Shown here: positions 1 to 64,000 of the stretch, one piece after another
Layout of the letters: each line of letters opens with the position of its first letter
Position numbering within the stretch: position 1 is the first letter of the stretch
DNA from: Pseudanabaena sp. lw0831
GTDB taxonomy: Bacteria > Cyanobacteriota > Cyanobacteriia > Pseudanabaenales > Pseudanabaenaceae
DNA: 64,000 bases
NCBI RefSeq assembly: GCF_016584665.1
Contig: NZ_BBJB01000057.1
Location: 62,001 to 126,000 of the forward strand
Reading direction: 5' to 3'
Program-made: the position numbers and the translations under genes
Notes under the pieces: model-generated
The model's database searches: none
Seen by the model: only the letters and a program-made list of their open reading frames with translations
Told to the model about the DNA's origin: nothing

Positions 1-176
1 GCGATTTTCATGCGGCGCATACTGCGAAGCTGATTAGCGCTAACTGGGAACAACACAAAACGTACAACCAACGTTAATGCAATAATTGCCAATCCATAGT
101 TCGGCACGATGCCGTAGAAAAAATCTAGGAAAGGCAACATTATGTTGTTGGAAAGAAAACCTACACCGAAATCCAT
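1..176 (-). CDS. yidC: YidC/Oxa1 membrane protein insertase, N-terminal part (cut by window edge)
   Basis: This is the first 58 residues of a protein starting [20 protein letters not shown], with a first hydrophobic segment ([20 protein letters not shown]) followed by a basic stretch ([11 protein letters not shown]). That is the start of the cyanobacterial/chloroplast YidC-Alb3 family, which inserts proteins into plasma and thylakoid membranes. The context fits: it is the last gene of the rpmH-rnpA-PH protein-yidC order on the minus strand. The rest lies beyond base 1. The start at 176 is the only ATG in frame before the hydrophobic segment. Confidence 0.85.
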
Positions 177-278
177 TTTCTACTTTACTGTTGTGTTTGC
201 ATCCGAATGATAACGAATATCACTCATCAAAATTAGGATCGCCCAATAACTAATGTTGGAGAGCGATCCTTAAATATT

Positions 279-677
279 TTAGGCTTTGCCACCAATCGCG
301 CCACTTATGTCTTGCGCTTTGAGGCTTAGCTTCGATTCGATATATTCGTATGTTTCTCGAAATTTAGGCAAAGATTTTAGTTCAAGGCGAGAACCATCTT
401 TGAGGGTCAGTACCATATCACCCCAACTGCCAAAACCACGAGGAACTGTGACAATCTTGGCAATTTCCGCGTACACAATATCTGTACGGGTTTGACTTCT
501 CCAACCACCTGTTACGGTAATGCGTCGGTTGGTGATCCGATAACGTACCCACAATGCTCTTGCGATCGCGGCAATGCCAAAGGGAATTGTGATCACAAAA
601 ATACTCATCAGCAAGCTAATAATTAGATCGCCAATGTGGGGTGCGCCTTCGTAGTAAACTTCCTCGTTAACTGCCAT
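279..677 (-). CDS. PH domain-containing membrane protein (YdbS/bPH2-like) between rnpA and yidC
   Basis: A 132-residue protein. One or two hydrophobic segments lie at about residues 17-42 (LIISLLMSIFVITIPFGIAA), followed by a bacterial PH-like domain with the typical core YRITNRRITVTGG and a basic/acidic strand pattern to about residue 115. The family is found conserved between rnpA and yidC in cyanobacteria; its biochemical role is not established. Its start overlaps the end of rnpA by 11 bp, which points to translational coupling. Membrane location is inferred from the hydrophobic segment. Confidence 0.75.
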   Translation of the reverse strand: MAVNEEVYYEGAPHIGDLIISLLMSIFVITIPFGIAAIARALWVRYRITNRRITVTGGWRSQTRTDIVYAEIAKIVTVPRGFGSWGDMVLTLKDGSRLELKSLPKFRETYEYIESKLSLKAQDISGAIGGKA

Positions 678-1017
678 GCAAAACCTTCGCCTTTGCTAAT
701 AAATTCTTTAGGTCATCCCAAAGCTCTTGATAACTTGGCTTGCTCTGAACAGTAGTCACTGTTACAACTATTTGCAATCCATTCTTCAATTGTGACAGAA
801 GTTGACGAAAAATGGCGCGAAGTTGACGTTTAAATCGATTACGGGTTACCGCCAACTTGCTGACTTTTTTGCTAACAACTATGCCTATCCTTGTTAAAGG
901 GTCATTGCTATCAAAAAGAATTCGCAGACTCAAGTAAGTGCCTCTGTAGCGATCGCCTTTGGCATATACTTTTGCGAAGTCTTCACGCCGCCGCAGACGG
1001 TTTTGATTAGGAAGCAC
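667..1017 (-). CDS. rnpA: Ribonuclease P protein component
   Basis: A 116-residue basic protein that starts MLPNQNRLRRREDFAKVYAKG and contains the diagnostic RNR motif in SKLAVTRNRFKRQLRAIFRQ (about residues 54-73). RnpA binds the RNase P RNA and helps it remove 5' leaders from pre-tRNA. Length is normal for the family. It lies 76 bp downstream of rpmH in the usual bacterial arrangement and overlaps the next gene by 11 bp. Confidence 0.93.
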   Translation of the reverse strand: MLPNQNRLRRREDFAKVYAKGDRYRGTYLSLRILFDSNDPLTRIGIVVSKKVSKLAVTRNRFKRQLRAIFRQLLSQLKNGLQIVVTVTTVQSKPSYQELWDDLKNLLAKAKVLHGS

Positions 1018-1093
1018 TAGTGATTAACAATTGCAAATCGATTACAAATTATGGTTATGAATTAAATCTAGTAATAGCCGATCGCTAGATCGT

Positions 1094-1234
1094 TTATACA
1101 GTTGTGAGGCGAATCCGACCCCTGCTACGACGCGCTCTGATTACTCGGCGACCTGTAGGCGTTTGCATTCTGGCCCGAAATCCAGAGGTGCGCTTCTTTT
1201 TGCGGACACTACCGCGTAGGGTACGTTTTGTCAT
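1094..1234 (-). CDS. rpmH: 50S ribosomal protein L34
   Basis: A 46-codon gene found by reading the minus strand: [20 protein letters not shown], then [20 protein letters not shown] and IRLTTV before a TAA stop at 1094-1096. The pattern TKRT...RKR..GFRARM.T..GR.V...RR.+GR is diagnostic for L34, a small basic protein of the large ribosomal subunit. Length is normal for cyanobacteria (45-46 residues). It heads the rpmH-rnpA-PH-yidC run. Confidence 0.95.
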
Positions 1235-1351
1235 AACCGTTACTTACTTATTTAGTTTCTAAGGATGTCATTTTTTTTCACAGGCTTCTAAGTATAACAC
1301 CTGTGTTTAGCCTATGTATAGGATTACCGAAAATCTGCAGGACTCACCAAG

Positions 1352-1453
1352 TTACAGGTTTATAATTTTCGTCATTTGCGATCGCAACAAAACATCAACG
1401 GTTAAACCACCGAGTGCCACATTAGCGCAGGTTGCTTTGATTGACTCACTCAT
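1352..1453 (-). CDS. Short remnant peptide with an MSESIKA-type start
   Basis: A 33-residue open frame starting MSESIKATCANVALGGLTVD and ending at TAA 1352-1354. Its first dozen residues closely match the start of another short frame at 1906-1980 (MSESIKASRANVESW). The two 60-bp stretches, 1421-1478 and 1948-2007, are imperfect direct repeats. I do not recognise a function. It is probably the surviving 5' end of a duplicated gene rather than a working gene. Confidence 0.25.
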   Translation of the reverse strand: MSESIKATCANVALGGLTVDVLLRSQMTKIINL

Positions 1454-1482
1454 GATTTTTTGGCTGTAGCGAGATCGCCTAA

Positions 1483-1839
1483 TTAAGCCTGTTTCCTATT
1501 AAGCATTTCAATCATTAATCGAATATTGTCGGCTTGAGTTTTGGCTGTATCAGACTGGACTTTGACTGATTCAGCTTGGGCTTGTGCTGCAAGGGCTTGG
1601 GCTTGGGCTGCATTGGCATAGCGATCGGCGGTTAAAGCTTGCTGTTTAAACACCTCTTTAAATTCGTACAATTCATTTTTGATGTCTACTACATCATTGG
1701 CTACCACATCATTTCTTGTATAAAGATGCTCAACTAGGCTGTTGAGATTGTTATTAGTAACTCTAGTCTCTTCTATCAAAGTCTGCACAGACTGAGTTAG
1801 AGCCAATAAAGCCGCTTCTAATCGTGGGGCTTCCGTCAT
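1483..1839 (-). CDS. Hypothetical coiled-coil protein
   Basis: A 118-residue protein with no membrane segment or signal peptide. Residues 1-60 are heptad-like (LEAALLALTQSVQTLIEETR), and residues 75-105 form an Ala/Gln-rich helix (NAAQAQALAAQAQAESVKVQ). It would fold as a long coiled coil. Proteins of this composition are common and poorly characterised in cyanobacteria. It is flanked on both sides by the imperfect repeat described at 1421-1478 and 1948-2007. No function can be assigned. Confidence 0.55.
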   Translation of the reverse strand: MTEAPRLEAALLALTQSVQTLIEETRVTNNNLNSLVEHLYTRNDVVANDVVDIKNELYEFKEVFKQQALTADRYANAAQAQALAAQAQAESVKVQSDTAKTQADNIRLMIEMLNRKQA

Positions 1840-1905
1840 TTGTTTTTTGCTCCTTATCTAAGTAATGTTACTGTGTACTGCCTTAAAAACAAAAAAGCGA
1901 TCGCA

Positions 1906-1980
1906 TTATTTCCTAAACTCTTGCAATAAAACTAACCAGCTTTCGACATTAGCGCGGCTTGCTTTGATGGACTCACTCAT
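1906..1980 (-). CDS. Short remnant peptide, second MSESIKA-type start
   Basis: A 24-residue open frame, MSESIKASRANVESWLVLLQ then EFRK, ending at TAA 1906-1908. It is the partner of the 1352-1453 frame and lies upstream of the coiled-coil gene. It is most likely the stub of a truncated gene copy. No function is claimed. Confidence 0.25.
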   Translation of the reverse strand: MSESIKASRANVESWLVLLQEFRK

Positions 1981-2016
1981 GATTTTTTTGCTGTGGTGTG
2001 ATCGCTTGTGTCCCTT

Positions 2017-2127
2017 TTAGAAAAAGTTTCCCGCATAAGGATCTCTTTCAGCAGCACGGAGATCGCTTTCTTCTTGAGATTTTTGAAATAGTTTATAAAT
2101 ATCTTCGATGGTTATCAGGCTACTCAT
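2017..2127 (-). CDS. Short peptide resembling the N-terminus of a coiled-coil (DUF3782-type) protein
   Basis: A 36-residue frame: MSSLITIEDIYKLFQKSQEE, then SDLRAAERDPYAGNFF, with TAA at 2017-2019. The IEDIYKLFQ(K/E)SQ opening looks like the start of the larger cyanobacterial coiled-coil/endonuclease-like families that begin this way, but here it stops almost at once. I read it as a truncated copy in a decayed intergenic stretch. A real microprotein cannot be excluded. Confidence 0.3.
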   Translation of the reverse strand: MSSLITIEDIYKLFQKSQEESDLRAAERDPYAGNFF

Positions 2128-2164
2128 AGCTCACTCCAGTCTCTAAACTTTGTTTACAAAATTA

Positions 2165-3117
2165 CTACTTTTTCTTCTTTGCATAGTCTTTAGGAACATC
2201 TTCACTATAGCTTTGCCAACCTGTGTGAACTCTTTTCGTAGGGACGTAATCTCCGCTCACTAGTAATGCCATCAAATCTGCGAACATCGTTACTCCAGTA
2301 TCCACCATGAGCATCCGCCATGCCCAATGCCATACCAGCATGACCATTACCGAAGCGCAAAGCTCCTGACTCTGCACCATTTGCATGCATCCATAGAAAT
2401 TGATCGGTGAATAGGAAGTTTTTAGCCTTATCATGCTTGATTGCATTGCCTAGAGGATAAGCAATTAGGTCTGAAGCGTGGATAATATTGAGCCACGTGA
2501 GAGCCTCGTTGCTTTTTTCTGCAAAATCATCAACTGCTGAGAAGTCGATAGGTTGCCTTAATCGCATAAATAAAAGTGGTGAACCCATCGTGACTAAGCC
2601 AGACAATTTCAGCCCATTAGAGTTGAAAAATTTGCGAAATTCGTTGGCGGGATCGTTTTCAGGTAAATCTTTAGCGAAGAGTAGATCCCATAAAACTAAT
2701 GTGCCAAGCGAGTGTGAAACTATCGTGATTTCTTTGTCTTCAGGATGATTATCAATAAAATCTTGGAATTGACTCAAGATTTGTTTGCGAATTGCTGCAC
2801 CTTTGTCAACGTTGAGATAAGTCAGGAAGTCACCAAAAAACTTGGCAATGAAGTCTTCACGAGCTTCTTGATAACGATAAATATCATTACCGCAATTATT
2901 GAGTGCTCTACACTTATCAGACAAATCTTTTACGTCAGCTCGAACCCAATTAAACAATTGATCGGTTTTACTTTTAAAAGCATGTCCCCAAAAACTTGAG
3001 AAAAAAAATGGGTGACTCAACATTCCTTTTGCTAAGGTTTTCCTTAACTTTTCTCTTGAATTGGTCGCCATAACCAGCATCTTGAGTCGCGACCCCGTGA
3101 ATTAAAAATACGAGCAT
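2165..3117 (-). pseudogene. Alpha/beta hydrolase (lipase-like), broken by one clear and one likely frameshift
   Basis: The natural start is ATG at 3117, reading MLVFLIHGVATQDAGYGDQF: a beta strand followed by the HG oxyanion motif of alpha/beta hydrolases. This frame runs into an A8 tract at 3001-3008. Removing one base there joins it to the long frame (FSSFWGHAFKSKTDQLFNW onward) that carries the nucleophile elbow SHSLG in ITIVSHSLGTLVLWDLLFA and a late AHGGYW. Near 2275 the frame carrying HGGYWSNDV seems to be left for another that reads FADLMALLVSGDYVP and ends at 2165; this second shift is less certain. The gene looks inactivated unless the A8 tract is a sequencing error or a slippage site. 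A small mobile-element relic lies 10 bp upstream of the start codon. Confidence 0.65.
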
Positions 3118-3132
3118 GAACGCCTACAAGAA

Positions 3133-3307
3133 TCTTTTATGGCTCAATAGGTGTTTCGGGGAGACGCTTTAGTTTAAGTGGCTGAAATGCTTGATGTGTA
3201 ATAGTTTTAGACTCGGAGGTCTTCGATGTCTGAAGCTCCCGTCATTAAAAGCATTGAGCCTTTTATCATGTTTGACCTCCCCGAAATACCTATAGAGCCT
3301 CTTTTAT
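3133..3307. mobile_element. Non-autonomous insertion element (MITE) with 8-bp target duplication, ISL3-like ends
   Basis: A 159-bp element at 3141-3299 is flanked by perfect 8-bp direct repeats TCTTTTAT at 3133-3140 and 3300-3307. Its ends are inverted repeats of about 23 bp: the left end reads GGCTCAATAGGTGTTTCGGG and the right end, reverse-complemented, GGCTCTATAGGTATTTCGGG, with 2 mismatches over 23. It holds no room for a transposase. The 8-bp duplication and GGCTC termini fit the ISL3 family by established knowledge; the assignment itself is inference. Confidence 0.75.
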
Positions 3308-3332
3308 AAGAAGACAATAAAATTTAAAACCT

Positions 3333-3371
3333 AAAAAGTAAAGGTAGCGTTAAGCGCTACCTTTACTTTTT
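3333..3371 (-). terminator. Strong hairpin at the end of sigA
   Basis: A 17-bp perfect stem (AAAAAGTAAAGGTAGCG at 3333-3349, its complement at 3355-3371) with a 5-nt loop. It overlaps the sigA stop codon (3370-3372). A- and T-runs on both sides would let it act as an intrinsic terminator in either direction. Confidence 0.7.
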
Positions 3372-4557
3372 AACGAATGTACTCTTTTAAAACGCTATTG
3401 CGATTAGGATGGCGCAATTTGCGGAGAGCCTTAGCCTCGATTTGGCGGATGCGCTCGCGGGTGACATTGAAGATTTGACCGATTTCTTCGAGCGTCTTCA
3501 TGCGCCCATCGTCAAGCCCATAACGTAGACGTAAGACATCACGTTCTCTAGGGCTAAGAGTACCGAGGACGCTTTCAAGATCTTCGCGTAATAGGCTCTT
3601 AGCAACTTGATCGTCAGGAGTTTCACCTTCAGATTCAATAAAGTCACCAAGGCGAGAGTCTTCTTCCTTACCGATTGGCGTTTCGAGGGAGATCGGCAAC
3701 TGGGCAGATTTGGCAATAAACCGCAGCTTTTCGATCGTCATCTCCATGCGAGTGGCAATTTCCTCCTCGGTTGGCTTGCGCCCCATTTCTTGGGAAAGCA
3801 ACTTGGTAGTTTTTTTGATCCGCGAAATGGTTTCGTAAAGGTGAACAGGTAAGCGGATCGTGCGCGATTGATCGGCGATCGCACGAGTAATCGCCTGACG
3901 AATCCACCATGTCGCATAGGTCGAGAATTTATAACCCTTTTCATGGTCAAATTTCTCAGCGGCACGGATCAAGCCTAGACTACCCTCTTGGATTAAATCT
4001 TGGAAAGACAATCCACGATTCATATACTTTTTAGCGATCGATACCACTAGTCGCAGGTTAGACTGCACCATTTTGTCTTTGGCGCGGCGACCAGAATGTA
4101 GTCGTTTGCGAAACTCTCCGAGGGGCATATCCATTTTGACTGCCCAGTCAGCTTCCCTTACGTCGTCAGGATGGCATTCAACTTCGGTAGCTATTTCTTC
4201 GCGCTTTAGCTCTAGCTCTAGAAGATCAGCGATTTTTCGAGCAAGCTCAATTTCTTCATCAGCTCTGAGCAAGCGAATACGACCAATTTCTTGGAGATAG
4301 AGGCGAATCGAGTCTTCAGTAAAATGTTTTTTCTTAGTCTGGCTAGCTCGTTTTTTAGTCCCCCTTGCCTTGCCAGCTTTGTCAGGGTCATCATCAGGGT
4401 CAGCGTCTTCATCTGAGTCATCAATTGAATCGTCCTTTTCGAGTTCGATATCATCATCTAGGTCTTCAAGGTCTTCTTCAATTTCTTCAAGATTTCCGCC
4501 AAGTTTGCCAACAGGCAACTTGATTTCAATAGGTAGGTCGATGGCTGTTTTGCTCAT
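3370..4557 (-). CDS. sigA: RNA polymerase principal sigma factor (SigA/RpoD, group 1)
   Basis: A 395-residue sigma-70. After an acidic N-terminus (about residues 20-60, DDD/EED runs) comes a basic stretch, then region 1.2 ([16 protein letters not shown]). Region 2 has [20 protein letters not shown] and the -10 recognition helix [19 protein letters not shown]. Region 3 follows, then region 4 ([18 protein letters not shown] and the helix-turn-helix [20 protein letters not shown]) ending [16 protein letters not shown]. This is the housekeeping sigma factor that directs polymerase to most promoters. Length is normal for cyanobacterial SigA. It is monocistronic, closed by a hairpin overlapping its stop. 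Confidence 0.93.
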
Positions 4558-4873
4558 GCCAGATTCCTCAGATCCGTACTGTCTAAAACTTTGTGCTACG
4601 GGGAATTACACCTAGATGATTGTAGCTTGCCAAATATAAAAATGGTGGTTTGGGCTACTTAAAATTATGAAAAACCTGTCTAAGGGTTAATTTACAATTC
4701 TTGAATTTAGTCAAACTAGCGTAATTCCTACTTATATATTTATAGTCTAACGATGGCAAACCCGATTATAAAAAAAATTTTTTGACAAAAGAATTTTGGC
4801 AACTATTGCCATAATCACTTCACACGAAACCCAATCAAAACGTAAAAGATTAGTATGGTGCAAAGCTCTATAT

Positions 4874-4987
4874 GTAGCTATAGCCACTTACTGTTAGGAC
4901 AAAACCAAAACCCAAAAGAGAGTTGCGATGCTTAGCGCCGCAACTCTCTTTTGGGTTTTATTTCTTAACTCACTTGGCTATAGCTAC
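4874..4987. repeat. Nested palindrome, member of the AAAACCC hairpin family
   Basis: Inner perfect 21-bp stem: AAAACCCAAAAGAGAGTTGC-G at 4907-4927 with its complement at 4939-4959. An outer 13-bp inverted repeat, GTAGCTATAGCCA (4874-4886) and TGGCTATAGCTAC (4975-4987), encloses it. The inner stem shares its outer AAAACCCAAAA flank and GTTGCG..CGCAAC tip with palindromes at 28811-28863 and 40070-40124. Confidence 0.8.
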
Positions 4988-5036
4988 ATTATCTTTTGAG
5001 TTTTATGCGCTAACGAGACTGGAGAAAGCTCTAAAT

Positions 5037-5090
5037 AAAGCCCACATAGATTAAGAGACGGCGCTTTGCGCCTCTTACTGTGTGGGCTTT
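5037..5090. repeat. Palindrome upstream of the DUF2854 gene
   Basis: Outer arms AAAGCCCACA (5037-5046) and TGTGGGCTTT (5081-5090) with an inner AAGAG..GGCGCTTTGCGCC..CTCTT hairpin. It has the GGCGC-TTT-GCGCC tip common to this window's palindromes and lies about 100 bp before the DUF2854 start codon. Confidence 0.7.
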
Positions 5091-5190
5091 ACAATTGCTA
5101 TGCCTATACATAAAGCGATCGCCAAAAAATATCTTCAAAAAATCGATGCGGTTAAAAGCTACATTTATTAAGTATTATTAAATTTTGATT

Positions 5191-5757
5191 ATGCCTAAGA
5201 CTAATAAAATATCCCTAGCTTCAATTGGTTTGTATGTTGGCGCAATTCTATTTGTAGTAGGGTTTTGGGCTTATGCTAAAGGAAATTCCACGCTAAATCT
5301 GATTGGTTTTTTCTATGGTTTTCCAATTTTATTGGGAGGATTTGCTTTTAAGTCTTCGGAAGTAACACCAATACCTGTAATTGTTCCTGAATCTAAAGCG
5401 GTTCTAGCTTTGCGTAATTTACAAGAAACTTCAACACAAAAGCAGTTACGCAAAGATGTAACCCGCTATCGTTACGGTGTCAAGGCGCATTTAGATGAAA
5501 TTTTAGAAAAACTAGGGATGAGTCCTACCGATGAGGAGCGCCCAGTCTTAGTTGGCATCTACGAGGAAATTTCACAATCCGTAGAAACTAAGGAAGCCTA
5601 CAGTTTAGTTTTACGTTTTCGATCGCCATTGATGGATTTTGCGACTTGGCAACAAAAACAAGACAAATTAACGCGATTTTTTGGTCCTGGAATCTTAGCC
5701 GTTGTTACAGAATTAGAAAATAAGGAAGTTGATTTAAAGTTGATTTCGGTAAAATAA
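5191..5757 (+). CDS. DUF2854 domain membrane protein
   Basis: A 188-residue protein from ATG 5191. Two hydrophobic segments, about residues 9-30 and 37-55 (GLYVGAILFVVGFWAYAKGN; FFYGFPILLGGFAFKSSEV), are followed by a soluble domain of about 130 residues. This is the layout of DUF2854, a family conserved in cyanobacteria and plant chloroplasts (thylakoid-associated by knowledge of the plant members; function unknown). A TTG two codons upstream is a poorer start. Its TAA stop lies inside the left arm of a 22-bp palindrome. Confidence 0.7.
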   Translation: MPKTNKISLASIGLYVGAILFVVGFWAYAKGNSTLNLIGFFYGFPILLGGFAFKSSEVTPIPVIVPESKAVLALRNLQETSTQKQLRKDVTRYRYGVKAHLDEILEKLGMSPTDEERPVLVGIYEEISQSVETKEAYSLVLRFRSPLMDFATWQQKQDKLTRFFGPGILAVVTELENKEVDLKLISVK

Positions 5758-5810
5758 AAAGCCAGTTTTTTGTGGCGCAGCTTCGTCTCGCCACAAAAAA
5801 CTGGCTTTTT
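5756..5810. terminator. 22-bp perfect hairpin after the DUF2854 gene
   Basis: Arms 5756-5777 (AAAAAGCCAGTTTTTTGTGG-CG) and 5789-5810, an 11-nt loop, and A/T runs at both feet. It overlaps the preceding stop codon and lies 41 bp before the next start, so it could terminate transcription between the two genes. Confidence 0.75.
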
Positions 5811-5851
5811 ATTTTGTATGTATTTAAGCAGTTTGGGGATAGCGGTATTCA

Positions 5852-6445
5852 GTGGCTTTAGTCTCTTTGATAGCTTTGGTAGCGAGCGCAAGATCGGGAA
5901 AATTAGTTAGTTTCCCGACAGATACTGTGCCTGCTTTGGCGGTACGTCCCGATCGCAGTGCTGATATTTTTACGCTCAAGCAGAGATCGCCTGATAAGCC
6001 GTTAATTTTGATGGCGGCGAGTTGGGAAGAATTTCTCCCATTTCTAGATATAGCTCATCCTGATTTAGCGATTTGGCAACAAACTGCTCAGAAATATTTT
6101 GCAGGCGCGGTGACTCTAGTTTTGCCAGCTAGCGATCGCGGATGTATTTTAAATCAAGGCTTTACTACCCTAGGAGTGAGAATTCCTGATAGTAAAACAG
6201 CGATCGCCATTTTGCAGCAGACAGGAGCAATGCTAACCACGAGTGCCAATAAAAGTAACGAGCCGCCTTTACGCAAAATGATCGAAATTAATAATTCTTT
6301 TCCCTCAGTAATGACTTTGGGAGATGGGATCGACATTACTGAACGATCTGGTAGTGGACTGCCATCAACTGTAGTGGAATGGACGAAAGATGGTTGGTTA
6401 GTTCGTCGCCAAGGTGCTGTCAGTTTTTACAGCGTAAAGCACTGA
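5852..6445 (+). CDS. Sua5/YciO/YrdC family protein, probable L-threonylcarbamoyladenylate synthase
   Basis: A 197-residue protein with the family start GKLVSFPTDTVPALAVRPD, the KQRSPDKPL nucleotide-binding stretch (about residues 43-51), LVLPAS, GVRIPDS and LTTSANKSNEPP. These are the landmarks of enzymes that make threonylcarbamoyl-AMP from Thr, bicarbonate and ATP for the t6A37 modification of ANN-reading tRNAs. The start is GTG at 5852; no in-frame ATG lies before the conserved core. TsaC and YciO paralogues cannot be separated by eye. Confidence 0.75.
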   Translation: MALVSLIALVASARSGKLVSFPTDTVPALAVRPDRSADIFTLKQRSPDKPLILMAASWEEFLPFLDIAHPDLAIWQQTAQKYFAGAVTLVLPASDRGCILNQGFTTLGVRIPDSKTAIAILQQTGAMLTTSANKSNEPPLRKMIEINNSFPSVMTLGDGIDITERSGSGLPSTVVEWTKDGWLVRRQGAVSFYSVKH

Positions 6446-6449
6446 ATTA

Positions 6450-6556
6450 AAACCCAGTATATTTATTGAAAGTGTTGCTTCGCAACACTTTCAATAAATA
6501 TACTGGGTTTGTTCAATCCAAACAAAAAAAGGGCGCGAAGCGCCCTTTTTTGTTTA
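6450..6556. terminator. Two consecutive hairpins between convergent genes
   Basis: First: a 29-bp perfect stem with a 3-nt TTC loop (arms 6450-6478 and 6482-6510, beginning AAACCCAGTATATTTATTG). Second: AAACAAAAAAAGGGCGC-gaa-GCGCCCTTTTTTGTTT at 6520-6556 with one A bulge. The second overlaps the stop codon of the minus-strand gene. Together they can end transcription arriving from either side. Confidence 0.8.
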
Positions 6557-7870
6557 GATTGTTTGCCAATCTCGTGAGAATTTTTCTAGGTTGGCTGTAG
6601 TTAGCTCTTTTTCTAACCATTGCAACGCTGTTACTTGACTAGGAAATTTCTGACTGTCGTAGTCTTGAAACACATCCACCAGAGAAATAGCGATCGCCGT
6701 TTGTTCTGAGGCAAGTGACCAACGTTGGAAAAACTGTTGCATAGTCTGTGCTGGCAAAGAAGTTTGCAAATTTTCCAATGCAGTAAGCTGGTTTGCCGAG
6801 CGCGTATAAACTTTTACAGCAGCAGTCAGATTGATAAGTTGTAGTTGAGGATTGTTGGTTGTAGGTTCAATAGGTTGTGTCGGCGTAAATGGAGTAGTTG
6901 TGCCTGTACCTGTTCCTGTATTGAGGTTTGACCAATCTTGGCGAAATTGAGCGATCGTCTGTGACAAGAGTTGGCTTTGTAACCATTGCAAAGCAAGATT
7001 TTGGTTGAGCATTTGGGCATTGTTATAACCACTGAAGGCATCTTGCAAAGATGTAGCTGTAGTTGCTAGTCCAGAGGCAATTTGCCAACGCTGAAAGAAT
7101 TGCTGCAATATTTCTGGGGTGACACTTGCCTGCAAGTTGTTAATTGCGGCGGTTTGATTTGGCAATCTAGCGCGGCTATAACTATTTGCAGCATCGACTA
7201 GGCTAATTGGACTTGCGGTCGGAACTGGTGATGGCGTGTTAACACTTGGATTATTAGCTGTTACTGGAGTCGTTGGGGAAGGGACAAAAATCGAAGGTGT
7301 TGGGATTGGCGATGGAGTTGCTGGGGTTGGGGTCGGCGATGATGGGCGTACAATCTCCACAACTGTGACGGGTGGGGTGACATCAGCGATCGCTGGCGCT
7401 TGCAATTTTTTCCATGTTTGTTCTCCCACTTTGCCATCAATGGTCAATCCATTAGCGCGTTGAAATGCGGCGATCGCATCCCTTGTACCCACGCCAAAAT
7501 CACCATCAATGCGACCTTGGTAATAGCCTTTGTCTTTGAGCAGTTGTTGCGCTTGAGAAACAGCAGCGCCCTTGGAGCCTGGTAACAATGTTTGCAATCC
7601 CTGAGATGAAGTCGGTATGCCCGCCCGCAGTTTAGCCCAGCTAGAACTACCAACAATGCCATCAGGTACTAATCCATTCGCTTTTTGAAATTTCAGGACA
7701 GCATTTGTTGTACCAGCACCAAAATCGCTGTCAATTTTGCCACTATAAAATCCTTTACTTTGGAGAAGTTGCTGCAACTCAGCGACAGCATTACCCTTAC
7801 TACCTTGTCTTAATATCGAGTCCATAATTAGCCCAAATCTATGAAAGTTTATGGTCTGTAATTGGCTCAT
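6554..7870 (-). CDS. Peptidoglycan-binding protein with two PGBD1 domains and four 45-residue C-terminal repeats
   Basis: A 438-residue protein. Two peptidoglycan_binding_1 domains lie at about residues 16-78 (LRQGSKGNAVAELQQLLQSK ... GIVGSSSWAKL) and 92-158 (LLPGSKGAAVSQAQQLLKDK ... GEQTWKKL). A Pro/Thr/Ser-rich linker runs to about 215. Then come four related units built as L.DA...Y......NQ..AL..LQ..L.....F...W; units 1 and 3 share LQQFFQRW/MQQFFQRW. No signal peptide is visible. An internal ATG at 7825 (MDSILRQGSKG) is an alternative start right before the first domain. Role in cell-wall attachment is inferred from the domain. Confidence 0.75.
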   Translation of the reverse strand: MSQLQTINFHRFGLIMDSILRQGSKGNAVAELQQLLQSKGFYSGKIDSDFGAGTTNAVLKFQKANGLVPDGIVGSSSWAKLRAGIPTSSQGLQTLLPGSKGAAVSQAQQLLKDKGYYQGRIDGDFGVGTRDAIAAFQRANGLTIDGKVGEQTWKKLQAPAIADVTPPVTVVEIVRPSSPTPTPATPSPIPTPSIFVPSPTTPVTANNPSVNTPSPVPTASPISLVDAANSYSRARLPNQTAAINNLQASVTPEILQQFFQRWQIASGLATTATSLQDAFSGYNNAQMLNQNLALQWLQSQLLSQTIAQFRQDWSNLNTGTGTGTTTPFTPTQPIEPTTNNPQLQLINLTAAVKVYTRSANQLTALENLQTSLPAQTMQQFFQRWSLASEQTAIAISLVDVFQDYDSQKFPSQVTALQWLEKELTTANLEKFSRDWQTI

Positions 7871-7925
7871 AATCTATACTTTAGAGAATAGAAGTGGTGC
7901 TTTGAACCATTTTTATTCTCTAAAG

Positions 7926-8528
7926 TTAAAAATAGAGTACACGAGCATCTAGTCCTTGCGATCGCAAGAAATGTTTCAAAGATTCGGCGGCATCGCGATT
8001 TGGATATCCGCCCGCATAAATATAGTCGCCACGACCTGACTTTGCCACAAACGCGCTAGGAATAAATTGTCTTACTTGGTCTAAAGTTGCCATAGATCGC
8101 ATGGGAACTGCGGTAACGTAGCGATATTGTGCCGAATTCTCAATGCTATTTGTAGAGTAATTGCTAGGCAAATAACTCGGCAAGGTTACATAGGGTGAAG
8201 TATTAGCAGGTTGAGTCGGCTGAAAAGTTTGGGAGGTTTGATAAGCCTGCTGTGCGGCTACGCCGCGTCGTTGTAATTCTCTGGTCACAGAGTCTGCGGT
8301 CGAAGCATCGAATGACCCTGCGACAATGGAGGTCTGTCCATTAACTGAAGCAACTACAGGATTAGTGACGACTTGTCTTGCAATATCCAGAGTTACAGGA
8401 TTATTACCTGCTATATAGACAACAACATTGCCTAGTTGTGCCGCAGCATTTGCGATCGCCACATTCCAAAACCCCAAACTCGCGATCGCTAAGCTGATAG
8501 CTTGTTTTGCCCAGTCTGATATCTTCAT
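7926..8528 (-). CDS. Exported protein with SPOR-like repeats
   Basis: A 200-residue protein with an N-terminal signal sequence (about residues 8-30, AISLAIASLGFWNVAIANAA). Two SPOR-like halves follow: VVVYIAGNNPVTLDIARQVV..SIVAGSFDASTADSVTRELQRRG and RYVTAVPM..IYAGGYPNRDAAESLKHFLRSQGLDARVLYF. A Gln/Thr/Ser-rich linker joins them. SPOR-type domains bind septal peptidoglycan, so a periplasmic cell-wall role is plausible beside the PGBD gene. The domain call is by pattern only. Confidence 0.55.
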   Translation of the reverse strand: MKISDWAKQAISLAIASLGFWNVAIANAAAQLGNVVVYIAGNNPVTLDIARQVVTNPVVASVNGQTSIVAGSFDASTADSVTRELQRRGVAAQQAYQTSQTFQPTQPANTSPYVTLPSYLPSNYSTNSIENSAQYRYVTAVPMRSMATLDQVRQFIPSAFVAKSGRGDYIYAGGYPNRDAAESLKHFLRSQGLDARVLYF

Positions 8529-8611
8529 CGTTGTTTAGACCTTTAACCCTAAAGCGACTTAATTGCTCATGAACCTAAGCTAATTCTATCGTAAGTACCT
8601 TGGCATAATTA

Positions 8612-8664
8612 AAAACCTAAAAACTGTACTGCCCGCGCAGCGGGCAGTACAGTTTTTAGGTTTT
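8612..8664. terminator. 25-bp perfect hairpin between rimI and the SPOR-like gene
   Basis: Arms 8612-8636 (starting AAAACCTAAAAACTGTACTG) and 8640-8664 with a 3-nt loop and a CCCGC-gca-GCGGG tip. It lies 7 bp past the rimI stop (TAA at 8671-8673 on the minus strand) and belongs to the dispersed palindrome family. Confidence 0.8.
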
Positions 8665-8670
8665 CTGAAA

Positions 8671-9210
8671 TTATAAATTCCAGCCCTTAGCTAATAGATT
8701 CTCCGAGATTGACTCATGCCATTGCCCCAGCAATACCCCAAATTCCTCTGTATGTAGACCTTTGCACCATAACATCAACGCATCTTCGCCCGTTACTTCA
8801 TAATATTTGGGTCTTCGACCAATTTCCTTAAAGCCAAAACTTTCGTATAGAGCGATCGCCACATGATTAGATTCACGTACTTCGAGGGTTGCCCATTCTA
8901 AGTTGCGATCGCGAGCTTTTTTAAGCAAGCCCCAGACCAACGACTTACCAAAACCTTGACCTTGATATTCAGGTCGGACTGCTAATACTGTTATATGTGC
9001 TTCTTCTAGAACTGACCATAAACAGCCAAAACCCAGTAACTCATAATTCTCGGTAGTTAAGCCCAACATAAGGCTACTGGGATTGTCGATTTCACGCTGA
9101 TAGGCTTCTAAGCTCCAAAAATCACCAAGACATGCGCAATCGATCGCCCGTAGTTGCGATAAAAATTTTTGATCAATCTCACTTAGATAGATTCGCGTCG
9201 AAAGGCTCAT
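8671..9210 (-). CDS. rimI: Ribosomal protein S18-alanine N-acetyltransferase (GNAT)
   Basis: A 179-residue GNAT enzyme. Core motif A is LAVRPEYQGQGFGKSLVWGL (acetyl-CoA pyrophosphate loop Q/RxxGxG/A), followed by LEVRESNHVAIALYESFGFK, which is the RimI signature LEVR.SN..A..LY...GF. It is predicted to acetylate the N-terminal alanine of S18. It is slightly longer than E. coli RimI (148) owing to N- and C-terminal extensions, which is common in cyanobacteria. It starts close to, and divergent from, the TauE-like permease. Confidence 0.8.
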   Translation of the reverse strand: MSLSTRIYLSEIDQKFLSQLRAIDCACLGDFWSLEAYQREIDNPSSLMLGLTTENYELLGFGCLWSVLEEAHITVLAVRPEYQGQGFGKSLVWGLLKKARDRNLEWATLEVRESNHVAIALYESFGFKEIGRRPKYYEVTGEDALMLWCKGLHTEEFGVLLGQWHESISENLLAKGWNL

Positions 9211-9290
9211 GTGTTGTAATTATCTAAAGATTTATGAGGATGTATGGTTTCGCCACACATCCGAACCTGATCAAAACGGATTATCGATCA

Positions 9291-10205
9291 ATGTCAGAAT
9301 TCATGCCAATTGTATATCTCAGCGTAGTTAGCTTTTTTGCTTGGATTGTTAGCACTCTGGCGGGTGGTGGCAGCCCCTTCATTTTAATTCCATTAGTCAG
9401 TCTACTCATGGGAGCCGCCGCCGTTCCCCCTGTAATTACAATTGGCATGTTTTTTGGTAATGCCCATCGAGTTTTGCTATTTTGGCGCGATATTGACTGG
9501 GTATTAACAGCTTGGTATGCACCTGGCGCGATCGCAGGCGCAGTCTTGGGCGCATATACCTTTACCAAAATCCATCTAGATTGGCTGCAAATAGTGATTG
9601 CAATATTCCTAATTGTGAGTGCAGTTTTATTTGAACTAGAAAAAAGTCCCGAAAAAACCGTTGCCGAAGATAAGGCAAAACAGATCAAACTGGTCGATAA
9701 CTCCAAAGAGTTAGAAGAGATCGAGGAACTCATCGAGATCAATCAGTTAGGTGAATTGACCGAATTGAGCGATCTAGAGCAGTCAGCGTTAATTCCTGAA
9801 AAAGTAAAGCCCAAATTTCAACTCAAAGCTTGGCATATCATGCCTGCGGGTTTCCTCAAAGCCTATGTATCAGGTTTAGTCGGAACAACTGGACCCGTAT
9901 TAAATCCTTTCTATCTCCGCTATGGCTTAGTCAAAGAGAAAATGCTTGCCACTAAAGCCACGCACATGACGATCATTCATCTAGTCAAAATTGTCACCTA
10001 CGGGCTACTGGCTGCCATGTCGAAGGAACAAATAATTGCAGGACTCGCGATCGGTTTGTCGGCGATACCTGCCAATCTTGTTGGGAAATATATCCTCAGT
10101 CGGATGAGTCCCCACCAGTTTCGCCAAGTGGTACTTGCTTTTATGGCGATCGGTGGAACATGGATGCTTTGGGGGCAACGCGATTTGTTTTTTAATTTGT
10201 TTTAA
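9291..10205 (+). CDS. TauE/SafE (DUF81) family membrane permease with acidic cytoplasmic loop
   Basis: A 304-residue protein from ATG 9291. Four hydrophobic segments in the N-terminal half (VYLSVVSFFAWIVSTLAGGG at about residues 8-27, then MGAAAVPPVITIGMFFGNAH) and a mirrored set in the C-terminal half (FLKAYVSGLVGTTGPVLNPF) are typical of TauE/SafE anion exporters. About 60 charged residues (roughly 128-190, Glu-rich) separate the halves. The substrate is unknown; sulfite, sulfonates or other organic anions are known for the family. An in-frame ATG at 9234 would add 19 residues with no clear benefit. Confidence 0.75.
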   Translation: MSEFMPIVYLSVVSFFAWIVSTLAGGGSPFILIPLVSLLMGAAAVPPVITIGMFFGNAHRVLLFWRDIDWVLTAWYAPGAIAGAVLGAYTFTKIHLDWLQIVIAIFLIVSAVLFELEKSPEKTVAEDKAKQIKLVDNSKELEEIEELIEINQLGELTELSDLEQSALIPEKVKPKFQLKAWHIMPAGFLKAYVSGLVGTTGPVLNPFYLRYGLVKEKMLATKATHMTIIHLVKIVTYGLLAAMSKEQIIAGLAIGLSAIPANLVGKYILSRMSPHQFRQVVLAFMAIGGTWMLWGQRDLFFNLF

Positions 10206-10427
10206 TTTTGTTGAAGGATCTCTATAGCAAAGCGCCTACTTAATCGGTTTCGCAAGCAACAAAAAACTAAAAATGATAAGTAAAACGACCCGTAAAAAGC
10301 AAAAATTATCCCTAAGAGGTAACTTTAAACTTTGGTTAAAAAGGGTGAGATCCGTACACACAGAATGCTGTTGATGCTGTGCTAGTATTTACTTTAACCA
10401 GAACGCAGCAAAGTATGGGGAAACGCC

Positions 10428-12917
10428 ATGTTTGAACGCTTTACAGAAAAAGCAATTAAAGTCATCATGCTGGCTCAAGAGGAAGCTCGCCGCCTCGGTC
10501 ATAACTTTGTCGGCACAGAGCAAATTCTATTGGGTCTGATCGGAGAAGGAACTGGCGTGGCCGCCAAAGTACTGAAGTCGATGGGTGTAAACCTCAAAGA
10601 TGCACGGATTGAGGTTGAGAAAATCATCGGACGCGGCTCTGGTTTTGTCGCGGTAGAAATCCCTTTCACACCTCGCGCCAAGAGAGTCCTAGAGTTGTCC
10701 TTAGAAGAAGCTCGCCAGTTGGGACATAACTACATCGGTACTGAGCATCTATTGCTAGGACTAATTCGCGAAGGCGAAGGTGTGGCCGCTAGAGTTTTAG
10801 AAAATCTGGGCGTAGACTTGTCCAAAGTCCGTACACAAGTAATCCGTATGTTGGGTGAGACTGCTGAAGTCTCCGCAGGTGGCGGTTCGTCAGGACGCAC
10901 CAAAACACCAACCCTTGACGAGTTTGGCTCAAACCTGACCCAGCTTGCCCAAGATGGCAAACTCGATCCTGTTGTGGGTCGTGAAAAAGAGATTGAACGA
11001 GTAATCCAAATTCTCGGTCGCCGCACCAAAAACAACCCTGTTTTGATCGGTGAACCTGGTGTCGGTAAAACTGCGATCGCTGAAGGGCTAGCACAGCGGA
11101 TTTCTAATAGTGACATACCAGATATTCTCCAAGAAAAGCGAGTTGTCACTTTAGATATTGGTTTGCTGGTCGCTGGCACAAAGTATCGGGGTGAATTTGA
11201 GGAACGCCTCAAAAAGATCATGGAAGAGATCCGCACTGCTGGCAATGTGATCTTAGTAATTGATGAAGTTCACACCTTGATCGGTGCTGGTGCTGCGGAA
11301 GGCGCGATCGATGCCGCCAACATTCTTAAGCCTGCCCTTGCGCGTGGCGAACTACAATGCATCGGCGCAACTACCCTTGACGAATATCGCAAGCACATCG
11401 AACGTGATGCTGCTCTCGAACGGCGCTTCCAGCCTGTCATGGTCGGTGAGCCTAGTGTCGAAGAAACTATCGAGATTTTGATTGGTTTACGTCAACGTTA
11501 CGAAGAGCATCACAAGCTGAAGATCGATGATGCAGCATTAGTTGCCGCTGCGAAACTAGCCGATCGCTATATCAGCGATCGCTTCTTGCCCGACAAGGCG
11601 ATCGATTTAATGGATGAAGCAGGATCGCGGGTGCGCTTGATCAACTCGCAGTTACCTCCCGCTGCCAAAGAACTTGACAAAGAATTACGTCAAGCTCTCA
11701 AGGACAAGGATGATGCGGTTCGCAAACAAGACTTTGATAAAGCCGCCGAATTGCGCGATCGCGAAATCGATCTCAAACAACAAATTCGCGCCCTCAGCCA
11801 AACCAAAAAGGCGGAAACTCCAGCCGAAGATGCACCTGAGATTCATGTAACAGAAGAAGACATCGCCTACATCGTCAGTTCTTGGACTGGCGTACCTGTT
11901 CTCAAAATTACTGAATCCGAATCAGTCAAGCTCATGCAGATGGAAGAAACCCTGCATAGCCGCGTCATCGGTCAAGACGAAGCCGTTAAAGCAATTTCTC
12001 GCGCAATCCGTCGTGCTCGCGTCGGTCTCAAGAGTCCCGATCGCCCGATCGCTAGTTTTATCTTCTCAGGTCCTACAGGAGTTGGTAAGACAGAGCTAAC
12101 CAAGGCTCTTGCCGCTTACTTCTTTGGTTCAGAAGATGCGATGATTCGCCTCGACATGTCCGAATACATGGAGCGTCACACCGTATCGAAATTGATCGGC
12201 TCGCCCCCAGGCTATGTGGGCTACAACGAAGGTGGTCAACTTACCGAAGCAGTACGTCGCAAGCCTTATACCGTAGTTTTATTCGATGAAATCGAAAAAG
12301 CTCACCCCGATGTCTTTAACTTACTCTTGCAAGTACTCGAAGACGGGCGCTTGACGGACTCCAAGGGTCGCACTGTTGACTTCAAGAATACCTTGTTGAT
12401 CATGACATCCAACGTCGGCTCCAAGGTAATCGAAAAAGGTGGCGGTGGACTTGGCTTTGACTTCGCAGCTAGCCAAGAAGATGCGCTTTATACCCGCATC
12501 CGATCGCTAGTTAATGAAGAGCTGAAGCAATATTTCCGCCCAGAGTTCCTCAACCGTCTCGACGAAATCATCGTCTTCCGTCAGTTGACTAAGCCCGAAG
12601 TCAAAGAGATTGCCGATCTCATGCTCAATGAGTTCTTCAAACGGATGCTCGACAAGGATATTGTCCTTACGGTAACTGAGAGATTTAAAGATCTGCTCGT
12701 CCAAGAAGGCTATAACCCTAGCTACGGTGCACGTCCATTACGTCGCGCGATCATGCGCTTGCTCGAAGATTCTCTTGCAGAAGAGATCCTGACAGGTAAA
12801 GTGCGTGAAGGCGCATCTGTACAGGTGGATGTCGATGACGATGGCAAGGTCAAAGTGATCGAACAAGAAGCTCTAAGCGGCTCTGAAAATAACCTTCAGT
12901 TGCTGCCATCAGCTTAA
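10428..12917 (+). CDS. clpC: ATP-dependent Clp protease ATP-binding subunit ClpC
   Basis: An 829-residue HSP100 chaperone. Two Clp_N repeats lie at about residues 3-145 ([20 protein letters not shown]). AAA module 1 has Walker [14 protein letters not shown], Walker [16 protein letters not shown] and the UVR motif [22 protein letters not shown] module 2 has [14 protein letters not shown] and [20 protein letters not shown]. ClpC unfolds substrates and feeds them to ClpP; in cyanobacteria it is essential and abundant. ATG 10428 gives the standard MFERFTEKA start. A monocistronic layout is likely, since 222 bp lie upstream and an imperfect hairpin follows. Confidence 0.96.
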
Positions 12918-12922
12918 GATAG

Positions 12923-12965
12923 ATAAAGGCAAGCCCTACGCTAAGCGCGGGGCTTACCTTTGTCT
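12923..12965 (+). terminator. Imperfect hairpin after clpC
   Basis: GATAAAGGCAAGCCC (12923-12937) pairs with GGGCTTACCTTTGTC (12951-12965), with an inner GC-rich tip. It starts 6 bp past the clpC stop and lies 44 bp before the minC start. Confidence 0.55.
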
Positions 12966-13008
12966 GGATGTAGGTAATTTGCATAGCGCTAAATTTAAAA
13001 CAAGCTTC

Positions 13009-14097
13009 ATGAATGCCAACCAGCGTAATATTGCCGTGAAATCTAATCCTCTGCCTCCTACAAAATTACAGTCGGTCGCAGGGGATTTGTCATCTGCGGA
13101 GATGCCTGAAGTTATTGTTGTGGCTCAAAATGACGAGTATGTCGGTAATGTGCCTGCTCCTCTAACTGTCGCAGATGTCGAGGGTGGTGAGCTTAAGCCT
13201 ATCCCCACCAGCAAGCCTGCGAAAAAATCTCAGCCCGATCCAGAACCCGATCCAGAAATCTCGCAGGTTCGTTTTAAAACGCTTGATGGAAAACTGAATC
13301 TGTTGTTACCAACTGACAAAAAAGTCAAGTTACCATTTAATAAGTCGAACGATGATAGCGAATTTCAAGCAGTCGGCTTAGATAGTAGCCAGTCAAATAA
13401 TTCTGAGACTTCACTGCTAACCTTGAGCTGGGAAGAAATACTTTCTCAGTTAGAGCAACGCATGGCGGCGAGCGGTCACGACTGGAAGCCCCGCACACAG
13501 GTATATTTACAATCAGGCGATCGCCTATTAGATACACGCCAACTCCAAGAGTTGTCCGAGTCACTGCAAAACTATCAACTTTTGCTACATTGTATTGTCA
13601 CCAATCGTCGCCAAACTGCAATTAATGCTGCTAGCATGGGCTTTTGCATAGAGCAAGGTACAATCTTTCGTGAACTGCTAGGATTTAATCCGATTCCTAA
13701 TGCACCGACGGATGATCCGCTATACATTAAGATGACGGTAAGATCTGGTACAGAAATTAGGCATTCTGGCAGTATTATTATCTTCGGTGATGTCAATGCT
13801 GGCGCAGAGCTACTCTCTGAAGGCGATATTATTGTGTGTGGCAAGCTAAAAGGCATGGCTCATGCTGGTGCTAAAGGCAACGCCCAAGCAGTGGTTATGG
13901 CTTTACACCTAGATGCTACTCAAATTAGGATTGCCAGCTTTATCGCCCGTGTTGAGAGTCCAAGCACATCTTTCTGTCCAGAAGTCGCATTTGTGAGTAC
14001 GCAAGGTACACCTGCAATTAAAATTGTTCAAGTTGTTGATTTTTCAGCATTTAATCATTCTTCGCTCAACTATCCCTCGCTAATCAGTAATTCGTAA
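13009..14097 (+). CDS. minC: Septum site-determining protein MinC
   Basis: A 362-residue protein from ATG 13009. The C-terminal third is the MinC beta-helix domain: RSGTEIRHSGSIIIFGDVNA, GAELLSEGDIIVCGKLKGMAHAG and ALHLDATQIRIASFIAR. The middle part (about residues 85-215) matches the MinC_N type fold, preceded by about 80 low-complexity residues rich in Pro, Asp and Glu (KPAKKSQPDPEPDPE). MinC blocks FtsZ polymerisation away from midcell. It ends 2 bp before minD. A TTG at 12979 is a weaker start. Confidence 0.88.
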   Translation: MNANQRNIAVKSNPLPPTKLQSVAGDLSSAEMPEVIVVAQNDEYVGNVPAPLTVADVEGGELKPIPTSKPAKKSQPDPEPDPEISQVRFKTLDGKLNLLLPTDKKVKLPFNKSNDDSEFQAVGLDSSQSNNSETSLLTLSWEEILSQLEQRMAASGHDWKPRTQVYLQSGDRLLDTRQLQELSESLQNYQLLLHCIVTNRRQTAINAASMGFCIEQGTIFRELLGFNPIPNAPTDDPLYIKMTVRSGTEIRHSGSIIIFGDVNAGAELLSEGDIIVCGKLKGMAHAGAKGNAQAVVMALHLDATQIRIASFIARVESPSTSFCPEVAFVSTQGTPAIKIVQVVDFSAFNHSSLNYPSLISNS

Positions 14098-14099
14098 AC

Positions 14100-14903
14100 A
14101 TGAGTCGCATTATCGTTGTTACCTCTGGTAAAGGTGGTGTCGGCAAGACCACATCTTCAGCAAATCTCGGCATGGCGCTCGCCAAACTAGGACGCAAAGT
14201 GGTCTTGGTGGATGCTGACTTTGGCTTACGCAATCTCGATCTGTTATTGGGACTAGAAAATCGCATCGTGTATACAGCCCTAGAGGTAATTGCGCGAGAA
14301 TGCAAACTCGATCAAGCCCTAGTCAAAGACAAGCGTCAACCCAACCTGTCTTTATTGGCGGCTCCGCAAACGCGCAACAAAACTGCCATTACGGCAGCAC
14401 ATATGAAGGCGCTTGTAGAGGTTTTAGGCAGATATTTTGATTATGTTTTGATCGACTGCCCCGCAGGCATTGAGTCAGGATTTCAAAATGCAATTGCTGG
14501 TGCGAAAGAAGCGATCGTGGTGACGACCCCCGAAATTTCGGCGGTACGAGATGCCGATCGCGTAGTTGGGTTACTCGAAGCCAATCGAATTACGGATATT
14601 AAATTAATTCTGAATCGTATCCGTCCTGCGATGGTACAAAACAACGACATGATGAGTGTCGAAGATGTGCTGGATATTTTGTCAGTCAAATTGATTGGCG
14701 TAATTCCTGATGACGAACAGGTGATCGTTTCTACAAATAAAGGGGAACCATTGGTGTTGTCAGATAAGCCATCGCTGGCAGGCACTGCCTATGAAAATGT
14801 GGCAAAACGCCTTGAAGGAAAAAATATTGAGTTTTTAAAACTCGAAGCTCCTCCTAAAGGATTTTTTGCCCGTCTGTCAAGTTGGATTAGTGGGAACTCC
14901 TGA
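14100..14903 (+). CDS. minD: Septum site-determining ATPase MinD
   Basis: A 267-residue ParA/MinD ATPase with deviant Walker [17 protein letters not shown] (about residues 9-24), VVLVDADFGLRNLDLLLGLE, Walker B VLIDCPAGIE and a C-terminal amphipathic tail (GFFARLSSWISG) that should bind membrane. MinD carries MinC to the membrane and oscillates under MinE control. It sits 2 bp after minC and 8 bp before minE, so a single operon is likely. Confidence 0.96.
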   Translation: MSRIIVVTSGKGGVGKTTSSANLGMALAKLGRKVVLVDADFGLRNLDLLLGLENRIVYTALEVIARECKLDQALVKDKRQPNLSLLAAPQTRNKTAITAAHMKALVEVLGRYFDYVLIDCPAGIESGFQNAIAGAKEAIVVTTPEISAVRDADRVVGLLEANRITDIKLILNRIRPAMVQNNDMMSVEDVLDILSVKLIGVIPDDEQVIVSTNKGEPLVLSDKPSLAGTAYENVAKRLEGKNIEFLKLEAPPKGFFARLSSWISGNS

Positions 14904-14911
14904 GGTTTGAG

Positions 14912-15688
14912 ATGATTTCAACACTGCTCGATCGCCTATTTCAAAGAAGTAATGTCCCTAGTGGGGCAAAAGTCAAGCAGCGTTTGAAATTTATCCTTGC
15001 CCATGATCGTGCTGCGATCGAGCCACAGGTGTTTGAAAATATGCGCCATGAGATTATGCGTGTAGTTTCCAAGTATGTGGAACTTGATGAAGGTTTATTG
15101 GATATTCGCTTAGAGTCTGATAAACGGATGACAGCGTTGATTGCTAATTTGCCGATTCGGATGGTGCGTGAAGACCTGCCCGATCTCGTAAGTCTTTTTG
15201 ATGAACCCACTAAAGAAGTAGATTCATTAAATAACTTTGATGCCTTAGCCTTAGAAATGGATCAGTCCGCAGAAGATGCTCTTGATGCGATCGTGGCAAA
15301 AGAAAACATCAAAGCTACAACTGAAGATATTTCTCCAGAGCGTATTGCTGGAATTGCGGAACGCACTATCGAAGTAACCAGCAAAATAAGAACTGCTGTG
15401 AATAAGACTCAAAACGGGGAGATCAGCGATCGCGCCGTAGTAGAAACTGGTATAGCCCCCGCTGTAATTACAGATGTTTTCAATAATTCTGATTTGGTTT
15501 CGCCTGATGCATCATCAGAAAATTCTATCAATGAAGAATCAGAAGGATTAGATGAGCAAGCAAGCGATCAGTTAGAGTTGTCTTTAGGTTTGTCTAATTC
15601 ACAAGAATCTCAAGAAATAGTATTTGAAGAATCTCCAAAACTTTATAATCAAGAGGAAGAGAATCATGGCAGTAACGACAGAGGCTAA
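14912..15688 (+). CDS. minE: Cell division topological specificity factor MinE with a long acidic C-terminal extension
   Basis: A 258-residue protein. Residues 1-90 are canonical MinE: LLDRLFQRSNVPSGAKVKQR, then LKFILAHDRAAIEP and YVELDEGLLDIRLESDKRMT, ending LIANLPIRMVR. The usual cyanobacterial protein stops near here (about 90-100 residues). This one continues for about 165 residues that are acidic and low in complexity (SENSINEESEGLDEQASDQL), with a predicted helical SPERIAGIAERTIEVTSKIR segment. The 3' end overlaps the next gene by 23 bp. MinE releases MinD from the membrane; the role of the tail is unknown. Confidence 0.88.
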   Translation: MISTLLDRLFQRSNVPSGAKVKQRLKFILAHDRAAIEPQVFENMRHEIMRVVSKYVELDEGLLDIRLESDKRMTALIANLPIRMVREDLPDLVSLFDEPTKEVDSLNNFDALALEMDQSAEDALDAIVAKENIKATTEDISPERIAGIAERTIEVTSKIRTAVNKTQNGEISDRAVVETGIAPAVITDVFNNSDLVSPDASSENSINEESEGLDEQASDQLELSLGLSNSQESQEIVFEESPKLYNQEEENHGSNDRG

Positions 15689-16241
15689 CATCGCCAAAGT
15701 ACGCTGGACAGCTTCTGATTTAGAGCTTTTTCCAGATGATAATACTCGCTATGAAATCATTGATGGAGAATTATTAGTGGCTAGAGCGCCGCATTGGCAT
15801 CATCAAACTGCGATCGACAATCTTTGTTTTGCCTTAAAGTCATGGAATCGACAAACTGGGCTAGGCGTAATTGCTACAACTCCAGGGATAGTTTTCGCTG
15901 ATTCTGATAATGTCATACCTGATCTGGTTTGGTTAAGACAAGGGCGCTTGAGGGATATACTTGATGCTCAGGGACATTTGACCGCCGCACCTGATCTAGT
16001 GGTCGAAGTATTATCAGAAGGGGCAGGACAAGAGCGGCGCGATCGCGAGTTGAAGTTAAAGCTTTATTCAATTCAAGGTGTGCTTGAATATTGGATTGTG
16101 GATTGGAGAAAGAGGTCTATCCAAGTCTATAGAAGAGAGAATGCGGCTCTAGTTTTAGTGGCAACTCTATTTGAAAATGATTCGATAACTTCGCTTCTAT
16201 TACCAGATTTCACTTGTAATCTCACCGAGATTTTTGAATAA
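15666..16241 (+). CDS. Uma2 family (DUF820) putative endonuclease
   Basis: A 191-residue protein. The PD-(D/E)XK-like core is VIPDLVWLRQGRL and APDLVVEVLSEGAGQERRDR with E/D..K spacing, followed by the conserved KLKLYSIQGVLEYWIVDWR. Uma2 proteins are greatly expanded in cyanobacteria and their function is not settled. ATG 15666 is chosen because a purine-rich Shine-Dalgarno stretch (AAGAGGAAGAGAATC) precedes it; the longer in-frame start at 15624 lies inside minE without a site. Unlike the copy at 33307, this one is complete. Its stop abuts the next ATG. Confidence 0.8.
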   Translation: MAVTTEANIAKVRWTASDLELFPDDNTRYEIIDGELLVARAPHWHHQTAIDNLCFALKSWNRQTGLGVIATTPGIVFADSDNVIPDLVWLRQGRLRDILDAQGHLTAAPDLVVEVLSEGAGQERRDRELKLKLYSIQGVLEYWIVDWRKRSIQVYRRENAALVLVATLFENDSITSLLLPDFTCNLTEIFE

Positions 16242-17087
16242 ATGTTGACAGTTTATTTCACAATTGGGTTGCCTGCTTCTGGCAAGTCTACATGGGCTAA
16301 AGCAAAAGTGGATAAATCACCCAATGGAATTAAGCGGGTGAATAAGGACGAGCTTCGAGCCATGCTAGATAATTCTTATTTCTCCAAAGGTAATGAGAAA
16401 TTTGTTTTAAATATCCAAGATCAGATTATTAAAGCGGCTTTAGAAGAAGGAAAGCACGTAATTATTGATAATACGCACCTTGCACCTAAACACGAAGCGA
16501 GAATTAGAGAATTGATCAAGGGCTTGGCGGTACTAGAGATAGTGGACTTTCGGCATGTGACTCTAGAAACCTGTATTGAGCGTGACCTGAAGCGATTTAA
16601 CTCAGTTGGGGAGAAGGTGATTCGCGATATGTATAACCAATTTATCGCACCGCCTAGAAGCCCTAAACCTGCTCGTAATCCAGACCTACCTGATGCGATT
16701 ATTTGTGATTTAGATGGAACGCTTGCTTTGATTGGCGATCGCAGTCCCTATGATGGTGCTAGCTGTGAGAAGGATTTGGTCAATGAACCTGTGCGATCGA
16801 TTTTGCAGACATCAGGAAAGGCGATCGTATTTGTTTCTGGGAGAGAGGATAAGTCCAAGCCTCAGACATTAGCATGGCTGGAGAAGCATGGTATTAGTTT
16901 TGATAGTCTGCATATGCGTAAATCTGGTGACATGCGAAAGGACAGCATTGTTAAGAAAGAAATTTATGATGAATTTATTCTTGATAAATACAATGTGGCG
17001 TTTGTATTAGACGATCGCGATCAGGTAGTCAGAGTTTGGCGAGATCTTGGTTTAACTTGCTTACAAGTTGACTACGGCGATTTCTGA
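16242..17087 (+). CDS. T4-type polynucleotide 5'-kinase / 3'-phosphatase (Pnkp-like)
   Basis: A 281-residue two-domain enzyme. The kinase domain has P-loop GLPASGKST (residues 9-17), the VIIDNTHLAPKHEARIRELI lid region and RDLKRFNSVGEKVIRDMYNQ. The HAD phosphatase domain has ICDLDGTLALIGDRSPYD (catalytic D156 and D158), FVSGRE, RKSGDMRKDSIVKKEIYDE, DDRDQVVRVWRDLGLTCLQV and the terminal GDF. Order and motifs match T4 Pnkp (301 residues), which heals RNA/DNA ends to 5'-phosphate/3'-OH. There is no ligase module. It begins at the base after the Uma2 stop. Confidence 0.85.
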   Translation: MLTVYFTIGLPASGKSTWAKAKVDKSPNGIKRVNKDELRAMLDNSYFSKGNEKFVLNIQDQIIKAALEEGKHVIIDNTHLAPKHEARIRELIKGLAVLEIVDFRHVTLETCIERDLKRFNSVGEKVIRDMYNQFIAPPRSPKPARNPDLPDAIICDLDGTLALIGDRSPYDGASCEKDLVNEPVRSILQTSGKAIVFVSGREDKSKPQTLAWLEKHGISFDSLHMRKSGDMRKDSIVKKEIYDEFILDKYNVAFVLDDRDQVVRVWRDLGLTCLQVDYGDF

Positions 17088-17324
17088 TTTTTGGTAATCT
17101 GCTCAACTTAGACAAAACTGCCTTTTATAGCTTCAGTCAATTACCTTAGTGCAAATCAACTCTAGGGTTTTATGTCCTAGTACAATTGGCGACAGCGATA
17201 TAATACAATTAGGAAATTGTTAAAATTTGTAAGAATTTATTTAGGTTTGCCTAACATATCATGTTGCAAACTTGTTAAGCTTTCTTGAAAAATTCATCTA
17301 TCGTCTGCATTAATTCAAACTTTT

Positions 17325-19961
17325 ATGGCTAGCCTTCCCTCTCTTACTGGTGCTGAAATTCGCGCAAAGTTTCTCAATTTCTTTGAGGAGCGCGGTCACA
17401 AGGTAATGCCTAGTGCTTCACTCGTACCTGCTGATCCCACAGTGCTACTAACGATCGCGGGAATGCTGCCATTTAAGCCAATCTTTTTAGGACAACAGGA
17501 GCCTGAAGTTCCTCGCGCTACCACCTCTCAAAAATGTATCCGTACCAATGACATCGAGAATGTCGGTAGAACGGCGCGTCACCAAACATTTTTTGAAATG
17601 TTAGGGAATTTCAGTTTTGGCGACTATTTTAAAAAAGAAGCGATCTCTTGGGGATGGGAATTAGTAACCAAAGTATTTCAAATACCGCCCGATCGCTTAG
17701 TAGTCAGTGTCTATCACACTGATGAAGATGCTTTTGCAATTTGGCGTGATGCGATCGGTATTCCTGCGCATCGGATTCAACGGATGGGCGATGATAATTT
17801 CTGGGCTTCGGGTGCGACGGGGCCTTGTGGCCCTTGTTCAGAAATCTATTATGATTTTCATCCTGAATTGGGTGACGACTCGATTGATTTAGAAGATGAT
17901 TCACGATTTTTGGAGATTTACAATCTGGTCTTCATGGAGTTAAATCGTGATGCGGTCGGCGATCTCACAAAGCTCAAGAAGCAAAATATTGATACGGGTT
18001 TGGGATTAGAGCGAATGGCTCAAGTTTTGCAGGCCGTTCCCAATAACTATGAGACAGATTTAATCTTTCCAATCATCAAAAAAGCTGCGGATATTGCAGG
18101 AATTGATTATCACCAGAGCGATGAAAAAGTAAAAACTTCGCTAAAAGTTATTGGCGATCATGTACGCTCGGTTGTACATATGATTGCCGATGGCATCAAT
18201 GCCTCGAATGTAGGACGAGGTTACATTATGCGTCGTCTCTTGCGTCGCGTCGTTCGTCATGGGCGTTTGATTGGGATCTCAGGTACATTTGCCTCTGAAG
18301 TTGCCGAAGTTGCGATCGCACTTTCAGAATCCGTTTATCCCAATACTCGCGAAAGAGCGCAAGTAATTAAAGAAGAAATCAAAATCGAAGAAGTCCGCTT
18401 TTTACAAACTCTAGAACGGGGAGAAAAGCTGCTTGAAGAAATTCTTACTAAACCTGAAGTTCAATCTAGTAAGACAATTTCGGGTGTCGATGCTTTCACC
18501 CTCTACGACACCTATGGATTCCCATTAGAGTTAACTCAAGAAATTGCTGAAGAAGAAGGCTTTACCGTTGACTCTGAAGGCTTCGAGACGGAAATGAAGA
18601 AGCAACAAGAGCGATCGCAAGCTGCCCATGAAGATATTGACCTGATGTCGAAAGATAGCTGGGTGAATATTACGAAGGAAATTGGTAAAACTGAATTTCT
18701 AGGCTATACGGAACTCAGCAGCACCGCCACGATTAAAGCGATTCTTGTTAATGGTGAATTAGCGAAAACGGCGATCGTAGGTAACAAAGTCCAAATCGTT
18801 TTAGATCGCTCTCCTTTTTATGCAGAATCAGGCGGACAGGTTGGGGATACAGGTTACTTGGCGATTGGTGAGGCGATCGCTAAAATTAGTGATGTCCAGA
18901 AACAAGCGGATTTGTTTATTCATATCGGACAAGTAGAACGTGGCGAAATTGCTATTGGTGATAACGTCAATGCTCAAGTTGCAGTATCTGAACGTCGTCG
19001 CATTCAGGCGCACCACACCGCCACGCACCTATTACAAGCAGCCCTAAAGAAAATCGTTGATCCTAACGTTTCTCAAGCAGGTTCATTAGTTGATAGCGAT
19101 CGCCTTCGTTTTGACTTTAATCTCAATCGGGCGATCACCACCGAAGAGCTTCAGCAAATCGAATTGCAGATCAATAACTGGATCTCCGAAGCCCATGAAT
19201 CAGTAATCGAAGTATTGCCAATCGCCCAAGCAAAAGCCAAAGGTGCGATCGCTATGTTTGGTGAAAAATATGGCGCAGAAGTCCGCGTTATGGATATTCC
19301 TAATGTATCAATGGAACTTTGCGGCGGAACGCATGTAAAAAACACGAGCGAAATTGGACTATTCAAAATCATTTCTGAAGCAGGTGTTGCTTCTGGCGTG
19401 CGTCGGATCGAAGCGATCGCAGGTCAGGCAGTTTTGGAATATCTCACCCTGCGCGACAATATTGCTAAGGATTTAAGCGATCGCTTCAAGATTAAGCCTG
19501 AAGAAATTAGCGATCGGATTACAGGCTTGCAGCATGAACTAAAAACTGCTCAGAAAGAAGTGGAACATCTCAAACAGGAATTAGCTCTAGTCAAGGCTGA
19601 TACTCTCATTCATGAAGCTGAACCCATCGGCGAATTTAAAATTCTGGTTGCTCAACTTCCTGACATCGAAGCAGAAGCTCTCAAAGCGGCTGCCGAAAAG
19701 CTCTCTGCAAAACTAGGACATAGTGCAGTAGTACTAGGTTCTTTTACTGATGATGGCAAAGTTACACTGGTTGCTTCTTTCAGTAAGGAAGTAATTGCTA
19801 AGGGTTTACAAGCTGGTAAATTTATCGGTGCGATCGCCAAAATCTGCGGCGGCGGCGGCGGCGGTCGCCCCAACCTCGCTCAAGCAGGTGGCAAAGATGC
19901 CAGTAAGTTGCCCGAAGCTCTAGAAGCTGCTGAAGCTCAGCTCAGAAATACGCTAGCTTAA
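17325..19961 (+). CDS. alaS: Alanine--tRNA ligase
   Basis: An 878-residue class II synthetase. It starts with AlaRS motif 1 ([20 protein letters not shown]), [20 protein letters not shown] and [14 protein letters not shown]. The editing domain has the zinc motif [13 protein letters not shown] and [13 protein letters not shown]. The C-Ala domain ends in [18 protein letters not shown]. It charges tRNA-Ala and clears mischarged Ser/Gly. Length is normal. It is followed by a short hairpin terminator. Confidence 0.97.
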
Positions 19962-19968
19962 AAGTTGG

Positions 19969-20000
19969 AGAGGAGGCTCAAAGTGCCTCCTCTATTTTTT
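19969..20000 (+). terminator. Intrinsic terminator of alaS
   Basis: AGAGGAGGC (19969-19977) pairs with GCCTCCTCT (19985-19993), followed by ATTTTTT. It lies 8 bp past the alaS stop and just before the ATP-grasp gene. Confidence 0.75.
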
Positions 20001-20019
20001 GAAATAGAATCAAGTAAAT

Positions 20020-20850
20020 ATGCTCACAAACATCAAAATGTTATTGGAAGCTTGTAAAAAGTTATCCATTGAATATGAGATTTTGCATCCGAATCAGAAT
20101 CTAGTTAAGGTTAAACTCAGCGATCGCGAATATTACTTTACCAACTATTCAACCCCTCTCACGCCACAATCTATAGCGGAAATCTTTAAGGATAAGCAAT
20201 ATTTTTATCAAGTATTTCGAGATGTCGTGAAGATGCCGCGTACAGTCTCTTTTATCTCGCCCTATTGCGATCAGAAATATAAAGAGTATTTACAATTCTC
20301 CGCTATCGAAGAAATTATTACAGAGATTGAAAGAAATTTTGATTTGCCAATCATTTTGAAGCGAAATCGGGGATCAGGTGGCAATAATGTCTTTAAGTGT
20401 TTAGATTTGCTCCAGATTCGTAATGCTTTAGATTGTATTTTTAATGTTAATAGTAAAAACTATGACTACGTTGCTCTAGTGCAAGAACCAATTAATATCG
20501 TTAAGGAATATCGCTCCGTATGTCTCAATCATGAGCAAATAGTTCTGTATGACAAAGATATTTCGCAGGCAGAGTTTACGGGAAATCTTAGCCCATTACA
20601 TTGGGAAGGGGCGATCGCGAAACAAGTTAGTAATCACGAAACTATTGCAGCGATCGATGAATTTATTAAACCAATTTTCCAGAAGATGGCAATCCCTTAT
20701 GTCGGTCTAGATATAGCTTTAGATGATCACCAAAACTACTGGCTGATTGAGGCAAATTCTCATCCAAATTTTGATATTTTCATTCGAGATAATGGAGAAG
20801 ATGCGATCGTGGGGCTTTTTGAAAAGATTTTAAGATATCTAAGCAAATAA
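20020..20850 (+). CDS. ATP-grasp domain protein (RimK / D-Ala-D-Ala ligase-like), function unknown
   Basis: A 276-residue protein. The ATP-grasp landmarks are the nucleotide-binding lysine strand LPIILKRNRGSGGNNVFKC, the hinge YVALVQEPINIVKEYRSVCL and the metal-binding VGLDIALDD..YWLIEANSHPNFD. Such enzymes join a carboxylate to an amine or thiol using ATP. The N-terminal 90 residues lack a recognisable subfamily signature, so the substrate cannot be named. It may be read alone, since hairpins lie on both sides. Confidence 0.7.
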   Translation: MLTNIKMLLEACKKLSIEYEILHPNQNLVKVKLSDREYYFTNYSTPLTPQSIAEIFKDKQYFYQVFRDVVKMPRTVSFISPYCDQKYKEYLQFSAIEEIITEIERNFDLPIILKRNRGSGGNNVFKCLDLLQIRNALDCIFNVNSKNYDYVALVQEPINIVKEYRSVCLNHEQIVLYDKDISQAEFTGNLSPLHWEGAIAKQVSNHETIAAIDEFIKPIFQKMAIPYVGLDIALDDHQNYWLIEANSHPNFDIFIRDNGEDAIVGLFEKILRYLSK

Positions 20851-20887
20851 AAAGGGGCGCGATGCGCCCCTTTTTATTTGCTTAGAT
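20837..20887. terminator. 24-bp hairpin between convergent ATP-grasp and Hlip genes
   Basis: Arms 20837-20860 and 20864-20887, GAT loop, tip GGGGCGC/GCGCCCC. It overlaps the ATP-grasp stop and ends 7 bp before the Hlip stop codon, so it can serve both strands. Confidence 0.8.
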
Positions 20888-20893
20888 GAAAAA

Positions 20894-21040
20894 TTACATC
20901 AAGCCAATTTGAGTAAGAATGCCTTGTCCAGTAATTAATTCTGTTGCCAAACCGATAACGAATCCTAGCATTGCAAGACGACCGTTCCAAGTTTCAGCGA
21001 AGTTGTTAAAACCGAATTTTGGCTCTGTAGTGTTTTCCAT
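20894..21040 (-). CDS. High light-inducible protein (single-helix LHC-like), copy 1
   Basis: 48 residues starting MENTTEPKFGFNNFAETWNG, then RLAMLGFVIGLATELITGQG. It carries the Hlip/ELIP chlorophyll-binding motif ExxNGRxAMxGF in its single membrane helix (about residues 15-36). Hlips bind chlorophyll and carotenoid and protect photosystem assembly intermediates under excess light. The start follows a good Shine-Dalgarno (AAGGAG, 9 bp upstream). It is an almost identical tandem copy of the gene at 21270, including the leader. Confidence 0.92.
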   Translation of the reverse strand: MENTTEPKFGFNNFAETWNGRLAMLGFVIGLATELITGQGILTQIGLM

Positions 21041-21150
21041 TTCAGTGATCTCCTTGGTGGTTTAACTATTAAGTAGAAATTATAAATCTTTGCTTGAATT
21101 AATATTACTTTATATTTCTTAATAAGAGCTATACCGCTAAAGGTAGAACA
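21041..21150 (-). promoter_or_regulatory. Duplicated Hlip leader/promoter, copy 1
   Basis: About 100 bp upstream of Hlip copy 1 are nearly the same as those upstream of copy 2. Both contain (reading toward the gene) CCGGTATAGC-like sequence, TTAAGAAATATAAAGTAATA, a TTAATTCAAGCAAAG block and CCACCAAGGAGAT before the start. AT-rich -10-like hexamers lie in the conserved block. Retention of this sequence in both copies suggests shared regulation. Confidence 0.5.
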
Positions 21151-21164
21151 AATTTATAGAGCAG

Positions 21165-21213
21165 AATACACAAAAGGAAAGCTGCGTTTAACGCAGCTTT
21201 CCTTTTGTGTATT
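21165..21213 (-). terminator. Near-perfect palindrome between the two Hlip genes
   Basis: AATACACAAAAGGAAAGCTG... (21165-21188) and its complement (21190-21213), essentially loopless with tip GCTGCGTTTAACGCAGC. It lies between the duplicated transcription units and probably terminates Hlip copy 2. Confidence 0.7.
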
Positions 21214-21269
21214 TAATGAAATAAGTGAATGCAACTTTTATCAACTACGGTTTGTAAAGCAACCAAAAA

Positions 21270-21416
21270 TTACATCAAGCCAATTTGAGATAGAATGCCT
21301 TGTCCAGTGATTAATTCCGTTGCCAAACCAATAACGAAACCTAACATTGCGAGGCGACCATTCCAAGTTTCAGCGAAGTTGTTGAAACCGAATTTTGTCT
21401 CCGTAGTGTTTTCCAT
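21270..21416 (-). CDS. High light-inducible protein, copy 2
   Basis: 48 residues differing from copy 1 at only two positions (P7 to T, T43 to S). It has the same ETWNGRLAMLGF chlorophyll-binding helix and the same AAGGAG ribosome site. The upstream 100 bp also match. The tandem arrangement implies a recent duplication of a whole promoter-plus-gene unit, with each copy separated by a palindrome. Confidence 0.92.
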   Translation of the reverse strand: MENTTETKFGFNNFAETWNGRLAMLGFVIGLATELITGQGILSQIGLM

Positions 21417-21767
21417 TTCAGTAATCTCCTTGGTGGTTTAACTATTAAGTAAACGTTAATAATCTTTGCTTGAATTAATATTACTTTATATTTCTTAATA
21501 TGCTATACCGCTAAAGATAGATTCAGTGAGGTTGTGTCTACCGACACCTCAGCAAGATAAGGGACTTGCGAAAGAATAAAGTGCCAATCCAGATTTTCCA
21601 GAATAAGTGGGGCGGCTTTGCCGCCCCACTTATTCTGGTTTCATATTCGGTACTTTATTAAATCGCAGACTCCTAACTAAAACAAAAGCCATCGAGATCC
21701 TATGATCTCGATGGCTTTTGAGGAAATAAAAATAAATGAGAGCGATATTAATAGCCAAAGCTATTAA
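21417..21767. other. 351-bp intergenic stretch: Hlip copy 2 leader plus two hairpins
   Basis: It contains the second copy of the conserved Hlip leader (to about 21515), a 19-bp hairpin at 21598-21638 with a GGGGCGGC-ttt-GCCGCCCC tip, and a 17-bp hairpin CAAAAGCCATCGAGATC at 21683-21699/21704-21720. The latter ends 47 bp from the psaD stop and is the likely psaD terminator. No coding frame is convincing. Confidence 0.7.
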
Positions 21768-22220
21768 TTAGACATCGTAAGTTGCATTACCTGTAAACTT
21801 GACGCTTATAGGATTAGGGTTATCACCAATCTTGCGGCTGACGCTATTAGCGGCAACACGACCAGCATTCACCTTCTCAGGGAATACACCATCGCTAGGA
21901 TGGAGATAAACTTGGTCGCCATTAGGAAATTCGCGCCAGATTTTGTAATTGGTGATCTTAAATTTACGCAACTGTGTACCCAAAGCAAGGGCTTGCTCTT
22001 TCTTAGCTAAGTAAAGCAAGTTGTCGCCACTGACCATAGTTGCAGCGCCGCCTGTGGGCATTTCAAATACTTGCTCTTTGGGGCTATTCCAAGAGATTAA
22101 GTACTTTTCTTCGGTGAAAGCGGAGTTGAGCAAACCACCTGTGCTACCACCCCAGATTGGGGTTTTGCCTTTAGGGGCAGGTGCAGTAAAGGTTGCTGTT
22201 TCTGCTGTTTCTTCTGACAT
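21768..22220 (-). CDS. psaD: Photosystem I reaction centre subunit II
   Basis: A 150-residue protein with the PsaD signature [77 protein letters not shown] and an ending in [12 protein letters not shown]. PsaD sits on the stromal face of photosystem I and forms the ferredoxin docking site. The N-terminal 12 residues ([12 protein letters not shown]) are a slightly extended lead compared with other cyanobacterial PsaD. It is monocistronic. Confidence 0.97.
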
Positions 22221-22340
22221 TGAGATGTTCTCCCAAATTGCGTATACGCTTTTGATATCAAGTGCAAAGATATCATTTCTATATACCCCTGCTTCAAGCT
22301 TACTTAACGTTACTTTACGAAGCTTGACAAAACTTTTGGA

Positions 22341-22369
22341 GAAAACATCTCGCTTTGCAAGATGTTTTC
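22341..22369 (-). terminator. Short hairpin at the end of yqgF
   Basis: GAAAACATCT-cgctttgc-AAGATGTTTTC, about 10 bp stem. It is placed 5 bp beyond the yqgF stop (22374-22376) and upstream of psaD. Confidence 0.5.
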
Positions 22370-22373
22370 TTGT

Positions 22374-22775
22374 TTACGAGCTAATCAGACGAATGAGATA
22401 ACGCTCAATCAGGATAATGGCAACAATGTCATCGATAGGACGATCGGGAGATCTCATTCCAAGCGGGACTAATTTCATTAAGCCTTGTGCGGGATAAATT
22501 TTCCAAAATCGCAGCCGAGCCTCTTCACTGCTATAACGCTCGTCTACGGTGATGATTCTCAAATCTGGGAATGATGACCGTAGTTCAGCTTTCCATTGCT
22601 TAGAGGCGGTTTGATCGCCCATCACCATCAGCGAAATGGGATAGCTATCTAATAAGCTGCCAACTTTAGCGATCGCCTCTTGACTGGGGATAACTACCTG
22701 AAAATGCAGCTTGCGATCTAAGCCCATGACAGCAAGACCACATTTTTGTTTTCCTGGATCAAAACCTAACAGCAC
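22374..22775 (-). CDS. YqgF/RuvX-like RNase H-fold protein (putative pre-16S rRNA nuclease)
   Basis: A 133-residue protein. MLLGFDPGKQKCGLAVMGLD carries the first catalytic Asp (D6) of the RuvC-like fold. ITVDERYSSEEARLRFW and RSPDRPIDDIVAIILIERYL carry the later acidic positions. It is a divergent member of the YqgF group: the usual second-strand E and the TRRA-like loop are not obvious. A nuclease role in 16S rRNA maturation is known for canonical YqgF; here it is inference. Its start is followed upstream by an AATTACG inverted repeat. Confidence 0.6.
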   Translation of the reverse strand: MLLGFDPGKQKCGLAVMGLDRKLHFQVVIPSQEAIAKVGSLLDSYPISLMVMGDQTASKQWKAELRSSFPDLRIITVDERYSSEEARLRFWKIYPAQGLMKLVPLGMRSPDRPIDDIVAIILIERYLIRLISS

Positions 22776-22793
22776 GGATATTCCTGAATTGAT

Positions 22794-22857
22794 AATTACG
22801 AATTACGAATTACGAATTATCAAGGAGATTTCAATTCGTAATTCGTAATTCGTAATT
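22794..22857. repeat. AATTACG heptamer repeat in a 25-bp inverted arrangement
   Basis: The AATTACG unit is iterated three to four times (22794-22818) and faces its exact complement at 22833-22857 across a 14-nt loop. Heptamer arrays of this type (short tandemly repeated sequences) are common in cyanobacteria. A diverged inverted copy lies at 44152-44209. Confidence 0.8.
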
Positions 22858-22877
22858 TTTGTTTACGCTGTCCACAA

Positions 22878-23756
22878 TTATATACTTTGGATAAATTCCT
22901 TAAGCCCCTTGCGATAGGTTTCGAGAGAGTCTAGGAAGCCACCGTTATGATCGCCGCGTAGTTTGACTAATTTTTTAGGCTGATTGGCTGCTTGAAAATT
23001 GCGATCGCCATGATGAAAGGGAATGATTTCATCATCGGTGCTATGAATAATTAAAACAGGAATTTTGATGCTGGGTAAGCGATCAATGGAGTTGTAGGAA
23101 AATCGCGACAGAAACCGAATTGGCAAAAATGGATAAAGCTCAGCCGCGCGATCGCTAATTGAGGTAAATGTGGAGGCAAGTATTAACCCACCAGCGTTAC
23201 TTGTGGGATCTTGTTGTGTAGTCATTTGGGCAAGGTAAGAAGCGATCGCACCTCCTAATGATTCACCGTAGATAATAATTTTTTGAGGTGGAATTTGTTT
23301 CTCTTGAGTAAGATATTGCCACGCAGCTTCGACATCGTTATAGGTTCCTTCTTCGCTGGGTTTACCCTCACTTTTTCCATAGCCTCGATAATCAAACAGG
23401 AAAGTAGCAAGCCCTAAATCTTTAAATATCGGTAAGTAACTGATGCGATTGCTAATATTGCCGCCATTGCCATGACAAAACAAAATCACACCTTTACCAA
23501 TTCGATCATTGTCTTTAGATGGCACAAACCAAGCGTCTAAATTGACATTATCTTTAGTTGTGATCCGTATATCTTCAAACTTTAAGCCTATGGTTGCAGG
23601 CGTATCTATTAACTCTTGACTTGGCATATAAACTAAGTTTGATTGTCCGAAATATAAAGCAATCGCCAAGCCAATGTAAGCAAGCACCAGAATGCGAACT
23701 ACTGGCAATAAAAACCTTTGTAATATTTGCAATACTGACTGTAAATTCGGGTTCAT
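22878..23756 (-). CDS. Alpha/beta hydrolase (BEM46/ABHD13-like), membrane-anchored
   Basis: A 292-residue protein. An N-terminal hydrophobic anchor lies at about residues 15-36 (LPVVRILVLAYIGLAIALYF). The oxyanion strand is VILFCHGNGGNISNR, followed by FDYRGYGKSEGKPSEEG, the nucleophile elbow GESLGGA, the acid loop IHSTDDEIIPF and the catalytic His in LRGDHNGGF. This layout matches the BEM46-like family of predicted serine hydrolases; the substrate is unknown. It lies 84 bp downstream of trpC on the same strand. Confidence 0.78.
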   Translation of the reverse strand: MNPNLQSVLQILQRFLLPVVRILVLAYIGLAIALYFGQSNLVYMPSQELIDTPATIGLKFEDIRITTKDNVNLDAWFVPSKDNDRIGKGVILFCHGNGGNISNRISYLPIFKDLGLATFLFDYRGYGKSEGKPSEEGTYNDVEAAWQYLTQEKQIPPQKIIIYGESLGGAIASYLAQMTTQQDPTSNAGGLILASTFTSISDRAAELYPFLPIRFLSRFSYNSIDRLPSIKIPVLIIHSTDDEIIPFHHGDRNFQAANQPKKLVKLRGDHNGGFLDSLETYRKGLKEFIQSI

Positions 23757-23840
23757 TTTTACTGAAATAGCTGAGCAACTTTTTTAAGAATCTGAAGCAC
23801 AGTCAAAAGTTCATTAGTGCTGCGATTGTATATTGAATAT

Positions 23841-24710
23841 TTATTTCTCTAGCAAATTTGTGATTGCATCTTCAATATTTTCTTGTTTGATTAAAGACTC
23901 GCCAACTAGCACAGAACTCGCTCCACAAATTTGCACAAAATCTAGATCTTGACGGGTATAAATGCCAGACTCGCTCACCCAAAGATATTTATCTCTAGTT
24001 AATGAATCTAGTCTATCCATTAAAATTTTAGTTTGTTCAAGCTCGACGACAAAATTTTCTAAATTGCGATTATTAATCCCGATTAAGCGCACATCAGAAA
24101 TTTGTAAAACACGATCTAGCTCAGCTTGAGTATGCACTTCAACTAGTGCAGCCATGCCTAACTCATGGATTAATGCTTGCAGTTCGGTTAATTCAGTATC
24201 AGTAAGAATTGCGGTGATTAATAAAACTGCATCCGCACCATGCGATCGCCCCAGATAAATTTGATAGGGATCAATAATAAATTCTTTACAAAGTAACGGT
24301 AATTCAACAGCTTGGCGAACCAGTTGCAAATTTTCAAAACTGCCTTGAAAGAATTCTCGATCAGTTAATACTGAGAGGCAACTCGCGCCGCCGCGTTCGT
24401 AGGCTTGGGCGATCGCTATAGGATCAAAGTCTTTACGAAATAAACCTTTGCTAGGTGAGGCTTTTTTGACTTCGGCGATTAGGGCAGGCTTAATTGGGGA
24501 ATTTTGCAACTTGCTATAAAAATCTCGTGGCGGACTAATGCTAGATAATTTAGATTTAATTGACTCAATCGGCTCGGTGGCATACATCTGCGCAACCTCT
24601 TGCTCCTTATGCCAAACAATTTTTTCTAAAATGTTTTGGGGCGCGTCAGTTAGGGCAGCGATCGCATAGCCTTTGCTACTAGCGGTTTCAGATTGGCGAC
24701 GTACTTGCAT
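23841..24710 (-). CDS. trpC: Indole-3-glycerol phosphate synthase
   Basis: A 289-residue TIM barrel. The motifs are LIAEVKKASPSKGLFRKDFD (catalytic Lys), LSVLTDREFFQGSFENLQLV, PLLCKEFIIDPYQIYLGRSH, ADAVLLITAIL, LVEVHTQAELDRVLQ, GINNRNLENF and SESGIYTRQDL. It converts carboxyphenylaminodeoxyribulose phosphate to indole-3-glycerol phosphate in tryptophan synthesis. Length fits cyanobacterial TrpC, which has an N-terminal extension of about 40 residues. It stands apart from other trp genes, as is usual in cyanobacteria. Confidence 0.95.
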   Translation of the reverse strand: MQVRRQSETASSKGYAIAALTDAPQNILEKIVWHKEQEVAQMYATEPIESIKSKLSSISPPRDFYSKLQNSPIKPALIAEVKKASPSKGLFRKDFDPIAIAQAYERGGASCLSVLTDREFFQGSFENLQLVRQAVELPLLCKEFIIDPYQIYLGRSHGADAVLLITAILTDTELTELQALIHELGMAALVEVHTQAELDRVLQISDVRLIGINNRNLENFVVELEQTKILMDRLDSLTRDKYLWVSESGIYTRQDLDFVQICGASSVLVGESLIKQENIEDAITNLLEK

Positions 24711-24889
24711 TGATGAGAATTTGGTTGATCGTGTAAAAAGATATAGCTTTTAGCATAAAGCAATTTATCAAAAAGCCGCCTATGGTTACTTTTTAGCAAA
24801 TTACTTTATAAATTATGAGGTTTCTTTACAAGCAAAGCGCTCATTTTTCGGTATATTTGCCTGTGTAATGTGAGTTGAGCATAGTTTTT

Positions 24890-26731
24890 ATGAGCGCGAT
24901 CGCAAACTCTAACCAACCCGAAGACAAGCCAAAGACTTCGCGAGTTTCATCTTATTGGCGAAATATCCCTTGGAAAAAGTTATCCAGTTTGGTCATGGCG
25001 ATCGCCCTGTGCTTTTACCTCACAGCTTGCGGTGGTAATAATAAGCCAGTCAGTAAAGCCACAGACAAAAAAGTTGTAACTAGCATCAATCTCACCGAAG
25101 TTTCGCCACCCACTGAAATTCAACGACTCAGTCGCCTACTCGATGGCTACGCACCTCAGGTCAGCATTGTCAGCCCAAAATCTGATGAAGTGCTAAACGA
25201 CACCCAAGTCTCAGTGAAGTTTGATGTCAAAAATTTGCCGATTTTTAAAAATGCTGATTTTGGCTTAGGGCCACATATCCATGTGACTTTGGATAACCAA
25301 GAATACAAAGCAATTTACGACCTAAATCAAACCGCAACATTTGATCACCTCAGCGCGGGAACTCATACAATTCGAGCCTTTGCTTCGCGACCTTGGCATG
25401 AAAGCTTCAAAAACCAAGGTGCGTATGCACAGACTACCTTTAATGTATTGACAAAGACTGGCGAAAATACTCCCGAAGCAAAAACACCTTTGCTCACCTA
25501 CAGCCGTCCTGTAGGAACCTATGGTGCTGAGCCAATCATGCTTGATTTTTATCTCCAAAATGCACCTTTGCATTTGCTCGGCAAAGATGATGAGGAGATC
25601 GATGATTGGCAGGTTCGCGCCACCATTGATGGACAAAGCTTTACCTTTGATCGCTGGGAGCCAATCTATCTCAAAGGCTTTAAAACTGGACAAAATTGGG
25701 TGAAGCTAGAATTACTAGAACCAGATGGCGATGCGATCGCGAATGTGTTCAACAGCACAGCCCATGTCATTAACTATCAACCCAATGGTACTGACACCCT
25801 AGCGCGTCTAGTCCGTGGTGAAAAGATTGCCAACATTGAGGCGATCGTTAACCCAGACTATGTGCCACCTGCTCCTGAAGTTATACCTTCGCCTGTTGAG
25901 TCTGTCGCACCTGTCGTCGCTCCTACGGAAAAGCCAACCGAATCATCTAAAACTGAGGTTGTTAGCCCCACATCTACGCCAGTAGCTACACCCAAGGAAG
26001 AGACTAAACCTGTTGATAAAGCATCATCTGTAATTCCTGTAGTTCCAGTTCCTGTAGTTCCAGTAATTCCTGTTCCCGTTGCTCCAGCCGCACCAATTAT
26101 TACAAAATCATCACCAGTAGCTGAGCCTGCCAAGGTTGAACCTGTCCCGACTAAGGTAGATTTAACAGAACCAATCAAGGTTGAACCGATTAAAGTAAAG
26201 GCTGCTCCTGTAGAACCCATCAAAGCTGCCCCAGTTCCGACTAAGGTAGCTCCAGCTCCAGAACCAACCAAGGTTGAACCGATTAAAGTAAAAGCTGCTC
26301 CTGTGGCTGCTGAAACTATAAAGACTGCACCCATCATCAAGGCTAAAAACGCACCAGTTACTGAGTCAGAAAAGGTTACTCCAGAATCTCCCAAGTCTAA
26401 GCCTGTACCTGTTGTAGAACCAGTAAAGATCGCTCCTGCCCCAAGCAGGAGTAAATATGCCCCTATTGCAATACCAGGCAGACCGATCGCACCAAAAGTC
26501 GCACCTCAAGTAACAACACCTAAAGAAGCTCCTCAGGAAGTCCCCAAAGCCACGAAAGAAGCTGCTCAGGTAATGCCAAAAGCTGAACCAGCCAAAGGTA
26601 TCTTGCCTGAAAAGGAACCTAAGACGTTTAAGCCAACTGCGGCTCCAACAGATGTATTCAAAAATTTCAACTTTGATCCACGTAAGTTTTTCCCTGCTAA
26701 ACCCGAAGCAGCATCTACAGAAACAAAATAA
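24890..26731 (+). CDS. Lipoprotein with a folded N-terminal region and a long Pro/Lys/Ala repeat tail
   Basis: A 613-residue protein from ATG 24890. The lipobox LTAC lies in MAIALCFYLTACGGNN (about residues 35-50), so it should be a membrane-anchored lipoprotein. Residues 85-320 look folded (VSIVSPKSDEVLNDTQVSVK; HIHVTLDN; beta-rich, Ig-like pattern). From about residue 320 on the chain is low complexity: KVEPIKVKAAPVEPIKAAPV units, PVVPVPVVPVIPV, and SKPVPVVEP. This tail may span the periplasm or peptidoglycan. No family name is claimed. Confidence 0.6.
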   Translation: MSAIANSNQPEDKPKTSRVSSYWRNIPWKKLSSLVMAIALCFYLTACGGNNKPVSKATDKKVVTSINLTEVSPPTEIQRLSRLLDGYAPQVSIVSPKSDEVLNDTQVSVKFDVKNLPIFKNADFGLGPHIHVTLDNQEYKAIYDLNQTATFDHLSAGTHTIRAFASRPWHESFKNQGAYAQTTFNVLTKTGENTPEAKTPLLTYSRPVGTYGAEPIMLDFYLQNAPLHLLGKDDEEIDDWQVRATIDGQSFTFDRWEPIYLKGFKTGQNWVKLELLEPDGDAIANVFNSTAHVINYQPNGTDTLARLVRGEKIANIEAIVNPDYVPPAPEVIPSPVESVAPVVAPTEKPTESSKTEVVSPTSTPVATPKEETKPVDKASSVIPVVPVPVVPVIPVPVAPAAPIITKSSPVAEPAKVEPVPTKVDLTEPIKVEPIKVKAAPVEPIKAAPVPTKVAPAPEPTKVEPIKVKAAPVAAETIKTAPIIKAKNAPVTESEKVTPESPKSKPVPVVEPVKIAPAPSRSKYAPIAIPGRPIAPKVAPQVTTPKEAPQEVPKATKEAAQVMPKAEPAKGILPEKEPKTFKPTAAPTDVFKNFNFDPRKFFPAKPEAASTETK

Positions 26732-26769
26732 ATAAAGGGCGGCGCAATGCGCCGCCCTTTATTTATTTT
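26725..26769. terminator. 21-bp hairpin shared by convergent genes
   Basis: AAAATAAATAAAGGGCGGCG-C (26725-26745) and its complement (26749-26769), with an AAT loop. It overlaps the stop codons of both the lipoprotein gene and the CHASE2 cyclase gene, a compact bidirectional terminator. Confidence 0.85.
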
Positions 26770-28726
26770 CAGACGAGCTTGTGGGACTAAGTTGATTAGT
26801 TTTCTTTTGGACATCCAACACTCGGTAAATTCCTGTTTCTTGTGTTTTCCCTTTGAGGGCAAATTTACCCACAAACTCGGTCTGGAAATTATTATCTAAG
26901 CGCTGATGCGTTTCTTCACTAATCAAAATATGATGAGGTCCACCATCAACTTCTTTGTTAAAGCTTTCTAGTCGCGACGCAACATTCACCGCATCTCCTA
27001 ACACAGAATATTCCAGTCGCTCCGAACTGCCTAAACTTCCTGCAATCACAAGCCCAGAGTTAATACCAATTCCTGTCGAGACTGGCGGTAAACCTTGGGC
27101 AACCCAAACCTCATTCATTTCTGCTAATTTATGGGCGATCGCTAAAGACGCAGCAACAGCAGATTGAGCATCGCGGGTACGTTCAACTTCATTGCTATGG
27201 GGAATCGGCACACCAAACACTGCCATCACTGCATCACCGATATATTTATCGACCATTCCACCATGGGCAAGTACTTCATTTGCGATCGTTCCCAAATAAT
27301 TATTGAGCCAATTTAGCGTCTCGCCTGGAGCTTGCGCCTCCGCCGCAGTACTAAAGTTTCGCATATCCGTAAACAAGACCGTAACATATACCTCTTGTCC
27401 CGTGATCCGACCCTCTAGCAAAAATTTTTCACGGTTTGACCAAATAATATCGGCTAACTCCTTGGAGACATGTCGTGAAAATAGTCCCATCAATACTTTG
27501 CGTTCTGATTGCTGAATCGCAAGCTGATAAGCCATGACTAGTACATTTGAAGAAATTAAACCCAACAAGGCTGGAAATAATGGTATCCACAGAGCCTGAC
27601 CAAAGGCAAAATAGCTAGCCCAAACTAAACCACCAGAGAAGAGAACTAAAAGCCCTATATTTTTACCAGCATGAGCAATAAATGCTGCCATTGCACCACC
27701 AGCGATCGCCCAAAACAAAATCCAAATATTTTCGGTATCATTTGACCAAACCTGAATAAATTTGCGATCGTCTAAAGTGCTACTAATCAACTGGCTGACA
27801 ATATTTGCATGAATTTCCACCCCATACATCACTTCACCATCAACACTGACAGGTGTGGGGAAGCTATCTTTGAGACTTTCCGCGGTCACACCAATTAGGA
27901 CAACGCGATCGCGCAGTTTCTCAGGAGCAACACGCTTTTCAAGTACATCAGTCGCTCGAATATGCTCGAAAGATCTTGATTTTCCTCGATAGCGAATCAT
28001 CATTTGATATCCACTATCATCCTCTTTGCGATATGCACCGTAATTTGCCGTTATCCTCGGAATAATTTGTTTGCCAGCCGTAAATTGAATTGCGGCTGGG
28101 TTAAATTCAAGTTGCTTGCCGTGTAATTTTTTTAAATACAAATTGGCGATTTCAAAGGCTAAAGAACCTGAATCTCCAACTATTGAAGCCCGCCGCACCA
28201 GTGCCCCTTTGTCGGTAGGTAAATTCACATATCCATAGCTGCTAATTGGTTCTAAATCTTTGGCAGGATCGACACCACTCCGACCTTCGACCGTTGCAAT
28301 AAATTTAGCATTTACTACGTTACCAGCATTTTTAACTGCGGCAACTAACTCACTACGTCCTTCTAGAACTGGTAAATCCAGATATTTATCAATGCCGATC
28401 GCGGCGGGTTTGGTAACGGAAATTTGGTTAATAAGTCTGGCAAATAAGCGATCCGAAATTGGCCATCGCTCAGAATATAGCTTAGAGAAGTCTTGAATAT
28501 CAGCTTCCGAAATTTCGACAATGACAACACGGCGATCGGGCGGTTCGTTAAGTTGCGATCGCATTAAGCTGTCATAAACCCAAAGCTCAATTTCCTTAAA
28601 AGCTCCATTTTCTCTTAATCCTAAAACACCCAAAGACAATGAAAACGTGATCAAGCCAGCCACTAATTGCTGATGATTGCGTTTACAAAAATCTCTAAAA
28701 TTAATCAAAGTGGAAGAGAGTTTCAT
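26759..28726 (-). CDS. CHASE2-domain class III adenylate/guanylate cyclase
   Basis: A 655-residue sensor enzyme. TM helix at about residues 16-36; CHASE2 extracytoplasmic domain to about 310 (RRVVIVEISEADIQDFSK; PAAIGIDKYLDLPV; VVLIGVTAESLKDSFPTPVS). Three TM helices lie at about 325-400. The cyclase domain spans 435-640: metal-binding Asp in VTVLFTDMRNFS and DKYIGDAVMAVFG, and GDAVNVASRLES. The Lys of VDKYIGD and the Asp of VLGDAVN favour ATP as substrate. It probably makes cAMP in response to an extracellular cue. Confidence 0.85.
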   Translation of the reverse strand: MKLSSTLINFRDFCKRNHQQLVAGLITFSLSLGVLGLRENGAFKEIELWVYDSLMRSQLNEPPDRRVVIVEISEADIQDFSKLYSERWPISDRLFARLINQISVTKPAAIGIDKYLDLPVLEGRSELVAAVKNAGNVVNAKFIATVEGRSGVDPAKDLEPISSYGYVNLPTDKGALVRRASIVGDSGSLAFEIANLYLKKLHGKQLEFNPAAIQFTAGKQIIPRITANYGAYRKEDDSGYQMMIRYRGKSRSFEHIRATDVLEKRVAPEKLRDRVVLIGVTAESLKDSFPTPVSVDGEVMYGVEIHANIVSQLISSTLDDRKFIQVWSNDTENIWILFWAIAGGAMAAFIAHAGKNIGLLVLFSGGLVWASYFAFGQALWIPLFPALLGLISSNVLVMAYQLAIQQSERKVLMGLFSRHVSKELADIIWSNREKFLLEGRITGQEVYVTVLFTDMRNFSTAAEAQAPGETLNWLNNYLGTIANEVLAHGGMVDKYIGDAVMAVFGVPIPHSNEVERTRDAQSAVAASLAIAHKLAEMNEVWVAQGLPPVSTGIGINSGLVIAGSLGSSERLEYSVLGDAVNVASRLESFNKEVDGGPHHILISEETHQRLDNNFQTEFVGKFALKGKTQETGIYRVLDVQKKTNQLSPTSSSENK

Positions 28727-28810
28727 TACGATTGCCGATGAGAAAAGAGTGCTTTGTTATTTTTTTGTCATCAAAATTTGAGATATTGATGCATAAGCTG
28801 TCACCACGAT

Positions 28811-28863
28811 AAAACCCAAAATAGAGTTGCAGCGCTTCAGGCCGCAACTCTATTTTGGGTTTT
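28811..28863. repeat. Palindrome, AAAACCC hairpin family
   Basis: Arms AAAACCCAAAATAGAGTTGC (28811-28830) and complement 28844-28863; tip AGCGCTTCAGGCC. It shares its ends with 4907-4959 and 40070-40124 but has different bases in the middle of the arm, with compensating changes. Confidence 0.8.
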
Positions 28864-28969
28864 GATTGTTTCTTAACATAACTGGCGGTCGCTATAAGAA
28901 CAGTATCTCGACACTATTCTATCTATAGTGTTTCATACGCATACATCAGCGAAATAGCGGGATTTTCAC

Positions 28970-29010
28970 AAAAAAGAAAGGGAGGCAATTAGCGCCTCCC
29001 CTTCTTTTTT
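28970..29010 (-). terminator. Terminator of gap2
   Basis: AAAAAAGAAAGGGAGGC... pairs with GCCTCCCCTTCTTTTTT across an AATTAGC loop. It lies 7 bp beyond the gap2 stop and ends in a T-run when read on the minus strand. Confidence 0.75.
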
Positions 29011-29016
29011 GTTAGT

Positions 29017-30030
29017 CTATTTCCAGTTTTTAGCAACAATTTCAGCCAAGTCAACAACACGTTGGCTATAGCCCCATTCGTTGTCATACCAAGCAACAAC
29101 CTTAACCATGTTGCCACCCATGACCATAGTCAAAGAAGAGTCAACGATCGAAGATGCATCAACACCGCGATAGTCGATTGACACCAAAGGCAATTCGTTA
29201 TATTCCAAAATGCCTTTCATGGGGCCTTCAGCGGCAACGCGGAATGCTTCATTAACTTCTTGAGCGATCGTGTGCTGCTCAACTTCCACAACAAAGTCTA
29301 CAACCGAGACATTAGGAGTTGGCACTCGCAAGGCAATGCCATTCAATTTGCCAGCAAGTTGAGGCAATACGAGCGCAACTGCCTTAGCTGCACCTGTGGA
29401 GGTAGGCACGATGCTTAAAGCAGCAGCTCTGGCACGGCGCAAATCACGGTGGCTAGCATCAAGCAATCTTTGGTCACCAGTGTAGCTGTGGGTGGTGGTC
29501 ATTACCCCTTTAACAATGCCAAAGTTTTCTAGCAAGACTTTGGCAACAGGTGCTAAACAGTTGGTGGTGCAACTAGCATTACTGATGATGTTATGAATGT
29601 CATGGTTGTAGTCTTTATCGTTAACACCTACAACAAACGTGCCATCTTCATTTTTACCAGGGGCAGTAATTAGAACTTTCTTAGCGCCTGCACCGATATG
29701 TCGGCTAGCACCAACTTTATCGATAAATACGCCCGTAGATTCAATAACTAGATCAATACCCCATTCTTTCCAAGGCAAGTTGTCAGGATTGCGATCGGAG
29801 ACTGTTTTGATGGTTTTGCCATTGACAGTAATTGTGGTGTCATCAGCACTAACTTCTCCAGCAAATTTGCCGAGCATGGAGTCGTACTTTAGCAAGTGAG
29901 CGTTGGTACGGGGATCGGACGTATCGTTAAGTCCAACTAGTTCTATGTTTGTCTCTGAGCGACCAGCCCAGCATCTGAGAAAGTTACGTCCGATACGCCC
30001 AAATCCATTAATCGCTACCCTGATAGTCAC
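29017..30030 (-). CDS. gap2: NAD(P)-dependent glyceraldehyde-3-phosphate dehydrogenase, Gap2 type
   Basis: A 337-residue enzyme. The Rossmann start is [20 protein letters not shown]. Nucleotide specificity region: [20 protein letters not shown] (the plastid/cyanobacterial GapA/B-Gap2 pattern). The catalytic Cys lies in [19 protein letters not shown], then [20 protein letters not shown], and it ends in [18 protein letters not shown]. Gap2 works in the reductive direction in the Calvin cycle and gluconeogenesis. Length is normal. It is monocistronic with its own terminator. Confidence 0.93.
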
Positions 30031-30140
30031 TTCTTATCGCCCTTTATCTAAATTTAATTTTTTACTTTAATCTGATGCTTATGATACCGAAAAACCGTCA
30101 CTAATTTATTCTCTATTAAAGCAAAATTTTGAATCTTAAT

Positions 30141-30223
30141 AAAACCCAGAAAGGTAGGGACAATCTATAAATTGCCCCTACCTTTCTGGGTTTTACATGA
30201 AACACGCACAGCGTATTTCATGT
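30141..30223. terminator. Palindromes between gap2 and apcE
   Basis: Main hairpin: AAAACCCAGAAAGGTAGGG (30141-30159) with complement 30176-30194. A second small one follows: ACATGAAA (from about 30194) with TTTCATGT (ends near 30222). They lie 13 bp past the apcE stop and are the likely apcE terminator. The outer flank AAAACCCA is the window's recurring one. Confidence 0.75.
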
Positions 30224-30235
30224 ATTTTTTATTAG

Positions 30236-33306
<3,071 letters not shown>

Positions 33307-33576
33307 ATGATGAATACTCCAACCTTACCAAGAGAGCAAGCTGCTACATCAGTAAGTGAAGAAATCGAGAAATCCAGACCACTATCTGAAAATCGGGTCT
33401 TGCTTCATGGGGTGAGTTGGGAAACTTTTGAGCGTTTACTTGCGGATGTTGGCGATCGCCGTAAAACTCTATTCCATTACAACAACGGTACTTTAGAAAT
33501 TATGTCGCCTCTCTCACTCCATGAAGGAAGTGGTCGTTTTTTCGATATAGGAGTTTCGTGGATGAGTGAAGGCTAA
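33307..33576 (+). pseudogene. Truncated Uma2 family gene
   Basis: An 89-residue frame. Residues about 27-73 have the Uma2 N-terminal pattern ENRVLLHGVSWETFERLLAD, then VGDRRKTLFHYNNGTLEIMS. After SPLSLHE the family sequence is lost: the frame continues with GSGRFFDIGVSWMSEG and stops. The catalytic PD-(D/E)XK half found in the complete copy at 15666-16241 is missing. The break marks the left edge of the AT-rich accessory patch. Confidence 0.7.
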
Positions 33577-33714
33577 TTATTCACAGCAAGGGGAAGTTTA
33601 AATTTCTAAATTTGAGTGCGATCGCTATTGCAGAAAAACAAATTTGTAAGTAGTCGTGTTTATAAACTTTATAATGAGATAGTAGATTTTTAGAGTAAGA
33701 GAAAACACCTTTCA

Positions 33715-34398
33715 ATGCCCACCATCAAAACGAAAAAAGCTTTTCAAGAGTTCCTACGTCAAAATATTGACGCTATGCAGTTCGCCGAAAAGGCTAGTGA
33801 TGATTATCTACTTGCTAGATGTGGTCTATTAAACAACTTGTGGTCAAGCTTTGAAATGGCTACTCAATCTGTAGAAAAGCTCTTAAAGTCATACCTACTA
33901 TTTACCGATTCATCACTGCAAGGAAAAGCACATGCAGTTTATCGCGCTGTAGGGAAAGAGTCTAAAGACCTTGGACGCACTACCGAAGCGGGACATAATA
34001 TTGAAGCGTGTTTATCTCTTGCTGAGAAAGCTGGACTTCCTCTTAGCACTGTTCTTGAAAATCAAATTGCTCGAATTAACGCTTATTATAATAATCGCTA
34101 CCCAAACGATGACAGCCCATCATTACTGAGCACTAGTGAATTAGATAGTTTTGACGCAGCAATTTTTGAGATTTGGGATGCCTTTGAATCAATTGATGAA
34201 GATTACTTTTACGTGCATGGAATTATGGCACATGTTTACTCGAAGCTTCTTAGAGATAGACGCAGCAGTAGTTCATTGCTGGAAAATTCGTTTCAAATCA
34301 TGACATCTGGTAATAACTCATACAATGTTCGCAAAGCAAAATTTGAAGAAGGAATTTACCGTAGACTCGAAGAGTGGTATCCAAGAAATTCCGATTAA
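33715..34398 (+). CDS. HEPN-like domain protein
   Basis: A 227-residue, mainly helical protein. Residues 15-105 look HEPN-like: a DDYLLARCGLLNNLWSSFEM helix, an ATQSVEKLLKSYLLF helix and the GRTTEAGHNIEACLSLAEKA segment, which places R88 and H94 in an RX5H spacing. HEPN proteins are RNases or toxins in many defence and toxin-antitoxin loci; that role here is inference. It opens a tight run with the small ORF, the ATPase and the TOPRIM-like gene. The 3' end overlaps the next frame by 74 bp. Confidence 0.55.
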   Translation: MPTIKTKKAFQEFLRQNIDAMQFAEKASDDYLLARCGLLNNLWSSFEMATQSVEKLLKSYLLFTDSSLQGKAHAVYRAVGKESKDLGRTTEAGHNIEACLSLAEKAGLPLSTVLENQIARINAYYNNRYPNDDSPSLLSTSELDSFDAAIFEIWDAFESIDEDYFYVHGIMAHVYSKLLRDRRSSSSLLENSFQIMTSGNNSYNVRKAKFEEGIYRRLEEWYPRNSD

Positions 34399-34549
34399 AA
34401 TTGGCTTTGGAATCTTGAAAAATCCTGATGGAAATACAAAAGTGCAATCGTCAACGACAATTACACTTTCTGGATTCTTTGATAGAAGAGAAAGTGCGAT
34501 AGCTGATCTTGTAAAATACTTTAATACTCATTCAAATTTATTGGAATAG
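34325..34549 (+). CDS. Small protein overlapping the HEPN-like gene (or its frameshifted C-terminus)
   Basis: A 74-residue frame ending 6 bp before the ATPase start. The part beyond the overlap looks like real protein: KIGFGILKNPDGNTKVQSST, then TITLSGFFDRRESAIADLVK. Either it is a separate small gene starting at 34325 inside the HEPN gene, or a -1/+1 shift near 34390 joins it to the HEPN protein. The ribosome site before 34325 is weak. Function unknown. Confidence 0.4.
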   Translation: MFAKQNLKKEFTVDSKSGIQEIPIKIGFGILKNPDGNTKVQSSTTITLSGFFDRRESAIADLVKYFNTHSNLLE

Positions 34550-34555
34550 TTTTTT

Positions 34556-35659
34556 ATGCTTCAAAGACTCTATGTACATAACTTTAGATGCTTGGAGAAT
34601 TTTGAACTAAATCTAAAAGATTTGCCCTCTTCACTTTTAATTGGCAAAAATGGCACAGGTAAATCAACGATCGCTTCTGCGTTAGAAGTATTACAAAGCA
34701 TAGGTCGAGGCATTAATAGAGTTAGTCAGCTTATACAGAATAAGGACTTTAATAATGGTAGGTTTGGCGTTCCAATTCGTTTTGAGATAGAAGTATTACT
34801 TAAAGAGCAATTATATAAGTATGTCCTTGCGTTAGAATTGTCATCAGAAAATTCCAAGGAAATCCGCGTATTTGAAGAACAATTGTTAGTTGCAGGGAAT
34901 CCAATTTATTCGCGTGAAGTTTCACAGGTCAACTTTTACTCCAGCCCACAAGAAGCTCAGTTTCAATTACTGTGGCATCTTGTCGCTCTTCCATTAATTC
35001 AGGTGAAATCTGAGACTGATCCTCTTTATATTTTCAAGAATTGGCTGTCGCGCATGATCATTTTAGCTCCGATCCCAAGCTTGATGACAGGGGAATCTAG
35101 TGGTGAGACTCTGGAACCAGAACGGAATGGATCAAATTTTGGCGAATGGTTCTCTGGCTTACTTAGGCGCTACCCCGCCGCTTATACGCAGGTTGACAGA
35201 TATCTTCGTGAAGTCATGCCCGATATTCAGGATATCCAGAATGAACCGATTGGCAAAGATGCTAAAAGCATGATTGTTCAGTTTGAAGCAAATAATCAAA
35301 CATTGAGTCTTGATTTTAAAGACTTATCTGATGGAGAAAAATGCTTTTTCCTCTGTGCTGTCGTCCTAGCGGCAAACAAGTACTATAGTCCTTTTTGCTT
35401 CTGGGATGAGCCTGACAACTATCTTTCTCTATCAGAGGTAGGACATTTTATTACAACCCTAAGGCGCTCATTTAAGAATAGTGGACAAATTTTAGTAACG
35501 TCGCATAACGAAGAAGCAATCCGCAAGTTTTCTAACGAAAATACTTTTATACTCGATCGCAAAAGTCACTTAGAGCCAACTTTGATTAGGATGCTTAGTG
35601 AGATACCTATAAATGGCGATCTTGTGAATAGCTTGATTCTTGGCGACATAGAATTATGA
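34556..35659 (+). CDS. AAA family (AAA_21 / ABC-type, OLD-like) ATPase
   Basis: A 367-residue ATPase. It has RecF/SMC-like strand order: YVHNFRCLENFELNL, Walker A IGKNGTGKST (residues 30-38), signature LSDGEK (257-262), Walker B CFWDEPDNYLS (D284, E285) and H-loop VTSHNEEAIRKF (H317). There is a large insert between Walker A and the signature, as in the ATPase half of OLD/GajA/AriA-type defence proteins. The ATG at 34556 follows the small ORF by 6 bp, and its stop overlaps the next start by 4 bp (ATGA). Confidence 0.75.
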   Translation: MLQRLYVHNFRCLENFELNLKDLPSSLLIGKNGTGKSTIASALEVLQSIGRGINRVSQLIQNKDFNNGRFGVPIRFEIEVLLKEQLYKYVLALELSSENSKEIRVFEEQLLVAGNPIYSREVSQVNFYSSPQEAQFQLLWHLVALPLIQVKSETDPLYIFKNWLSRMIILAPIPSLMTGESSGETLEPERNGSNFGEWFSGLLRRYPAAYTQVDRYLREVMPDIQDIQNEPIGKDAKSMIVQFEANNQTLSLDFKDLSDGEKCFFLCAVVLAANKYYSPFCFWDEPDNYLSLSEVGHFITTLRRSFKNSGQILVTSHNEEAIRKFSNENTFILDRKSHLEPTLIRMLSEIPINGDLVNSLILGDIEL

Positions 35660-36165
35660 GAGTGAATAAGTTTGTTGAGCATATTCTTGTGCTACCTGAA
35701 GATGATGCTAATCGCCAAATTATCAATGGATTTATTCTTAACTTAAGCGTTAATAAAACTGCTATTCAGGTTTTACCGATCGCTAATGGTTGGAAAAAAG
35801 TGGTAGATAAATTCAAGAACGATCATGTTTCTGAGATGGGAAAATTCCCAAAGAGAATGATTGTCTTGGTTATCGATTTTGATGATTATAAGGAACCAGA
35901 TGGATTGAGTTATGAAAATCGACTAATTTATATCAAGAGTCAAGTTCCAGAGGAGCTACAAGAACGGGTATTTATTCTTGGATCTCGGACTGCACCTGAG
36001 AAACTCAAGAATGATATGAAAAAGAGCTTTGAAGACATTGGCGAAGCTCTTGCTAAAGATTGTGTTGAAAATACGAATGAAACATGGGAGCATCACCTTC
36101 TTAGACATAACGAAAATGAGCTAAAGCGTGTACGTCTGGCTGTCAAACCATTTCTTTTTAATTAA
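35656..36165 (+). CDS. TOPRIM-like protein partnered with the ATPase
   Basis: A 169-residue protein. HILVLPEDDANRQIINGFIL (E15, D16, D17) and RMIVLVIDFDDYKEPDG (D74, D76, D77) resemble the glutamate and DxD motifs of a TOPRIM domain, separated by a basic helix (GWKKVVDKFKN). TOPRIM domains supply nuclease activity in OLD, Gabija and PARIS-type systems. Its ATGA overlap with the ATPase gene argues for a two-protein complex. The domain call rests on motif spacing alone and needs structural confirmation. Confidence 0.5.
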   Translation: MRVNKFVEHILVLPEDDANRQIINGFILNLSVNKTAIQVLPIANGWKKVVDKFKNDHVSEMGKFPKRMIVLVIDFDDYKEPDGLSYENRLIYIKSQVPEELQERVFILGSRTAPEKLKNDMKKSFEDIGEALAKDCVENTNETWEHHLLRHNENELKRVRLAVKPFLFN

Positions 36166-36640
36166 CGTCAGATTCTTAAAAATTGTTGGTAATGATGCTA
36201 GTCATTTTTGAGTATGAATCTAGAGTCAATAAGCAAGATTGTGTATTGTCGCACCCCAAAAGATATAATCGCTTAAGACTTGTTTACATAATCATAGATA
36301 CAATCACAGATTTATATGGCAGAGGTTACTTTTTTTAACGCCCTCAGAGAAGCGATCTCTGACCAAATGATTTAAGCGATTCTAGGAATATGTTAATGCC
36401 TAGATCCCCGACTTTTTCTGTAAACTTGTAAATCCCCTTTGATTGAGTAGAAAAAGTCGGGGATCTCAACCTCGATGTTGAGCGATGACTATGCGTTTGA
36501 GTGCGATGATTTAGAGAATCTTTAACCCAATGAAACAAGTGATGAGCTGCTAAATTATTTATATCAGTTTAGGCGATCGCATCATCCTTTAATATGTCTA
36601 GCCCTAAAAATTCCAGCAAAATCTCAATAAGTTACTTACT
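36166..36640. other. 475-bp gene-free stretch with an inverted repeat
   Basis: No convincing frame. It holds the 18-bp inverted repeat at 36402-36466 and lies at the right edge of the AT-rich accessory patch. A GCGATCGC-bearing stretch resumes near 36580. Confidence 0.5.
36402..36466. repeat. 18-bp inverted repeat, MITE-like
   Basis: AGATCCCCGACTTTTTCT (36402-36419) and its exact complement at 36449-36466, separated by 29 nt. Sequences of this kind (ATCCCCGACTTTTTC) recur in cyanobacterial intergenic DNA and probably represent a small dispersed repeat. No target-site duplication is evident. Confidence 0.65.
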
Positions 36641-37858
36641 ATGACAACCGATCCTATTGAGCAATCTGAACCTAGTGATGAAGTCTCAAAAATTAATTCT
36701 GCAATTATTCCATCTGAAGTAGCTCAGAAAAGAGGAAAATGGGGCAAAGCGCTTAGTGCGGTTTCTGGCGCAGCAGGAGCAGTTGGTAACGCAGTCGGTG
36801 GCGCAGCAGGAGCAGTTAGTGGTTCCATTGTTGTCGCAGGAGGTTCCATCGGTAGTGCCGCAGGAGCAGTTGGCGGCGCAGTTGGCGCATTGACTAAAAC
36901 AGTCGGCGGTGCGGTAGTTGGTGGCATCTCAACGGCAACCAGTGGCACAGGATATGCGATCGATGCGATCGGCAACAGTCTTTTGATGAAGAAAGTTGCT
37001 CAAACCTTCAAGGCTGATTGGCTGCTTCAAATACTAGATCAAGTTGATGTTAGCAAGGCAGAAGCTGAAGTGAAGCGCCTCAAGCAAAAATATCCTAACG
37101 AGTCCGTAAACCAAATAGCTCAAAGGATCATCAGACAAAAAGCAGTATTTGCTGGTGCAACTGGATTTGCTACTTCCATTGTCCCTGTTGCGGCGGCAGT
37201 ATTTTTCGCTGGGGATCTGATTGCCACAACTTCACTTCAAGCCGAGATGGTTTATCAAATTGCCAGTGCCTATGGAATGGATCTTAAAGATCCGACTAGA
37301 AAAGGTGAGATTGTCGCAGTATTTGGATTAGCTTTTGGCGGCAAAATGGCGATCAAAGCTGGATTAGGAATGCTCAGGAATATTCCCATTGCTGGCTCAG
37401 TGATTGCCGTAAGTTCCAATGCAGTTATGCTTTATACCTTGGGGCAAGCTAGTTGCGCGTTTTATGAAGCAAAGCTCAACCCAGTCAACTTTGAGGAGAA
37501 ACTAGAAGCAATTCAAAAAGATAGCGAGGAAATCTTAAAAAGTGCAATTCCACAGGAAGAAATCATCGATCAAATTCTCGTCCATGTGATCTTGGCGGGA
37601 AATCAGGGCAGAAGTAAGGGCAGAAGTAAGGAGGATATTTTAACTGATTTGAGATTAGCCAATCTCAAATCAGAATCGATCAATGCGATCGCAAACCACA
37701 TGGATTCACCGATCCCTCTTGAGATTTTACTAAAAGATATCAAACCAGAGTTTGCTTTATCTTTATTTGTCCAATGTCAGAAATTCGCCATGCTAGACGG
37801 TATCGTAACGCCTGAGGAGGCAGAATTACTCAGGATGATTGAGAAGAAATTAGGTTGA
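36641..37858 (+). CDS. EcsC-like protein with Ala/Gly-rich N-terminus
   Basis: A 405-residue protein. Residues 35-110 are Ala/Gly/Val repeats (GAAGAVGNAVGGAAGAVSGS), likely membrane-associating. The middle (about 165-285) resembles the EcsC family: FATSIVPVAAAVFFAGDLIA, LQAEMVYQIASAYGMDLKDP and GEIVAVFGLAFGGKMAIKAG. The C-terminal 35 residues (LFVQCQKFAMLDGIVTPEEA) look like the end of a TerB-like domain. Function unknown. The start at ATG 36641 is the only reasonable one. Confidence 0.55.
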   Translation: MTTDPIEQSEPSDEVSKINSAIIPSEVAQKRGKWGKALSAVSGAAGAVGNAVGGAAGAVSGSIVVAGGSIGSAAGAVGGAVGALTKTVGGAVVGGISTATSGTGYAIDAIGNSLLMKKVAQTFKADWLLQILDQVDVSKAEAEVKRLKQKYPNESVNQIAQRIIRQKAVFAGATGFATSIVPVAAAVFFAGDLIATTSLQAEMVYQIASAYGMDLKDPTRKGEIVAVFGLAFGGKMAIKAGLGMLRNIPIAGSVIAVSSNAVMLYTLGQASCAFYEAKLNPVNFEEKLEAIQKDSEEILKSAIPQEEIIDQILVHVILAGNQGRSKGRSKEDILTDLRLANLKSESINAIANHMDSPIPLEILLKDIKPEFALSLFVQCQKFAMLDGIVTPEEAELLRMIEKKLG

Positions 37859-37938
37859 AATCTGTCAGAATCAAAAAGATGATAGGCGGCAAAAGTATAT
37901 CCTACAATCTTTTTGATTTTCAGTTATCCATAGCTAAT

Positions 37939-37989
37939 AAAAACAAAAGCTAGTTGCGGCGCGAAGCGCTGCAACTAGCTTTTGTTTTT
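37939..37989. terminator. Hairpin between convergent EcsC-like and Get3-like genes
   Basis: AAAAACAAAAGCTAGTTGCG.. (37939-37962), GAA loop, complement 37966-37989 with one G-T mismatch. Tip GGCGC-gaa-GCGCT. It is a member of the palindrome family and probably ends the plus-strand gene. Confidence 0.75.
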
Positions 37990-38110
37990 TGGCTTTGTCC
38001 AAAATACAACATCTTCATATGGCAACGCCATTTGAAGATATTAAAACTCTTACTGGGTTTGGTTGTTAATCCCCGAAATTGTAGTCACACTTTCAGGGAC
38101 TGGTATAACA

Positions 38111-39292
38111 TTAAACAGGAGTCGAAAAGCGAATTTTCAGATAGTCACCTTCCATCTTTGCACCAGCAGTTTGAAGAACCGATAGAGCCTGAGGTAACAC
38201 CAAATTGCGGCGATGATTACCGATACGGATATTCAGCTCATCACCAGTCTTGGTTAGCTCAATCTTCTCTTTCGGCACACCTGGTAAATACAATTCCAAA
38301 CGATACTGCTTGTTCTCTTCAACTACACGCATCGTATTTTCTTTGTAATAGACCTGAGATGGATCTTCATTACCGTATAGAGTCTCTTTTAGCCTTTCTA
38401 GGGCAGCAATTCCACACATTTCCTCAGCATAGAGGGGAATCTCCTTGATTGGCAAAGGGTGAAAATCACGGTGAATTTGTTCACAATACTGCTTCTGATT
38501 GTCCTTCCAAACTTTAAAGAACGGATCTTGGACTTCCTCAGGAATGATGCGATTGGCGATCACCATGTCAGTAGCTACATTATAGAGACTGAGATAGGAA
38601 TGCGCTCTCAAAGACTCATTGATCACCATCTTCTCTGGATTAGTCACCAGCCTGACCGTTGTGGTCGTATTGTCCGTGAGGATTTTCTCTAAAGCTTCCA
38701 GTTCTTCATAAAACTCATAGGGTGCGTCCATTACCTCTTTATTCGGCAAAGAGAACCCAGTCACCCGCTTAAAAATTGGCTGAAATACAGGACTGAGAAC
38801 TTGGGCAATCCCCTGTAAAGGTTTATAAAACTTCCGCATATACCAACCTGCCACCTCAGGTAGCGAAAGTAGTCGAAGCGCTGTCCCCGTAGGTGCAGAG
38901 TCAATTACTAATACGTCGTATTCCTTTTCGTCATAGTGACGCTTGACACGCACTAAACCAAAAATCTCATCCATCCCTGGCAAGATGGCAAGCTCTTCTG
39001 CCTGAACTCCTTCCAACCCTCTTGCTTGGAGAACTTCACTAATATAACGCTTGACCGCACCCCAGTTGCCTTCGAGTTCACGTAATGCGTCTAGCTCTGC
39101 TCCCCAAAGATTTGGGCGAATTTCTTTAGGGTCATGGCCTAATTCGACCATAAAGCTATCGGCGAGGGAGTGAGCAGGATCGGTACTCAAAACTAGAGTT
39201 CTATAACCCAATTCAGCACAGCGCAAACCTGTGGCTGCGGCGACAGAAGTTTTGCCAACCCCGCCTTTTCCTGTCATTAAAATGATACGCAT
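38111..39292 (-). CDS. Get3/ArsA family ATPase with C-terminal HSP20-like domain
   Basis: A 393-residue protein. Deviant P-loop [20 protein letters not shown] (residues 6-25), switch region [29 protein letters not shown], and a helical subdomain. The C-terminal 80 residues ([31 protein letters not shown]) form the small heat-shock-like fold typical of the cyanobacterial ArsA/Get3 type. Family members sort tail-anchored proteins or energise arsenite pumps; no arsB is nearby, so a targeting/chaperone role is more likely (inference). Confidence 0.85.
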
Positions 39293-39696
39293 GGTCGATA
39301 TGACTCGTCTTGTTTAAATTTTGATGAGGCTAGGCTGAACATCGCTTTGCTCTATGCAGCCTAATAAATTTTGAATAAATAGATTGCTTTGCAAATCTTT
39401 ACAATTTCCTCTAATTCTAACATTGATATCGCGATCGCCTAAAGCGCTTTTGAAATGCTTCAGCACTTCTCATTATAAAAATCAGTTTTGATGTAAGTCC
39501 GCAGTCGGCGGACTTGCATCAAAACTGATTTTTGGGGTTTCAGAGCATGCAGAGATGAAACCCCAAAAATCAGTTTCATAATTAGAACTACTGGAATGCT
39601 TTTCCTACTTACTGGTTTTTTGGATTGTATACATGGTAGTTTAGCCTGAGGCAAACTTAAACTAGCTTAGTTAACTGCTGTAAGGCTTTTACCTAT
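39293..39696. other. 404-bp divergent intergenic region with mutually exclusive hairpins
   Basis: It lies between the divergent Get3-like and Hpt genes. The only structured part is 39477-39576 (listed separately). No coding frame or RNA gene is convincing. Confidence 0.5.
39477..39576 (+). promoter_or_regulatory. Three-arm palindrome with alternative pairings upstream of the Hpt gene
   Basis: Arm A AAAAATCAGTTTTGATG (39477-39493) pairs perfectly with arm B at 39517-39533. Arm B's right part, extended to 39522-39542, pairs equally well with arm C at 39556-39576 (TGAAACCCCAAAAATCAGTT). A-B and B-C cannot form together. The layout is attenuator-like, 120 bp before the Hpt start, although it could simply be nested copies of the palindrome family. 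Confidence 0.45.
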
Positions 39697-40059
39697 ATGA
39701 ATCATCAACCAGAATCACCTGTTAATTTAGAGCAACTTAACCAGATATCAGAGGGAGATATAGAGTTTGAGATTGAGGTTCTACAGGTTTATGTTGAAGA
39801 TGTTTCGCAACGATTAAGCAAAATTAGAGATGAGATCGTTAGCAATAAATGGTCTCAAATTATGGGTCAGGCTCATCACCTTAAAGGCGCTAGTAGCAAT
39901 GTGGGTGCTTTGCAAATACAGATATTAGCGTTACATCTTGAGGAACTAAATCACTCACAAGATTCAGAAAAAGCCTTGGAAATTATTGAAGAGATGTTCT
40001 TGAAGTTGAAAGCAGTTGAGCTATTTATTACCGAAAAAATAGCAGCTTTATCATCTTAG
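39697..40059 (+). CDS. Stand-alone Hpt (histidine phosphotransfer) protein
   Basis: A 120-residue four-helix protein. The phosphorylatable His lies in MGQAHHLKGASSNVGALQIQ (HxLKGAS), preceded by EIEVLQVYVEDVSQRLSKIR, the standard Hpt layout. It would pass phosphate between a hybrid kinase and a response regulator; the partners are not adjacent. Length is typical for a single-domain Hpt. It is followed by an AAAACCC palindrome. Confidence 0.8.
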   Translation: MNHQPESPVNLEQLNQISEGDIEFEIEVLQVYVEDVSQRLSKIRDEIVSNKWSQIMGQAHHLKGASSNVGALQIQILALHLEELNHSQDSEKALEIIEEMFLKLKAVELFITEKIAALSS

Positions 40060-40069
40060 AGAGCATTTC

Positions 40070-40124
40070 AAAACCCAAAAGACAAGTGGTAGCGCTTCGT
40101 GCCGCAACTTGTCTTTTGGGTTTT
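40070..40124. terminator. Palindrome after the Hpt gene, AAAACCC family
   Basis: AAAACCCAAAAGACAAGT (40070-40087) and complement 40107-40124, tip GGTAGCGCTTCGTGCC. It starts 11 bp past the Hpt stop. Ends and tip match 4907-4959 and 28811-28863. Confidence 0.8.
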
Positions 40125-40157
40125 ATGATTTAGGATTGCTATATAGTTTTAATAACC

Positions 40158-40700
40158 ATGAGCTTTATGACCAGAAAACAATGGCGATCGCTTGCCAATA
40201 TATTTTGTATCTGCCTAATTTGCCTTGGCATAACCTTCTCAAATAAGTTTGTGCCAGATGTATCAGCTGAAACCGAACCTTCCTCATCTCAGATTGTCGA
40301 TCGCTTCGAGAACATTAAAAACAAAATGGCAAAACTCAGATTTTGCTACAACGAAAGCTGTTTTTATCGCAACGTCACTAGTAAAGTTGTCCCCCCAACA
40401 AATAATAATCCCCACTATACTGCCGAAATCTCTGCGGCTGTGGAGCGTCCATCCTCAAGTCCAGATCTAGCTGATTATCATTTTGTTTATGTGAATGATC
40501 TCTGGAAACTCGTCAAAGGTGAAGAGTTTACTGATGTTGCTGATTATGTATTTATAGGCGATCGCTATGAAATCTACAGCGTTCACAATAGTCATACTCT
40601 GCGCGGTAATTTAGACAAAGCCAAAGAAGATGGCGGCATCAAATCAGGATATTTACCCCTTTATTACGAAGTTTTAGATCACGGCATTGAAAAACTATAA
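40158..40700 (+). CDS. Secreted or membrane-anchored hypothetical protein
   Basis: A 180-residue protein with an N-terminal signal/anchor (about residues 14-37, NIFCICLICLGITFSNKFVP). The mature part has two close Cys residues (LRFCYNESCFYRN) that could form a disulfide, then aromatic-rich sequence (DYHFVYVNDLWKLVKGEEFT). No known family recognised. An in-frame ATG at 40167 is an alternative start. A 22-bp palindrome overlaps its stop. Confidence 0.55.
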   Translation: MSFMTRKQWRSLANIFCICLICLGITFSNKFVPDVSAETEPSSSQIVDRFENIKNKMAKLRFCYNESCFYRNVTSKVVPPTNNNPHYTAEISAAVERPSSSPDLADYHFVYVNDLWKLVKGEEFTDVADYVFIGDRYEIYSVHNSHTLRGNLDKAKEDGGIKSGYLPLYYEVLDHGIEKL

Positions 40701-40778
40701 GGATATGAGATGCGGCGCGAAGCGCCGCATCTCATATCCTTATAAATAAAAAGCCTCGCATTGCGAGGCTTTTTATTT
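40697..40778. terminator. Back-to-back hairpins between convergent genes (before rpsI end)
   Basis: First: ATAAGGATATGAGATGCGGC-GC (40697-40718), GAA loop, complement 40722-40743; tip GCGGCGC-gaa-GCGCCGC. Second: AAATAAAAAGCCTCGCA (40744-40760) with complement 40762-40778. The second lies 12 bp past the rpsI stop and is the likely terminator of the ribosomal operon. Confidence 0.85.
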
Positions 40779-40789
40779 GAGGCAAACGA

Positions 40790-41203
40790 TTACCGTTTCG
40801 AGTATTGAGGAGCTTTACGAGCTTTCTTAAGACCATACTTCTTACGTTCCTTACAACGAGGATCGCGGGTCATGTAGCCTTCAACTTTAAGAGGCTTACG
40901 ATTTTCAGGAGCAAGTTCGCATAATGCGCGAGCAACTCCCAATTTAATCGCATCAGCTTGACCAGTGACACCACCACCATGAGCATTGACCAAAACATCG
41001 TACTCATTTTCCAAGCCCAAGGTTTCCAAAGGAGCCTTAACGCCTGCAATGTATGTGGGGTTGAATTGCAGGTACAAATCGCCTGCTTTACCATTGATTA
41101 CGACTTTTCCTTCGCCTGGAACAAGGCGAACACGGGCGATCGCTTTTTTACGGCGACCAGTCCCCCAGTAAACAGCACGATTAGAACGTTCAGTATCTGA
41201 CAT
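40790..41203 (-). CDS. rpsI: 30S ribosomal protein S9
   Basis: 137 residues. [40 protein letters not shown], and the basic C-terminal tail [18 protein letters not shown] that reaches the P-site tRNA. Last gene of the operon, 12 bp after rplM. Length is normal. In many cyanobacteria rpmE follows; here it does not, and a double hairpin closes the unit. Confidence 0.96.
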
Positions 41204-41215
41204 CGGTTATTTCTC

Positions 41216-41683
41216 CTACTTCTGCGATGGGATGGTGTTGATGACCAAGGTTTCGGGCTGTTGAGCCTCATGGGGATGGCTAGCACCCTTGTAGACCTTG
41301 AGCTTAGTGAAAAGCTGACGACCGAGGGTATTCTTCGGCAACATCCCCTTAATGGCATGTTCGAGAATACGTTCAGGAACGCGCGCGATTACCTTATCAA
41401 AGGTTTCTTCCTTCATCCCACCTGGGCGACCAGAATGTCTTCTGTATAGCTTTTGGGTGGATTTTTTCCCAGTTACAGCAATTTTTTCGGCGTTGATTAC
41501 AACGACAAAATCACCAGTATCTAGGTGGGGCGTATAGATGGGCTTATTTTTGCCGCGCAAGATAAGCGCGATCGCGCTAGCAAGCCTTCCTAGGCGTTGA
41601 CCTTCCGCATCAATGACATACCATTTGCGATCGGGATCTTTAGGTAAGTAGCTTTTATTCGGAGTAAGTGTAGTTGTAGTCAT
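41216..41683 (-). CDS. rplM: 50S ribosomal protein L13
   Basis: 155 residues. [60 protein letters not shown] and [20 protein letters not shown]. An early-assembling large-subunit protein. It is coupled to rpsI (12-bp gap) and follows truA by 105 bp. Confidence 0.96.
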
Positions 41684-41788
41684 TAGTTTCTCTACAAACG
41701 AGATTTATCTATGATATTTATCTGAGAAATAGATCTGTGAAATATTTCTGTCAAACTTGTAAGTTTGGAGCACATTAGCCTTTAAACT

Positions 41789-42628
41789 TCAAACCAATGT
41801 AATTACATGGTTGTCATTTAAGCCTAGTGTTTGCTTGCGCGATGCGAACTCAGCAAATGGATGATCGGCATAGCCGATCGCCAATAAGCACAGTCCTTGC
41901 GGTGGAGCCGCATACTTGACTTCAATACGACGCTTTTCTTGCCATATGCTCGTAAAGGCTTCAACACTTAGGCGCGAGCGCCCAACTTCGACTAATTGCC
42001 CTACTAACAAACGAATCATGCCGTACAAAAAGCCACTTGCTTGGACTTCCACATAGACAAAATTGCCATCCCGCCAACATATCGCTTCTTGAAGCTCAAG
42101 ACGGCTATGGGGACGACTTGAACCTGCTCTCTGAAATGCCGTCATATCTTGTTCACCTAACATGGGTTGTAAGGCTTGATGGATCAGCTTTTCGTCAAGA
42201 GGATCGTGATAATAGTGCCAGCTAAACGGCTTTACAAATAAATTCGGAATCGCCGCAGTGTAAATCGTGTAACGATAACGCCGCCATGTTGCCGAAAATC
42301 TTGCGTGCCAGTCAGCAGCCACTTCCATCGATCCACATATCAAGATATCTTCGGGCAAATAACTATTAAGTACCTTTGCCCAACGGTGGGGAGGGATCAA
42401 GCTTGACGTATCAAAATGGGCTACTTGAGCCGCAGCATGAACGCCAGTATCTGTTCTACCTGCACTATGCAAAACGGTTGCTTTTCCGCAAATCTTAGCG
42501 ATCGCTTCTTCAATCGTTTGCTGCACACTGGGATGATTTGGCTGTCTTTGCCACCCATAAAATTGTGTACCTAGATATTGAATAACTAAAGCAACACGAT
42601 GAGGAGACTCAGAATCAGCGGAGAACAT
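41789..42628 (-). CDS. truA: tRNA pseudouridine(38-40) synthase TruA
   Basis: 279 residues. VALVIQYLGTQFYGWQRQPN, the catalytic Asp in SAGRTDTGVHAAAQVAHFDT, YRYTIYT, and the FLYGMIRLLVGQLVEVGRSR core. It isomerises U38-40 in the anticodon arm. Its place between rplQ (8-bp gap) and rplM is the usual cyanobacterial order. Confidence 0.94.
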   Translation of the reverse strand: MFSADSESPHRVALVIQYLGTQFYGWQRQPNHPSVQQTIEEAIAKICGKATVLHSAGRTDTGVHAAAQVAHFDTSSLIPPHRWAKVLNSYLPEDILICGSMEVAADWHARFSATWRRYRYTIYTAAIPNLFVKPFSWHYYHDPLDEKLIHQALQPMLGEQDMTAFQRAGSSRPHSRLELQEAICWRDGNFVYVEVQASGFLYGMIRLLVGQLVEVGRSRLSVEAFTSIWQEKRRIEVKYAAPPQGLCLLAIGYADHPFAEFASRKQTLGLNDNHVITLV

Positions 42629-42636
42629 CTTGATGC

Positions 42637-43071
42637 TTATACGAGTTGCAAGATCGCCATTTCCGCATTGTCACCGCGACGGCTGACCGTGCGCACAATA
42701 CGTGTATAACCACCATTGCGCTCAGCGTAGCGCTCTTTAGCTTGGGTGAACAATAAGTCAACCAAGGTAGTTACTCGCTCATCTTCAGGTAATTGTTCCT
42801 GTTTGGTCTTGGTTTGAGGGCGATCGCTAACGGGTTCGCCATCTTTGACCGAAATATCGTATAAAAAGGCGATCGCTTGACGACGAGCGTGCAAAGAGCC
42901 ATTTTTAGCCAATGTGATCATGTGATCGACATTGGTGCGAACAGCATCAGCCTTAGCTCTGGTTGTCTTAATTTCGCCTCTGAGGATTAGCTCAGTGGTC
43001 AAAGCCCGTAGGAGAGCTTTGCGCTGATCGGCAGCCTTGTTAAGCTGGGGGGTTTTACAACGGTGACGCAT
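42637..43071 (-). CDS. rplQ: 50S ribosomal protein L17 with an internal insertion
   Basis: 144 residues. [40 protein letters not shown], then [20 protein letters not shown], and [20 protein letters not shown] at the end. Most cyanobacterial L17 proteins are about 116 residues. The surplus of about 28 residues lies in one acidic/polar block (about 82-110, [11 protein letters not shown]) between the globular core and the C-terminal strand. The reading frame is intact on both sides. Confidence 0.94.
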
Positions 43072-43135
43072 AGGTGTGTACTAGATGGATATGAAACCAA
43101 ACTCTTTAGGTGAAAGAGTTTAAAAGATAGCCTTT

Positions 43136-44089
43136 CTACAGAACTTTAGAAGCCTTGGACTCAGTTAAGGTCAAGCCAAGATGCTGTTTGAGGGCATCCA
43201 TAACTTCCTCTGCTGACTTTTGACCAAAGTTTTTGATTTCCAGTAAATCGTCTTGGGTATATTCCAACAAATCAGCAACAGTGTTAATCTGTGCCCGTTT
43301 GAGACAGTTGTAAGCTCTGACTGACAGTTGCAATTCTTCAATGTGAATTTGCTTAGTCTCGTCTTGCTCATCACGTTCTTGAGGCAACGAGGGCGCAAGG
43401 GTGATTTCTTGCAAGGGCGAGAACAAATTCACTAACACGCTAGCGGCTTGGCTAAGCGCTTCTTGAGGCGTAATGCTGCCGTTTGTCCAAATATCGATTA
43501 ATAGACTCTCTTTATTGATCGCATCACCGATCCGAGCGTCCTTAATCTCATATTTGACCTTGCGCACAGGCATAAACACAGCGTCGATCTTGAGCGTATC
43601 AATAGGAGAACTATGGTCTTCCTTAGAACGATCTACCGAACGATAGCCTTTACCACGCTCAATCGTAAGTTCCATCTCCAATGTTGCACCTTCACTAAGA
43701 GTGGCGATGTATTGGTTAGGATTAACAATCTCGATATCCGATGGCAAAGAATGAAAACTGGTAGCCGTAACTAGCTTTGGACCGCGCTCTACCAAACGGA
43801 TAATCTGTGGTGCTGAGCTATAAGACTTCAGCACTAGCTCCTTAAGGTTGAGCATCAAATCCAAAACGTCTTCCCGTACGCCAGGAATCGTCGCAAATTC
43901 ATGGTTGACACCAGCAATGCGAACAGCAGTGACGGCCGCACCCTCAAGATTGGAGAGCAATACCCGTCTGAGCGCATTTCCAATGGTAATGCCTTGCCCC
44001 CGATCTAGTGGTTCCAGAACAAATTGGCTGTACTGGCTATTGTCTTTTTCTGTATGGGATGCAACGCACTCAACCTGAAACTGTGCCAT
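43136..44089 (-). CDS. rpoA: DNA-directed RNA polymerase alpha subunit
   Basis: 317 residues. N-terminal dimerisation domain (FVLEPLDRGQGITIGNALRR; LLSNLEGAAVTAVRIAGVNH), linker near residue 235, and C-terminal alpha-CTD (LSVRAYNCLKRAQINTVADL; DLLEIKNFGQKSAEEVMDAL) that contacts UP elements and regulators. Length is normal for cyanobacteria. A diverged heptamer repeat sits in the 122-bp gap before it. Confidence 0.97.
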   Translation of the reverse strand: MAQFQVECVASHTEKDNSQYSQFVLEPLDRGQGITIGNALRRVLLSNLEGAAVTAVRIAGVNHEFATIPGVREDVLDLMLNLKELVLKSYSSAPQIIRLVERGPKLVTATSFHSLPSDIEIVNPNQYIATLSEGATLEMELTIERGKGYRSVDRSKEDHSSPIDTLKIDAVFMPVRKVKYEIKDARIGDAINKESLLIDIWTNGSITPQEALSQAASVLVNLFSPLQEITLAPSLPQERDEQDETKQIHIEELQLSVRAYNCLKRAQINTVADLLEYTQDDLLEIKNFGQKSAEEVMDALKQHLGLTLTESKASKVL

Positions 44090-44151
44090 ATTTGTACCGA
44101 CTTAGTCTGCAAGAGTAAACGAAAATCAAAGGTGAAATTAGAGAATTGAAA

Positions 44152-44209
44152 AATTACGAATTACGGATTACGAATTTAGTTTTTAATTCGTAATTTCTAA
44201 TTTGTAATT
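44152..44209. repeat. Diverged AATTACG inverted heptamer repeat inside the ribosomal operon
   Basis: AATTACGAATTACGGATTAC.. (44152-44176) faces AATTCGTAATTTCTAATTTG.. (44185-44209). It is the same family as 22794-22857 but with several mismatches. It sits between rpsK and rpoA, so it will be transcribed as a hairpin within the operon mRNA. Confidence 0.7.
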
Positions 44210-44211
44210 GA

Positions 44212-44607
44212 TTACACACGTCTGCGTTTTGGAGGACGGCAGCCATTGTGAGGGATTGGGGTAATGTCACGAATGAGGGTGATCTCTAGACCAGCAGCTT
44301 GCAAAGCTCTCACTGCGGTTTCGCGGCCAGATCCAGGACCTGTAACCATTACTTCAACTTGACGCATTCCTTGCTCCATTGCTCTTCTAGCAGCGGATTC
44401 AGCCGCAGTTTGCGCTGCAAATGGAGTGCCTTTCTTCGCGCCTTTAAAGCCGCTAGCACCAGCCGAAGACCAAGAGATGACATCACCTACGGTGTCTGCG
44501 ATCGTGACGATAGTGTTGTTAAAAGTAGACTGGATGTAAGCGACTCCATTAGGGACATTGCGCTTATTCTTACGTGCGCCAGTTCTACGAGTTGTTTGAC
44601 GAGCCAT
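44212..44607 (-). CDS. rpsK: 30S ribosomal protein S11
   Basis: 131 residues. [80 protein letters not shown] and the [13 protein letters not shown] end. It shapes the platform of the small subunit. It follows rpsM by 20 bp. Confidence 0.97.
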
Positions 44608-44627
44608 TGTTTCGTATTAATCCTTAC

Positions 44628-45011
44628 TTACTTCTTACCTGGAGCCTTCTTCTTACCTGCGACAGTACGACGACCGCCACGGCGTGTACGCGCATTGGTG
44701 CGAGTACGTTGTCCACGGACAGGAAGACCCATACGATGTCTACGACCTCTGTAGCAACCGATGTCTACTAGGCGTTTGATGCTTAAACCTTCGAGACGAC
44801 GCAGATCGCCTTCAACTTGAAAGTTGGATTCTACCTCTTGACGTAAAGTTGTTACTTCAGGATCAGTAAGTTCTTTAACCCGTGTATCAGGGTTTATTTT
44901 GGTAGCTGCTAAGATTTTTTTGGCGCTAGTTAGACCGATTCCGTATATGTACGTTAGTCCTATTTCGATGCGCTTGTCACGCGGAAGGTCTACTCCTGCA
45001 ATGCGAGCCAC
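44628..45011 (-). CDS. rpsM: 30S ribosomal protein S13
   Basis: 127 residues. [80 protein letters not shown]. It contacts the P-site tRNA and the 50S subunit. It is the first gene of the run here: rpmJ and infA, which often precede it, are not in the 350 bp upstream. Confidence 0.97.
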
Positions 45012-45047
45012 TATAAGTCTCCCAATTTGTTGTCAGTTTTCAATGTT

Positions 45048-45200
45048 ATGGTTGCCCTAAAAGCACTTGCTGATCAACCCTTTCAGGAATCTCGTCAGCA
45101 ACTTTTGGGACGGATGGCTGTACAACACTATCTTCGCGAGAGCGTTAGTTCTATGCAGTGGGTTAGCTACAATCGACAGAAGCAAATTACGAAGACGTAA
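45048..45200 (+). CDS. Possible small ORF opposite the ribosomal operon start
   Basis: A 50-codon frame on the plus strand, ATG 45048 to TAA 45198-45200: MVALKALADQPFQESRQQLL, then GRMAVQHYLRESVSSMQWVS. Composition is protein-like, but it lacks a clear ribosome site, and the stretch must also contain the rpsM promoter on the other strand. It could be a gene relic. Low confidence. Confidence 0.25.
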   Translation: MVALKALADQPFQESRQQLLGRMAVQHYLRESVSSMQWVSYNRQKQITKT

Positions 45201-45362
45201 TATTTTACAGCGAACTCTATAATATATGGATAATGGTAACTTATGTCAATATTTTTATAATTTACTTTAGTTAATCGCCTACGGTTAGCATTGCTAACCG
45301 TAGGCGATCGCTTGTGAAACGAACCTGAAATGAACCGCACCAAGTATTTGTAGCAATCTCGA
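45201..45362. other. Intergenic DNA with a perfect 17-bp hairpin
   Basis: ATCGCCTACGGTTAGCA (45274-45290) and its complement 45292-45308 form a loop-tight hairpin about 55 bp beyond the stop of the channel-like gene at 45363. It is a plausible terminator of the chemosensory/channel operon. Together with 45012-45200 it makes up the 351 bp between rpsM and that gene. Confidence 0.6.
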
Positions 45363-46394
45363 TTAGCCCACGATCGCCGCATAGGCGATGATAATCACAT
45401 TAAGAACGATAAACGAGATCGTAAACAACCGAAATAAAATATAGCGATCGAACCAAACCGCTTGCTTTCTTTTGCCATTTTCGTTGGTTATTCGTGAGAA
45501 TACGGTAGCAAGGGAGGCTGTAAAGATATAAACGATCGCAATAATGTGAATTTGATCGACCATAGTTAGGCTCTCGGTGCGTCCCAAAACCGATTCTGGG
45601 GCGCGCATATTCACTAAAACTGAAAATAAACATCCTACAAGCAAGCTTGTTCGAGCGCTAACCAAGCTAGGTTCTCCCGTTTCATAGAAAAATGACAGCA
45701 TTGCAACGGCAAAAGCAACATAGAGACCAGCGGTCAGTTTAAAGAAACTTGTATACTTGCTACGCTGAATTGGGATGGAAATCGTCAAACGGGAATGAAC
45801 TCCATCTTTGCCAATTAGCTCTGGGTCGCCAAAATTTGTCTTGTAGGAAACTTTAAGTTCTTCAAAGGTGAAGTCGGTAATATTCCATCCGCTTAACTTC
45901 ATATTGCGTTGATAACCAGAATTTTTAAAGTCAGGTGTATATATAAATTCAGAAGCATCTTGATCGGACTCTAAAGAAATTTTTAAGGTGTGACGATCAA
46001 ATGGATAGTTCTGGACATCCCAACTCTGATACAAGACGGCACTGATGTCTTTTTGAGACCAATAAACTTCACCCTTTGTGGAAAAGGACTCAGAAAGATT
46101 TTTTTTGTCAAGCGTAGTGATAGATATTTCATTGGATTCTAATGAATCAATGATTTCTATGTTTTCTAAAGGTTTAAGTTCTTTGACAGGGCAAACACTC
46201 CATAACCGAAAGTTAGCCGTAAATGATTTGTCTGCAAATTTAAAATTTCGCAAGGATGTAATATAAATTCCGATGCGACAAGTCTGGGGAGGTTTTACTG
46301 GATCTGCGATCGCATCTGGAACTCCTATAAGCATTAGCCAAGCGCTAATACATAAGAGTGAGATAAGAATAAATTTACAAGCTTTTAAGTACAA
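45363..46394 (-). CDS. Pentameric ligand-gated ion channel-like protein (Cys-loop receptor superfamily), paralogue B
   Basis: A 343-residue protein with a signal peptide (about residues 7-30). The beta-rich extracellular domain starts TCRIGIYITSLRNFKFADKS, and continues FRLWSVCP and the Pro-loop signature SWDVQNYPFDRHTLKISLES (as in GLIC YPFDxQTL), then KLSGWNITDFTFEELKVSYK and HSRLTISIPIQRSKYTSFFK leading into four C-terminal hydrophobic helices (AGLYVAFAVAMLSFFYETGE; SLLVGCLFSVLVN; QIHIIAIVYIFTASLATVFS; FRLFTISFIVLNVIIIAYAA). This is the GLIC/ELIC layout. Ligand and ion selectivity cannot be read from sequence. It is a tandem paralogue of the next gene. Confidence 0.72.
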   Translation of the reverse strand: MYLKACKFILISLLCISAWLMLIGVPDAIADPVKPPQTCRIGIYITSLRNFKFADKSFTANFRLWSVCPVKELKPLENIEIIDSLESNEISITTLDKKNLSESFSTKGEVYWSQKDISAVLYQSWDVQNYPFDRHTLKISLESDQDASEFIYTPDFKNSGYQRNMKLSGWNITDFTFEELKVSYKTNFGDPELIGKDGVHSRLTISIPIQRSKYTSFFKLTAGLYVAFAVAMLSFFYETGEPSLVSARTSLLVGCLFSVLVNMRAPESVLGRTESLTMVDQIHIIAIVYIFTASLATVFSRITNENGKRKQAVWFDRYILFRLFTISFIVLNVIIIAYAAIVG

Positions 46395-46433
46395 AATTAT
46401 GCCCTGACTTTAAGAGTAAACAAAAGAGTAAAT

Positions 46434-46472
46434 AATTAGCAATTAGAATTAGCGATTAGAATTAGCGATTAG
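46434..46472. repeat. ATTAGAATTAGCG tandem repeat between the channel-like paralogues
   Basis: AATTAGCAATTAG followed by two copies of the 13-mer ATTAGAATTAGCG. It overlaps the stop of paralogue A (46469-46471) and fills the short gap between the paralogues. Confidence 0.65.
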
Positions 46473-47533
46473 CCGACAATAATTGCGTAGGCGATCGCGA
46501 TGACATTAAACACGACAAACGAGATGGTAAACAGTTGAAAGAAAACGCGGCGATCGAGCCACATGGCAAACTTTTTATTGTTACTTTCAGAAGTTAGCCG
46601 AGAGTAGACTGATACAACGCCAGTTCCAAAAACATAGAGAATAGTGCCAATATGAATTTGGTCTATTAAGGTTAAGTCTTCGGTGCGACCTAAGACAGAT
46701 TCTTGTAAGCGCATACTTAACAAAGTGGCAAATAATGCCCCGATATAAATCGCTCTTCTCGGACTTGCTAAACTTGTATTACTAGAATCGTAGAAGAAAG
46801 ACAACATTGCAACTGCAAAGGCAATATAAACGCCAATAGTAAGCTTAAAGAAACTGAACATCTTAATCCGCTTTATATCAATTGAAATCACTATTCTTGA
46901 GTAACTTTCCTGCTGTGCAACTTGTTCTGGATTCCCAAAAGTAGTTGAGTAGGATATCTTTTGTTCGGCAATCTTAAACTTGGTAATTTGCCAACTGTCC
47001 AAATCAATATTTGGTTTGTATCCAGAGTTATCGAAGTCTGTTGTGTAAACAAACTCCGAGGAATTTTTAGTCGTCTCTTCAAAGGCGATCGTTAATGTGT
47101 GGCGATCAAAAGGGAAATTACTAACATTCCAACTCTGAGACAAAGTTGCTCGAACCTTGCGCCCCGACCAATAAACATTTTCCTGTACATCAAACCATTT
47201 TGATAGGTTTTTCCGCTCATCAGAACTATCATTTGCCACTTTAAAGTTTTTAAAGTCTTCAACATTAAGAACTTTCATACTTTTCAAAGGCTGTAACTCT
47301 TTGGATGGGCAGACACTCCATAAATAGAAATCTGTGCTAAACCTTTTGTCGGGTAGATTTAGATTGCGTAAAGACGCGACATAAACCCCAATTCTACAGG
47401 TTTGCGGTGGTTCAACTGTTGCGGCTAAAACCTCGGTTGAGTCCACAAATGACCATACGATGAGAATTATTGATAGACTCAGTAGCATTCTGAGCAATAT
47501 TCTAAAGTAATTTGAGAAGATCTTTTGTAACAT
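46469..47533 (-). CDS. Pentameric ligand-gated ion channel-like protein, paralogue A, directly after cheB
   Basis: A 354-residue protein from ATG 47533 (a GTG lies one codon earlier). Signal sequence at about residues 12-38; then PPQTCRIGVYVASLRNLNLP, YLWSVCPSKELQPL, Pro-loop SWNVSNFPFDRHTLTIAFEE, DSWQITKFKIAEQKISYSTT and YSRIVISIDIKRIKMFSFFK before four hydrophobic helices. It is co-linear with paralogue B, sharing the two N-terminal Cys, the FDRHTL loop and the ESVLGRTE(S/D)LT..DQIHI segment before M3. Only 6 bp separate it from the cheB stop, so co-transcription with the chemosensory operon is very likely. Confidence 0.72.
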   Translation of the reverse strand: MLQKIFSNYFRILLRMLLSLSIILIVWSFVDSTEVLAATVEPPQTCRIGVYVASLRNLNLPDKRFSTDFYLWSVCPSKELQPLKSMKVLNVEDFKNFKVANDSSDERKNLSKWFDVQENVYWSGRKVRATLSQSWNVSNFPFDRHTLTIAFEETTKNSSEFVYTTDFDNSGYKPNIDLDSWQITKFKIAEQKISYSTTFGNPEQVAQQESYSRIVISIDIKRIKMFSFFKLTIGVYIAFAVAMLSFFYDSSNTSLASPRRAIYIGALFATLLSMRLQESVLGRTEDLTLIDQIHIGTILYVFGTGVVSVYSRLTSESNNKKFAMWLDRRVFFQLFTISFVVFNVIAIAYAIIVG

Positions 47534-47539
47534 CACAGT

Positions 47540-48598
47540 TTAAATCACACGCTGGATTAAGCTTTTGGCGATCGCATCAGGCGACAGAATTTCCATAGCT
47601 GCATTTAACTGAACGGCGGCTTTTGGCATTCCGTAAACAATACAGCTTTTTTCATCCTGTGCGATCGTATGCCATCCCCGCGATCGCAAAACCTTGAGTC
47701 CTTCTGCTCCATCTTGTCCCATCCCTGTTAGCAATACCGCAATTTCTTTCTGATTCCAATGCTGCGATAAACTCTTAAAAAAGACATCCACTGATGGACG
47801 ATAGGGATAGTCAATTGGTTCTTTAATGTAATGCAATGTCAAATCTGCACGCAGACTCAGGTGATCATTAGTTCCCGCCACATGGACAATTCCTTTTTCT
47901 AAGCGATCGCCAGTCTTGGCTAAGCGCACCGTGAGCGGAGTTTGTTGATTTAGCCAATCGACTAGCCCTGCTGAAAATTGCATATCCACATGTTGGACGA
48001 TCGCGATCGCTGCGCCAAAGTTTTCTGGTAATCGAGATAGAATTGTCGCCAGAGCTTTAGGCCCACCTGTTGAGGAACCGATCGCGATTAGAGAAGGAAG
48101 TTTTAGAGATGGTGTGGTGAATGTAGTAAATTTTGAAGTTTGTAGTCTAGAAGTTAGAGTTGAAGTTTGAGTCTTAGAGGTTAATGTTGAAGTTGTGGAC
48201 GATCTGCCTATGAGCTTGCTCAAGGTCACGATTTTTGCCAATAATGGTTGAGCGGAATCGGAAATTCCTTGAACTCCTAAAATCGGTGTATCCACTGCAT
48301 CACGAGCACCATATCCCATCGCTTCAAAAACTTTTCCTGCGTTCTTGCCCACGCTTGCAGTTACGATCAAGATCGTGCAGGGAGACTGTTTCATGATTTG
48401 ACGAGTTGCCTCAACACCATCCATAATCGGCATAAATAAATCCATCAAGATCAAGTCGGGCTTATCTCTAGCACAACAAGCCACAGCCTCAGCGCCATCC
48501 CTTGCAATCCATGCAACTTGATAACTTGAAACGGTTAAAAGCACTCGTTTGAGCGCTTCAACTGCCATAGCTGTATCGTTGACGATCGCAATTCTCAT
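47540..48598 (-). CDS. cheB: Protein-glutamate methylesterase CheB (WspF-like)
   Basis: 352 residues. Receiver domain 1-120 with phospho-acceptor D53 in [20 protein letters not shown]; a Thr/Ser-rich linker (about 135-165); methylesterase domain with catalytic Ser in [14 protein letters not shown], His in IVQHVDMQF and Asp in [16 protein letters not shown]. It removes methyl groups from the receptors below. Last chemosensory gene of the operon, 79 bp after cheA-REC. Confidence 0.92.
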
Positions 48599-48677
48599 TT
48601 TCAGTCTAGGATTTTGGCTAAATTATGGCTAGGTATACTTTAGACTACATTTTGCAGGTGCGATCGCGAAATCCTAG

Positions 48678-50921
48678 CTATCTGCCAATCAGATCGACGA
48701 TCGCATTTACCAGAGTGTCATCGTGAAAACTGCTTTTTGTGAGGTAATAATTTGCACCAGCTTCCATACCCTGAATGCGATCGTCTTCGCGATCGCGATA
48801 GGAGACAATAATTACAGGTAGGGTATGTAATTTCGGATGATCTTTGATTTGTTTGACCAGTTCAATTCCATTCATGCGTGGCATATCAATATCGCTGACC
48901 ACTAAATCATAGGGATTGCTGCGAATCGCCGTCCAAGCATCCATCCCATTTACGGCGACATCGACATCATAGCCGCGATTTTGTAAGAGTTTGCGGGTCA
49001 TTTCGCGAACGGTAATCGAATCATCGACTACCAAAATGCGTTTGCGATCGCTACCCTTAGCTTTTTTAGCTTTGTTGATATCAACGGGGCTTAATTGACC
49101 ACTGCTGAGCGCATTGTCTATGGAGCGGACCAAATCCGAAACATCGACAATCAGGACGGGTGAGCCATCATCCATTAGAGCCGAGGCGCTGATATCGCGA
49201 ACTTTGCCTAAACGCGGATCGAGCGGGCGGACTACGAGATCGCGCTCTCCGAGAAATTGGTCTACTAACAGTCCATAGGCATTGGCTTGATCGCTAATTA
49301 CGACTACACAAAGTGCATCGGAATCAGGCAAAGTTTCGGGCAGATCGAGAATGTGATGGGCGGCGATTAAGCCAATATTTTGACCATCCTTCGTGAAATA
49401 TTGACGACCTTCGACAATATAGATATCAGATTTTTCGAGTTTGACAATGCGATCTACCCTTGCTAGAGGGAAGGCGTAGGGTTCATCGGATATTTTTACA
49501 ATTAATGTTCTAACTACCGAGAGCGTGAGTGGAAGCTGAAAGTTGAAACTGGTTCCATTTTTAAATTGAGATATAGCCCGAATTGTGCCGCCGACTTCCT
49601 GTACCATGCTTTTGGCAATATCTAGCCCTACACCTCTTCCTGAGATTTCCGTTACCTGCTCGGTGGTTGAAAATCCTGATAGAAATAGGAATTCTATAAT
49701 TTCTGCTTCTGAGAGTTGTGCTGCCGTTTCAGGTGAAGCTAAATTGCGATCGATAACTTTTTGACGAATGCGCTCAGGATCGATTCCTCGTCCATCATCA
49801 GCAACTGTAATCGCCAACATACCGCCGCGATGGAATGCTTCTAAACGCACAGTGCCTTCCATCGATTTACCTGAGGCTTCGCGCTCTGCTGGCGATTCAA
49901 TGCCATGATCGATCGCATTCCGAATCATATGTGTAAGCGGCGCTTCGAGCTTTTTGAGAATATCGCGATCGACTAAAGTGGATTGACCGACAATCTGGAT
50001 CTTGACTTGTTTATCTAATTGTCGAGATAGGTCGCGCACCATACGCGGGAAGCCTTGCACACCATCGACAAAGGGACGCATATGGGAAGCAATTACTTCT
50101 CGATAGAGGCGATCGCTTAAGTTGGTAGTTCGCCGAGCATAAAGTTCTAGTTCGCTGAGGCGATCGGTGAGGATTTCGCGACATTCTTGGGCTTTGCGCC
50201 GCGCTGTATCGACAATCTGTTGATTTTCAGAACCAATTGGTGTATTTGCGATCGCTGTATGAATTGTTTCCAAAAGTCGAGCTAGTTCCGATTGACGAGA
50301 TTTGAGTAACGTGAAGGAATCGGCAAAGGGTTGCAACCAATTTGCTTCCACCAATGATTCACCCGCTAATCCCATAATCCGATTCAAATTTTCGGCAGTG
50401 ACTCGTACCACGCGATCGCTGGGTATGGTAATCGCTTCAAAAGTAACATTCTCTTGCCGTAGCCCTTTTCCTGTCTCCAAGCTTTGATCGACATTGACTA
50501 AAGATGACGGATGGAGCGTATCAAAATCAGTCGGCAAGAGGGCGGCGATCGCGGCACAACAAGCCTCAAACTGCCCTACGCGCTCGTTTAGCCATGCAAT
50601 TAAATCGATTTCGGCAATTTGGGCGATCGCTTGCAATAGATCAACACCTTGCAATAAGACATCAATTTCGTCTGAACCGAGAGTAATAATCTGATTCTGG
50701 GCAGCCACAAAACAATCTTCCATACGATGCGCCAACTGAATCAGTTTTTCAAGAGAAACAATTCTTGCCGCTCCCTTAATCGAATGCGCCGCTCGCATTA
50801 ACGCTTCTAAGACCTCCTCTGATTGAGGATTGGTTTCCAAAATCAATAGTCCCTGAGTCAGGATCGCCACCTGTGTCTCAGCTTCTTGCCGAAATAGCTC
50901 TAGCATCGAATCATCGCTCAT
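48678..50921 (-). CDS. cheA: CheA-type histidine kinase with C-terminal receiver (WspE-like)
   Basis: 747 residues. Hpt domain with H46 in LMRAAHSIKGAARI; linker; dimerisation and HATPase with N-box HMIRNAIDHGIESPAEREAS, VADDGRGIDPERIRQK and ISGRGVGLDIAKSMVQEVGG; CheW-like domain (YAFPLARVDRIVKLE); receiver with the acceptor Asp in DLVVSDIDMPRMNGIELVKQ. The short P1-P3 spacing and attached REC match WspE/hybrid CheA. Its start overlaps no gene; cheW lies 2 bp upstream. Confidence 0.93.
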   Translation of the reverse strand: MSDDSMLELFRQEAETQVAILTQGLLILETNPQSEEVLEALMRAAHSIKGAARIVSLEKLIQLAHRMEDCFVAAQNQIITLGSDEIDVLLQGVDLLQAIAQIAEIDLIAWLNERVGQFEACCAAIAALLPTDFDTLHPSSLVNVDQSLETGKGLRQENVTFEAITIPSDRVVRVTAENLNRIMGLAGESLVEANWLQPFADSFTLLKSRQSELARLLETIHTAIANTPIGSENQQIVDTARRKAQECREILTDRLSELELYARRTTNLSDRLYREVIASHMRPFVDGVQGFPRMVRDLSRQLDKQVKIQIVGQSTLVDRDILKKLEAPLTHMIRNAIDHGIESPAEREASGKSMEGTVRLEAFHRGGMLAITVADDGRGIDPERIRQKVIDRNLASPETAAQLSEAEIIEFLFLSGFSTTEQVTEISGRGVGLDIAKSMVQEVGGTIRAISQFKNGTSFNFQLPLTLSVVRTLIVKISDEPYAFPLARVDRIVKLEKSDIYIVEGRQYFTKDGQNIGLIAAHHILDLPETLPDSDALCVVVISDQANAYGLLVDQFLGERDLVVRPLDPRLGKVRDISASALMDDGSPVLIVDVSDLVRSIDNALSSGQLSPVDINKAKKAKGSDRKRILVVDDSITVREMTRKLLQNRGYDVDVAVNGMDAWTAIRSNPYDLVVSDIDMPRMNGIELVKQIKDHPKLHTLPVIIVSYRDREDDRIQGMEAGANYYLTKSSFHDDTLVNAIVDLIGR

Positions 50922-50923
50922 GA

Positions 50924-51667
50924 TTAAAAAACCTTGTGACTTAGGGTGTAAAACAATTGATCGGAATCCAAAAAGTTAATCTTCTTACCTTGCCAAGTGA
51001 CGACTCCTTTGGTATAAGCTTCCGATGCTTTGGAAATGACCACAGGCGCATCTTTAAATTCATTGAGATGGAAGCGATAAGTTCCATGCACCTCATCGAC
51101 AGGAAAGACCCACTTGTTCTCATTCTTGCCAGCGACAATCATCCTCTGAGGATTAATTGTATTTGTGAAATCTGCTGGTTCCGCGATCGACTCTAGACTG
51201 AGTAAATCTCTGAGCGAAATACAGAGTAATGTTTCTCCCCGAATATTGATTAATCCCAAAAATACTGAGTTACTGCGGTGTGGGACAGTGTGAATGGGAT
51301 AGGGCGTGGTTACTTCTTGGAGAATGTTAACAGGCAAGGCTAAGCGTTCGTTACCAAGTCGAAAGATAATCACCGAAAGCGTATCGGTGGCGCGAACTAG
51401 GGTTCCTTCACCGATTCCCGACTGATTAGTGGAAGCTTCTGACAAGATATCAGTCCATTCCTTGAGGTATTCAGGGGGTGCGTTACGTTCTAATAGGCTA
51501 CGTCCTGCTGCCGAGTATACTTTGCAGTTGCGACAATGAATGACTGTTTTTAATTCGCCACAGGTGCGATCGCCCATTACGCCAATTTGATTCCAGCAAT
51601 CATTGAGAGTCGGTTGGTCAAGTTCCGAATCATCAGGTATGGGTACTATATTCAAATGATTTTCCAT
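50924..51667 (-). CDS. CheW-domain adaptor with Cys-rich N-terminus (WspD-like)
   Basis: 247 residues. The first 55 residues contain CWNQIGVMGDRTCGELKTVI and HCRNCKVYSAAGRSLLERNA, a Cys-rich motif typical of Wsp-type CheW proteins. The CheW fold follows (VIIFRLGNERLALPVNILQE; VFLGLINIRGETLLCISLRD). It couples receptor signalling domains to CheA. It ends 2 bp before cheA. A repeat element separates it from the receptor gene upstream. Confidence 0.85.
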   Translation of the reverse strand: MENHLNIVPIPDDSELDQPTLNDCWNQIGVMGDRTCGELKTVIHCRNCKVYSAAGRSLLERNAPPEYLKEWTDILSEASTNQSGIGEGTLVRATDTLSVIIFRLGNERLALPVNILQEVTTPYPIHTVPHRSNSVFLGLINIRGETLLCISLRDLLSLESIAEPADFTNTINPQRMIVAGKNENKWVFPVDEVHGTYRFHLNEFKDAPVVISKASEAYTKGVVTWQGKKINFLDSDQLFYTLSHKVF

Positions 51668-51700
51668 TGGCTATTGTTCTCCATTTTTATACTATTGCTA

Positions 51701-52004
51701 AGATCCCCCCCCAGCCCCCCTTGTAAAGGGGGGAGAAGATAATTCAATTCTCTTTGCTTTATAAGCTAACGTATATACACAAGTCTCTCTGTCTTCGTTT
51801 TGATTTATTAAGAAATCCCCCAATTCTGGGGGACTTTGAAAGACTTTTATTTTCTTGTTCCCCCAGAGTTGGGGGCTAGGGGGCGATAAGGGCTTGGCTT
51901 GATTGGGTTTTATGACTTGTCTGTGCACGATAGCTTGTAAAGGAAAGGGGAGAGAATCGAAAATTATCTTCTTCCCCCTTTTTAAGGGTGATTGAGGGGG
52001 ATCT
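51701..52004. repeat. 304-bp inverted-repeat element (MITE-like) within the chemosensory operon
   Basis: Left end 51701-51744 (AGATCCCCCCCCAGCCCCCC, then TTGTAAAGGGGGGAGAAGAT) is an imperfect inverted copy of the right end 51961-52004 (reverse-complement AGATCCCCCTCAATCACCCT...GGGGGAAGAAGATAATT). Inside are further C/G-run hairpins (CCCCCAATTCTGGGGGA at 51815-51831; CCCCCAGAGTTGGGGG at 51859-51874). No target duplication is visible. It fills the 386-bp gap between the WspD-like cheW and the receptor gene. Confidence 0.7.
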
Positions 52005-52053
52005 AAACCTTGAAACGTAGTCAGAAGAACTTGTCTGTACATTATATTTAACA

Positions 52054-53808
52054 TCAGGCTATCACCTTAAATCTGGCAATTTCCGTCTTTAAAGTGTGAC
52101 TCGCTTCATCAAGCTGTCCTAAAGCATGATTAGTCTCACGCAATGAACCTGCGGTCTGCTGCGAGGCTTGACTGAGATGTTCCATTGCTTCACTGATTTG
52201 TTGCGCTCCTTGCGATTGTTCATCTACGCTCTGACTGACCTGCTCAAAGCGCGGAGTCAATCCCTGTACTTGCTGAATCACTTCTGCAATTTGTTCGCTA
52301 ATTCTGTCCACATCTTCAACGTTATGCACTACTGACTCGGTAAACTTATCCATTTCGGTTACACCAATGGAAACTGCTGATTGCATTTCCTTGATCATCT
52401 GCTCAATTTCCAGAGTTGCCACAGCCGTGCGATCGGCTAAGCGGCGAATTTCCCTTGCGACAACGGAGAAACCCGCCCCATATTCTCCTGCTCTTTCAGC
52501 TTCTAGCGCCGCGTTCAGGGAAAGCAAATTAGTTTGATCGGCGACAATCATGATCGTGGTCACGACGCGGCTGATATTGTTGGCGCGGGCGTTCATCACT
52601 TCTAGTTTGGAAGAAATAATTTGTGTACCTTCCAACAACTGTCCCATCACGGCATTGATGTGGTGCAGATTGTCTTTACTATTTGCTGCGGCGATCGTGG
52701 TTTGTTCCGCTGCCGCCGAAACCTGTTCCATCGTTTTTACCAATTGCTTTGATGTCGCAGCAATTTGGTGCGCGGTAGCCGATACTTCATTGGTAGAAGC
52801 AACCTGTTCGGCAACCGTGGCTTCTAAATCTCTGCCTGAAGCGGTAATGCGATCGGTGGAACTGGTGATTTGATTGCCAGACTTTTGAATGCGATTAACT
52901 AGGGTATTCAGGTCTTTATTCATCGTGTAAAAGACATTCTGTAATTGACCGACTTCATCTTCTTGTTCGGCAGGGGAAATCTCGCTCGTCAAATCCCCTG
53001 CGGAAATTTTGTGAGCGATGTCAACTACTCCTGCAATCTTCGCGCCTAGAGGTTTAGCGATCGTGTTGCTAAAGAAGATGCCAAATAAAATCGCAGTCCC
53101 AGGACCAATGATAATGGCGACAAAAGCCCAAAAGCCGACTTGAGAGACATCTTGCGCTGATATACTTTCGGTCTCTGAAGCAAGATCTTGATTAATCTTT
53201 AACAGGGCTAAAAGTAGATCGGTGGCGGCGGTGAAGGGTTGGCGGTTGATCTCAACTTGCTTTCCGAGATCGCTAAGTGTAGAAACGCTTGTAACTGGAT
53301 TTTTCACTGCATTTACAGGATTTGTCGCTGGATTTTCCAGTGGATTTATGACAGGGCTGGTAATTACGGGGCTAGCAACTCCACTATTTTCATACCTGAG
53401 ATTGATTCTTAAGAACTCTTCATGGGCTTTCTTCCATGCCTCCCACTTCTCTAGAAAAGCTTTATAGGTTTTCTTTTCAGTGTCCGACTTAGGAGTGGCT
53501 TCATATTGATAAAATCCCTCTTGAATTTGTTTCCAAGCATTATCCATGCGAGTGATCTCCGACTGTCGCCGATCCTTACTGAGATTAATATCTAGTAAAC
53601 CGCGCTCCGATGATTCAATCTGGGTTTTTCCTTCATTGATTTTCCATAGACTGGCAATGCTAGGGAGATTGTTTTTGGCTAAAGTATTGATATGTTTACT
53701 CAAGCGAGAACTACCGCTTAAACCCACCAAAGCAACAATTAATACCAAAACTCCCATAAAGAAGAAGGCAAAGAGGAGACGGGCTTGCATCGATTGATTT
53801 TTGAACAT
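52054..53808 (-). CDS. Methyl-accepting chemotaxis protein 2
   Basis: 584 residues. TM1 at about residues 10-32 ([20 protein letters not shown]); periplasmic four-helix-type sensor to about 222, with a short [20 protein letters not shown] repeat insert; TM2 near 225-248; HAMP to about 300; signalling domain with the hairpin-tip region [40 protein letters not shown] and [20 protein letters not shown]. It senses an unknown cue for the CheA below. It starts 1 bp from the cheR stop. Confidence 0.88.
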
Positions 53809-53809
53809 C

Positions 53810-55069
53810 TTAGGTTCCTCCTCCTAAACTAGAATTGGGAAGCCGTGATGCGATCGCCGACATTCTCTGTCGAATGATATTGGCTCCTGTTGTATCTCCC
53901 TGACTTTCCTTTAACAACGCAAGATGAATTAGGGCTTCATAGGAATTTGGCTCTAGATAAATAGCGCGTTGAAAGCATTGATCTGCTTTTTGGGATGCTT
54001 GAGGATTTTGGCGATCGGCTTGGTATAGCTCGCCTAAAAGTACATAAGCATCGGCACTGGTGGGATATTTTTCTAGATAGTTTTTACAAAGCGTGGTTGC
54101 ATCGATTAGTTTTCCTTCATTTGCTAGTTTTCTCACTACTGGTAAGTCGAGAGATGGGCTTGATTGAGCGCTTGAAATTGTAGATAAATGCATTTTGGGA
54201 ATTGTTTGCATATCTAGTGTGGTGGGAATTTGAGGAGGATTACTGAAATTAAGAGATGGTTTGATAGGGACTGGAGGGAGTTCCAACTTGCGATAGGCAA
54301 AGGTGAAGGGCTGACGAATGGAACTGTACTGCTCTGGGACGATTTTTCCAGTTTCCGAACCGCCCACAAATAACAATCCACCTGCGACAAGTAAGGGATC
54401 GATCGCTGCTAATACTTGCGTACAAACTTCTGGTTTGAGGTAGATCAATAAATTCCGACAAAAGATAATGTCATATTGCTTTTGATTAGTAGCTAAAGTC
54501 GTTATCACATTGCCTTGCTGAAAATTGACCAGATCACGAATAGATTTAGATAGCTCATAACCTTGATCATTTTGTTGAAAGTAATGCGATCGCTCCTGCC
54601 ATGCATCACCACGAAAGGAGTTTTTGGTATAAATACCACGCCGCGCCTTGGTAAGCGATCGCTGACTAATATCGATCGCATCGATTGTAAATTGTTTGGG
54701 TTGTAAACCTGCTTCGAGGAGAGAAATAGCGATCGAGTAAGGTTCTTCGCCCGTTGAGGATGGGACGCTCAGGAGTTGCAAAAGATTGCGGTTTGGTTTA
54801 AGTCGCCATTCTGTATTGACATAGGTTTTGAGATAATCAAAGGGTTTACCATCGCGAAAAAACCAAGTTTCTGGCACGATAATTAGTTCGATCAGTTCCT
54901 CTAATTCAATCGCCGAAGTTTGTAACCGCGTCCAATAGCGATCGATGTCAGGTAAATTACAGCTAACGCGCCGCGTCTCCACCGCCCTAGTAATTTGGCT
55001 AAGACCGACCACATCGGGATCTAAACCGATGGTTTGGCTGAGTAATTTGGTGATTTTAACTAAAGCCAT
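53810..55069 (-). CDS. cheR: CheR methyltransferase with C-terminal TPR (WspC-like)
   Basis: 419 residues. CheR N-domain (about 1-70); SAM-binding domain with the [20 protein letters not shown] motif, [20 protein letters not shown] and [11 protein letters not shown]; then a linker and TPR-type repeats at about 320-410 ([40 protein letters not shown]). It methylates receptor glutamates. The TPR tail is the WspC-type arrangement. It lies 20 bp after the upstream receptor gene. Confidence 0.9.
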
Positions 55070-55089
55070 CAGTAATCCTAGCTAGCAGC

Positions 55090-56688
55090 TTAAGCAGTTT
55101 TGAACTGAGCAATTTCTAATCGTAATCGATTTGCCGCCTCGTCAAGCTGTCCTACCGCACCGTTGGTTTCTCGCAAAGCATTCACTGTCTGCTGCGATGC
55201 CTCAGTGAGTTGTCCCATCGCTTCACTAATTTGTTGCGCTCCCTGTGATTGTTCCTCAATGCTCTGACTCACCTGCTCAAAGCGTGGGGTCAATCCCTGC
55301 ACCTGTTGAATCACTTTCGCAACCTGATCGCTAATCTTGCTGACATCAGTAACGCTATCAACTACAGATTTATTAAACTTATCCATTTCCATGACACCTG
55401 TGGAAACTGCTGACTGCATCTCTTTGATCATCTGCGCGATTTCCAGTGTTGCCACGGCGGTTTGGTCAGCTAAGCGACGAATTTCACGGGCGACCACCGC
55501 AAAACCTGCGCCATATTCTCCTGCTTTTTCAGCTTCGATCGCCGCATTTAACGACAACAAATTCGTCTGGTCAGCCACTTTATTAATTGTTGTCACCACG
55601 CTATTAATATTGTTCGCCTTCTCATTCATTACCCCAAGTTTAGTAGCAATAGAAGTAGTAGCATCGGAAAGTTGACGCATGACCGTACCCATGCGGTTCA
55701 GATCGGTTTGACTCGCACCTGCCTCAGTTGCAGTCGAATGCGCCATCAGCGCCACCTGCTCCATGACTCTGACTAATTCTTTGGAATTTGCCGCAATTTG
55801 ATTAGATGTAGCATTCACCTCATTAGTGGAAGCAAGTTGTTCGACAACAGTAGCTTCTAATTCTTTACCTGCGGCGGCGATTTGGGTGGAAGAGGTACTA
55901 ATCTGTACTCCCGATTTTTGCATCTGAAGAACTAGTAAATTCAACTTTTTGGACATATTGTGAAACGCAGCCATTAACTTGCCAACTTCGCTCGGATCGT
56001 TGCTTAGCTCAATGGTTTGTTGTAAATCGCCATCGGCAATCTGCTCGGCGGCTTGGACTACTTTTGGTAATTGACGTTGCAGTGGTAAAGCAATCCATAG
56101 GGCGATCGCGATCGTGATTACCGTCACCAACAAAGTTCCCAACAAAATTACTAGGTTTACTAAGTTTTTGGCTTGTTCTGCTTCGCGAATATTATCGTTA
56201 AGTCGATTTTCGAGAATCTTCAGAACGCGCAGACGCGCCTCATCAAGTTTGGCAAGGCGCGGCGTTAAAATTTCCCGTTTCGCATCGTCCAATTTATTGT
56301 CATCAACAAGGGGATAAACTCTGGCGGCAACGCGATCGAATTCATCACCAAGTTGGAGCATCTCATTGATCGAGTCTTGAGCTTTGGCATCAACTACCTT
56401 TACCAAATCCTGCCTATTTTGGGTCATCGATTCTCGCGCCTTATCATAGGTTCCGCGATAGTACTGGTCTTTTGGATAAAGAGCATAACCGCGAATACTG
56501 GCAATCACCCTAGACACATCATAGGCAAACTCATTGGTATCCTTGATGTTTTGGGCAACTTGCCTTGAGTCATCCTGCAATTTGATGAGGTTAGCCGTAC
56601 TTGAATAGATAATCGTTCCCAACACGATTAGGAACAGAATTGGCAGTGAGAAGCCTAAAATGAGACGATTGGTAATTTTATTCAACAT
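55090..56688 (-). CDS. Methyl-accepting chemotaxis protein 1
   Basis: 532 residues. TM1 at about residues 9-33 (LILGFSLPILFLIVLGTIIY); periplasmic helical sensor to about 175; TM2 about 178-200 (LVILLGTLLVTVITIAIALW); HAMP; signalling domain with [20 protein letters not shown] and [20 protein letters not shown]. The signalling half is close to that of the receptor at 52054, so the two probably arose by duplication with divergent sensors. Confidence 0.9.
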   Translation of the reverse strand: MLNKITNRLILGFSLPILFLIVLGTIIYSSTANLIKLQDDSRQVAQNIKDTNEFAYDVSRVIASIRGYALYPKDQYYRGTYDKARESMTQNRQDLVKVVDAKAQDSINEMLQLGDEFDRVAARVYPLVDDNKLDDAKREILTPRLAKLDEARLRVLKILENRLNDNIREAEQAKNLVNLVILLGTLLVTVITIAIALWIALPLQRQLPKVVQAAEQIADGDLQQTIELSNDPSEVGKLMAAFHNMSKKLNLLVLQMQKSGVQISTSSTQIAAAGKELEATVVEQLASTNEVNATSNQIAANSKELVRVMEQVALMAHSTATEAGASQTDLNRMGTVMRQLSDATTSIATKLGVMNEKANNINSVVTTINKVADQTNLLSLNAAIEAEKAGEYGAGFAVVAREIRRLADQTAVATLEIAQMIKEMQSAVSTGVMEMDKFNKSVVDSVTDVSKISDQVAKVIQQVQGLTPRFEQVSQSIEEQSQGAQQISEAMGQLTEASQQTVNALRETNGAVGQLDEAANRLRLEIAQFKTA

Positions 56689-56703
56689 AAGTTTTGGGGT
56701 TAT

Positions 56704-57174
56704 TTAGGTAGTAATCGAATCGCGATCGCCCATCAGCAAATAATTATGTCGCTCATCACTGAAAAGTTTCTCAAGCTGCACACATTGAATAATTCTCTTC
56801 TCATCAACAATCGTACCGCTTAAATAAGGCGCTTCCTCAACCCGAATATTAGAATCATGAATATCGGCATTGGAGATACTCAAAGTCTCCGTCACCCGCT
56901 CCGCCATCAGCCCTAAATATTGCAGCGATTGGTTTTGCTGTGGATATTTGACGATAATGATCCGCGTACTGAGATGAGGACGACTGGGGCTTCCTTGGAT
57001 CAAATGGCAAAGATCGATCACGGGCAAGATTACGCCTCGATAGTTAAATAGACCAGCCACATAGTCGGGAACATGATGTACCTTTCTAAAACTAACTCGC
57101 GGAATCACTTCAACAATATAAGAACTGTCGATCGCATAGAGGTCTTTGCCAGCATAGAAAAGTAGAATTAGCAC
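56704..57174 (-). CDS. CheW adaptor protein (WspB-like)
   Basis: 156 residues, single CheW fold: MLILLFYAGKDLYAIDSSYI, VEVIPRVSFRKVHHVPDYVA, GLFNYRGVILPVIDLCHLIQ and STRIIIVKYP. Probable first gene of the Wsp-like operon, 15 bp before the first receptor. Together with the second CheW (50924) it matches the two-adaptor layout of Wsp clusters. Confidence 0.88.
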   Translation of the reverse strand: MLILLFYAGKDLYAIDSSYIVEVIPRVSFRKVHHVPDYVAGLFNYRGVILPVIDLCHLIQGSPSRPHLSTRIIIVKYPQQNQSLQYLGLMAERVTETLSISNADIHDSNIRVEEAPYLSGTIVDEKRIIQCVQLEKLFSDERHNYLLMGDRDSITT

Positions 57175-57192
57175 TTTTAATACACTTTTAAT

Positions 57193-57465
57193 TTAAGATT
57201 CCGATTGTCGAGCGCTTGCTCTTGCCAACAAAACACCGATTTGGATACCAATCATACCCGCGATCGCACTGCCTAAGCCAGTAATTCCTTTGGAAATCGC
57301 GAAAAAGAAACCCATCGCTAGACATCCAGTTAAATTAATACCAAATGTTGCATAGGGAAACTTCGTTCCAAATTTAGCCTTTGACCATTCTGTGAGGTAA
57401 AACCGAGACAATGCTCAAGGCACTGCACCTGAAGCGATCGCAAGAGGGATAGTAATATCTGACAT
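57193..57465 (-). pseudogene. crcB: Fluoride channel FluC/CrcB gene with in-frame stop and internal deletion
   Basis: From ATG 57465 the frame reads MSDITIPLAIASGAVP, then TGA (57415-57417), then in the same frame [40 protein letters not shown]. That is the FluC opening G(A/G)xxRxxL..W...FG..FPxGTxxxNxxGCF. After SKGI it jumps to [20 protein letters not shown], the last helix. The central part with the TTFSTF region is missing, so about 90 codons remain of the usual 120-130. Both lesions argue for a dead gene. Confidence 0.75.
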
Positions 57466-57594
57466 TAGTTAGTAGAAATGAAGTCGCTGAAGTTTTAGGA
57501 TATTGTAATCACCCCAAAGGAGGATACCTATATCTAAATATAAGTATTATCAGCAAGTCACTTAGTTGTAAAATGAATAGTTTTAATTATCTAT

Positions 57595-58527
57595 ATGCAT
57601 CAGATTGATATCAAAGAAATCGACTTAAATCTGTTAAATATTTTAAAAGTTCTCCTTGATGAAGTTAGCGTTACTAAAGCCAGTGAAAAACTGAGCTTAA
57701 GTCAATCCGCAACTAGTCATGCTTTACAACGATTGCGAAAAATGTTTAACGATCCATTGCTAGAGCGATCGGCATCGGGTATGCGTCCCACCCCTAGAGC
57801 GATCGCCATACGAGCATCCCTTAGAAATATCCTTCTGAATATCGAACAGCTAGTGGCAGAACCGATTTTTGTCCCAGCCTTAGCCGAAGTCACAATTCAC
57901 ATCGCCTCGTCAGACTATGGAACCACCGTCATTCTTCCCTCAGTTATAAAACAGCTTTCTCTCTCTAGTCCTTCTATTAATGTAGAGATTGATGGATCGC
58001 ATACCGACATTTTTGGAAAGCTCAAAGATGGAAAAATCGATCTCGGCTTAGGGGTATTTGATCTGGATGGAACCAAGGGATTTAAGACTCAAAATTTATT
58101 TACAGAACGTTTTGTATCCATCGTCAGAGATGATCATCCTATTCTTGAAGATATTACGCTTGAGTCCTATATTACTTCGCCACATACTTTAATCACCACT
58201 ACAGGTTCACCATTGCCCGAAACCAATAAATTATTTAAAAGTCATGTCGATAGCAAGTTAGAAGAATTAGGAGTCAAACGGCGATTGATGCTAAAATTAC
58301 CGCATTTTCTATCTGCGGCTCTCATTATTGGTCAAACTGATCTTATTTTGACTTTACCGCGCCGTATTGCTTCACTTCTAGCGAGTTTTGCTAATGTAAC
58401 CATGTTTGACCCACCGATTGATTTAGGTGAATATAACTATATGCAAGTTTGGTCTGAACATAGCAATAACAGTCCATTTCATATATGGCTACGCAATCTT
58501 GTCTATTCCCAATCTCAAAATATTTAA
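57595..58527 (+). CDS. LysR family transcriptional regulator
   Basis: 310 residues. N-terminal winged HTH: LNLLNILKVLLDEVSVTKAS, EKLSLSQSATSHALQRLRKM, FNDPLLERSASGMRPTPRAI. The periplasmic-binding-like effector domain follows (about 90-300; VTIHIASSDYGTTVILPSVI). The HTH and the SHALQRLR signature place it near the NodD/SyrM-like branch. It is divergent from the chemosensory operon and could control it or a gene elsewhere; no effector can be named. Confidence 0.85.
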   Translation: MHQIDIKEIDLNLLNILKVLLDEVSVTKASEKLSLSQSATSHALQRLRKMFNDPLLERSASGMRPTPRAIAIRASLRNILLNIEQLVAEPIFVPALAEVTIHIASSDYGTTVILPSVIKQLSLSSPSINVEIDGSHTDIFGKLKDGKIDLGLGVFDLDGTKGFKTQNLFTERFVSIVRDDHPILEDITLESYITSPHTLITTTGSPLPETNKLFKSHVDSKLEELGVKRRLMLKLPHFLSAALIIGQTDLILTLPRRIASLLASFANVTMFDPPIDLGEYNYMQVWSEHSNNSPFHIWLRNLVYSQSQNI

Positions 58528-58616
58528 GTAATGTTACATGGAACCGTCCTCTCTTTCATCAAGTGCGAGAGTGACGGCTCCACGAACCATCAGTAATTTA
58601 GTTACGCAAAATCACC

Positions 58617-59321
58617 TTAGTTGTCACGATCGCTGTCTATGGATGCAACGCCAGAGATAGGACGATATGTGTAGTTGGCGATTGATGGCGCAGTATTGGG
58701 TATATGACTGGGCGAATGAGGTCGCGATATTTTCATAATATCTTCTTTGATCGCTTCAAGATCGACATAGCGATCGGCAACATTAATCAAATGATCGCTG
58801 GTCATTGATCGCAAACTGACAACTTCAACGCGAACACCTCGATAACTTGCCGCGTCAACTGCGTAGGCAAGATCGCCATCGCCGCTTACCAGTACAGCCG
58901 TGTCGTAGGAGCCAATTAGTGCCATCATATCGACAGCTATTTCGACATCGAGATTAGCTTTTTTAGAGCCATCGGGTAGCTGTACAAGTTCTTTAGAAAT
59001 GACTCGATAGCCATTGCGCCGCATCCACAACAGAAAGCCCTGTTGCTTTTCATTGGTGCGATCGACACCTGTATAGAAAAAGGCTCTAAGTAACCGTGAG
59101 CCATCGGTAAGGCATAGAAGCAACTTGGTATAGTCGATTTCAATACCAAGTTGTAGTGCGGCGTAAAAGAGATTAGAGCCATCAATAAAGATGGCAACGC
59201 GCCCTCGATTTTCTAAAATCTGGTCTGCTTTAAAGCCAGAATCTTGCTCAAAAGGTAACATGTTTTTGCCTATAGAACGTTTATTATCTAGTGATGTGGG
59301 ATGAAGCTTTGGTATTAGCAT
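58617..59321 (-). CDS. NYN (PIN-like) domain protein, LabA/DUF88 type
   Basis: 234 residues. The NYN core runs from RVAIFIDGSNLFYAALQLGI (first Asp) through LLRAFFYTGVDRTNEKQQGF, KANLDVEIAVDMMALIGSYD and TAVLVSGDGDLAYAVDAASY to VEVVSLRSMTSDHLINVADR. Acidic residues at the expected sites suggest a Mg-dependent RNase. In cyanobacteria this family includes LabA, which acts in the clock output pathway; orthology is not shown here. An in-frame ATG at residue 21 is another possible start. Confidence 0.8.
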   Translation of the reverse strand: MLIPKLHPTSLDNKRSIGKNMLPFEQDSGFKADQILENRGRVAIFIDGSNLFYAALQLGIEIDYTKLLLCLTDGSRLLRAFFYTGVDRTNEKQQGFLLWMRRNGYRVISKELVQLPDGSKKANLDVEIAVDMMALIGSYDTAVLVSGDGDLAYAVDAASYRGVRVEVVSLRSMTSDHLINVADRYVDLEAIKEDIMKISRPHSPSHIPNTAPSIANYTYRPISGVASIDSDRDN

Positions 59322-59683
59322 TGATACTTAAACTCGTCCTAAGTGTTTACTTAACTCGTTTGTCTTACTTCTGATTAATAAACCTACGCATAGTTTTTCA
59401 AAAATATGAGCGGACGCTAAAAGTAATCTTCAATAAAAACACTTGGCTTTATTCCAAGACTATTTGAAATATAAATTTAAGATTAAATTTAAAGTGAATT
59501 TAAAATGAATTTAGAGCTATAATATGATTTTTAACGATAAAGCTACATTAATGAATAACTTATCTTTATAACTTACTACTAACTATACACTATAAGTAAA
59601 TATACTTAGAGGAGTAGATTGGGGCTTAGGAGTTGAAAAGCGCAAAATTCAAAATCTAAAAATCATCTCAACATGACTGCAAC
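59322..59683. other. 362-bp AT-rich intergenic region
   Basis: It lies between metG and the NYN gene, both on the minus strand. It contains loose repeats of GAATTTAAA-like blocks (about 59468-59512) but no stable hairpin, RNA gene or coding frame that I can support. It should contain the NYN gene promoter. Confidence 0.5.
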
Positions 59684-61267
59684 TTAGTTATGTTCAATGC
59701 GTTGAAATATTGGAGTTGGTGTTGATAGGGGCTGACCTGTTTTTAGTATTCCCCAATTTATATGACTCCAATCAGGAGGAGATGTTTCATCAAAAGGTAA
59801 GCCTAGCTGTTGATAGGCTGAAATGCTCATGTGTGGCGTGATTGGCGAGAGTAGATAAACAGCAATTCGTACTGATTCGAGCAGGGTATATAAAGTTTCG
59901 TTAACTTCTTTTTGTTTTCCTGCCTTAAACTGCTTCCAAGGCGTAGTTTCATCAATTAATTTGTTGCAATTCCAGATCAGTTCCAGAATTTTCTCGCAAG
60001 CCGCCCGAAAGTTGAGGTTTTGATAATCAATTGCTACGCGATCGCCTAAGGATGTAGCCTGTTCGATTACTGGGCGAATTAGGGCTGAGAATTCAGTGCG
60101 ATCGCTGGGATCATGAGCAGGTATAGTTTGCTGACAATATTTACTTGCCATACCAAGACTGCGATTGAGTAAATTACCAAGACTATTGGCGAGATCGGCA
60201 TTGACGATCGCCACAAATCTTTCTTCGTTAAAATCTCCATCCCGCCCAAATTCAATTTCCTTAAGAAAGTAGTAGCGAATTGGGTCTGCGCCATAGCGTT
60301 CAACTAGATCGTAAGGATCGATGGTATTACCGAGAGTTTTGCCCATTTTTAGACCATCTTTTGTCAGCAAACCATGACCAAATACTCGCTTTGGCAAGGC
60401 TAATCCCGCCGACATGAGCATGGCTGGCCAGTAAATTGCATGAAATCTAAGTATGTCCTTGCCAATAATATGTAGATTGAAGGGATACCACTTTTTGAGA
60501 GCATTTTCGAGGGTTGCCTCATCGTCAGGATCGAGTAGAGCTGTGACATAACCTAGCAGTGCATCGAACCAAACATAAATTGTATGGGTGGGATCGGTGG
60601 GAATCGGGAAGCCCCAATCGAGGTTGACACGGGATATCGAAAAATCTTGTAATCCTTGCTTCATAAAGCCAAGAACTTCATTGCGGCGACTTTCGGGTTG
60701 GATAAAGTTGGGGTTAGCTGCTTGAAATTGATCAAGCGCGTCTTGATATTTGGAGAGACGAAAGAAATAATTTGGTTCATCACGCCATTCGCAGACAACG
60801 TTAGTGTGGATCGGACAATGATGACTTTCGGGGAGTTCGCGCTCTTCTTTAAATTCTTCGCAAGCAACGCAATACCAGCCTTTTTGCTGATTTAAGTAAA
60901 TATCACCTGCATCATAAACCCGTTGAAAAAATTCATTCACGATCTCTTGATGTTTTGGGGCGGTGGTGCGCGTAAAGCGATCAAAGCGAATATTAAACTT
61001 TTCCCAGAGTGAATAAAATTCGGCAACGGTGCGATCGCAATGTTCTTGAGGCGATAGATTGTTTTTTTCGGCAGTGCGCTGAATTTTTTGTCCGTGTTCG
61101 TCTGTGCCTGTCACAAACATAACAGGATGTCCTTTGAGTCGATAGAACCTCGCAAAGGCATCGGCAGCGATCGTGGGGTAAGCGCTACCAATATGGGGAC
61201 GATCGTTGACGTAAAAAAGTGGTGTAGTTAATGAGATCGGTTCTAAAGCGTTTGGTTCGGGGGACAT
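59684..61267 (-). CDS. metG: Methionine--tRNA ligase
   Basis: 527 residues, class I. HIGH-type motif PHIGSAYPTIAADAFARFYR, FVTGTDEHGQKIQRTAEKNN, zinc-knuckle region YCVACEEF..HCPIHTNVVCEW, KMSKS variant LTKDGLKMGKTLGN, and the anticodon-binding helices (NRSLGMASKYCQQTIPA; ETTPWKQFKAGKQKEVNETL). No C-terminal tRNA-binding extension is present, as in many cyanobacteria. Confidence 0.96.
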   Translation of the reverse strand: MSPEPNALEPISLTTPLFYVNDRPHIGSAYPTIAADAFARFYRLKGHPVMFVTGTDEHGQKIQRTAEKNNLSPQEHCDRTVAEFYSLWEKFNIRFDRFTRTTAPKHQEIVNEFFQRVYDAGDIYLNQQKGWYCVACEEFKEERELPESHHCPIHTNVVCEWRDEPNYFFRLSKYQDALDQFQAANPNFIQPESRRNEVLGFMKQGLQDFSISRVNLDWGFPIPTDPTHTIYVWFDALLGYVTALLDPDDEATLENALKKWYPFNLHIIGKDILRFHAIYWPAMLMSAGLALPKRVFGHGLLTKDGLKMGKTLGNTIDPYDLVERYGADPIRYYFLKEIEFGRDGDFNEERFVAIVNADLANSLGNLLNRSLGMASKYCQQTIPAHDPSDRTEFSALIRPVIEQATSLGDRVAIDYQNLNFRAACEKILELIWNCNKLIDETTPWKQFKAGKQKEVNETLYTLLESVRIAVYLLSPITPHMSISAYQQLGLPFDETSPPDWSHINWGILKTGQPLSTPTPIFQRIEHN

Positions 61268-61324
61268 AGAAGACTCAATTCAGGACTAATACCATTTTGC
61301 AAAAAAATGGCGATAAATAACATT

Positions 61325-61417
61325 AAAACCAAAAATAATCAGAGGCGCTTCGCGCCATTGATTATTTTTGGGCTTTGAAATCGGCGGCGATTTGCGCCGC
61401 CGATTATTTTTGGTTTT
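61325..61417. repeat. Nested three-arm palindrome between metG and tadA
   Basis: AAAACCAAAAATAATC (61325-61340) is complementary both to 61360-61371 (GATTATTTTTGG) and to 61402-61417 (full 16 nt). Each arrangement encloses a GC-rich hairpin: GGCGC-ttc-GCGCC at 61345-61356, and ATCGGCGGCG/CGCCGCCGAT at 61380-61404. It is a fused pair of palindrome-family members with alternative folds. Confidence 0.75.
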
Positions 61418-61466
61418 TGATAAGAAAGAAAGTAAGGTGGGCATTGCCCACCCTGCGCTGTAAATA

Positions 61467-61931
61467 ATGAAAAACTTAGCAATACATCAAGCTTGGATGG
61501 ATCGGGCGATCGCACTCGCAAAAGAAGCAGGGGCGGCGGGGGAAATACCTGTGGGTGCGGTGATTGTTAATAGTGAGGGGGTGGCGATCGCAACAGGTGT
61601 AAATCGCAAAGAACGTGATCAAGACCCAACTGCCCATGCTGAAATTGTTGCCATCCGTGAGGCAGCGCGGGTATTGCATGATTGGCATCTGAACGGATGC
61701 ACATTATATGTGACGTTAGAGCCTTGCCCGATGTGTGCAGGGGCAATCTTACAGGCGAGGGTTAGTACTTTAGTCTATGGTGCTGATGATCCGAAGGCGG
61801 GGGCGATCCGCACGGTGGCAAATTTGCCTGATAGTCCTGTGTCGTTTCATAAGCTGGAGGCGATCGCAGGAATCCGCGAACGAGAATGTCAGGAATTATT
61901 GCAAGCTTGGTTTAAAAATCTCAGAAATTAA
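61467..61931 (+). CDS. tadA: tRNA-specific adenosine deaminase TadA
   Basis: 154 residues. Zinc site HAE in DPTAHAEIVAIREAARVL and PCxxC in YVTLEPCPMCAGAILQARVS, with YGADDPKAGA after it. It deaminates A34 to inosine in tRNA-Arg(ACG). Length is normal. The start at 61467 follows the metG-side palindromes. Confidence 0.93.
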   Translation: MKNLAIHQAWMDRAIALAKEAGAAGEIPVGAVIVNSEGVAIATGVNRKERDQDPTAHAEIVAIREAARVLHDWHLNGCTLYVTLEPCPMCAGAILQARVSTLVYGADDPKAGAIRTVANLPDSPVSFHKLEAIAGIRERECQELLQAWFKNLRN

Positions 61932-61994
61932 AAGGGGTTAGACCTTGGCGATTTAATGAAAAACTAGTTTTTTTGTGGCGCAAATGATCAACCC

Positions 61995-62456
61995 CTATTT
62001 GCTACATAAAGCGTTAAGGCGATCGACGATATCGCTCTCTTTCCCAGCCGCAATTTCTAAATCTTGCTTGGCTTTATTCATGGCATTGGGATCTTTCGCC
62101 TCCGTTGCTTTGACTTGCCCCTTTAGAGCTTGAGAAGCATCACCATAAACGCCCAATAATTGTGTTTGCAAATCTTTAAGCTTTGAGTCTTGGACTGCGA
62201 TCGCTTGTATTTCTGTGCGGATTTGATCAATATTTGTGGCTAATGGCACAAAGCCCGCAATATCCTTGGGAACCACCAAAGCTGTGGTTTTATTGGCAAT
62301 AGTAACAACTTTGTTACATTGGGAAATTTTACTTTCTCCACAACCATAAAGAACTAGTCCGATGGTCAGAGCCGCAGCCCCAAGGGCGGCACGACGGTTG
62401 AGACGGGTTGGCAAACGATCAGACAAGTGCTTAGGAAATTGCTTTTGAAGTTGCAT
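61995..62456 (-). CDS. Small lipoprotein, function unknown
   Basis: 153 residues. The N-terminus is RLNRRAALGAAALTIGLVLY-GC, a twin-arginine-like signal ending in a lipobox (LYGC). The mature part is helical and charged (VATNIDQIRTEIQAIAVQDS; TQLLGVYGDASQALKGQVKA; NAMNKAKQDLEIAAGKESDI), with Cys at both ends of the helical part (SQCNK, LCSK). It is of the type often annotated as a conserved cyanobacterial lipoprotein. No function assigned. Confidence 0.65.
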   Translation of the reverse strand: MQLQKQFPKHLSDRLPTRLNRRAALGAAALTIGLVLYGCGESKISQCNKVVTIANKTTALVVPKDIAGFVPLATNIDQIRTEIQAIAVQDSKLKDLQTQLLGVYGDASQALKGQVKATEAKDPNAMNKAKQDLEIAAGKESDIVDRLNALCSK

Positions 62457-62548
62457 TTGGTAATTGCCGATAGTCCAAGATGATTATTCTAGTGTCTAAA
62501 AATTCTAAAATGTTTTAGTTGATTAAGCTAATAATAGAGATGTGAACT

Positions 62549-64000
62549 ATGTCCGATAATCGCCGAAGTCGTGCAATTACCGAAGGCGTTCAGCGATCGC
62601 CTAACCGCGCAATGTTACGCGCTGTTGGTTTCCAAGACTCAGATTTTACTAAACCTATTGTCGGTGTGGCAAGCGCCCACAGCACAATTACCCCTTGCAA
62701 TATGGGGATTGCACCTTTGGCGATCCGCGCTGAAGCAGGAATTCGTGCTGCGAATGGGATGCCACAAGTTTTCGGCACAATCACGATCAGCGATGGGATC
62801 TCTATGGGAACCGAGGGGATGAAATATTCTCTCGTGTCCCGTGATGTGATTGCTGACTCGATTGAAACCGCCTGTACTGGTCAGAGTATGGATGGCGTTT
62901 TGGCGATCGGGGGATGTGACAAGAATATGCCTGGGGCGATGATCGCAATGGCAAGAATGAACATTCCTGCTTTGTTTGTCTATGGTGGCACGATCGAACC
63001 TGGGCATCTCGATGGCGAAGATTTGACCGTAGTTAGTTCCTTTGAAGCCGTCGGTCAGTATAGCGCAGGCAGAATTGATGAAGTCAGACTCAACTCAGTT
63101 GAGCGCAATGCTTGTCCTGGGGCTGGCTCCTGTGGTGGGATGTATACGGCAAATACTATGTCTTCAGCATTTGAAGCAATGGGCATGAGCTTGATGTATT
63201 CCTCCACCATGTCAGCCGTCGCTCCCGAAAAAGCGACAAATACTGAACTAGCTGGCACTGTGTTAGTAAATGCGATTCGGAATAATTTGCTGCCTCGCAA
63301 TATCATCACACGCAAATCGATTGAGAATGCGATTTCGGTGGTCATGGCAGTAGGCGGCTCGACCAATGCTGTCTTGCACTTTTTAGCGATCGCGTATTCC
63401 GCAGGTGTGGAATGGAATCTCGATGATTTCGAGCGTATCCGCGAGCGTGTTCCTGTTCTCTGTGACCTCAAGCCATCAGGAAAGTATGTAGCCACCAATC
63501 TCCATAAAGCAGGTGGTATTCCTCAAGTGATGAAGATGCTCTTAGTTCATGGCTTATTACATGGTGACTGCATCACGATTACTGGTCAAACCATTGAGGA
63601 ACTTCTCAAAGATATTCCTGCCGAACCTCGTGCCGATCAAGATGTGATCCGTCCTTGGGAGCGTCCGATGTACAAGCAAGGACATCTCTCGATCCTTAGA
63701 GGCAACCTTGCAGAAGAAGGTGCAGTCGCCAAAATCTCTGGTGTCAAAAATCCAATCATCACTGGGCCAGCCCGTGTTTTTGAATCGGAAGAAGATTGTC
63801 TTGGGGCAATTCTCGCGAACAAGATTAATGCTGGTGATGTATTAGTAATCCGCTACGAGGGGCCAAAGGGTGGACCTGGTATGCGTGAAATGCTTGCGCC
63901 CACCAGTGCAATTATCGGTGCGGGTTTAGGGGACTCAGTGGCTCTGATTACTGATGGCCGTTTTTCTGGCGGTACTTATGGAATGGTGGTTGGTCACGTT
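62549..64000 (+). CDS. ilvD: Dihydroxy-acid dehydratase, N-terminal part (runs off window)
   Basis: 484 codons from ATG 62549 ([20 protein letters not shown]) to the window end without a stop. Markers: [20 protein letters not shown], the first Fe-S cysteine in [49 protein letters not shown], and [20 protein letters not shown] near the edge. It makes 2-oxo acids in valine, leucine and isoleucine synthesis. About 80 further residues are expected beyond the window. Confidence 0.96.

Follow-up and report, generated by a model that had tools for sequence, protein, structure and literature searches.

Do the four tightly packed genes at positions 33,715 to 36,165 of a window of DNA from Pseudanabaena sp. 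lw0831 form a single defence system, or are they neighbours of which only some belong together? The window analysed here is a stretch of 64,000 nucleotides (NZ_BBJB01000057.1, positions 62,001 to 126,000), for which the first-pass annotation, made by reading the DNA, had posited one candidate system composed of a HEPN-like gene, a small ORF, an AAA ATPase and a TOPRIM-like gene. The layout that it described agrees with the ORF list, in which the 74-aa ORF overlaps the HEPN-like gene by 74 bp and is separated from the ATPase gene by a 6-bp gap, and the start of the last gene lies on the ATPase stop in a 4-bp ATGA overlap. The AT-rich character of this DNA was also borne out, since the 1-kb bins that span 33001 to 36000 (three in all) have a G+C of 0.36-0.39, as compared to 0.40-0.47 in most bins of the window. 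The four ORFs are read as follows:

33715..34398, + strand: HEPN-like protein of 227 aa (ORF P0001), cargo of a variable slot (Pfam, six-protein profile, Rahnella relative).
34325..34549, + strand: 74-aa ORF (P0002), probably a 3' portion of the HEPN gene displaced by a frameshift, or else spurious (codon bias, leader overlap).
34556..35659, + strand: OLD/RecF-like ABC-type ATPase of 367 aa (P0003), putative sensor/motor subunit of a pair (Pfam, PADLOC, orthologue alignment A2).
35656..36165, + strand: probable TOPRIM-like nuclease partner of 169 aa (ORF P0004; conserved acids, profile links, weak AF2 model).

We compared the window with orthologous loci of close relatives, which places the first of these genes within a variable slot and reveals the following surrounding features:

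30236..32986, - strand: apcE-like phycobilisome linker gene, which we take to be apcE, anchor of the site (match in genus genomes, ORF list).
33307..33576, + strand: gene of the Uma2 family in truncated form, adjoining the slot on its left (PDC-S17 match, 2e-11; full-length in L049).
33639..34495, no strand: variable slot, unaligned in relatives, which holds the HEPN-like gene (blastn against L049, L053 and L054).
34496..34555, + strand: ATPase leader DNA common to relatives, right edge of the slot (the window alignment resumes here).
36317..36358, + strand: remnant, 14 codons from the start of a gene that is presumably pyruvate dehydrogenase E1-beta-like (comparison with G407).

Aligned to L049, the window matches across apcE to 33547, over a short piece at 33551-33638, and then again from 34496; with L053 the alignment resumes at 34488, 8 bases before that point. 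The truncated gene noted earlier beside the cluster proves to be of the Uma2 family, with 89 aa in the window where its counterpart in the orthologous locus L049 has 234 aa. At the position of the HEPN-like gene, L049 carries a PIN_8 gene (3.6e-57) and a Phd/YefM-like ORF, L053 carries Septu PtuA/PtuB (9.7e-148 and 9.8e-80), L166 carries a 108-aa ORF without a family, and the slot of L054 is empty. The claim of a four-gene system thus fails, as the slot in close relatives holds other cargo or nothing; a survey of homologous loci, set beforehand as its refuting test, revealed the upstream genes in no pair locus examined. By tblastn, P0001 is absent from 34/34 loci of the ATPase–partner pair (L051 repeating L005). 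Since the pair occurs without the HEPN gene and the cargo is swapped in relatives, we consider the four genes to be neighbours and not one system. The functional unit is the two-gene ATPase–partner pair, a conserved cassette, and the HEPN gene is exchangeable slot cargo, not a subunit of the pair.

A true four-gene system, or one of HEPN, ATPase and TOPRIM in which the HEPN protein is a toxin unleashed by the pair, would account for the tight packing on one strand, and its HEPN and ATPase parts are both of defence type. We nonetheless rejected it on the absence of the HEPN gene from other pair loci and on the exchange of the slot, and regard it as highly improbable: the HEPN gene recurs in no other genome of the phylum, genus and order samples bar one weak fragment, all of the pair loci tested lack it, close relatives carry different cargo or none at the same position, and the HEPN relatives examined are without the pair. 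It is likewise very unlikely that the pair is a sensing module shared in Pseudanabaena by any nuclease in the slot (HEPN, PIN or Septu), with effectors swapped by cassette exchange. The locus carries a lesson, namely that a packed four-gene layout can mislead, and that an orthologous locus with other cargo splits the unit from its neighbour.

The HEPN-like character of the first protein, as originally proposed, stands. P0001 matches PF05168 at 9e-4, under the gathering score, and a profile built from six other proteins of its family retrieved P0001 as the only match among the 239 frames of the window (E 1.8e-11); as this seed was found through P0001, the profile confirms the similarity and is not an independent test of it. 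The sole outside database relative is encoded on a Rahnella plasmid and carries the annotation HEPN (E 0.2; pairwise 1e-8); its gene lies on the opposite strand to satellite- or prophage-like neighbours. P0001-like proteins are also carried by four viral contigs, on one of which the gene, read by eye, stands alone; there was no P0001 match among the phages searched. HEPN RNases bear the motif Rx4-6H, for which the only candidate seen by eye in P0001 is R88-x5-H94, at an aligned position that is not conserved. A single-sequence model of P0001 is all helical but weak (pLDDT 37.5). In samples of 386 cyanobacterial genomes (phylum), 26 genomes (genus) and 38 genomes (order, including the same 26), P0001 matched only itself across the phylum and none other in the order, save for one weak match in the genus, a stop-riddled fragment in G408 (E 0.064). 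The HEPN gene would act on its own, if at all.

We could not uphold the small ORF as a gene of the system, as its end lies in the shared leader with a stop in relatives and it has no family match: its last 18 codons are the leader DNA common to relatives, whose frame contains a stop, and Pfam, PADLOC and PHROGs gave no match, with NCBIfam returning noise only. Its matches in G398 and G396 (and in part G407) are the shared leader, and the others in relatives are weak (E 0.1-0.8), several of them with stops or in phycobiliprotein-like frames. Given these profile searches and the leader-only or weak matches, we rejected it as a conserved gene. In codon bias it resembles a gene, scoring 0.182 where the 5% limit set by 140 gene segments lies at 0.127; the highest score among 21 spurious short ORFs was 0.283. 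As codon bias shifts out of the P0001 frame and into that of the 74-aa ORF near 34300-34345, the latter may represent the 3' end of that gene after a frameshift, and is probably not an independent gene.

The site beside apcE was described from the 26 genus genomes, in all of which (26/26) 700 bases of apcE were matched. The pair adjoins apcE in five of the 26, these being G000 (the window's own genome), G396, G398, G406 and G407; a contig end cuts the partner in G406, and in G407 it cuts the ATPase, the rest being taken to lie on another contig. A Uma2 gene of the L049 type adjoins apcE in 9/26. In pair-free genomes Uma2 is followed by various genes: a fragment of PtuA and an ORF resembling type I restriction genes (G404), a further Septu pair along with ParE/RHH genes (G400), or a 108-aa ORF and a gene of the Phd/YefM type (G394); G389 has a 208-aa ORF without known family, and in G344 an Mrr type IV gene adjoins apcE without Uma2. 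No recognised defence gene was seen by eye beside apcE in the remaining genus genomes, and the loci L166, L173 and L177 are short because of a contig end. The neighbourhood is of defence type, with Septu, PIN_8, Uma2 and Phd/YefM at the same site in relatives, and in these 26 genomes it looks like a candidate defence-gene hotspot of Pseudanabaena. It is a place to look for more defence genes in this genus. On the other flank, a pyruvate dehydrogenase-like gene lies 3' of the pair in G407, the full gene following the partner in locus L056; window positions 36244-36369 match L056 at 93.7%, and 36088-36369 match L006/L057 at 96%. Predicted promoters and terminators showed no excess over shuffles, and no tRNA was found in the window.

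The OLD/AriA-type motifs reported for the ATPase are present, namely Walker A GKNGTGKST, LSDGEK, FWDEPDN and TSHN, and are largely kept over 21 sequences. Its orthologues in alignment A2 share 69-90% identity, with a mean column identity of 77%. Pfam assigns AAA_21 (1.7e-16), AAA_15 (7.6e-16) and also SMC_N, and PADLOC returns AbiLi (1.8e-23), HEC-01A (1.4e-22), mad3 (7.9e-20) and AriA (1.5e-17); searched against the PDB by sequence, the ATPase and A2 retrieve generic Rad50/SMC/ABC-F, PtuA, retron and OLD entries. Both genes of the pair are under purifying selection: dN/dS against the nearest orthologue, L049, is 0.10 for the ATPase and 0.12 for the partner; the respective values are 0.145 and 0.286 against L053, and 0.088 and 0.259 against L005.

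The identity of the small partner required a more indirect argument. The E..D and DxD motifs previously picked out in the last protein are well conserved across its family (alignment A1, 21 sequences), E15 and D74 being invariant and D76 present in at least 90%, so that the partner has the conserved E and DxD acids expected of a TOPRIM domain. Pfam, PADLOC, NCBIfam and PHROGs gave it no family name (for PADLOC, no match at E up to 1), and we discounted a weak match to T4_Rnl2_C (0.1) as noise. We therefore turned to profile comparison with A5, the small partner of a distant ATPase family (A3) that this genome carries once, at C53; this sister partner family bears the motifs CED, DAD and RNIETW. 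By hhalign, A1 matches A5 at E 8.7e-6, above all 60 column shuffles, and A5 in turn matches the OLD TOPRIM at E 2.5e-4, again above all 60 shuffles. A5 also scores against the HEC-01B-type proteins higher than any shuffle (0/60 as high), and its member L037 matches HEC-01B at 5.5e-6. Compared directly, A1 is weakly similar to the OLD TOPRIM (E 0.021; 2/60 shuffles as high) and to DUF4435 (E 0.04; 1/60 as high; a set using 15 of 20 loci, leaving out L125 and L128-L131), and no closer than shuffles to A6, the alignment of HEC-01B/DUF4276-type proteins (35/60 as high; 13 of 30 loci used, with L064-L067 left out as a separate subgroup).

Structure prediction added little to these profiles. An AF2 model of the partner from two input sequences is weak (mean pLDDT 50.5), with an alternating order of strands and helices; Foldseek returned unrelated folds and generic alpha/beta matches (best E 5.3e-3), a VIA search reached a best Z of 7.4 with no TOPRIM among the best 50 listed, and PDB searches by sequence with A1, A5 and A6 gave nothing meaningful. 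As the model is too weak, the fold search says nothing against a TOPRIM. Taken together, the partner is probably TOPRIM-like, and only probably so because the argument takes two steps, from A1 to A5 and then from A5 to the OLD TOPRIM. Of the original proposal of a TOPRIM partner, the split form and the acidic residues hold up and the link through A5 agrees with it, whilst direct comparison with OLD and DUF4435 is weak; the description of a split ATPase with a probable TOPRIM is likewise consistent with two ORFs overlapping by 4 bp.

The pair is patchily distributed. An ATPase match at 1e-20 or better was found in 31 of the 386 cyanobacterial genomes, 25 of which (own included) carry close orthologues at 61% identity or more and six a distant paralogue only (23-28%). 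A full-length orthologue is present in 20 other genomes of this sample (loci L009-L028): an intact partner lies directly downstream in 16/20, it is broken or lost in 3/20 (L014, L016 and L017), and the last (L022) is cut by its contig end. The ATPase is truncated at four further loci (L029-L032), and occurs on two plasmids at 74-76% identity, with the partner present on one of them. Within the genus, the partner is matched in 10/26 genomes, own included, one of these being a fragment only, and the closest named matches to its gene are from two MAGs named Pseudanabaena. Outside Pseudanabaena the pair sits mostly among housekeeping-looking genes, read by eye, and not in defence islands. The patchy spread, plasmid copies and truncated loci fit a mobile gene set, passed among cyanobacteria and frequently lost. 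Viral contigs searched with A1 and P0001 held no relative, and phages gave one match to the ATPase, at 22.8%.

What might such a pair do? We favour, with some reserve, a split OLD-like ATPase–TOPRIM pair acting in anti-phage defence beside an exchangeable cargo site. The ATPase would form a complex of the OLD/AriA kind, responding to some trigger that comes with infection and either restraining or activating its small partner; the latter would be a two-metal TOPRIM nuclease (E15, D74, D76) and would halt the infection by cleaving nucleic acid. At the site next to the pair, further genes of defence or toxin type are exchanged, the HEPN gene being one such cargo. In PARIS, AriB is kept in check by AriA and cuts tRNA once a phage trigger has freed it, according to passages of PMC12409363, which also name AbiL, MADS and PARIS as ATPase-Toprim associations. 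By analogy with PARIS, the pair would most likely sense by its ATPase and cut by its partner; we infer its defence role, nuclease activity and trigger sensing.

The high conservation of the ATPase and its housekeeping-looking neighbours, common outside the genus, could also be explained by a RecF/OLD-like genome-maintenance or regulatory unit with no part in defence; a role in the cell cycle is described for an archaeal ATPase of the OLD family (PMC12796447). However, a core function would not be expected to show so patchy a distribution, copies on plasmids and such frequent decay, and we consider this reading rather unlikely. We find somewhat more doubtful still the notion of a toxin-antitoxin-like or plasmid-stability unit of two genes in which the ATPase restrains the nuclease: the small overlapping partner, the occurrence of the ATPase on two plasmids and the Phd/YefM-type genes that adjoin some copies would all suit it, but we know of no stability phenotype for such a pair. 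The ATPase-TOPRIM architecture is moreover known from defence systems, going by passages of PMC12409363.

Two known systems, MADS and HEC-01, have profiles that match the ATPase of the pair. MADS is a multi-gene mad cluster with a methyltransferase, and the window ATPase matches mad3 as noted above, whereas the scanned flanking genes are instead Uma2-like, HEPN-like and EcsC-like. For HEC-01, whose partner is presumably of the DUF4276 type, an ATPase neighbouring a HEC-01B-type gene matches HEC-01A much more strongly than does the window ATPase (L074, up to 3.4e-203); two of 21 homologues of the window partner match HEC-01B weakly (best 0.0039), but the window partner itself does not, and A1 is no nearer A6 than shuffles. 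The term HEC was not found in PMC8565338. OLD classes 1-3 (P2 Old, Gabija GajA and retron OLD) belong to the same ATPase superfamily and their TOPRIM is linked to the partner via A5, but each is one polypeptide, in contrast to the two overlapping ORFs of the window; read by eye, the ORFs of 31000-39500 include no recognisable gene for a helicase or reverse transcriptase. Septu, PIN_8, Uma2 and Phd/YefM share the apcE site in related genomes and are of different families, neighbours of the pair and not its relatives.

As in PARIS, the OLD-like ABC ATPase and the effector, here probably of TOPRIM type, are encoded by separate genes, and AriA profiles match the ATPase (1.5e-17 and 2.4e-16); however, AriA ranks below AbiLi, HEC-01A and mad3, and the partner has no AriB/DUF4435 match in Pfam, PADLOC or NCBIfam. 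AbiLi is the best PADLOC match of the ATPase, but a loose one, with profile positions 49-265 spread over residues 1-350 of the protein, and the partner matches no model at E up to 1 in PADLOC, which may lack one for AbiLii. Titles and abstract openings, together with passages of PMC10568477, PMC3710099, PMC8565338 and PMC12409363, gave no description of the pair or of the apcE site, and to our knowledge the immunity of these cyanobacterial lineages is thinly studied. By these tests the pair appears to be a member of neither PARIS, HEC-01 and MADS nor the single-chain OLD systems; our best reading is that it may work like PARIS or AbiL, without assignment to either. If it does defend, the pair would represent a cyanobacterial branch of split ATPase-TOPRIM immunity, with a partner that current PADLOC models miss.

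Copies of the window pair, made up of an ATPase gene and a small, probably TOPRIM-like partner gene, are often decayed. Among the compared cyanobacterial loci, this takes the form of frameshifts and partner loss (L014, L016, L017, L029-L032 and L052), and in L032 the pair is interrupted by transposase-like ORFs. A gene remnant lies behind the window pair:

36317-36358, first 14 codons of an E1-beta-like gene

We take this remnant and its intact counterpart to be pyruvate dehydrogenase E1-beta-like. The intact gene follows the pair in G407, and in G404, also of the same genus, it follows a pair remnant. Window positions 36402-36466 hold a perfect inverted repeat with 18-nt arms and a 29-nt spacer.

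At the variable site beside the apcE-like gene, G400, a further same-genus genome, carries a second Septu-type pair together with ParE/RHH genes (L161 4793-7438), and G404 a fragment of the Septu component PtuA with a type I restriction-like ORF (L160 1180-4287). HEPN proteins related to the HEPN-like protein upstream of the window pair form one family of 230-240 aa (e.g. L184 5001-5714; L183 3983-4696), encoded by solitary genes in prophage- or satellite-like surroundings, and some members have R-x4-H close to the C-terminus.

Elsewhere in the lw0831 genome, PF20469 (OLD-like TOPRIM) matches were observed on contigs C84 and C85, and a DUF4435 match on C51. The same genome probably encodes a further ATPase-TOPRIM pair besides that of the window:

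Contig C53, 26014-27078 (locus L002), second, distant ATPase (27% identical) with partner

Downstream of this ATPase lies a small partner gene with CED, DAD and RNIETW motifs. When compared to PADLOC models, the ATPase was nearest to PDC-M25A (7.4e-25), and the small partner matched HEC-01B weakly.

Follow-up and report, generated by a model that had tools for sequence, protein, structure and literature searches.

Two channel genes at the end of a chemosensory operon

We have analysed a window of 64,000 nucleotides from Pseudanabaena sp. lw0831, in which two non-identical open reading frames lie in tandem, at the place where an earlier note, made from the letters of the DNA, had described two homologues of pentameric ligand-gated ion channels (pLGICs). 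Both frames, named here subunits alpha and beta, are on the minus strand and share 49% identity across 346 positions. They stand at the 3΄ end of an operon of the order CheW-MCP-CheR(TPR)-MCP-CheW-CheA(REC)-CheB; neither the strand nor this che operon directly upstream had been mentioned before (Table 1). The ATG of alpha lies 6 nt from the cheB stop and beta is spaced 74 nt from alpha, and the whole array may be transcribed as one unit. The inverted repeat 3΄ of beta is a possible operon end; scans of promoter and terminator consensus sequences returned matches that were no better than those in shuffled sequences.

The gene order of the Pseudomonas wsp cluster served for comparison with the operon. 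The Wsp-type components, namely CheR-TPR, two CheW, CheA-REC, CheB and MCP, are all present, and we use the term Wsp-like, and not Wsp system, because WspR (REC-GGDEF) is absent. The make-up is that of a Wsp-like, alternative-function chemosensory cluster, CheR-TPR being typical of clusters of this class (PMC3447774). The LysR-type regulator has an orthologue (66–67%) in Planktothrix, which is also divergent and upstream of a channel-che operon. Between CheW2 and MCP2 there is a 118-aa ORF (51698–52054), rich in PPQSPLKRG / SPPFTRGAGGGS, which resembles a dispersed repeat and is missing at the equivalent place in P. frigida.

Table 1. Genes and features of the channel-chemosensory locus, in window positions
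Feature	Position	Strand	Remarks
17-bp inverted repeat, perfect	45274..45308		55 nt 3΄ of beta stop
pLGIC subunit beta	45363..46394	-	TTG start, 343 aa
pLGIC subunit alpha	46469..47536	-	355 aa from GTG; 354 aa from ATG 47533
CheB (REC + methylesterase)	47540..48598	-	Pfam; 96% identity in P. frigida
CheA hybrid kinase (one Hpt, HATPase, CheW, C-terminal REC)	48678..50921	-	Pfam; tree
CheW2	50924..51667	-	Pfam
MCP2 (4HB_MCP_1 periplasmic bundle, MCP signalling domain)	52054..53808	-	Pfam
CheR with TPR	53810..55069	-	Pfam
MCP1 (HAMP, MCP signalling domain)	55090..56688	-	Pfam
CheW1, first gene of the operon	56704..57174	-	Pfam
LysR-type regulator, divergent to operon	57595..58527	+	

Alpha and beta are members of the pLGIC superfamily

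Taken as single sequences, alpha and beta gave moderate evidence of membership in the superfamily. The Pfam model PF02931 (Neur_chan_LBD) matched alpha with an E value of 2.4e-5 and beta with 0.0088, both below the curated cut-off of Pfam, and the NCBIfam LIC/LGIC_1 match to the channels was likewise under its cut-off; phmmer searches of the PDB retrieved GLIC for beta (E 1e-6) and the nematode DEG-3 for alpha (E 2e-5). A family profile (A3) built from 31 relatives matched GLIC, ELIC and a GLIC-GlyR chimera with E values of 1e-13 to 1e-16 over nearly the full chain, the chimera being the best match, and judged by all these search values the resemblance to pLGICs is not due to chance. The AlphaFold2 models of alpha and beta (pLDDT 88.2 and 87.7) both show an N-terminal helix, which is signal-like, a beta-sandwich and four C-terminal helices, the second helix of beta with a one-residue break; this is the architecture that had been read from the sequence as a signal peptide, a beta-rich domain and four hydrophobic helices. 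In structural alignments the models superimpose on GABA-A, GluCl and GLIC subunits with Z scores of about 24 over about 280 residues (23.9 and 24.2 over 280–282 residues to GABA-A/GLIC), and an unrelated extracellular fold, the refuting outcome named beforehand, did not arise. The homology proposed in the earlier note is thus supported by the sequence profile and by the predicted whole-chain fold, and on these two bases we regard the membership of both subunits as settled. The remark that prokaryotic relatives are few is outdated, since the profile matches 44 of 386 sampled cyanobacterial genomes. Viral contigs, scanned with alignment A1, contained no relatives.

The short motifs that had been pointed out are also in place: the Pro-loops NFPFDRHTL and NYPFDRHTL, the strand motifs SWQITKF and GWNITDF, and the N-terminal cysteines of TCRIG and WSVCP. 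In the A3 alignment the Pro-loop PFD is invariant (31/31; FPFD / YPFD in alpha/beta), as are the pre-M1 Arg (R222) and, in M2, Arg 0΄ and Phe 9΄. Among pLGICs the Pro of the [F/Y]PxD Pro-loop occurs in 100% and the pre-M1 Arg in 94%, a cationic 0΄ residue in 79%, and Leu or Phe at 9΄ in 75% and 13%, respectively (PMC4795631). A register with Leu at 9΄, given by single-sequence phmmer against GLIC, was dropped; the family register is preferred because it is gap-free through M2-M3 and agrees with the profile alignment to the M2 of GlyR. Alpha and beta have Gly in place of Pro at M1 14΄ and at 23΄ of the M2-M3 loop, positions where Pro and Gly reach 77% and 5% (M1) and 88% and 3% (M2-M3) among pLGICs; Gly at both is a listed minor substitution, so membership stands (PMC4795631), and with both transmembrane prolines replaced gating may differ. 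At -2΄/-1΄/0΄ the pore starts with SPR, SAR, GPR or GSR in the alpha/beta lineages and with GDR in the Planktothrix members, and both subunits have Arg at 16΄.

Both N-terminal cysteines are present in 25 of the 31 relatives and both absent in six, two of these six rows being cut at the first position; no row has a single one. In the AlphaFold2 model they sit on the two strands that make up the first extracellular-domain hairpin (E44–59, E64–75), which makes a disulfide between them likely, predicted as C46–C75 in alpha. They are not the Cys-loop: the pair flanking the Pro-loop, a trait of metazoan Cys-loop receptors, is absent in alpha and beta.

The channel adjoins the same operon in diverse cyanobacteria

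A profile scan of 84,980 genomes with alignment A2 yielded 30 related loci. In 12 of the 14 that are cyanobacterial (L069–L082), the channel adjoins the same che operon, and the association spans CheA divergence down to 61%. The 12 loci belong to P. frigida, Nostoc 106C, UBA11153, S06, five Planktothrix/Oscillatoriales and three Microcoleus/Oscillatoriales. Channel copies are in tandem in Nostoc 106C, S06 and two of the Microcoleus/Oscillatoriales, and single in the five Planktothrix/Oscillatoriales; the third Microcoleus/Oscillatoriales locus (L080) is fragmentary. The channels lie upstream of CheW1, at the 5΄ end of the operon, in all associated loci except Pseudanabaena, where they are at the 3΄ end. 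P. frigida ULC066 (G011) has the same seven che genes (76–97% identical) followed by alpha and beta (75–76% each), in a genomic setting different from that of the window. The tandem is found in only two of 26 genomes of the genus, the same two that alone have this CheB (>90% identity), and two other genomes of the genus have a sister operon.

The two remaining cyanobacterial cases, both draft bins, are Chamaesiphon, where alpha and beta have flanks free of che genes and the genome bin lacks a CheB match, and Prochloron, whose channel has neither a che operon in its flanks nor a CheB match in its genome bin. At L083, a cyanobacterial locus of more distant relationship, no che operon of this kind is seen. 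Nor do the non-cyanobacterial relatives lie near such che genes, and this operon is likewise missing from the neighbourhoods checked for cyanobacterial pLGICs of types B and C (L007, L016, L008, L060–L068).

Several further observations were made in these genomes. The genus has another type of pLGIC, whose conserved position is shared by two species and is away from any che operon (L016 1471–2469, L007 1474–2502). Tandem pLGICs of 775 and 760 aa, with a long N-terminal part that resembles a periplasmic binding protein, are found at L009 1291–3618 and L015 1366–3648 (G006); in the genome of the window a 764-aa open frame matches the channel profile (G000:C49:13217–13744). The Streptomyces and Streptosporangium relatives (L094, L096) have common channel neighbours, another conserved, non-che context. 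In Planktothrix operons, a gene pair of the CrcB/Fluc type (fluoride channel family) lies between the LysR and channel genes (L077 9000–9865; likewise L074, L078 and L058, with the contig end reached in L075 and L059). The operon of P. rubescens PCC 7821 looks damaged, because cheB is split into two pieces in different frames (L165 288–1047) and is separated from cheA by a probable transposase ORF. An IS5-like transposase ORF, probably partial, is located just upstream of the P. frigida che cluster (L021 6974–7351) and may bear on how that cluster moved.

An old alpha/beta pair in an operon of mixed history

The channel tree resolves alpha and beta as separate clades (bootstrap 100/100 and 100/99), each of which holds two Pseudanabaena, Chamaesiphon and Nostoc 106C; four genomes, which represent three families, retain the two genes together in the order alpha-beta. 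Because both clades hold the same genomes, the duplication predates the splits between Pseudanabaena, Chamaesiphon and Nostoc; the tandems of S06 and Microcoleus are separate, more recent duplications. The earlier note had suggested a heteromeric channel or two ligand specificities, and this idea is made more likely by the phylogeny, since alpha and beta are separate orthologous lineages that have been kept together.

The CheA tree places Pseudanabaena with Planktothrix (100/100), which also have the divergent LysR in common, whereas in the channel tree Pseudanabaena groups with Nostoc and Chamaesiphon, and the Planktothrix channels fall in a different lineage. It follows from this conflict that, within the operon, one channel was exchanged for another or that losses differed between lineages. 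Given that the channel can also be at either operon end, the link between them has outlasted a replacement or rearrangement, and every operon seen in this CheA clade carries a channel.

Channel operons lack WspR and one CheA Hpt domain

Of the 386 sampled cyanobacterial genomes, 24 have this kind of CheB. At ten channel-free loci with CheA and CheB, a WspR-like REC-GGDEF gene is beside cheB or one gene away from it (the sister operons L026, L125, L126, L128–L131, L134, L136 and L137), and three further channel-free loci have the WspR-CheB pair without CheA; one channel-free locus (L135) has neither a WspR-like gene nor a channel close by. No WspR-like gene was found in the window, nor within 4–20 kb downstream of cheB in the channel operons L138 and L159–L165. 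GGDEF matches elsewhere in channel-bearing genomes were generic and were rejected as WspR; the sole close WspR-like match among them (62%) lies in the S06 genome, in a second cluster that has no channel. CheA-less second clusters with adjacent WspR-like and CheB genes are seen at L132 9526–11737 (S06 genome), L127 and L133, where the small ORFs downstream are alike between loci.

The CheA proteins differ as well, with two Hpt domains in the WspR operons (6/6 tested) and one in the channel operons (4/4). All 11 channel operons fall on one side of a branch in the tree of CheA (85/78), and support rises to 100/100 for the ten without UBA11153. The WspR-exclusion and Hpt counts are not independent events, and would fit a single rewiring with long retention afterwards.

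A possible receptor role for the channel

What could a pLGIC do in a chemosensory operon? On balance we think it probable that the channel is a periplasmic ligand sensor, an extra ion-channel receptor that feeds the Wsp-like pathway of the operon. A small solute or ion would bind to the periplasm-facing channel and the pore would open (or close); through the ensuing flux of ions or change in voltage, signalling by CheA and both MCPs would be altered, with CheR and CheB providing adaptation. The channel, in which alpha and beta would most likely assemble together, would act as an additional receptor in operons that have neither the WspR diguanylate cyclase nor one of the CheA Hpt domains. The co-inheritance of channel and operon argues for a joint function and the retained pore pattern argues for conduction; the channels of Chamaesiphon and Prochloron, and the non-cyanobacterial relatives, all away from such che genes, speak against a receptor role. 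Coupling could also run in the opposite direction, from the pathway to the channel. We advance only tentatively the stronger idea that a heteromeric alpha/beta channel is the dedicated electrical receptor of the chemosensory kinase array and replaces the c-di-GMP output machinery.

We consider it unlikely that the channel is instead an output that took the place of WspR. In such a scheme CheA-P and CheB-P would control its opening, and the pathway would target the ion balance or the voltage across the membrane. The protein excluded by the channel is itself an output protein, and in the window the channel stands at the WspR position after cheB, as such a role would lead one to expect; in most operons, however, the channel gene is at the 5΄ end, away from the WspR place, and control by phosphotransfer is argued against by the cytoplasmic M3-M4 loop, which is very short and contains neither a receiver nor a phosphotransfer domain. 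Just as improbable in our view is that the channel genes are passengers, merely sharing the transcription or mobility of the operon. Adjacency to the same operon in 12 of 14 loci, at either end and across CheA divergence down to 61%, together with the exclusion of WspR and the Hpt difference, weighs against this, although the patchy distribution, a probable horizontal spread and the two genomes with channels but no operon would be in keeping with it. The least likely alternative is a pLGIC fold retained as a non-conducting receptor in direct contact with the MCP array, for which the change of two transmembrane prolines to Gly in the cyanobacterial members and the tight co-inheritance with two MCPs might be adduced, but which fits poorly with the Arg 0΄ and Phe 9΄ pattern kept in all 31 sequences.

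Comparison with known systems

GLIC and ELIC serve as structural models, and the cellular role of bacterial pLGICs is little understood. Alpha and beta are like GLIC, the proton-gated channel of Gloeobacter violaceus, and ELIC in the full-chain fold, the Pro-loop, the pre-M1 Arg, the four transmembrane helices, the short M3-M4 loop and the lack of Cys-loop cysteines, at about 16–19% identity in the structural alignment. Unlike them, they have Arg 0΄, Phe 9΄, Gly at the proline positions of M1 and the M2-M3 loop, and an N-terminal Cys pair, and they come as two subunits in a chemosensory operon. The subunits of the glycine and GABA-A receptors, which are anion-selective Cys-loop receptors, have the same fold (Z about 24), and the M2 start SPR/SAR/GPR of alpha/beta resembles the PAR motif of anion channels, a motif type without Glu at -1΄, with GDR instead in the Planktothrix members; in contrast to these receptors, alpha and beta have neither the Cys-loop disulfide nor a large intracellular domain.

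The Pseudomonas Wsp surface-sensing system and the similar cyanobacterial operons share with the channel operon CheR-TPR, two CheW, CheA-REC, CheB and a 4HB-type MCP. The channel operon differs from Wsp by the absence of the WspR diguanylate cyclase and the presence of the channel, and its CheA has one Hpt where that of the WspR-bearing cyanobacterial operons has two. In the literature searched, which covered few subscription papers or preprints and whose silence is weak evidence, no pLGIC was found to be described as part of a che operon; as far as found, this is the first direct gene-neighbourhood link between pLGICs and a bacterial chemosensory pathway. To our knowledge, there is no heteromeric prokaryotic pLGIC and none with a known physiological pathway, and if the stronger idea of a heteromeric electrical receptor is true this channel would, as far as is known, be the first of both kinds.

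Bacterial LGICs have been proposed as chemotaxis receptors from their domain and neighbour context (Tasneem et al. 2004, PMC549065). The prokaryotic LGICs in the accessible part of that article have PBP, Cache or MCP-N domains or neighbours, and che-gene neighbours are unreported there, whereas alpha and beta adjoin a complete che operon (PMC549065). Already known from such sources are the superfamily itself, its occurrence in cyanobacteria and the suggestion that it has a role in chemotaxis (PMC4795631, PMC549065); new, as far as the literature searched shows, are the che-operon context, the exclusion of WspR, the concordant change in CheA and the conserved alpha/beta pair. With channels beside a complete che operon, retained through transfer and rearrangement and excluding the diguanylate cyclase of the sister operons, the 2004 hypothesis can now be put to a direct test in cultures of Planktothrix, Nostoc or Pseudanabaena, and alpha and beta offer a natural two-subunit prokaryotic channel.

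Follow-up and report, generated by a model that had tools for sequence, protein, structure and literature searches.

Why would two genes for putative ion-channel subunits lie directly behind the last gene of a chemosensory operon? This question is raised by a 64,000-nucleotide stretch of the genome of Pseudanabaena sp. lw0831 (hereafter the window), where the minus-strand order from 57174 to 45363 is cheW1, mcp1, cheR-TPR, mcp2, cheW2, cheA-REC, cheB, CHAN1 and CHAN2 (Table 1). A preliminary description of this DNA had placed the first channel start 6 bp from cheB on the same strand, followed by a second channel gene and preceded by a complete seven-gene receptor-CheR-CheW-CheA-CheB set. Indeed, the ORF coordinates give a cheB stop at 47540, a CHAN1 start at 47533 and a gap of 6 bp (47539-47534), CHAN2 follows at 46394-45363, and all seven che genes were confirmed by Pfam. 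The range reported earlier, 46469-57174, has to be extended, since it excludes CHAN2 although the accompanying text mentions this gene. No sigma-70-like site was found in the cheB-CHAN1 interval by a promoter scan, and the promoter and terminator counts from scans across the region did not exceed those of shuffled sequence. Between mcp2 and cheW2 lies an insert of ~385 bp (51668-52053) that is missing from P. frigida and belongs to a dispersed repeat family, with 67 partial matches in the genome.

Table 1. Features of the che-channel region, in coordinates of the window
Feature	Coordinates	Strand	Basis and remarks
cheW1	56704..57174	-	Pfam CheW
mcp1, transmembrane receptor (MCP)	55090..56688	-	Pfam; sensory half diverged from P. 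frigida, as are the channels
cheR, C-terminal TPR, WspC-like	53810..55069	-	Pfam
mcp2, transmembrane receptor with 4HB sensor domain	52054..53808	-	Pfam
cheW2, WspD-like	50924..51667	-	Pfam
cheA-REC hybrid kinase, WspE-like	48678..50921	-	Pfam
cheB, REC-CheB methylesterase, WspF-like	47540..48598	-	Pfam; stop TAA at 47542-47540
CHAN1, pLGIC-type channel subunit, 354 aa	46469..47533	-	ORF, ATG at 47533; family profile, predicted fold
CHAN2, pLGIC-type channel subunit, 343 aa	45363..46394	-	ORF, TTG start; family profile
17-bp perfect inverted repeat, 3' of CHAN2	45274..45308	-	Repeat search; candidate operon end
Short tandem repeats (13-nt x3 and 12-nt x2), CHAN1/CHAN2 gap	46412..46472		Repeat search
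Decayed crcB1/crcB2 fusion, internal stop	57196..57465	-	Relic of Planktothrix-type upstream crcB-crcB(-channel)
lysR, divergent	57595..58527	+	62-67% identical to LysR flanking Planktothrix clusters
Block of channels, che cluster and lysR, between NYN gene and rpsM	45263..58616		blastn breakpoints

CHAN1 and CHAN2 are ~50% identical to each other. Both match the Pfam family Neur_chan_LBD below its gathering score (24.3 and 15.9 bits against a cutoff of 26; E=2.4e-5 and 0.009), while a profile of the 25-member family matches ELIC (2.5e-13) and GLIC (~1e-11) in the PDB over the whole length. The AlphaFold2 single-chain model of CHAN1 (pLDDT 85.1, pTM 0.71) consists of a signal-peptide-like N-terminal helix followed by a domain rich in strands and by four long helices, in line with a fold of extracellular beta-sandwich plus four TM helices; all four TM helices are predicted at high confidence. 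The solved structures that best match the model are all pLGICs (Foldseek E 4e-19), with Z 23.9 and an rmsd of 2.5 over 283 residues for a GLIC-GABAA chimera and Z 23.6 for GLIC itself (3eam). Membership of the superfamily of pentameric ligand-gated ion channels (pLGICs), whose build is that of animal neurotransmitter receptors, though weak by Pfam alone, is thus firm by the family profile and the predicted fold. A search with PF00060 (Lig_chan), which represents the wrong superfamily, gave no match.

The residues of the family agree with this assignment in part. The Pro-loop PFDRH (D143) and the pre-M1 Arg (R222) are invariant in 25/25 homologues, as are Arg 0' and Phe 9' of M2, and Gly 6' is found in 24/25. 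M1 has no proline in the alignment of the 25 homologues; in pLGICs an M1 proline is usually present. The loop reads SWNVSNFPFDRHTLTI and does not hold the two cysteines of the disulfide-closed Cys-loop of animal receptors. Another cysteine pair, C46 and C75, is kept or missing as a pair in each homologue, which suggests a disulfide joining the first two strands. The -1' residue of M2 varies among homologues (P, A, S, G, D or N), and therefore we do not assign an ion selectivity. GLIC (Gloeobacter) and ELIC (Erwinia/Dickeya) share with the window's channels the fold, the Pro-loop PFD, the pre-M1 Arg, the four TM helices and the absence of an intracellular domain; only a short cytoplasmic loop is present in our channels, with no part known to dock Che proteins. 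In contrast to GLIC and ELIC, to which they are only ~16% identical, the window's channels lack the M1 proline, have Phe at 9' and, in the first strands, a conserved pair of cysteines, and are encoded by tandem two-subunit genes in a che operon. Four genomes retain the CHAN1/CHAN2 pair as two ortholog groups in the channel tree, as would fit a two-subunit channel. The source genome also encodes a 742-aa protein (G000:C49, L014:16-2244) in which a periplasmic-binding-protein-like domain is fused to a pLGIC-like channel, resembling two proteins in G006.

Conserved linkage to che genes had been predicted for the channels, and this prediction was strongly borne out when about 85,000 species genomes were scanned and whole-genome searches added. 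With a close channel defined by 37% identity or more and the window included in the count, the same seven-gene che cluster adjoins the channel in 13/15 cyanobacterial loci, in two different operon positions. The linked loci besides the window are P. frigida, Nostoc 106C, UBA11153, S06.Bin197, five Planktothrix-type contigs and three Microcoleaceae/Oscillatoriales contigs. In the two Pseudanabaena (window and P. frigida) the channel pair lies 3' of cheB, while all other linked loci have one channel or a tandem pair immediately upstream of cheW1. Because the association recurs in many other genomes, the adjacency of cheB and CHAN1 is not a matter of chance. The pattern also holds when read from the che side: among 386 genomes of the phylum, only four have a cheW2 of 74% identity or more, and channels of 39% or more occur in these four and no others; within the Planktothrix/Microcoleus family a cheW2 of at least 85% occurs in 7/61 genomes, and in all seven the contig that holds it also has a close channel, at a distance of ~4-7 kb. 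One additional close channel of this family (G469) adjoins cheW1 on a short contig, and in one MAG (G442/L161) channel and che genes are both broken. The combination that the preliminary description had set against its proposal, namely a promoter of the channels' own and no conserved linkage, was not found: linkage is conserved and no promoter-like site was seen. On this comparative evidence, a complete chemosensory operon of the source strain and several relatives includes pLGIC-type channel genes as a conserved component.

Chamaesiphon and Prochloron (2/15 loci) have the channel and no CheB ortholog at E 1e-60, and none of the channel homologues outside Cyanobacteria adjoins che genes; the channel can therefore act alone. 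The che cluster of P. rubescens (G290; L157:851-3548) has a transposase-like ORF between cheA and cheB and a cheB split into two ORFs, and UBA11153 has, downstream of cheB, a gene for a B12-dependent ribonucleotide reductase with an internal LAGLIDADG intein (L156:1317-4724).

The operon had further been described as Wsp-like. The CheR-TPR form is characteristic of ACF pathways, Wsp among them (PMC3447774), and by Pfam and gene order the window shares with these pathways MCP, two CheW, CheR-TPR, CheA-REC and CheB in one operon. It differs from them in having two MCPs and added pLGIC genes and in lacking WspR: no REC-GGDEF protein was found in the window's cluster among ORFs or by Pfam. The name therefore fits the gene set and CheR-TPR but not the defining output. 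No REC gene follows cheB in the downstream flanks examined of the other channel-bearing clusters; the P. frigida contig, which stops 315 bp past CHAN2, is uninformative in this respect. Among related channel-free clusters, 11/13 have a receiver-effector gene beside or near cheB, of the REC-cyclase(-TPR), REC-SpoIIE or REC-HisKA-HATPase type (seven called by Pfam and four by similarity to the cyclase domain), and two channel-free clusters lack a REC effector as well. Cyanobacterial clusters of this kind (G101, G341, G166, G232 and others) share the core gene set, with cheW2 44-63% identical, but have a REC-cyclase, REC-SpoIIE or REC-histidine-kinase effector, no channel and mostly a longer CheA. 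All channel-bearing clusters fall into a single clade of a concatenated Che tree (97% bootstrap), so the missing effector and the channel represent one correlated event and not many.

The history of the operon also bears on function. The concatenated Che tree places the window and P. frigida, fully supported, as the sister group of Planktothrix. In the channel tree, however, CHAN1 and CHAN2 of the window and P. frigida group with the two Nostoc and Chamaesiphon channels (100/100, 100/99), and those of Planktothrix, Microcoleus and S06 make up a separate clade (100/100), so that the two trees are discordant with full support. In Planktothrix, an intact LysR-flanked crcB-crcB-channel arrangement lies upstream of cheW1 (two tandem genes of the fluoride-channel family crcB, then the pLGIC gene, then cheW1, in L055, L057, L058 and L059). 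The window has a crcB1/crcB2 relic ~20 bp upstream of cheW1, and P. frigida retains a crcB2 tail at the matching site. Rfam detected no riboswitch in the window or in six linked loci, and thus no fluoride riboswitch, L058 and L059 included, despite crcB. Because of the discordant channel lineage and the relic at the upstream site, it is likely that the upstream channel was lost and that another lineage's pair was gained at the 3' end. Alternatively, both channel types may have been present in the ancestral operon and then lost differentially. Loss and regain of a channel within one operon would be hard to explain without a function, and a dN/dS of 0.12 between the window and P. frigida indicates that the channels are under purifying selection.

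The cluster is nevertheless mobile. The NYN gene and rpsM are adjacent in six congeners (G011, G012, G014, G022, G029, G032) but are separated in the window by a block of ~13.35 kb, with blastn breakpoints at 45262 and about 58616; in P. frigida, cluster and channels lie at a different locus, beside transposase-like ORFs. Between these two strains, dS is 0.16-0.36 for the core che genes and 1.26-1.49 for metG and NYN, so the che core was shared recently, while dS of ~1.2 or more for CHAN1, CHAN2 and most of the MCP1 sensory half marks these as a separate evolutionary partition in this pair. Joint replacement of MCP1 and channel as a general rule was rejected, since channel dS is not raised in the Planktothrix or Microcoleus pairs. 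With a mobile block and a single channel-bearing clade, much of the co-occurrence reflects shared descent or co-transfer.

Such a block might carry the channel genes without any functional tie to the array, as the different insertion sites in the two Pseudanabaena species, the transposase-like neighbours in P. frigida and the two carriers that have a channel but no cluster would allow. We consider this unlikely, since several families are linked in two positions, a channel was apparently lost at one end and replaced by another lineage's pair at the opposite end, the 6-bp spacing occurs in two different arrangements, and the channels are under purifying selection. Another thought is that the pLGIC fold is kept in a protein that does not conduct and serves as a periplasmic sensor contacting the MCPs. 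The unusual M2 (Phe 9', Gly 6') and the M1 without proline speak for this, but M2 length, 0' Arg, Pro-loop Asp and pre-M1 Arg are all retained and the four TM helices are confidently predicted, which makes it very doubtful.

The position of the channel pair in the window, where sister clusters have their REC effector, and the lack of an effector gene in channel-bearing clusters would fit the channel as an output: CheA or the array would control ion flux in place of the missing receiver effector and create an electrical signal, for example for filament reversal. Filamentous genera are among the carriers, and a role of membrane potential in filament reversal has been raised, though not studied (PMC4284469). 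This is possible but less likely than a role as co-sensor, and overall quite unlikely: the channel has no receiver, phosphorylation site domain or cytoplasmic domain, most lineages place it upstream of cheW1 and away from the effector position, and effector loss is one event in the tree and also affects two channel-free clusters. Direct control by CheA is possible, with no visible molecular handle, and we give the smallest chance of all to the full scheme in which CheA activity gates a two-subunit pLGIC as the effector of the array and cyanobacterial filaments coordinate their gliding reversals by way of the resulting electrical signal.

We favor, at roughly even odds, the explanation that the channels are genuine, selected operon components, probably forming a two-subunit pLGIC that acts as an ionotropic co-sensor of a Wsp-like array without WspR. 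The subunits would be co-transcribed with the che genes and assemble into a pentamer made together with the Wsp/ACF-type array of two transmembrane MCPs, CheA-REC, CheR-TPR and CheB, and the periplasmic domain would bind a cue (a ligand or protons) that is relevant to the MCPs too. Channel opening would then conduct ions or depolarise the membrane beside CheA signalling, and the coupling step could take one of two forms: a second input, in which the MCPs respond to the ion or to the change in proton-motive force, or a direct action on the surface-motility motor. Ligand-gated ion flux coupled to receptor signalling, as proposed in the preliminary description, may thus reasonably be inferred.

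GLIC and other pLGICs are used to model the structure of human neurotransmitter receptors, yet a bacterial pLGIC is still described as poorly characterised in its physiological setting (PMC12664993). From fused or neighboring PBP, MCP-N and Cache domains, bacterial pLGICs were predicted to have chemotactic roles (Tasneem et al., 2005; PMC549065), and our operon resembles those cases in that a pLGIC accompanies sensory modules. As far as the relevant portions of that paper go, however, the context consists of ligand-binding domains and no CheA/CheB/CheR operon is named, whereas here the CheA/CheB/CheR/MCP operon is complete. Literature searches outside subscription journals turned up no report of a pLGIC within a che operon of cyanobacteria; what is new here is a Wsp-like array without WspR and with pLGIC genes. 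The named carrier genera are capable of gliding. Reversals appear coordinated along Nostoc hormogonia (PMC5812497), and the pLGICs of che operons offer a specific candidate for signalling by ions within filaments. A pLGIC pair in a che operon suggests a function for a bacterial channel family about whose natural role little is known so far, and its presence in a complete Che operon in Planktothrix, Microcoleus, Nostoc and Pseudanabaena makes the 2005 idea of a chemotactic receptor directly testable.
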